From: Candidatus Bathyarchaeota archaeon
GTDB lineage: Archaea; Thermoproteota; Bathyarchaeia; Bathyarchaeales; Bathyarchaeaceae
Assembly: GCA_029883255.1 (NCBI GenBank)
Contig: JAOUJL010000017.1
Span: 1 to 16,709 of the forward strand
Direction: 5' to 3'
Length of the DNA stretch: 16,709 nt
Shown here: piece after piece, positions 1-16,709 of the stretch
How positions within the stretch are numbered: the first letter of the stretch is position 1
Layout of the letters: the number at the start of each line of letters is the position of its first letter
Position numbers and translations under genes: made by a program
Notes under the pieces: model-generated
The model's database searches: none
Seen by the model: the letters and a program-made list of their open reading frames with translations, nothing else
Told to the model about the DNA's origin: nothing

Positions 1-2
1 AC

Positions 3-293
3 ACGGATCCAGTCGGTGGACTTTCTCTATCCGTCTTCGGGTTTCTCGAAACCTTTACGAGAGCCTTAGATTTGGCGTCTCAATTTTCTATGGGAAAGCT
101 TGTCGCGGTTCTTGAAGGCGGATATAGCCTTAACTTTCTTGGAAGGATGGCAACTGCAGCGGTGGCGAAGATGGCGGACGTTTCATATAACATTCAAGAT
201 AAACGCCCAGTGGCGAATTCTAGAATAAGGAAACGAGCCTTGAAAACTATAGAAGACGTGAAGAAGAAACAATCGTCATTTTGGGATCTATGA
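3..293 (+). CDS. Histone deacetylase/AcuC family protein, C-terminal end (5' truncated by window)
   Basis: The reading frame is open from base 3 and has no start inside the window, so this is the tail of a longer gene. The 96 visible residues begin TDPVGGLSLS, followed about 28 residues later by LVAVLEGGYSLN. This matches the last part of the histone deacetylase / acetoin-utilisation (AcuC) fold: the D-P-L/V-GG-L-x-L-S strand-loop and the 'LEGGY' glycine-tyrosine loop near the active site. Family members are zinc-dependent amidohydrolases that deacetylate lysines or polyamines. The zinc ligands lie upstream, outside the window, so activity cannot be judged. The C-terminal 40 residues are basic and lysine-rich and look like a lineage-specific tail. 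A TTG at base 72 could be miscalled as a start, but homology runs through it. It ends in TGA, convergent with the ferredoxin gene. Confidence 0.8.
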   Translation, partial: TDPVGGLSLSVFGFLETFTRALDLASQFSMGKLVAVLEGGYSLNFLGRMATAAVAKMADVSYNIQDKRPVANSRIRKRALKTIEDVKKKQSSFWDL

Positions 294-376
294 TTCTCAT
301 TTTATTAAGTGTGACACAGAATGGAGATAGGTTTAACTCACTGTTTTTAGGGACGAGTTGAAAAAACGGAACAATG

Positions 377-559
377 TTACTCGATGATTTCTATGGCGCC
401 TTCGGGGCACTGCACCTCGCATGCTCTGCAGACAAGGCACTCATCGAGATTTACTACAACGGATTTCTCATCTTTGATTTCTAACACCCCTACGGGACAA
501 ATGTCAACACACGTTCCGCATCCAGTGCATTTTTCTTCATCGATCTTAATCTCAACCAT
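377..559 (-). CDS. Small 2x[4Fe-4S] ferredoxin
   Basis: A 60-residue bacterial-type dicluster ferredoxin and cytoplasmic electron carrier. It has two complete cluster motifs: C11-x2-C14-x2-C17-x3-C21-P and C41-x2-C44-x2-C47-x3-C51-P. In this fold the first three cysteines of one motif and the last of the other ligate each cluster. Length and the pseudo-twofold layout are typical, with no extra domain. The start is ATG. An AAAGGAG Shine-Dalgarno sits 11 nt upstream, and further upstream is a T-rich TATA-like element next to an AAAACGTTTT palindrome. The gene is monocistronic between the convergent deacetylase gene and the 604-residue membrane protein. Which oxidoreductase it serves cannot be told from context. 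Confidence 0.93.
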   Translation of the reverse strand: MVEIKIDEEKCTGCGTCVDICPVGVLEIKDEKSVVVNLDECLVCRACEVQCPEGAIEIIE

Positions 560-604
560 GAAGGATCAAGCTCCTTTAAGATTCTAATGAAGTAAACAGT
601 TACA

Positions 605-620
605 GATAAAAACGTTTTCC
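605..620 (-). promoter_or_regulatory. Likely ferredoxin promoter with overlapping palindrome
   Basis: Read on the minus strand, AAAACGTTTTTATC combines a perfect 10-bp palindrome (609-618) with a TATA-like TTTTTATC about 50 nt before the ferredoxin ATG. A second AAAACGTTTT lies at 674-683. The TATA assignment is by eye. The palindrome is exact. Confidence 0.4.
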
Positions 621-671
621 TCTACGCCTAGGCTCCCATAGAAAGATCGTAGCCACAAAGAGAAGGAGGCT

Positions 672-685
672 TTAAAACGTTTTAA
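672..685. repeat. 14-bp perfect palindrome, second AAAACGTTTT copy
   Basis: TTAAAACGTTTTAA is a perfect palindrome between the 604-residue gene's stop and the ferredoxin gene. Its core repeats the palindrome at 609-618, with a centre-to-centre distance of 65 bp. It could be a pair of operator sites for a dimeric regulator of the ferredoxin gene. Confidence 0.45.
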
Positions 686-710
686 CGTCAGTTCAGCAGC
701 TTCCAGCAGT

Positions 711-2525
711 TCAACTAATTTCTTCTCGAAGCCTCAAAAGCACTCCGTCGATCGTTGTCTTCGCCCTTTCTCTCCTGCGGTCATATTCTGCAATCTGCGT
801 ACGATAGGTTTCTGTGGAGAGTTCTTTATGCCGGTATCGAATTTCGATTCTTCGAATTGCAGCTTCCGCTCCTTCCAGCTCGGTTTCAGCGGCCTCAATC
901 TGCCTCATCGTATTCGCATAACGCGGACCTGCCTTTCGTATTTTTTCTCGAAGACCAGTCAAATCCCGAGACAAAACAGAAACACGACTTTCTAACCCTC
1001 TTCTCCGCACCTTGTATCGGCGTCTAGAAATCTTTCTCTTCCGCACCTGTTGCTCCAACGATTCAAGATCCCCGAGTATCCTCCTCTTTTCTTTATAAGA
1101 ATCAAAAAAACTTTTCAAAACCTCCGTTGGAACAGGAATTATAGGAGCTGAAGGCAGTTTAGGAGCTCGCCAAAGAAAAACTACAGCACATACAATGGCA
1201 ATTAATACTCCCATCCACAACGTGGGGCGAAAAGAGGCCCAAAAAATGACATATCTATATGTTAGATCAGAATTAAGGTCGTGGAACGGTGTAACGTTGT
1301 AGAAAGTAAAAACTATCGTTTCTTGAAAAACGCCTTTTTCAACACTTTGCGGTTTCGGATAACATGCGTCCAGCTGAAACTCTGCACCCTCCGGTAGACC
1401 CATAGTCACGGTTAACTCCTTTATCTTCCAATCAAAACCTTCAAAGAAACTGAAAGCCAGGACAAAATCACGCCAACTCTTCTGATCAATATAGATTTCT
1501 CGTGGAAGTCGGTAACTCACCGTGAACCTTGCTGACACTTCATGGTCTATGTCTTTGTAGATCGTTGCGCTTGTGTAACTAATTGCGTTCCCTTTTTCCA
1601 CATCTACTTCAAGCTCCCCTGACTCATCTCGCGCAGAGACGTCGTAAGCGCCTTGAGGCAGAAGCACTACTGGGCGGTAACTTCCGCCTTCATTAGTTAA
1701 ATAGTAAGAATCAGATAAAAGAACGTGGCCCCACTCATCTAACGCTATATCTCGCTTTACTTCGTCGACACTTATCAGATACAAGGTGTGATCAGGAAGT
1801 GCATAAAACCTCAACCACGCCTGCTCGTATGAAAAGCTTTCAAGAGGACTCTCAGTGAGATTCAATATCTGATGCAAGTCACGTGTTGTCTTGTTGAAAG
1901 CGAATCCATTCTCTTCAAAAGAACTCGAAGTGTAATTTGCACCGTAAGGTAAGATAACGGTCACATTGCATGTAGACACATCTTGAGTGACGCTGGGATA
2001 AGATGGGAAGTCAACAGTGAACGAGGCGGTCTCTTCACCATTCGCCGCAAAAACTTCTGAGGAAACAAGGTTTGAGAAAACAAAAGCTACCGTGAAGTTG
2101 TATGATCCTCCGTCGCTTATGTCAATGCCCGATCCGGGAAAGAGCACGTTTACTCCGTAAAAACCAATTCTGCCCAATCCAACGTCAAGTATTACTTCCA
2201 ATCGTTCATCAGGATTCGAGGCGTCATAAGCGAAGCAATAATCACGGTTAGACTTGTATTCGAAAGGAAAGCCTATTGAGAAATTCTGTAACGGTTCTAT
2301 ATTTTGTCCCTGTTCTGTAGATAGCCTGATTGTGTCGTTGATGACGACTAGCCCGCCGTCTTTAATCTGTACCGTGTGATCTACTTGAATATCTACAGAG
2401 GATAAAGTGTCCGTTTGGGCACTAACCGTCAATATATTGATGCATGATGGTAGGGCTAGTAAGAGGAGAAGAGAAAACGTGAATAGAAGTATTGGCAATG
2501 CAGTTCTTTTCAAGTTGGACACCAA
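711..2525 (-). CDS. Secreted-domain membrane protein with cytoplasmic coiled coil, unknown function
   Basis: 604 residues. Residues 1-36 form a signal peptide (basic start, long Leu-rich core, VSAQ end). Residues 37-430 are an extracellular beta-rich domain with many N-x-S/T sequons. One membrane helix lies at about 435-453, followed by Arg/Lys. Residues 465-604 are a highly charged cytoplasmic coiled coil (RKRKISRRRYKVRRRG and later Glu/Arg heptads). The topology is therefore out-to-in, a sensor or tether-like design. I recognise no enzymatic motif. The layout resembles a family I associate with Bathyarchaeia, without a functional name. The start appears to be TTG with no Shine-Dalgarno. A TTAAAA box 22-27 nt upstream suggests a leaderless transcript starting near the TTG. 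Alternatives are a cell-surface receptor or an envelope scaffold. Confidence 0.85.
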   Translation of the reverse strand: MVSNLKRTALPILLFTFSLLLLLALPSCINILTVSAQTDTLSSVDIQVDHTVQIKDGGLVVINDTIRLSTEQGQNIEPLQNFSIGFPFEYKSNRDYCFAYDASNPDERLEVILDVGLGRIGFYGVNVLFPGSGIDISDGGSYNFTVAFVFSNLVSSEVFAANGEETASFTVDFPSYPSVTQDVSTCNVTVILPYGANYTSSSFEENGFAFNKTTRDLHQILNLTESPLESFSYEQAWLRFYALPDHTLYLISVDEVKRDIALDEWGHVLLSDSYYLTNEGGSYRPVVLLPQGAYDVSARDESGELEVDVEKGNAISYTSATIYKDIDHEVSARFTVSYRLPREIYIDQKSWRDFVLAFSFFEGFDWKIKELTVTMGLPEGAEFQLDACYPKPQSVEKGVFQETIVFTFYNVTPFHDLNSDLTYRYVIFWASFRPTLWMGVLIAIVCAVVFLWRAPKLPSAPIIPVPTEVLKSFFDSYKEKRRILGDLESLEQQVRKRKISRRRYKVRRRGLESRVSVLSRDLTGLREKIRKAGPRYANTMRQIEAAETELEGAEAAIRRIEIRYRHKELSTETYRTQIAEYDRRRERAKTTIDGVLLRLREEIS

Positions 2526-2850
2526 GCTTGCCGTTAAGTGTTTTTCATTTTAACTTTGCCTACTTATTATTGATCACCTTTATTTACTTTTGTTAGAAAC
2601 CGGTTAACCTCTTTTATCTTTTAACTCGACAAATTGCTTCTACTCTTCGTGTCAAGCTTGCTCCAACAACTTGTTCAAGAGCAGCGATTTACCGGATTTT
2701 GATGTTTTCCATGCTTCAAATTCTTTTCGAAATTATTGGTCCAGTATGAGAAAGGGGCAAGGCATCCCTTCTAGCTGTCAGATATTAGTGCCTTAAAGGA
2801 AAATATCTTTCCCAGAACGTTACGGACTTCTTTATACCTTCAATTGAACA
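2526..2850. other. Intergenic gap: leaderless promoter plus possible coding remnant
   Basis: This 325-bp gap holds the TTAAAA promoter-like box for the 604-residue gene (about 2547-2552, minus strand). On the minus strand at about 2652-2725 there is a short coding-like stretch, ending in TGA, that reads EFEAWKTSKSGKSLLLNKLL. An upstream in-frame stop and no start make it at best a gene remnant. Nothing else is recognisable. Confidence 0.3.
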
Positions 2851-3216
2851 TTATTTACTTGGGTTAGCTGATCTTAAAGCATACTTTTTGAGATAGTAGT
2901 CTTCTTCTTTCTTCGGTCCGAAGCTTCTTACACCCTTTTCTTTAAGTTGCTTTCTAAGTCTTCGAGCATACTGGCGACTGATTTCTCTCCTCTTTTCCAA
3001 GTAGGCAATTATTTCTTTCGCTTGTTGCTCATTGTCGCACCGACGAATGTAATCTATTACGTCTGGGGTGTATCTGACAAACTTGCATGAAGACGCTGTT
3101 TCTCCAGTTTGGATATCTGATCGAACTGAGTTTATTGCTATTCTAGATTCCTTAGTGTTCATTTCCTCGTCTAAATGAGGAAACATTTTTTTGAATCGTT
3201 TCCTGTCCATCTGCAT
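2851..3216 (-). CDS. DUF2095-like archaeal protein
   Basis: A soluble, highly charged protein of about 121 residues. It reads like archaeal DUF2095 (function unknown): an N-terminal MDRKRFKKMFPHL, a central YTPDVIDYIRRCDNEQQAKEII helix pair, and a C-terminal RSFGPKKEEDYY signature. The open frame extends to a GTG at 3243, but no Shine-Dalgarno precedes that codon. The ATG at 3216 has AAGGTG nine nt upstream and starts just before the conserved MDRKRF, so I prefer it. The ATG at 3210 is also possible. A strong TATA box lies upstream. The protein has no membrane segment and no catalytic motif. The many Arg/Lys residues could suit nucleic-acid contact, but that is a guess. Confidence 0.78.
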   Translation of the reverse strand: MQMDRKRFKKMFPHLDEEMNTKESRIAINSVRSDIQTGETASSCKFVRYTPDVIDYIRRCDNEQQAKEIIAYLEKRREISRQYARRLRKQLKEKGVRSFGPKKEEDYYLKKYALRSANPSK

Positions 3217-3302
3217 CTGAGTGAACACCTTCGTATCATGCACTCAATTTGTGTAATCGTCGCTATCTTGGTTGTTATTCAATATCTTCTATGAAATAAC
3301 GC

Positions 3303-3312
3303 TTATTTAAAG
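3303..3312 (-). promoter_or_regulatory. TATA box for the DUF2095-like gene
   Basis: On the minus strand this reads CTTTAAATAAG, close to the archaeal TATA consensus. Transcription would start near 3280, leaving a leader of about 60 nt before the preferred ATG. Confidence 0.55.
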
Positions 3313-3362
3313 TCAGTGCGGATGTATCTCCTTGCATTTCAGCCAACCATCGGTTGAGTCAG

Positions 3363-4166
3363 CTAAGGCGCGCCAAGAACTAAGCGGAGGATATTCCATA
3401 TGATGTCTCCGAAGAGAAGGGCGACTATTAATCCTGCGGTGATAAAAACGAGCATGGGTAACCCCGGTGTTATCCATACGTCGTCTTGAAGTTTCCCTTC
3501 GCGCTTGGCGTTCAACACTCTTTCAACAATCTGTTGTCTCTCTTCATCCTTCGGGAATACAATCAATTTTCTTTTATTTTCTCCAGTTTCAGCTGTGTAG
3601 ATGTCTTCAAGTGGATATAGGTGGCCTACGTTTTCAAGTTTGGTGATATCTACTTTGTAGCCGCAAAGAAGCGTCAGAATCTTTCGGCTAACTGATTCTC
3701 TTTCAAATCCTTCGAAGAGTTTTCTCCCAGTTTTGTGCTTCCAGAGGAAATTGCGGATAAGGGCGTAAAACGCACTTGATGCTGCTAAAAGAACAGCGTT
3801 GCAGAACACGGTGATTGGAAAAAGCGGATAAACGGAGCTTGTCGGTGGTTGGAGAAGGTAGATGGGATAGGGAGGTAAGGCGAGAGATAGACAAATTAAT
3901 GCTTTGGCGTCTGCTCCTCCAAAAGCTCCGGCGTAGAAGAGAGTTACGGACATAACCGAAGTTAATGCGAAAGATAGAACATAATTATACAGAAGTTGTG
4001 GATCAAAAAATAGGGAAAACTGTAAAGAAGTCAATGCGAGGGCTATGGGTGCAAAGACTGCCCAAACCTTATTGCTTACTTCCCGAGTCTTAAGATCACT
4101 CCAAGATGAATATGCCAAGAAAATCAAACAGATGAGAACCCTAAAACCATCGATCAATTCATTCAT
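3363..4166 (-). CDS. A24 family prepilin peptidase (archaeal class III signal peptidase)
   Basis: A polytopic membrane aspartyl protease of 267 residues. A24 peptidases cut the short basic leader of type IV pilins and archaellins on the cytoplasmic side. Both expected aspartates are present: D24 in WSDLKTREV after the first helix, and D86 in GGADAK, the archaeal form of the GxGD motif. Several hydrophobic helices cover about 8-22, 35-60, 62-80, 88-105 and 115-137. A hydrophilic segment follows at about 140-230, and a final helix at about 233-262. The long charged segment before the last helix is unusual for a minimal FlaK- or EppA-like enzyme. The ATG is preceded by a weak GTGAT element and a TTTTTAAAT box. 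The pilin gene next to it on the same strand is an obvious substrate candidate. Confidence 0.88.
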   Translation of the reverse strand: MNELIDGFRVLICLIFLAYSSWSDLKTREVSNKVWAVFAPIALALTSLQFSLFFDPQLLYNYVLSFALTSVMSVTLFYAGAFGGADAKALICLSLALPPYPIYLLQPPTSSVYPLFPITVFCNAVLLAASSAFYALIRNFLWKHKTGRKLFEGFERESVSRKILTLLCGYKVDITKLENVGHLYPLEDIYTAETGENKRKLIVFPKDEERQQIVERVLNAKREGKLQDDVWITPGLPMLVFITAGLIVALLFGDIIWNILRLVLGAP

Positions 4167-4203
4167 TTCTACATCACATTATTTCAATGATATCAGGAGT
4201 TAC

Positions 4204-4213
4204 ATTTAAAAAT
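4204..4213 (-). promoter_or_regulatory. TATA-like box for the prepilin peptidase gene
   Basis: On the minus strand this reads TTTTTAAATG, about 40 nt before the ATG. It implies a leader of about 15 nt and transcription separate from the pilin gene. Assigned by motif only. Confidence 0.45.
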
Positions 4214-4345
4214 GAACTGTTTCGCAACAAGCAGAAAAGCCGGTAGTTCTCTTTTTGACCGTTTGCAATTTGTTATAACCATTGAACAACAAGCTACGAA
4301 ATTAGCATCAACACTTGTCAGACACCAGAGAACTTGTTGGATTAT

Positions 4346-4783
4346 CTAAGGAGCTGGAGATGTTTTGTGGAATTCGTAATCAGCCCCGACTTCAGGATGA
4401 ATTTTGAAGTAGTATTCCGTATTGGGATTCCATGTGAAGTTGAGCACGATATTGATTGTTCCATGAGAAACTATGATTTTTGATGGAGGGTCATACGTCA
4501 CAGAACCTTGCAGGTTAAGATTTGTAGCCGAAGTGCCGATGTAAACAGAATCGATTTTGCCGTCAGCCGTTCCTTGGTTTGACAAATAAACTGTGATTGT
4601 TTTTGCCGTACTATTCCAAGATGTAGTGATTTCACGGAGTTGAACATCTTGTCCAGTAACGTTTCCTGTGAAAGTTATAACCCAAGCGTAAGTAACGACT
4701 ATTGCTGCGACAGCGATGACTATCAACAGAAGTGTTGCAAGGATTGGTGATATTCCCTTTCTTGACTTTAGCATTTTGAACAA
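4346..4783 (-). CDS. Archaeal type IV pilin (class III signal peptide, DUF1628-like N-terminus)
   Basis: A 145-residue prepilin. The N-terminus MFKMLKSRKG is short and basic, followed by ISPILATLLLIVIAVAAIVV. That hydrophobic helix both anchors the precursor and builds the filament core. Cleavage is expected after G10, the K-G/I-S-P pattern typical of archaeal pilins, by an A24 peptidase such as the neighbouring one. Residues 40-145 are a beta-rich, Thr/Asn-rich head with several N-x-S/T sequons (for example NSTA and NFTW), likely glycosylated on the surface. I place the start at TTG 4783 because GGTGA lies 7 nt upstream. The ATG three codons later would be too far from it. A good TATA box lies upstream. 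Adhesion or surface attachment is the probable role. Confidence 0.9.
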   Translation of the reverse strand: MFKMLKSRKGISPILATLLLIVIAVAAIVVTYAWVITFTGNVTGQDVQLREITTSWNSTAKTITVYLSNQGTADGKIDSVYIGTSATNLNLQGSVTYDPPSKIIVSHGTINIVLNFTWNPNTEYYFKIHPEVGADYEFHKTSPAP

Positions 4784-4822
4784 GGCGGTTTCACCTCTAG
4801 CTAACCATTTTCAGAAGCTATG

Positions 4823-4832
4823 TTATTTAACT
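4823..4832 (-). promoter_or_regulatory. TATA box of the pilin gene
   Basis: On the minus strand this reads AGTTAAATAA. The predicted transcript start lies about 25 nt downstream and leaves a leader of about 20 nt carrying the GGTGA site. The box lies inside the first codons of the open frame that runs into the thioredoxin-reductase fragment, which argues that this frame's beginning is not a gene. Confidence 0.55.
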
Positions 4833-4898
4833 TGTATGAATCTTGGGTATGTATTAGGTGTAGACGTACTCGTTTAGATTCAAGCAAAGGCTTTCGTT

Positions 4899-4910
4899 TG
4901 CATGCATGCA
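4899..4910. repeat. TGCATGCATGCA palindrome at a gene breakpoint
   Basis: An exact 12-bp self-complementary repeat, one of several in the window. It directly abuts the first base at which thioredoxin-reductase homology becomes recognisable (the ATT codon at 4910). Confidence 0.85.
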
Positions 4911-5410
4911 TTCATAGACGTGAAAGTTTTCGCGCTTTTGATGAAAATGTAGAAAAGGTTAGAAAAAGCGAATTGGCTGACCTAATTCTTAATGGAGAGG
5001 TAGTAGCTATAAAGGGACGCAATAGAGTGGAAAAGGCTGTGATAAAGCAGGAAGGAAAGAAACTAGAAAAAAGAGTTGACGCCATCATAATCGCAATAGG
5101 ACTCGTTCCAAACAATGAATCCTTCAAACACCTTGGATTAAGAACTGATGAACGCGGTTTCATCATGACAGACACAGCTCAGAGAACAAACATTGAAGGA
5201 ATCTTCGCTGTAGGTGACATTACCTATGTCGGGCTTCGCTTAAACAGCGTAGCTGCTGCCCACGGCGCCATTGCTAGCCACCATATTCATATATCAAAAA
5301 ACCTTACTGGGCAAGAGAAGCTTGGCTCAGTGAAATATAATCATGGCATCTGCCAAAATCCAGTAGTTAATCTCTCTCTAGTGATATGCTTCAAAGGTCG
5401 AATTGTCTGA
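4910..5410 (+). pseudogene. Thioredoxin reductase (TrxB-like) C-terminal fragment
   Basis: The translation from 4910 starts IHRRESFRAFDENVEK, the loop after the NADPH-binding Rossmann motif in low-molecular-weight thioredoxin reductases. It continues through LNGEVVAIKG, VDAIIIAIGLVPNNESF, the RGFIMTD strand and IEGIFAVGDI, the FAD-contacting T-x-GDxxY-like segment. The N-terminal FAD domain, the CxxC redox cysteines and the GGGxSA NADPH motif are all absent, so it cannot be a working enzyme. The frame is formally open from 4820, but those codons have no similarity and overlap the pilin promoter. The tail after NSVAAAHGAIA also diverges from the family and probably reads into unrelated DNA. 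It is best read as a remnant left by a deletion or rearrangement. Confidence 0.8.
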
Positions 5411-5430
5411 AGCTGCAAGAAGCCTATTCA

Positions 5431-5436
5431 GCATGC
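5431..5436. repeat. Short GCATGC site after the TrxB fragment
   Basis: A GCATGC followed by AAAT, like the right half of the 18-bp palindrome at 16378. It lies 20 nt after the stop of the TrxB fragment, so the fragment is bracketed by this motif family. Confidence 0.4.
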
Positions 5437-5486
5437 AAATTGATAAACCAGCAATCTAGTGATTTTCTTGATCGAATAGAGAGTAA

Positions 5487-5497
5487 CACTAAATAAC
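5487..5497 (+). promoter_or_regulatory. Likely TATA box of the glutamate dehydrogenase gene
   Basis: The sequence ACTAAATAAC lies about 50 nt before the ATG. Initiation about 25 nt downstream would give a leader of about 25 nt carrying the AAAGGTGAG ribosome-binding site. Motif-based only. Confidence 0.45.
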
Positions 5498-5545
5498 AAG
5501 TTGTCTATCTCAAGCTATCGTTTACAAATGTAAAGGTGAGATAAC

Positions 5546-6826
5546 ATGTCTAAACAAACTAACTTATACGAAGAGGCGTTGAAACCACTGAAGAAGGCAG
5601 CGGCCGTACTGAATCTGGAACCTAATATCGTAGAAGTCCTAAGTAGCCCAGAACGAATGTTAATTGTTTCAATTCCCGTAAAAATGGACGATGGGAAAAC
5701 AAAGGTCTTCACAGGTTACCGTGTGCAACACAACACAGCCAGAGGTCCAGCGAAAGGCGGCATTCGCTATCATCCAGAAGTATGTCTAGACGAAGTAAAA
5801 TCATTAGCATTTTGGATGAGTATTAAGAACACTGTTGTTGGAGTTCCTTTTGGCGGTGGAAAAGGCGGAATCACATGTAATCCAAAGAAAATGTCAGAAG
5901 GCGAAATTGAACGACTAACAAGAGGCTATGCAGCTGCAATAGCAAAGTTCGTTGGGCCAGACCAAGACATCCCTGCACCTGATGTGGGAACAAACGCTCA
6001 AATTATGGGGTGGTTTACCGATGAATACTGCAAAATTGTCGGGAAGTGTATTCCTGGAGTAATAACGGCTAAACCTTTGGACATAGGTGGTTCAAGAGGA
6101 AGAGGAACTGCAACTGGTCGTGGAGCGTTCTTTGCTACACTGGAAGCAGTGAAAACCTTCAGCATACCCTTGAAGGGAGCACGAGTCTCAATACAAGGAT
6201 ATGGTAATGTGGCGCGACCGATAGCCGAATATCTTTATGAATTGGGCTGCAAAATTGTAGCAGTAAGCGATTCTACAGGCGGCGTATATAACCCGGAAGG
6301 TATGCATCCTGTAAAGCTCGCAAAGTTCAAAACTAAAACACGCAGCGTCAAAGGTTTTCCAAGAAGCAAGGAGATAAGCACTGTAGACCCAATCACCGTA
6401 GACTGTGACATACTTATTCCTGCGGCTTTGGAGAATCAAATAACCGAGAAGAACGCCAGCAAGGTTCAAGCAAAACTTATAGTTGAAGAGGCAAATGGAC
6501 CGACAACTCCCAAAGCAGATAAAATACTGTATGAAAAAGGTGTCGTAATTGTTCCTGATGTCTTAGCCAATGCTGGGGGCGTTACAGTAAGTTATTTCGA
6601 GTGGGTCCAAAATCGCATGGGATATTATTGGAGTGATGGTGAAGTTGATGAAAAACTGAAACAAGTAATGACAAAAGCCTTTAAAGATGTCTATCAAAAC
6701 GCGAAGCAGTATCAAGTAGACACCTCTCTTACTACACAGCAATCACAAATGGATTTTCGAACAGCCGCTTACGTGACGGCGGTTAAGAAAATTGTCGGCG
6801 CAATGCGAGCTCTAGGCCGCATCTAG
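5546..6826 (+). CDS. gdhA: Glutamate dehydrogenase
   Basis: 426 residues, the usual length of the hexameric archaeal/bacterial enzyme. It catalyses reversible oxidative deamination of glutamate to 2-oxoglutarate and ammonia with NAD(P). Substrate-domain landmarks are K70 in PAKGGIRYHP, K94 in SIKNTVVGVPFGGGKGG with K106, and catalytic D146 in IPAPDVGTN. The Rossmann domain has GYGNVA at 218-223 and then VAVSDSTG. EEANGPTTP and PDVLANAGGVTVSYFEW follow near residues 315-355. All key residues are intact. The ATG has a textbook GGTGA Shine-Dalgarno 7 nt upstream. I cannot decide NAD versus NADP preference by eye. It stands alone between the TrxB fragment and the convergent NFACT gene. Its role is probably ammonia assimilation or amino-acid fermentation. 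Confidence 0.96.
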   Translation: MSKQTNLYEEALKPLKKAAAVLNLEPNIVEVLSSPERMLIVSIPVKMDDGKTKVFTGYRVQHNTARGPAKGGIRYHPEVCLDEVKSLAFWMSIKNTVVGVPFGGGKGGITCNPKKMSEGEIERLTRGYAAAIAKFVGPDQDIPAPDVGTNAQIMGWFTDEYCKIVGKCIPGVITAKPLDIGGSRGRGTATGRGAFFATLEAVKTFSIPLKGARVSIQGYGNVARPIAEYLYELGCKIVAVSDSTGGVYNPEGMHPVKLAKFKTKTRSVKGFPRSKEISTVDPITVDCDILIPAALENQITEKNASKVQAKLIVEEANGPTTPKADKILYEKGVVIVPDVLANAGGVTVSYFEWVQNRMGYYWSDGEVDEKLKQVMTKAFKDVYQNAKQYQVDTSLTTQQSQMDFRTAAYVTAVKKIVGAMRALGRI

Positions 6827-6939
6827 CCTCCCTCCTTTTCAGCAACGCAAACGCAAGTCACTTGCAGTAGGTCTTCGAAGGAAATGTGGTAGCATTTGTG
6901 GGGGAAGCATTGCTCTTCTCAGAACGCTACGATTATCAG

Positions 6940-6950
6940 GCATGCATGCA
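6940..6950. repeat. GCATGCATGCA palindrome downstream of gdhA
   Basis: An 11-bp member of the GCATGC family in the 177-bp gap between the convergent gdhA and NFACT genes. I see no clear terminator hairpin elsewhere in that gap. Confidence 0.7.
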
Positions 6951-7003
6951 GAACGGTTTCAGATTACTTCTAGCTCCGAATTTATTCAAATGGCCAACGT
7001 TTT

Positions 7004-8983
7004 TTAAGACTTTATAGCTCCTCTCCCCGACGGTATGAGTCTCTGTATTTCTTCCAAAGGGATTTCCAGAATTCGTTTTTGTAGCGCCTCAGGGAATTTT
7101 TTTGCTAGAAGTCGTCGGATACGTTTTGCAAGCTCGCCGCTTTTTTGATTTCCTGGGATTATTTCAACGTAGATACTTGTCTCTTTGGAGATAGCTTCTA
7201 CGGGGCATCCGACAACGATGGGGCGTTCTTCTTTTATCTGAACCCCAATGGCAATCTGCAAAGGTACATTCCGAACATAATTTTTCGATCCACGGATAAT
7301 AAATGCCCCTCTCTTTAGTGGTAAGGCGGCTTTGCTCACTTGTTTGGGAGAAACCCAGTAAACGTTAACTGTGTCTAACATTTCTCTCCAAGCCCGGGAA
7401 TATGAAGCTGCAAGTTGAGCTGATTCGTTTATCGTTTGTTCGGGCGGATGTTTTCCTTCGGTTTTGATTAAAACGAAGGGCGCACCGACGACATCAGCGT
7501 GGAAAACAACATCATGAGGTTCCATATGTTTTTTGATAAGAATTTCATTAGTTGTTGCATCTCTTCCTCCGAGCACAAGGAAACCATCTGAAGAATGGAA
7601 CCATCGGAATTTTTCGTACCAAGCCCTTTTCCGTCTTTCAGGTGGAAGCTTGCGGGTTTCCTTCACTAGCCTACCCCGTTGTTGTTGCAATTCCATAATC
7701 TTGGTTTGGGTTTCTTCTAGGGCTTTCTTAACTCCTTCCAGTTTCTTTTTAGCTTTTTTCGCTTTTTTGTAATAATTTGCTGCGTTAACTTGAATGGAAC
7801 GACGAATGTTGAGAGGAAACACCAAGCCGTCTACCGAAACGTTAAGGATTAGGCGTTCAAGCTGAAGGGAATGAAAGTGAATGGCAGGGATGTGCTCTGC
7901 TTCCTTTTCGATGCTTGAGACGATTTGTTTCCAAGATTTTCCATCCCTTTTCTCACTCGCGATTTCTTGGAAGAGAAGCTGTAGATCGTTGAAGTGGGTG
8001 TATATCACGTCACCAATTTTTCTGTTTTCTTCAATCTTCTCTATTGAATCTTTCAAGGCTTTCTGTTGTCTTTTAAGGATTCTTCGTTGTTTCGCCACCT
8101 CTTTCTCAGCTTCTTTAGAAACCTCAACTACGCTTTCTTCCACTGCTGTCTTTGTGTAATATTCATCAAGGGCCTTGTTGACAGCTTCATATGGTCTTTG
8201 TTCAAAGCGGGCATATTTTTCTAGGAGCATGGGAGTTACATCAATCCACGCACTTCGTTCATCAATCACGATACAGGGTTCTACATTCCCAGTTTTAAAA
8301 ATGGAAAGAATCTTGTGAAACTCATCGAAAATTCTATCAATCTCTTGTTTCGTAAGGGATTCACAAGCAGCGTCTTTGTTGACGCATGCACGAAGAAGAA
8401 TTTCCTCGGCGTAGAGCCCACCGATGCTCAGGAATTTCGTGAGGGCCTTTACTATTTCTAGTTGTCCTAGCGTTTCTATTTCACCGAAATCTGGGCGACT
8501 TAGTTTGAGAGGGTTTCTGCCGCGTGGTGGAGCGTGCTGAAAGGTTTCGCCGCGCAAAATGTTTCGGTCTCGCATTTTCCGATACGTTAGGGCGTGCAAA
8601 ATCTTATTCTGTGAATCCACCAGAATGATGTTTCCTCCACCGAACAGTTCAATTATGAGTTGGAAGTCGTCTTTTCCTGTGCTCACCTGAACCGTTATAA
8701 CTCGTTCGAACTCATGCTGTCGAATTCCTGTGACTCTACCGTTTCTGACGTGTTTTCTGAGAGCCATGCAGAAGGCGGTGGGCCTTTTTGGTTTTTCCAA
8801 GGCGTATGAAGTTAGGTGAAGTCGCTTTCCAGACCCTATGAGTAGATGAAGAGATGGTTGACTTGGTTGACGAAGCTTTAAAAGCAGAGTAGTGGGATTA
8901 ATTTGGTAAATGTTATCGATACGAGCACCCTTAATAGTTCGGTCAAGTTCAGGAGTAAGCGCAGCAATGTCGAAACTTGTCAT
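7004..8983 (-). CDS. NFACT family ribosome quality-control protein (Rqc2/NEMF/RqcH homologue)
   Basis: 659 residues, the full length for archaeal members. The family binds stalled 60S/50S subunits carrying peptidyl-tRNA and, in several lineages, adds C-terminal tails. Domains by eye are NFACT-N (1-150), helix-hairpin-helix region (about 165-235), a long charged coiled coil in two arms (about 275-325 and 400-445), and NFACT-R/DUF814 (about 455-565). NFACT-R starts at KFRWFHSSDGFLVLGGRDATTNE and includes HADVVGAPFVLIK. A basic C-terminal part follows. At the usual Asp-Arg motif of NFACT-N I read HEFERV, with Glu at 93 and Arg at 94. The start is ATG with GAAGGAAG just upstream. It is transcribed divergently from the PKD membrane-protein gene, with only 39 bp between the starts. 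Confidence 0.93.
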   Translation of the reverse strand: MTSFDIAALTPELDRTIKGARIDNIYQINPTTLLLKLRQPSQPSLHLLIGSGKRLHLTSYALEKPKRPTAFCMALRKHVRNGRVTGIRQHEFERVITVQVSTGKDDFQLIIELFGGGNIILVDSQNKILHALTYRKMRDRNILRGETFQHAPPRGRNPLKLSRPDFGEIETLGQLEIVKALTKFLSIGGLYAEEILLRACVNKDAACESLTKQEIDRIFDEFHKILSIFKTGNVEPCIVIDERSAWIDVTPMLLEKYARFEQRPYEAVNKALDEYYTKTAVEESVVEVSKEAEKEVAKQRRILKRQQKALKDSIEKIEENRKIGDVIYTHFNDLQLLFQEIASEKRDGKSWKQIVSSIEKEAEHIPAIHFHSLQLERLILNVSVDGLVFPLNIRRSIQVNAANYYKKAKKAKKKLEGVKKALEETQTKIMELQQQRGRLVKETRKLPPERRKRAWYEKFRWFHSSDGFLVLGGRDATTNEILIKKHMEPHDVVFHADVVGAPFVLIKTEGKHPPEQTINESAQLAASYSRAWREMLDTVNVYWVSPKQVSKAALPLKRGAFIIRGSKNYVRNVPLQIAIGVQIKEERPIVVGCPVEAISKETSIYVEIIPGNQKSGELAKRIRRLLAKKFPEALQKRILEIPLEEIQRLIPSGRGAIKS

Positions 8984-9022
8984 CTCTTCCTTCAGTGTGG
9001 TTCCCTCTAAGAAGGTGAGAAA

Positions 9023-9541
9023 ATGAAGCCTTTAAGCGTTGTTTATTCAATCAGAGTGTGCTTAGGCATTGTTGCAGCTGTAATGTGTGTTCTTCTGAGA
9101 CTTGACGATCTTCTAACCGGTGTTTCACTTGGACTCTTTTTTTATCTTCTTACATATTATGTTCTTAAGCATTTTTTCGTTGCCAAGGTGGAAAAACCGT
9201 CTAAGATAATGACTATGGGGATAGGTGCCTATTTCCTTACGTTTGCTGTTGCATTTGGTTTGTTGTTTACACTTATGATTCCTACAGCTGTTTTCACGTA
9301 CTCAGTCATAGATCAAACAGTAACCTTTGATGCGACGGGAAGCTATGATCTATTTAGTGGCATCGAGAGCTTCGTTTGGGATTTCGGAGACGAAAATATA
9401 ACCACAACAACCGACTCGTCAATGACCCACACATACACGGCTTCTGGCAATTATTCAGCTATCTTAACTGTTAAAGACAACGAAGGATATTCAAGTACCC
9501 TGCAAAAAGTCGTCACAGTTGCTAACAGCACTGAAACCTAA
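9023..9541 (+). CDS. Small three-helix membrane protein with extracellular PKD domain
   Basis: 172 residues. Three hydrophobic helices (about 8-25, 30-50 and 66-90) precede a single PKD domain (about 91-168) that carries VTFDATGSYD, FVWDFGDE and the closing HTYTASGNYSAILTVKDNEG. With the N-terminus inside, three helices place the PKD domain outside, as expected for this adhesion-type beta-sandwich. The helical part (R11, the LTGVSLGLFFYLLTYYVL segment) looks to me like the EMC6 / archaeal EMC6-like fold of membrane-insertase complexes, but that is a weak by-eye resemblance. ATG is preceded by AAGGTGAG. It is divergent from the NFACT gene, so any promoter must lie inside the NFACT coding sequence. 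It ends 20 bp before the convergent radA-downstream gene. Confidence 0.82.
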   Translation: MKPLSVVYSIRVCLGIVAAVMCVLLRLDDLLTGVSLGLFFYLLTYYVLKHFFVAKVEKPSKIMTMGIGAYFLTFAVAFGLLFTLMIPTAVFTYSVIDQTVTFDATGSYDLFSGIESFVWDFGDENITTTTDSSMTHTYTASGNYSAILTVKDNEGYSSTLQKVVTVANSTET

Positions 9542-9561
9542 GAAAATAAAAAGGCGCACCG

Positions 9562-10050
9562 TTATGCGAGTTTCGTCTGTACAATTCTTTTGAGCTTATC
9601 ACTTGTCTCAGATTTAATCTGTTTGGGCTTGATTTTAGCTGCCTCTTCAGGTTTTTTCTTTTTTTGCTGCTTAGATTTCACATTTTTTGTGGCCTTAACT
9701 TCCGTAGGCTTCTCAAGTTTTGTTAGTACGTGCATGTAGTTAGCCCAAGCTGAGAAGAAGCCGCGATCATAATCAGCGTGAAGCTTGTTCTTAGTGTGTT
9801 TTAAGAATTCGCGTCGATAATTTTTCAGCTCATCTGGATTGTTGAAATCGTTGTTTGAAAGAAAAGCATATCGGTCGTTGTTCGATTTCTTGGCTAAGAA
9901 TATGCCGTGGAGCGCCTGAAAATATCCGCTGTTCCACTCGGTTTTCTGTATTCTCTGTTTTAGTCGTTCAAGTATTCGTTCTGCCTCGACATACCGTCTC
10001 TTTGTTACAAGTTGAAAGAATCGTGTCACGAAGGCTGATGGGATAGGCAT
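9562..10050 (-). CDS. Conserved-looking basic protein, second gene of the radA operon
   Basis: 162 residues that I do not recognise. Residues 1-115 look like an all-helical globular domain: an amphipathic pair around RRYVEAERILERLKQRI, then GYFQALHGIFLA, and later DYDRGFFSAWANYMHVLTKLE. The remaining 47 residues are a disordered, Lys-rich tail (QQKKKKPEEAAKIKPKQIK), suggesting nucleic-acid contact. Its ATG follows the radA TAA after one base (TAAaATG) without a strong Shine-Dalgarno of its own, so translational coupling with radA is likely. That coupling is the only hint of function: it may assist or be co-regulated with recombination, but this is inference. Confidence 0.8.
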   Translation of the reverse strand: MPIPSAFVTRFFQLVTKRRYVEAERILERLKQRIQKTEWNSGYFQALHGIFLAKKSNNDRYAFLSNNDFNNPDELKNYRREFLKHTKNKLHADYDRGFFSAWANYMHVLTKLEKPTEVKATKNVKSKQQKKKKPEEAAKIKPKQIKSETSDKLKRIVQTKLA

Positions 10051-10051
10051 T

Positions 10052-11044
10052 TTATCTTTGTCTCGGCTTATCTTCCTGGGCTACGTCTTCTACTCCGTTT
10101 TCAGTGATTTTGAACACTCTCTCGCCCTCGGGTAGGTAAGGGCTTGAAACGAGGCGTGCGATTCTTACGGGTCCGCGTGCAGACTTGCGAAGGTATAAGC
10201 GGGTGTGGCTTGTATGTGCAACGATGTGACCGCCGATGGGATGTGTGGCGTCGCCGAAGAAAACGTCTGGTTTAGCCATCACCTGATTTGTTACAACTGC
10301 GGCGGCGTTGAAGGCTCGGGCTAATCGTATTAGTTTGTGCATGTGTTTGTTGAGTTTCTGTTGTCTCTCTGCTAGCATTCCTCTGCCGAGGTATTCGCTT
10401 CGGAAGTGGGAGGTTAGGGAGTCTATGATTATTAGGCGGATGCCGTTTTCTTTTATTATTTTATCTGCGTTGTCGAGTAGGAACATTTGGTGGTCTGATG
10501 TGTATGCTTCGGCGAATATGATATTTTTGGCTACTTCTTCAGGGTTTAAACCTAGATGTTGTGCCATTTGGACGATGCGTTCGGTTCTGAAGGTGTTTTC
10601 TGTGTCGATGTATAGGGCTCCGGTGTTTAGTCCTCCTTTTTCATGGGGTAGCTGTACGTTTACGCATAGTTGGTGGCACATTTGGCTTTTGCCGCTTCCG
10701 TATTCTCCGTAGAATTCTGTGATTGTCTGTGTTTCGATTCCGCCTCCTACAAGTTCGTTCATTGTGTTGCTTCCTGTTGTTAGTCTTAGGACGTTTTGGC
10801 GCATTTTTAGTAGTTCGTCTGCTCGGATGAAAGAGACGGTGAGAGTTGATCTTGCTGTGCGGATGACTTCTAAGGCTTTTTTTTCGCCTATGCCTGCGGA
10901 TTGTAGTTCTCGTGCTGCTGCTGTGCTTAGGGATTCGACTGTGTGGAAGCCTAGTTCGTGTAGTTTTTGTGCTGTTGCTGGTCCGATGCCTGGTAGGTCT
11001 TCGAGGTATTCGTATTTCTTTTTTTGTTGGGGTTCTTCGGTCAT
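10052..11044 (-). CDS. radA: DNA repair and recombination protein RadA
   Basis: 330 residues, a normal length for the archaeal RecA/Rad51 recombinase that forms ATP-dependent filaments on single-stranded DNA and drives strand exchange. The N-terminal helix-hairpin-helix DNA-binding domain spans about 12-65 ([15 protein letters not shown], then [12 protein letters not shown]). The F72-I-R-A75 motif fits the subunit polymerisation hook. Walker A is GEYGSGKS (113-120) and Walker B is LIIID (204-208). The L2 loop region lies around [27 protein letters not shown]. All core elements are intact. The start is ATG with GAGG 7 nt upstream. Codon third positions are strikingly A/C-rich on the coding strand in the first two thirds. 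The gene appears to lead a two-gene operon. Confidence 0.97.
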
Positions 11045-11088
11045 TTTGGTTCCTCGGTTGAGGGTTTGAGAGGAAGTTGGGTTATGGT

Positions 11089-11098
11089 CTATTTAAGT
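11089..11098 (-). promoter_or_regulatory. TATA box of radA
   Basis: On the minus strand this reads AACTTAAATAG. The predicted start lies near 11065-11070, giving a short leader with the GAGGAACC ribosome-binding site. Good position and sequence, untested. Confidence 0.5.
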
Positions 11099-11320
11099 TA
11101 GTTGAAGGAACAGATAAAAGGTTCTGTGGGAGTGTTGGCTGAAACTAATGGTAGTCTTTGTGGATACGTGGTTTTGTTGGTTTGTTTTGGGTATTTTGTT
11201 AAGTTGCTTGCGTATGTATCTCTCTTATAGACCCCCCTATAATTTTTTTGTTCTTAACAGAGCTTGTTTCTGGTTGTTTTTTGGGAAATAAGCTTAAAAA
11301 TGGTTTACTCCACGTATAAA
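11099..11320. other. Divergent radA/AbrB intergenic region, G/T-rich with hairpin
   Basis: No gene is visible here. The plus strand is markedly G+T-rich to about 11260, continuing the bias of the radA template strand. TTATAG-ACCCCC-CTATAA (11225-11242) followed by seven T forms a small hairpin with a U-tract on the plus strand. Candidate TATA boxes for the AbrB-like gene are CTTAAAAAT (11293-11301) and GTATAAAAA (11314-11322). Confidence 0.4.
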
Positions 11321-11390
11321 AATGTATTTAAGTGTAGGGAAATGTATGGAATTGTACGGAAGTGTACGGAAAAGGTGGAAAAAGGTGGAA
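11321..11390 (+). repeat. Helically phased 10-bp tandem repeat array, likely operator
   Basis: Seven consecutive 10-bp units: aatgtattta, agtgtaggga, aatgtatgga, attgtacgga, agtgtacgga, then aaaggtggaa twice. Units 2-5 fit A-N-TGTA-N-GGA. The last two identical units each carry a Shine-Dalgarno-like AAAGGTGG. A 10-bp period puts each copy on nearly the same face of the helix. The array covers the expected transcript start and the ribosome-binding site of the AbrB-fold gene, so it is a natural autoregulatory operator. That role is inferred. Confidence 0.8.
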
Positions 11391-11397
11391 ATTGACG

Positions 11398-11676
11398 TTG
11401 CCTATATCAGAAAACACGTGGATTCATGCGAAGCTGCTGAGTGAGAATCGTGTTCAAATTCCTGTTCTCGTGAGGTGGAAGTTTAAGCTGGAGCCTGGTG
11501 AAGTTTTGAAGGTGAAAGTCTCGCCTATGCGGTCACACGAGTCTGAAACATTCTTTGCTAGGTTGCAGAAGGGAGGGCGAATAACTGTTCCTACGCAAGT
11601 AGCCATATTTCTGGAGCTTAAGCCTGGAGATGTTATGGAGGTTGGGCTCCTCGCGGAGAAGCCGGCGGAAAAATGA
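11398..11676 (+). CDS. Tandem AbrB/SpoVT-like swapped-hairpin protein, probable DNA-binding regulator
   Basis: About 93 residues. Two segments align without gaps over 31 residues: AKLLSENRVQIPVLVRWKFK... and ARLQKGGRITVPTQVAIFLE..., each ending in L-x-PG-[ED]-V. This is the SpoVT-AbrB signature (G/NR-[IV]-x-[IV]-P, later PGD/E-x-[IL]-x-[IV]). AbrB folds normally dimerise by swapping hairpins. Two copies in one chain would make a pseudo-dimer. I choose TTG 11398 because GGTGG lies 9 nt upstream. TTG 11392 is too close to that site, and GTG 11362 lies inside the repeat array without a Shine-Dalgarno, though the frame is open to there. No toxin gene follows, so an antitoxin role is less likely than a stand-alone regulator. 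Confidence 0.8.
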   Translation: MPISENTWIHAKLLSENRVQIPVLVRWKFKLEPGEVLKVKVSPMRSHESETFFARLQKGGRITVPTQVAIFLELKPGDVMEVGLLAEKPAEK

Positions 11677-11826
11677 TTGGAAGGGATTAGCCTAGTCTAG
11701 TCTTTCATTCGTCTTTTGAGGGTTTTGTCTTTCGTCATAAATTTGACTGATCAATCCTGTATGTAATATCTTGAAAAAGACGTGAAAACTTGTCTGTTTA
11801 TTTGCCCGAAGTTGAATACTGTTACT

Positions 11827-11840
11827 TAGCGCGTGCGCTA
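11827..11840. repeat. TAGCGC-GT-GCGCTA inverted repeat over the transporter stop codon
   Basis: A 6-bp inverted repeat with a 2-bp centre, alternating purine-pyrimidine in most positions, that includes the TAG stop of the DMT transporter. It resembles ATGCGC-AC-GCGCAT at 12984. It could be a terminator stem or a relative of the GCATGC family. Confidence 0.5.
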
Positions 11841-12737
11841 CTCTGATCCTCTTGTTATACGTTTTTGTTTCATTTGGAAGAGTAGGGCAACTCCTATTAA
11901 CGCAAGTGCTATGCCTACTATTTGCGGGTTTTCGAGGTTTTCTCCTATGAAGATTGTGGAGAATAGTGCTGCTGACAGTGGTTCTATTACTGAAAGTATG
12001 CTTCCTTTTGAGGCTTTAACATATTTTAACGCGTAGGAGTACAGTAGATAGGCTAGAAGAGAAGGAATCCAAGCTATCGTGAAGATTAGTAACCAAAGTT
12101 GCAGAGGGAAGTTGATTATTTGTGGAATGGAAAGGGAAATCACCGGCGTTAGGGTTAACACTCCTATTCCGTCGCCATAAAGGGTTAGTGTCCAGCTGGT
12201 GTATCTATTTCTGAGTTTTTTGGTCATCATGAAGTATAGGGTGAAGAGGAGACTTGAAAGTAGCCCAAAGATTATTCCTATAAGGTTGACTTTTAATGAG
12301 GATGAGTCATATACCTTTGCAACGAGTGCAGCGCCTGAAAATGTCAGAATGATAGCCAGCAATTCTCTTGAGGTAATTTTCTCCTTCAGAAAGAGAGAAG
12401 CTGAAATGGTTACAAAAACAGGGTATGTGTAAAAAAGTATTGCCGCCACCGTGACAGTTGTAAGATCCACAGTGTAAAAATAGGATATTCTTTGAAGAGC
12501 CGTGGCGAAGACGCCGAAAATCAAGAAGAGAAGTGCATCAGTTTTCTTGACTTTAAATGAATCTTTGCTGAATATAGCCAGAACAGCCGATAATGTTGCG
12601 AAACTGATGACGAGTCTCAAGGCAATCAAGGTTTCTGGAAGAACCCCGTGTTCAAAAGATAACTTCGCAAGAATCCCCAGCGTACCCCATAAAATTGATG
12701 CTACAGTAATTAGCACGTAACCCTGCATCTCTTTCAT
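11838..12737 (-). CDS. DMT superfamily (EamA) transporter
   Basis: About 299 residues with ten hydrophobic helices in two EamA repeats. The first repeat begins GYVLITVASILWGTLGILAK and the second begins near residue 150 (NLIGIIFGLLSSLLFTLYF). The second repeat contains the common APLSA-like motif as SVIEPLSAALFSTIFIGE. Drug/metabolite transporters of this type export amino acids, sugars or other metabolites. The substrate cannot be inferred. The open frame extends upstream to 12815, but those codons translate the repeat array at the left end of the putative mobile element. I place the start at ATG 12737 with AGG 10 nt upstream. ATG 12728 is also possible. An AATTAAAT box about 25 bp upstream suggests a near-leaderless transcript. 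Confidence 0.88.
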   Translation of the reverse strand: MKEMQGYVLITVASILWGTLGILAKLSFEHGVLPETLIALRLVISFATLSAVLAIFSKDSFKVKKTDALLFLIFGVFATALQRISYFYTVDLTTVTVAAILFYTYPVFVTISASLFLKEKITSRELLAIILTFSGAALVAKVYDSSSLKVNLIGIIFGLLSSLLFTLYFMMTKKLRNRYTSWTLTLYGDGIGVLTLTPVISLSIPQIINFPLQLWLLIFTIAWIPSLLAYLLYSYALKYVKASKGSILSVIEPLSAALFSTIFIGENLENPQIVGIALALIGVALLFQMKQKRITRGSE

Positions 12738-12760
12738 GTTTTCAAAACCTGTCACAGCAC

Positions 12761-12773
12761 ATTTAATTCTTAT
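12761..12773 (+). repeat. Left 13-bp direct repeat (putative target-site duplication)
   Basis: ATTTAATTCTTAT, identical to 16695-16707 and placed exactly at the outer edge of the left inverted repeat. Its complement supplies the probable TATA of the transporter gene. Confidence 0.7.
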
Positions 12774-12845
12774 CCAACCAACCAACGACGGACGACGGGG
12801 GACAACGACGACCAATGGCTAATGGACAACCAGTTATAGGCTTCC
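12774..12845. repeat. Left terminal inverted repeat, degenerate heptad array
   Basis: It starts CCAACCAACCAACGACGG and continues as CA/CG-rich units of about 7 bp (for example ACGGACG, ACGGGGG, TGGACAA). It ends with GGACAACCAGTTATAGGCTTC, which matches the complement of the right end with three mismatches in 21 bp. The middle parts align only loosely, as expected for a repeat array that gains and loses units. Confidence 0.65.
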
Positions 12846-12890
12846 AGAAAGACGGTTAAAAACCTTATACTGGATTCAGCATGCACCTAA

Positions 12891-12903
12891 TGCATGCATG
12901 CAT
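12891..12903. repeat. TGCATGCATGCAT palindromic repeat
   Basis: An exact copy of the 12-bp TGCATGCATGCA unit plus one base. A separate GCATGC lies 7 bp to its left at 12879-12884. Confidence 0.85.
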
Positions 12904-12983
12904 CTAGTTAAAGCGAGAGTTTCTTTAGCGTGTGTTTTCAAGGGTGAGCCTCCATAATGTTGAGCATTTCCAAAGGTCATTTT

Positions 12984-13144
12984 ATGCGCACGCGCATAAT
13001 TTTGTTTCGGGTGTTTCTTGCGTGCATGCCTCTTCTAAACGATATTGAGCGGTTGCGCGCGCGGGAAGAGAATTTTTTCCCAGCCTAGCAAAAGAAGCTA
13101 AGGAAAAGCTCGGAGAAATTGCCAAAATAGAAAAGATAGACTAG
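12984..13144 (+). pseudogene. Frameshifted short coding remnant
   Basis: From ATG 12984 (or 13026) the frame reads through MPLLNDIERLRAREENFF, then stops at 13086. Shifting by -1 at the T run (13073-13078) continues as SLAKEAKEKLGEIAKIEKID to a TAG at 13142. The charged helical composition across both frames suggests one former gene with a frameshift. The junction T-TTT-TTC matches a classical -1 slippery heptamer, so programmed slippage cannot be excluded, but no Shine-Dalgarno or homologue is recognisable. Confidence 0.35.
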
Positions 13145-13210
13145 GGCTTCCTTGAAAAGAGGAGAAAAAGATTTGTGTTGCATATGTGCAATGGAACTTC
13201 AAGATTGCAC

Positions 13211-14095
13211 TTAAAGTATTAGCTCACTCAAATCGTACGTAGCTACACATACAACTGAGTCGGCGCCTCCATAGTAAATAAAGAGTTGATCGTCCATCAG
13301 AATCGCTCCGCAGCTAAAGACAACATTGGGCACTCTTCCGAATCGCTCATAGTCTGTGGTGGGCTCCAAAATCGGCGTTTCAGAACGGTACACCACTCTT
13401 TCGGGGTCGCCCTTATCAAGAAGGAGAACACCAAGCCGATATACTCTCTCAAAGCTAGCGCCGTGATATATGAATAGCCAACCTTCGCCTATCTCTATTG
13501 GTGGGCTGGCGGCCCCTACTTTCCAACAGTCCCACTTTCCCATCCTAGGTCCTATTATTGCCTTTATGTGAGACCAATGCTGGAGATCATCAGAGTATGC
13601 TACACAAATGTCTGGATCTATACGATGGAACATAACATAACGACCGCCAATTTTGCGAGGGAGAATCACGGCATCTTTATTTCGAACACCCGCAAATGGC
13701 GTCCATCTTTCTCTCCAATTCCACCGCTTGTTAGTAAAATCGTCGATTGCAATGGATGTCAAAGCGATCTGATGCGCATTTGAAATACGATCACGCAATG
13801 CTGTATAGGTCACAATGATCTGTTCACCCAGCAAAGTTAGTCGAGGGTCCTCACAACCATCTTTTTCGATATGGTTTGCTGGCTCAAAAACAGCAGACGA
13901 TAGTCGTTCTTCAATATGAAGACCATCCAATGAAGAAGCATAGCCAAGTCGAGAAACCCCATCATTGCCAACAGCACGATACAGAATGTGGACTCGCCCA
14001 CCGACATAAAGAGCGGCAGCATTAAAAACTGCACGTGCCTCCCACGCATGTTCTGATATTGGTTTAAGAATCGGGTTTCCTTGAAATCTCTTCAT
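13211..14095 (-). CDS. Glycoside hydrolase family 130 protein (beta-mannoside phosphorylase/hydrolase-like)
   Basis: 294 residues of five-bladed beta-propeller type. GH130 enzymes phosphorolyse or hydrolyse beta-mannosides, for example releasing mannose 1-phosphate from beta-1,4-mannosyl sugars. Signature segments in order: GNPIL at 6-10, WEARAVFNAAA at 18-28, LYRA at 38-41, EDPR at 82-85 around the expected acidic residue, RNKDAVILP near 138-146, KVGAASPPIEIGEGWLFIYHG at 192-212, and GRVPNVVFSCG near 253-263. The Tyr-His of IYHG is conserved in phosphorylases, which mildly favours phosphorolysis. There is no signal peptide, so it is cytoplasmic. The ATG has AAGGAAG 8 nt upstream and an AAAAATATT box about 30-40 bp upstream. 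It is cargo of the putative mobile element. Confidence 0.9.
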   Translation of the reverse strand: MKRFQGNPILKPISEHAWEARAVFNAAALYVGGRVHILYRAVGNDGVSRLGYASSLDGLHIEERLSSAVFEPANHIEKDGCEDPRLTLLGEQIIVTYTALRDRISNAHQIALTSIAIDDFTNKRWNWRERWTPFAGVRNKDAVILPRKIGGRYVMFHRIDPDICVAYSDDLQHWSHIKAIIGPRMGKWDCWKVGAASPPIEIGEGWLFIYHGASFERVYRLGVLLLDKGDPERVVYRSETPILEPTTDYERFGRVPNVVFSCGAILMDDQLFIYYGGADSVVCVATYDLSELIL

Positions 14096-14127
14096 TAGAA
14101 CTCTTCCTTAGGTTCATTCTAAAACCC

Positions 14128-14140
14128 ACAATATTTTTCG
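14128..14140 (-). promoter_or_regulatory. TATA-like box of the GH130 gene
   Basis: On the minus strand this reads GAAAAATATTGTG, about 33-45 nt before the ATG. It would give a short leader containing AAGGAAG. Motif only. Confidence 0.4.
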
Positions 14141-14181
14141 CTTATGAAGCGAAACTATAGATTTGAGAGCTTTAGTTGCGT

Positions 14182-14187
14182 GCATGC
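14182..14187. repeat. GCATGC site between the CBS and GH130 genes
   Basis: It lies in a 14-bp string TTGCGTGCATGCCT that is repeated exactly at the GCATGC near 13024. It sits 9 bp past the stop codon of the CBS gene. Confidence 0.6.
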
Positions 14188-14195
14188 CTTGCTTT

Positions 14196-14585
14196 TCAAC
14201 TCTTGACTGTCGGCATTCCGACGAGTTCATCCAAGATTCTCCTTAATGTCAACATTCCTACCAAGAATCCTTTTTTGTCCACTACTGGAAGATGTCGTAT
14301 GTGACGTAAGATCATAAGCCTCTTAGCCTGCGCAAATGAAGCGTCTTCACTTATTGTTATGACATTTTTTGACATGACATTTCTTAGGTGCTTGTTTAGA
14401 GGAATCTTACTGACCACGCTTCTGAGGGCATCTCGTTCTGTAAATATTCCCTTACACTTTCTTTTATCGTCGGTTATCACCAGTGCCCCGATATGTTTTT
14501 TGTAAAGAATTCTAATAGCATCTTCAATTGTCGTCTCCGCTCTTGTTGTTATTATATTCTCTATCTTTAGATCTCGAACCTTCAA
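14196..14585 (-). CDS. Two-CBS-domain protein
   Basis: 129 residues forming one Bateman module. CBS1 (about 1-58) contains IITTRAETTIEDAIRILYKKHIGALVITDD and GIFTERDALR. CBS2 (about 66-122) contains VMSKNVITISEDASFAQAKRLMI and HLPVVDKKGFLVGMLTLRRIL. Such stand-alone modules bind adenine nucleotides or S-adenosyl ligands in the cleft between repeats and regulate partner proteins. Here the partner is unknown. The length leaves no room for an effector domain. The start is TTG, preceded by a GGTGG-type site about 10 nt upstream, and no ATG lies close to the first strand. It is oriented like the GH130 gene but separated from it by 100 bp and a GCATGC site. Confidence 0.9.
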   Translation of the reverse strand: MKVRDLKIENIITTRAETTIEDAIRILYKKHIGALVITDDKRKCKGIFTERDALRSVVSKIPLNKHLRNVMSKNVITISEDASFAQAKRLMILRHIRHLPVVDKKGFLVGMLTLRRILDELVGMPTVKS

Positions 14586-14667
14586 CTTCCACGAACCACC
14601 ACAATCAGTCTTTCAGGTTCTTCACATATAGTTATACATTGTATGACTAAATATTTTGGGTCAGGTT

Positions 14668-14675
14668 GCATGCAT
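14668..14675. repeat. GCATGCAT before the T-arm-like sequence
   Basis: A member of the GCATGC family about 20 bp upstream of the first tRNA T-arm-like copy and about 130 bp before the TIM-barrel gene. Confidence 0.6.
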
Positions 14676-14687
14676 ATATCACCCGAG

Positions 14688-14709
14688 TGGGGGAGGTTCA
14701 AATCTCTCC
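14688..14709 (+). repeat. tRNA T-arm-like direct repeat, copy 1
   Basis: This 22-bp segment matches 16350-16371 with one mismatch. The last 17 bp, GAGGTTCAAATCTCTCC, are identical. GTTCAAAT resembles a tRNA T-loop and is followed by an acceptor-like CCAGCACA. Folded, TGGGGGAG pairs with CTCTCCCA around an 8-nt loop, one base larger than canonical. No matching 5' acceptor strand (GTGCTGG) or anticodon arm is present, so this is not a tRNA gene. Confidence 0.6.
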
Positions 14710-14796
14710 CAGCACACTTTAGAATGCACCCGCTTTGAAACAGATCATTCTATTGATGGCAACTTTAATCTGATCCTTCTTGAGAAGTCTTGTTGT

Positions 14797-15645
14797 ATGG
14801 ACAATTTCGTTGAAAACCTGATTTCAGTTTCGAGTGCACCTATTGCAAAACTCGTTGGCAAGAAATACTATGACCTTGATGGCACTCTCAAAGTGATGAA
14901 AAAGGTATTTCGAGAATCAGTTGTTGATGGTTTTGAGCTGCAGCTTCAGCCAGAATGGGATAGTGAGAATCCACCATTGACTGATACGCAATTTGCTGAC
15001 TGGACAAAGACTCCTAAATATACAGTTGACGATATCTTGAGGATCTTCAAGAAGCAAAGTCTGCCAATTCTATCAGTACATGCTAGTAGAGACATTGGCT
15101 CGTATCTATGTTCAAGTCGAAAGCAAGACAATGAGAAAGGAAGACAGCTAATTCATGATTCGCTGTATTTAGCGAATGATTTGGGAGCACATGTTTGTGT
15201 ATTCCATCTGTGGGATACTTGGAAGACGAAAATCAATTGGCAAAAACTGAAGAAGGACTTGCTGGACATGATACATCCATTTGCCAAGGTTAAGGCTTCA
15301 GTTGAAAACATCCCAACTCATGTGAAGGGATATACACCTTTTTTATTAGTCAAGCATTTTGACCACATAACACTTGATGTAAAGTGGTCTTCTTTGTACA
15401 ATGAGTTGGATAGGTTTGAATCGATAGTTGACAAGATTGCAAATGTTCATATGCGTGGGAGATTAAGAGGGGACAGATGGTTTCTAAACAGTTCAAGTTT
15501 TGGTTTCTATGAGGTTTTGGATTTGATCAGAAAAAGATGGAAGTATCCAGGGCTACTAACAATTGAACCTGAAGGAGAAAGGAATATTTCACTTTTCAAC
15601 AGCTTTGTGAAGGCTATGAAGTCCTTAAGGACACAATCTGACTAA
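14797..15645 (+). CDS. TIM-barrel sugar isomerase/epimerase-like protein (AP endonuclease 2 fold)
   Basis: 282 residues with the xylose-isomerase-like barrel rhythm: VVDGFELQLQ, LPILSVHAS, LGAHVCVFHLWD, KASVENIP, HITLDVKW, IANVHMRG and GLLTIEPEG. Candidate metal ligands at the strand ends are E170, D194, H218 and E257, which fit the divalent-metal site of sugar-phosphate isomerases and epimerases. The usual His shortly after the Asp (DxGH) is replaced by D-V-K-W, so substrate or metal geometry may differ. I start at ATG 14797. The frame is open from TTG 14656, but those codons translate the T-arm-like repeat and are not protein-like. The Shine-Dalgarno is weak. Codon use looks less A/C-biased than in radA. 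It is cargo of the putative element and convergent with the hydrolase gene. Confidence 0.85.
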   Translation: MDNFVENLISVSSAPIAKLVGKKYYDLDGTLKVMKKVFRESVVDGFELQLQPEWDSENPPLTDTQFADWTKTPKYTVDDILRIFKKQSLPILSVHASRDIGSYLCSSRKQDNEKGRQLIHDSLYLANDLGAHVCVFHLWDTWKTKINWQKLKKDLLDMIHPFAKVKASVENIPTHVKGYTPFLLVKHFDHITLDVKWSSLYNELDRFESIVDKIANVHMRGRLRGDRWFLNSSSFGFYEVLDLIRKRWKYPGLLTIEPEGERNISLFNSFVKAMKSLRTQSD

Positions 15646-15647
15646 TA

Positions 15648-15655
15648 GCATGCGC
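15648..15655. repeat. GCATGCGC after the TIM-barrel stop codon
   Basis: It begins 3 bp after the TAA stop and is another GCATGC-family site at a gene edge. Confidence 0.55.
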
Positions 15656-15685
15656 ACAAAATAGCGAGATTGAGTCGTATCTCCA

Positions 15686-15706
15686 CCGTGTACGCGCTTT
15701 GCACGG
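15686..15706. terminator. Possible bidirectional hairpin between convergent genes
   Basis: CCGTG and CACGG flank an 11-nt loop midway between two convergent stop codons. A short stem with no long U-tract makes it a weak terminator candidate. Confidence 0.3.
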
Positions 15707-15716
15707 GCAAGTCCCT

Positions 15717-16247
15717 TTAAAATTTTATTTCGTTCTCATTTTTCGCAGTTACAAACCATCCGCCTAAAACTTGGTTGTGGTGTCCAATGATCTGTTCTGC
15801 TGTTAGATTGGAAGAATCCCAGGTACTATGTGCATCTTTCACTAAGACCACGTCATATCCCAAGCTGTAGGCTCGACGGCAGGTTGTATCTATGCAATAC
15901 TCCGTTTGCAGACCAGCAATGACCAGCTTCTCTATCCCTTTGGATTTGAGTCTTTGGTGCAAGGTTGTTTTGTGAAAGGCGTCAGGAGTCTCTTTCTCAA
16001 TCACTACGTCTCCTTCTTTTGGAACAATGGTGGGATGGATTTCCCATCCTGGAGTCCTGATTTCGTCTGGGTCACCTTTGCTTCCTTTATTCTGTACGTA
16101 AAATATCGGAACGCCTTCATCACGTGCTTTGCCTATCACACGCTGAACCTTAGACAGAAGTTTTTCTCTGTCATAAACTGGGTCTGGGCCTTGGAAATTT
16201 CCCAACTGCATGTCAATAACTAATAAAGCTGTGTTGACCATCTTCAT
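15717..16247 (-). CDS. Isochorismatase-fold cysteine hydrolase
   Basis: About 176 residues of the isochorismatase/nicotinamidase family. The catalytic triad is complete (numbered from the GTG at 16250): D13 in LLVIDMQ, K86 in VVIEKETPDAF and C119 in LQTEYCIDTT. TEYC with the preceding AGLQ is the usual nucleophile loop. DAHSTW near the C-terminus and the Rossmann-like core strands are in place. Members hydrolyse amides such as nicotinamide, ureidoacrylate or biuret-type compounds, or the isochorismate vinyl ether. The metal-binding D-x-H of true nicotinamidases is not evident, so the substrate is open. Starts at GTG 16250, ATG 16247 and ATG 16241 are all possible, with no strong Shine-Dalgarno to decide. 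A TTTTTATGT element about 55 bp upstream may be the promoter. Confidence 0.9.
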   Translation of the reverse strand: MKMVNTALLVIDMQLGNFQGPDPVYDREKLLSKVQRVIGKARDEGVPIFYVQNKGSKGDPDEIRTPGWEIHPTIVPKEGDVVIEKETPDAFHKTTLHQRLKSKGIEKLVIAGLQTEYCIDTTCRRAYSLGYDVVLVKDAHSTWDSSNLTAEQIIGHHNQVLGGWFVTAKNENEIKF

Positions 16248-16349
16248 CACGCTTGATTCTTATCTACAGGCAACAAACTGAAAAGGATTATTGCAGATTC
16301 ACATAAAAATGAGGATTTTCGGGGAGTAATTTCGGGAGATATCTCCTTT

Positions 16350-16371
16350 TGGGCGAGGTTCAAATCTCTCC
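16350..16371 (+). repeat. tRNA T-arm-like direct repeat, copy 2
   Basis: It matches 14688-14709 at 21 of 22 bases. It is followed by TGACCCA, so that CTGACCC plus A reads like a tRNA acceptor 3' strand with its discriminator base. The T-stem pairs poorly (two mismatches under canonical register), and no complete cloverleaf can be drawn upstream. Confidence 0.55.
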
Positions 16372-16377
16372 TGACCC

Positions 16378-16395
16378 ATTTGCATGCATGCAAAT
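16378..16395. repeat. 18-bp perfect palindrome containing TGCATGCATGCA
   Basis: ATTTGCATGCATGCAAAT is a perfect palindrome that begins at the last base of the T-arm/acceptor-like sequence. Confidence 0.85.
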
Positions 16396-16467
16396 TGAAC
16401 AATGTTGTTTTTAGTGGTTTAAAATGTTAAGCTCATGTTGTCTGAATGTAGCAACCACTGAAATCAA

Positions 16468-16479
16468 TGCATGCATGCA
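16468..16479. repeat. TGCATGCATGCA palindrome
   Basis: The rightmost exact 12-bp copy in the window, in non-coding DNA. Confidence 0.85.
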
Positions 16480-16558
16480 CTGTTTACTCGATTTCGATAA
16501 TATCTATACTTAGTCGTTTCTGACACTACCTACCTTCCTATTCCAGTAATATCCAACC

Positions 16559-16590
16559 TATACCTTCAGGTGTATCCTGAATCGGGTATA
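16559..16590. repeat. Interrupted 12-bp inverted repeat
   Basis: TATACC-TTCAGG, loop TGTAT, CCTGAA, a TCG bulge, then GGTATA. All twelve pairs are Watson-Crick. It could act as an RNA hairpin or as a pair of nested operator half-sites close to the right end of the element. Confidence 0.55.
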
Positions 16591-16610
16591 CAGTTTTAAA
16601 CCCTCTTTTA

Positions 16611-16694
16611 GAAGGCTATAATCGGTTGTCCTTGTCCCCGTTGGTTAGCCCGTCGTCCATTGGCCGTCGTCCGTTGTTTGTCCCCGTTGGTTGG
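16611..16694. repeat. Right terminal inverted repeat, degenerate heptad array
   Basis: It begins with GAAGGCTATAATCGGTTGTCC, the complement-like partner of the left repeat's inner end. It continues in GT-rich 7-bp units (GTCGTCC, ATTGGCC, GTCGTCC, GTTGTTT) and ends GTTGGTTGG, exactly complementary to the left tip. Confidence 0.65.
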
Positions 16695-16707
16695 ATTTAA
16701 TTCTTAT
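16695..16707 (+). repeat. Right 13-bp direct repeat (putative target-site duplication)
   Basis: ATTTAATTCTTAT, an exact copy of 12761-12773, directly outside the right inverted repeat and only two bases from the window end. Confidence 0.7.
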
Positions 16708-16709
16708 TG

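What the first reader, a model, noticed from the sequence alone, without database searches (positions are those of the whole stretch)
12761..16707. A 3.9-kb transposon-like unit with heptad-array ends, 13-bp direct repeats and no transposase
Seen: ATTTAATTCTTAT occurs in direct orientation exactly outside a left CCAACCAAC tip and a right GTTGGTTGG tip. The inner ends of the two arrays also match as inverted repeats (18 of 21 bases). A chance 13-bp exact match at exactly the two symmetrical positions is very unlikely. Known: inverted ends bracketed by short direct repeats are the footprint of DDE-type transposition or casposon-like integration. Inference: a non-autonomous element carrying four metabolic or regulatory genes, with ends made of degenerate 7-bp repeats, which would be an unusual terminus. 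The duplication is long for a typical insertion sequence.
Basis: partly seen in the sequence, partly recalled or inferred. Interest (0 to 1): 0.85.

Follow-up and report, generated by a model that had tools for sequence, protein, structure and literature searches.

The report
Cargo-carrying mini-transposon of a Cas1 family
A 3.9-kb stretch of archaeal DNA carrying four ordinary genes has the footprint of a jumping element whose relatives elsewhere in the same archaeal class carry Cas1, the integration enzyme best known from CRISPR immunity, so it is probably a gene-carrying passenger of such Cas1-driven elements.

Summary
ATTTAATTCTTAT occurs exactly twice in the window (12761, 16695), in direct orientation, just outside inverted CCAACCAAC/GTTGGTTGG tips; the four genes between show no transposase. 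The same anatomy recurs in Bathyarchaeia: C-rich simple-repeat tips and a duplicated AT-rich target of about 13 bp. In 13 of 19 regions examined with a transposon-type Cas1, the Cas1 gene lies inside such a unit. One 4.5-kb Cas1 unit has an empty site in two related genomes. In 12 Cas1 units, 80 of 85 other ORFs were scanned: no DNA polymerase B, Cas2, Cas4, transposase or recombinase. They resemble the PolB-less 'family 5' casposons proposed in 2022 (PMC9755687), but the tips and duplication are not described in what I read of it. The window unit is best read as a non-autonomous, gene-carrying relative; its GH130-CBS block is 95-97% identical to a locus in two close genomes. Not shown: an empty site for the window, a Cas1 copy with exactly these ends, or any activity. 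The contig stops 2 bp after the right repeat.

The parts
12761..12773 (.). left target-site duplication ATTTAATTCTTAT
   Evidence: direct repeat of 16695-16707, 13/13
12774..12861 (-). left end: CCAACCAACCAAC tip, degenerate C/A/G-rich array, inner inverted-repeat part
   Evidence: I1 arm 12824-12861, I4, I5; subterminal TGAATCNNGTATA motif on the - strand at 12878
13187..14607 (-). block 95-97% identical to the GH130-CBS locus of genomes G072 and G069
   Evidence: in the stretches fetched around those loci only four weak matches to a GTTGG-type tip plus core, none within 6 kb; other tip types were not sought there
13211..14095 (-). cargo gene: GH130 family (beta-1,4-mannooligosaccharide phosphorylase-like)
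   Evidence: PF04041 E=2.3e-59
14196..14585 (-). cargo gene: paired CBS-domain protein
   Evidence: PF00571 E=2.8e-28
14656..15645 (+). cargo gene: xylose-isomerase-like TIM-barrel protein (start uncertain)
   Evidence: PF01261 E=7.6e-7, 29.5 bits, just under the 31.1 cut-off
15717..16250 (-). cargo gene: isochorismatase-family hydrolase
   Evidence: PF00857 E=3e-38
16594..16694 (+). right end: inner inverted-repeat part, degenerate array, GTTGGTTGG tip
   Evidence: TGAATCGGGTATA motif at 16578
16695..16707 (.). right target-site duplication ATTTAATTCTTAT; contig ends at 16709
11838..12737 (-). neighbouring EamA-type transporter gene; the unit lies just upstream of it (context, not part of the unit)
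   Evidence: PF00892; G069, G070 and G072 hold only 23-28% identical relatives

Best explanation
12761-16707 is a non-autonomous transposon of a Cas1-driven (casposon-type) family widespread in Bathyarchaeia. A Cas1 integrase supplied in trans would join the two G/T-rich 3' ends (GTTGGTTGG) to staggered positions in a preferred AT-rich 13-bp target upstream of the EamA gene; gap repair then duplicates the 13 bp. The unit holds four genes unrelated to transposition; at least the GH130-CBS pair looks copied or moved from a chromosomal locus. Shown: the footprint, its recurrence, Cas1 inside such units, one empty site. Inferred: that Cas1 moved this unit, the strand-joining steps, and the origin of the cargo.
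For: Exact direct 13-mer at mirror positions outside inverted tips, 13/13 direct against 6/13 inverted. 13 of 19 regions with a transposon-type Cas1 have it inside a TIR/TSD-bounded unit (12, L202). With the boundary set by the tips, 10 of the 13 give 13 bp and L209 too by my reading. Scan of 118 loci (1.34 Mb): 14 units, 9 of them 13 bp; control 0. Strand-aware tip scan of 131 loci (1.47 Mb): 22 pairs (18 distinct) at 13 bp against 0 in the opposite-strand control. Duplications of 12 units differ from each other (mean 7.8 of 13, 66 pairs). Empty site for the G178 Cas1 unit in G176 and G172. E161, H226 and D238 invariant in 13 of 13 Cas1. Tip-core motif and transposon-type Cas1 co-occur across 256 genomes (23 against about 10 expected, p=8e-7; lists taken by hand, the latter cut off).
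Against: No empty site could be sought for the window's own insertion beyond its left side: its host genome is not held, the right flank is missing, and G069, G070 and G072 have no EamA ortholog. No Cas1 unit with the window's subterminal array on both ends was found; nearest are single right ends near Cas1 in G144 and near a Cas1 fragment in G087. 6 of 19 Cas1 regions gave no bounded unit. Maximal exact repeats are 13 bp in only 5 of the 13 Cas1 units, 14-15 in 6, 18 and 26 in one each, since letters next to the boundary often match; L211 and L212 stay ambiguous. Many tip-core ends have no exact partner; in G066:C228 the two facing cores are reverse complements, in G048:C235 they differ at 2 sites. 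No contiguous empty site for the G072 unit in 10 other genomes. Among 55 window 13-mers with 12 or more A/T, 5 score as high on the target matrix as the window's, itself counted twice.
Confidence: 0.78

Rival explanations
1. A non-autonomous element moved by an ordinary DDE transposase with a long (10-14 bp) AT-rich target duplication; Cas1 units merely look alike.
For: DDE elements also give TIRs with target duplications, some as long as 13 bp (recalled). The window's own mobiliser is not identified. One 111-aa protein of the G072 unit has weak HTH hits, one of them a transposase HTH model (E=0.0026).
Against: Cas1 lies within the same type of unit in 13 of 19 regions. No transposase among the 80 other ORFs scanned from 12 Cas1 units at E<=0.001 or among the four cargo genes.
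Confidence: 0.1
2. Tip plus 13-bp string is one interspersed repeat unit (MITE-like); two independent copies happen to bracket four chromosomal genes.
For: The tip-plus-core motif occurs in 56 of 256 genomes, up to 28 per genome; many ends have no exact partner.
Against: The window 13-mers are direct, asymmetric and identical; chance under the family's own target preference is about 1.4e-4. Inner ends are also inverted repeats. Opposite-strand control is 0.
Confidence: 0.09
3. Site-specific cassette system (integron- or tyrosine-recombinase-like) using the AT-rich 13-mer as crossover core.
For: Neighbouring units can share one core (G116:C31 cores 3073, 4411, 5625; G066:C228; G139:C81).
Against: Cores differ from unit to unit and no recombinase showed in the ORFs scanned. 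Tandem insertion with target re-use is also reported for known casposons (PMC6563490, passages).
Confidence: 0.03

Closest known systems
Casposons families 1-4 (PMC4046053, passages read)
   Same: Cas1 as the only candidate integrase, terminal inverted repeats, perfect direct repeats (1-27, median 15 bp); tandem insertions reported (PMC6563490, passages)
   Different: Known ones are described as carrying PolB; none was seen in the Cas1 units scanned here. Tips here are C-rich simple repeats, and the window unit lacks Cas1 altogether
Proposed casposon family 5 from hot springs (PMC9755687: start of abstract, section 18 and passages read)
   Same: Cas1 near subtype I-A Cas1, conserved active site, mostly no PolB, no C-terminal HTH reported, small hypothetical proteins, members but one over 50% identical
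   Different: Target duplication, tip structure, Bathyarchaeia hosts and cargo-bearing derivatives are not described in what I read; sequences were not compared
MetMaz-C1 mini-casposon of Methanosarcina mazei (PMC10359463, passages read)
   Same: Cargo between TIRs and TSDs, without its own Cas1, translocates in the laboratory
   Different: Artificial construct; 14-bp TSD and a different TIR
MITEs / non-autonomous DNA transposons (recalled)
   Same: Ends without a transposase, moved in trans
   Different: 3.9 kb with four genes, ends of Cas1-unit type

Membership tests
Casposon | Cas1 homologue encoded in the element | tested here: not met
   Window unit: no Cas1 among its four genes. Met for the related units, so the window unit is at most a non-autonomous derivative
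Casposon | Terminal inverted repeats | tested here: met
   Tips CCAACCAAC/GTTGGTTGG; inner 18 of 21 and 38 nt at 74%
Casposon | Target-site duplication | tested here: met
   Exact 13-bp direct repeat in the window; about 13 bp in related Cas1 units
Casposon | Family B DNA polymerase (families 1-4) | tested here: not met
   No PolB among 80 of 85 non-Cas1 ORFs of 90 aa or more in 12 Cas1 units, nor in the window's four genes; one weak primase-like hit (E=2.6e-4)
Casposon family 5 (proposed) | Cas1 clade near subtype I-A, over 50% identity, no PolB, no HTH | tested here: inconclusive
   13 transposon-type Cas1s form one clade (100/100), placed beside A. fulgidus and other Bathyarchaeial Cas1 rather than the M. 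mazei casposase, with weak support (88/83) and long branches; 12 are 48-78% identical to the G072 protein; family 5 sequences were not compared
DDE insertion sequence / MITE | DDE transposase in an autonomous relative with the same ends | tested here: inconclusive
   None among the 80 ORFs scanned from 12 Cas1 units; no search for DDE elements with these ends was run
Integron cassette / tyrosine integrase element | Recombinase gene and fixed core | tested here: not met
   No recombinase by Pfam in the ORFs scanned; cores vary between units

The most novel reading that the evidence does not exclude
Bathyarchaeia host a large class of PolB-less Cas1 transposons whose ends are telomere-like simple repeats (in most, the G/T-rich strand runs 5' to 3' outward; unit number can vary between the two ends of one element). 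Because any DNA between two such tips can be moved, Cas1 acts there as a general shuttle for host metabolic genes, building tandem cassette-like arrays on shared 13-bp targets. The window unit is a natural cargo shuttle of this kind.
Probability: 0.3. Interest if true: 0.9.

Novelty: new variant of a known kind. Interest (0 to 1): 0.74.

Why it matters
Casposons are the proposed source of the CRISPR adaptation module and were described as self-synthesizing, PolB-bearing elements. Small PolB-less Cas1 units with an AT-rich target duplication of near-constant length, simple-repeat tips and gene-carrying derivatives would make Cas1 a vehicle for moving metabolic genes in a widespread archaeal class. 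Where their Cas1 proteins carry a name in the listing, it is 'CRISPR-associated', so CRISPR surveys may miscount them. The defined ends and target make the integration reaction directly testable.

Tried and rejected
The idea that the 13-mer is part of the inverted end was tested and rejected for the window: 6/13 as inverted, 13/13 as direct. Empty site at the window's EamA locus: four relatives with 57-73% identical EamA (L001-L004) share no upstream sequence I could recognise by eye (L005 not read), and G069, G070 and G072 lack the gene. Searching the class with the right array by BLASTN gave mostly weak hits (97 of 256 genomes at E<=1, best 1.3e-9); it led to the family only after the contexts were read. 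My first end-finder was too strict and missed most ends and was replaced. The empty site of the G072 unit was not found: close genomes matched the left flank only. No tRNA in the window; two Rfam matches, both under the gathering score. NCBIfam puts these Cas1 proteins over its general Cas1 cut-off and under its subtype cut-offs; PADLOC names them Cas1 of several kinds. Cargo capture: the GH130-CBS identity excess over the RadA region (96.9 against 91.9% to G069) is suggestive only, since G072 and G069 are also closer there (96.6 against 94.4%). One codon-position comparison (RadA against G069) was out of register and is not used. In one search one array-like hit was in a bacterial locus (L009), taken as chance.
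Full report
Observation. ATTTAATTCTTAT lies at 12761-12773 and 16695-16707, in direct orientation, and nowhere else in the window; the maximal exact repeat is 13 bp. Inside it stand CCAACCAACC on the left and GGTTGG on the right. The inner ends are also inverted repeats (18 of 21, read; 38 nt at 74%). Between the ends are four genes: GH130 family, two CBS domains, a xylose-isomerase-like TIM barrel (just under the Pfam cut-off) and an isochorismatase. None of the four is a transposase or Cas1 by Pfam; one shorter antisense ORF was not scanned. No tRNA was found, and two Rfam matches were under the gathering score. The contig ends 2 bp after the right repeat.

Host. No genome is held for the window. 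RadA is 95% identical to two genomes, G069 and G072, and 90% to G070, reached through loci named Candidatus Bathyarchaeota. Synteny with G069 runs to about 11430 and then stops; G069, G070 and G072 hold only 23-28% identical relatives of the EamA gene. The window is therefore inferred to be bathyarchaeial, and the unit to lie in an accessory region.

Recurrence. The motif GTTGGTTGG-RTTAAANTTTAA, with up to 2 mismatches, occurs in 56 of 256 class genomes, up to 28 times in one (G089); the pattern read backwards gave one hit in each of 7 genomes. After the 13-bp core the flank often begins CCCAAACCC, CCCACACA or CCAACC, and neighbouring units can share a core. In G116:C31 three cores, all ATAAAACTTTACC, delimit two adjacent units. 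Many ends have no exact partner in the stretch read.

Cas1. A 12.6-kb unit in G072:C42 has ends identical over their first 70 bp, within an alignment of about 112 columns, and an identical 13-bp direct repeat ATAAAAATTTAAT. It encodes a Cas1 (Pfam E=4e-49), two proteins with weak or partial ParB matches, an Mrr-type nuclease and a DNA methylase. That Cas1 has relatives at about 40-78% identity in many genomes, many of them fragments, besides a second group at about 30% taken to be CRISPR Cas1 (the CRISPR context of that group was not checked). I examined 19 regions. A scan that does not assume the core sequence found a bounded unit containing Cas1 in 12, and a second scan added L202: 13 of 19. 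The six misses are L197, L199, L205, L208, L210 and L213, some on short contigs. With the boundary set by the tips, 10 of the 13 give a 13-bp duplication (L157x, L198, L201, L203, L204, L206, L207, L214x; L200 and L202; for L200 another left partner gives 18 bp). L209 gave 11 but reads as 13; L211 and L212 are ambiguous (12-15). The maximal exact repeats are 13 bp in 5 of 13, 14-15 in 6, and 18 and 26 in one each, as letters beside the boundary often match or belong to a neighbour's tip. Tips include CCCCTCCTCC, CCCAACCC, CCCAAACCC, CCAACC, CTTTTTCTCTC, TTCCTTCC and CCCCACACA. In G123 the two tips differ by one seven-base CCCAAAC unit.

Controls. Over 118 loci (1.34 Mb) the scan gave 14 units, 9 with 13 bp and the others 11, 11, 14, 16 and 18, against 0 in the reversed-but-not-complemented control. 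A strand-aware scan of 131 loci (1.47 Mb) gave 22 pairs at 13 bp, 18 distinct by place, 9 of them holding a Cas1 gene; counts for other word lengths were 14 at 12, 19 at 14, 11 at 15 and 8 at 16; the opposite-strand control was 0 at every length. The loci were chosen because they held tips or Cas1, so these are not genome-wide rates. The window itself does not pass because its right tip has a C within 12 bases. Duplications of 12 different units share on average 7.8 of 13 letters (maximum 12, 66 pairs). A matrix from 10 of them places the window 13-mer among the top 7 of 16697 window positions, but only among the top 5 of 55 positions with 12 or more A/T, its two copies counted in both. Tip-core motif and transposon-type Cas1 co-occur: 23 genomes against about 10 expected, p=8e-7, and 10 of 16 genomes with a full or nearly full Cas1, p=3e-4 (lists taken by hand, the Cas1 list cut off).

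Empty site. The flanks of the 4.5-kb Cas1 unit of G178, joined, match contiguously in G176 (77%, 1-444) and G172 (72%, 3-453). Of the 19 other genomes searched, 12 more matched in part and 5 not at all. At the target G176 and G172 have a single copy two bases shorter (ATAAAATAAAT in G176) and not letter-identical to the duplication; two of the partial loci that I aligned, G173 and G175, are also collinear without the insert but too diverged at the target to read. For the G072 unit no contiguous empty site was found in 10 other genomes.

Enzyme. Thirteen aligned transposon-type Cas1s share E161, H226 and D238 without exception (equating these with the Cas1 active site is recalled). They form one clade (100/100) apart from 15 other Bathyarchaeial Cas1s; the M. 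mazei casposase falls outside both, but support is weak and branches are long. By profile the nearest solved structures are 4n06 (131 bits) and 6opm (101 bits) (that 6opm is the M. mazei casposase is recalled). A protein search gave 2212 relatives at E<=1e-5 among 7997 scored; the 120 listed are 55-94% identical, and those with names are called CRISPR-associated Cas1. Of the 85 non-Cas1 ORFs of 90 aa or more in 12 units, 80 were scanned: no PolB, Cas2, Cas4, transposase or recombinase at E<=0.001, one weak primase-like hit. L202 was not scanned.

Cargo. Window 13187-14607 is 96.9% and 95.4% identical to G069 and G072, where GH130-CBS lies next to other genes, among them an ORF that reads to me like a glycosyltransferase, with only weak, distant matches to a GTTGG-type end. 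The host RadA region is 91-92% identical. For 14600-16380, G069 and G070 have no match and G072 only 47 bp; G066 has a 75% match to the TIM part, and G064 and G065 70-73% matches to the isochorismatase part. This suggests a mosaic, possibly captured cargo; it is inference.

Mechanism and comparison. The simplest account is Cas1-mediated integration in trans of a passenger carrying only ends. Families 1-4 casposons are described as PolB-bearing with TSDs of 1-27 bp, median 15 (PMC4046053, passages). A mostly PolB-less family 5 has been proposed from hot springs (PMC9755687, section 18 and passages), and mini-casposons translocate in M. mazei (PMC10359463, passages). Searches for casposon with Bathyarchaeia gave no paper, and with Bathyarchaeota one, which mentions the two in separate places; further searches are. 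The library holds open-licence papers only. I therefore file the related units as casposon-type and the window unit as works-like, not member: it lacks Cas1.

Verdict. A real transposon footprint, best explained as a non-autonomous, cargo-bearing relative of PolB-less bathyarchaeial Cas1 transposons: a new variant of a known kind.

Noticed in passing
window 14688-14709 and 16350-16371: 22-nt direct repeat TGGGsGAGGTTCAAATCTCTCC, 21 of 22 alike, resembling a tRNA T-arm, on either side of most of the TIM-barrel gene and the isochorismatase gene; no tRNA was called there. Possibly remnants of an integrase-type insertion.
   Followed up: no
window 12891, 16381, 16468; L019, L037, L038: TGCATGCATGCA palindromes recur inside the unit near both ends and also in relatives.
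   Followed up: no
L083, L085, L086, L087, L095 (G190, G069, G192, G060, G059): A repeat beginning TACCCCTCAC and running through a CTATTCCATT-like stretch into CCGTCGTCC arrays is shared by several Bathyarchaeia genomes.
   Followed up: partly
G072:C42:94115-106706 and G239:C79 (L207:1296-8956): Cas1 units carry restriction-modification genes (Mrr-type nuclease and methylase; ThaI-type nuclease and methylase).
   Followed up: no
many genomes: Numerous Cas1 fragments, often of the C-terminal part and some with stops, suggest many decayed copies of these units.
   Followed up: no
L214 plus L153 (G144:C10): Several tip-core ends within 8 kb around one Cas1 look like nested or tandem units.
   Followed up: partly
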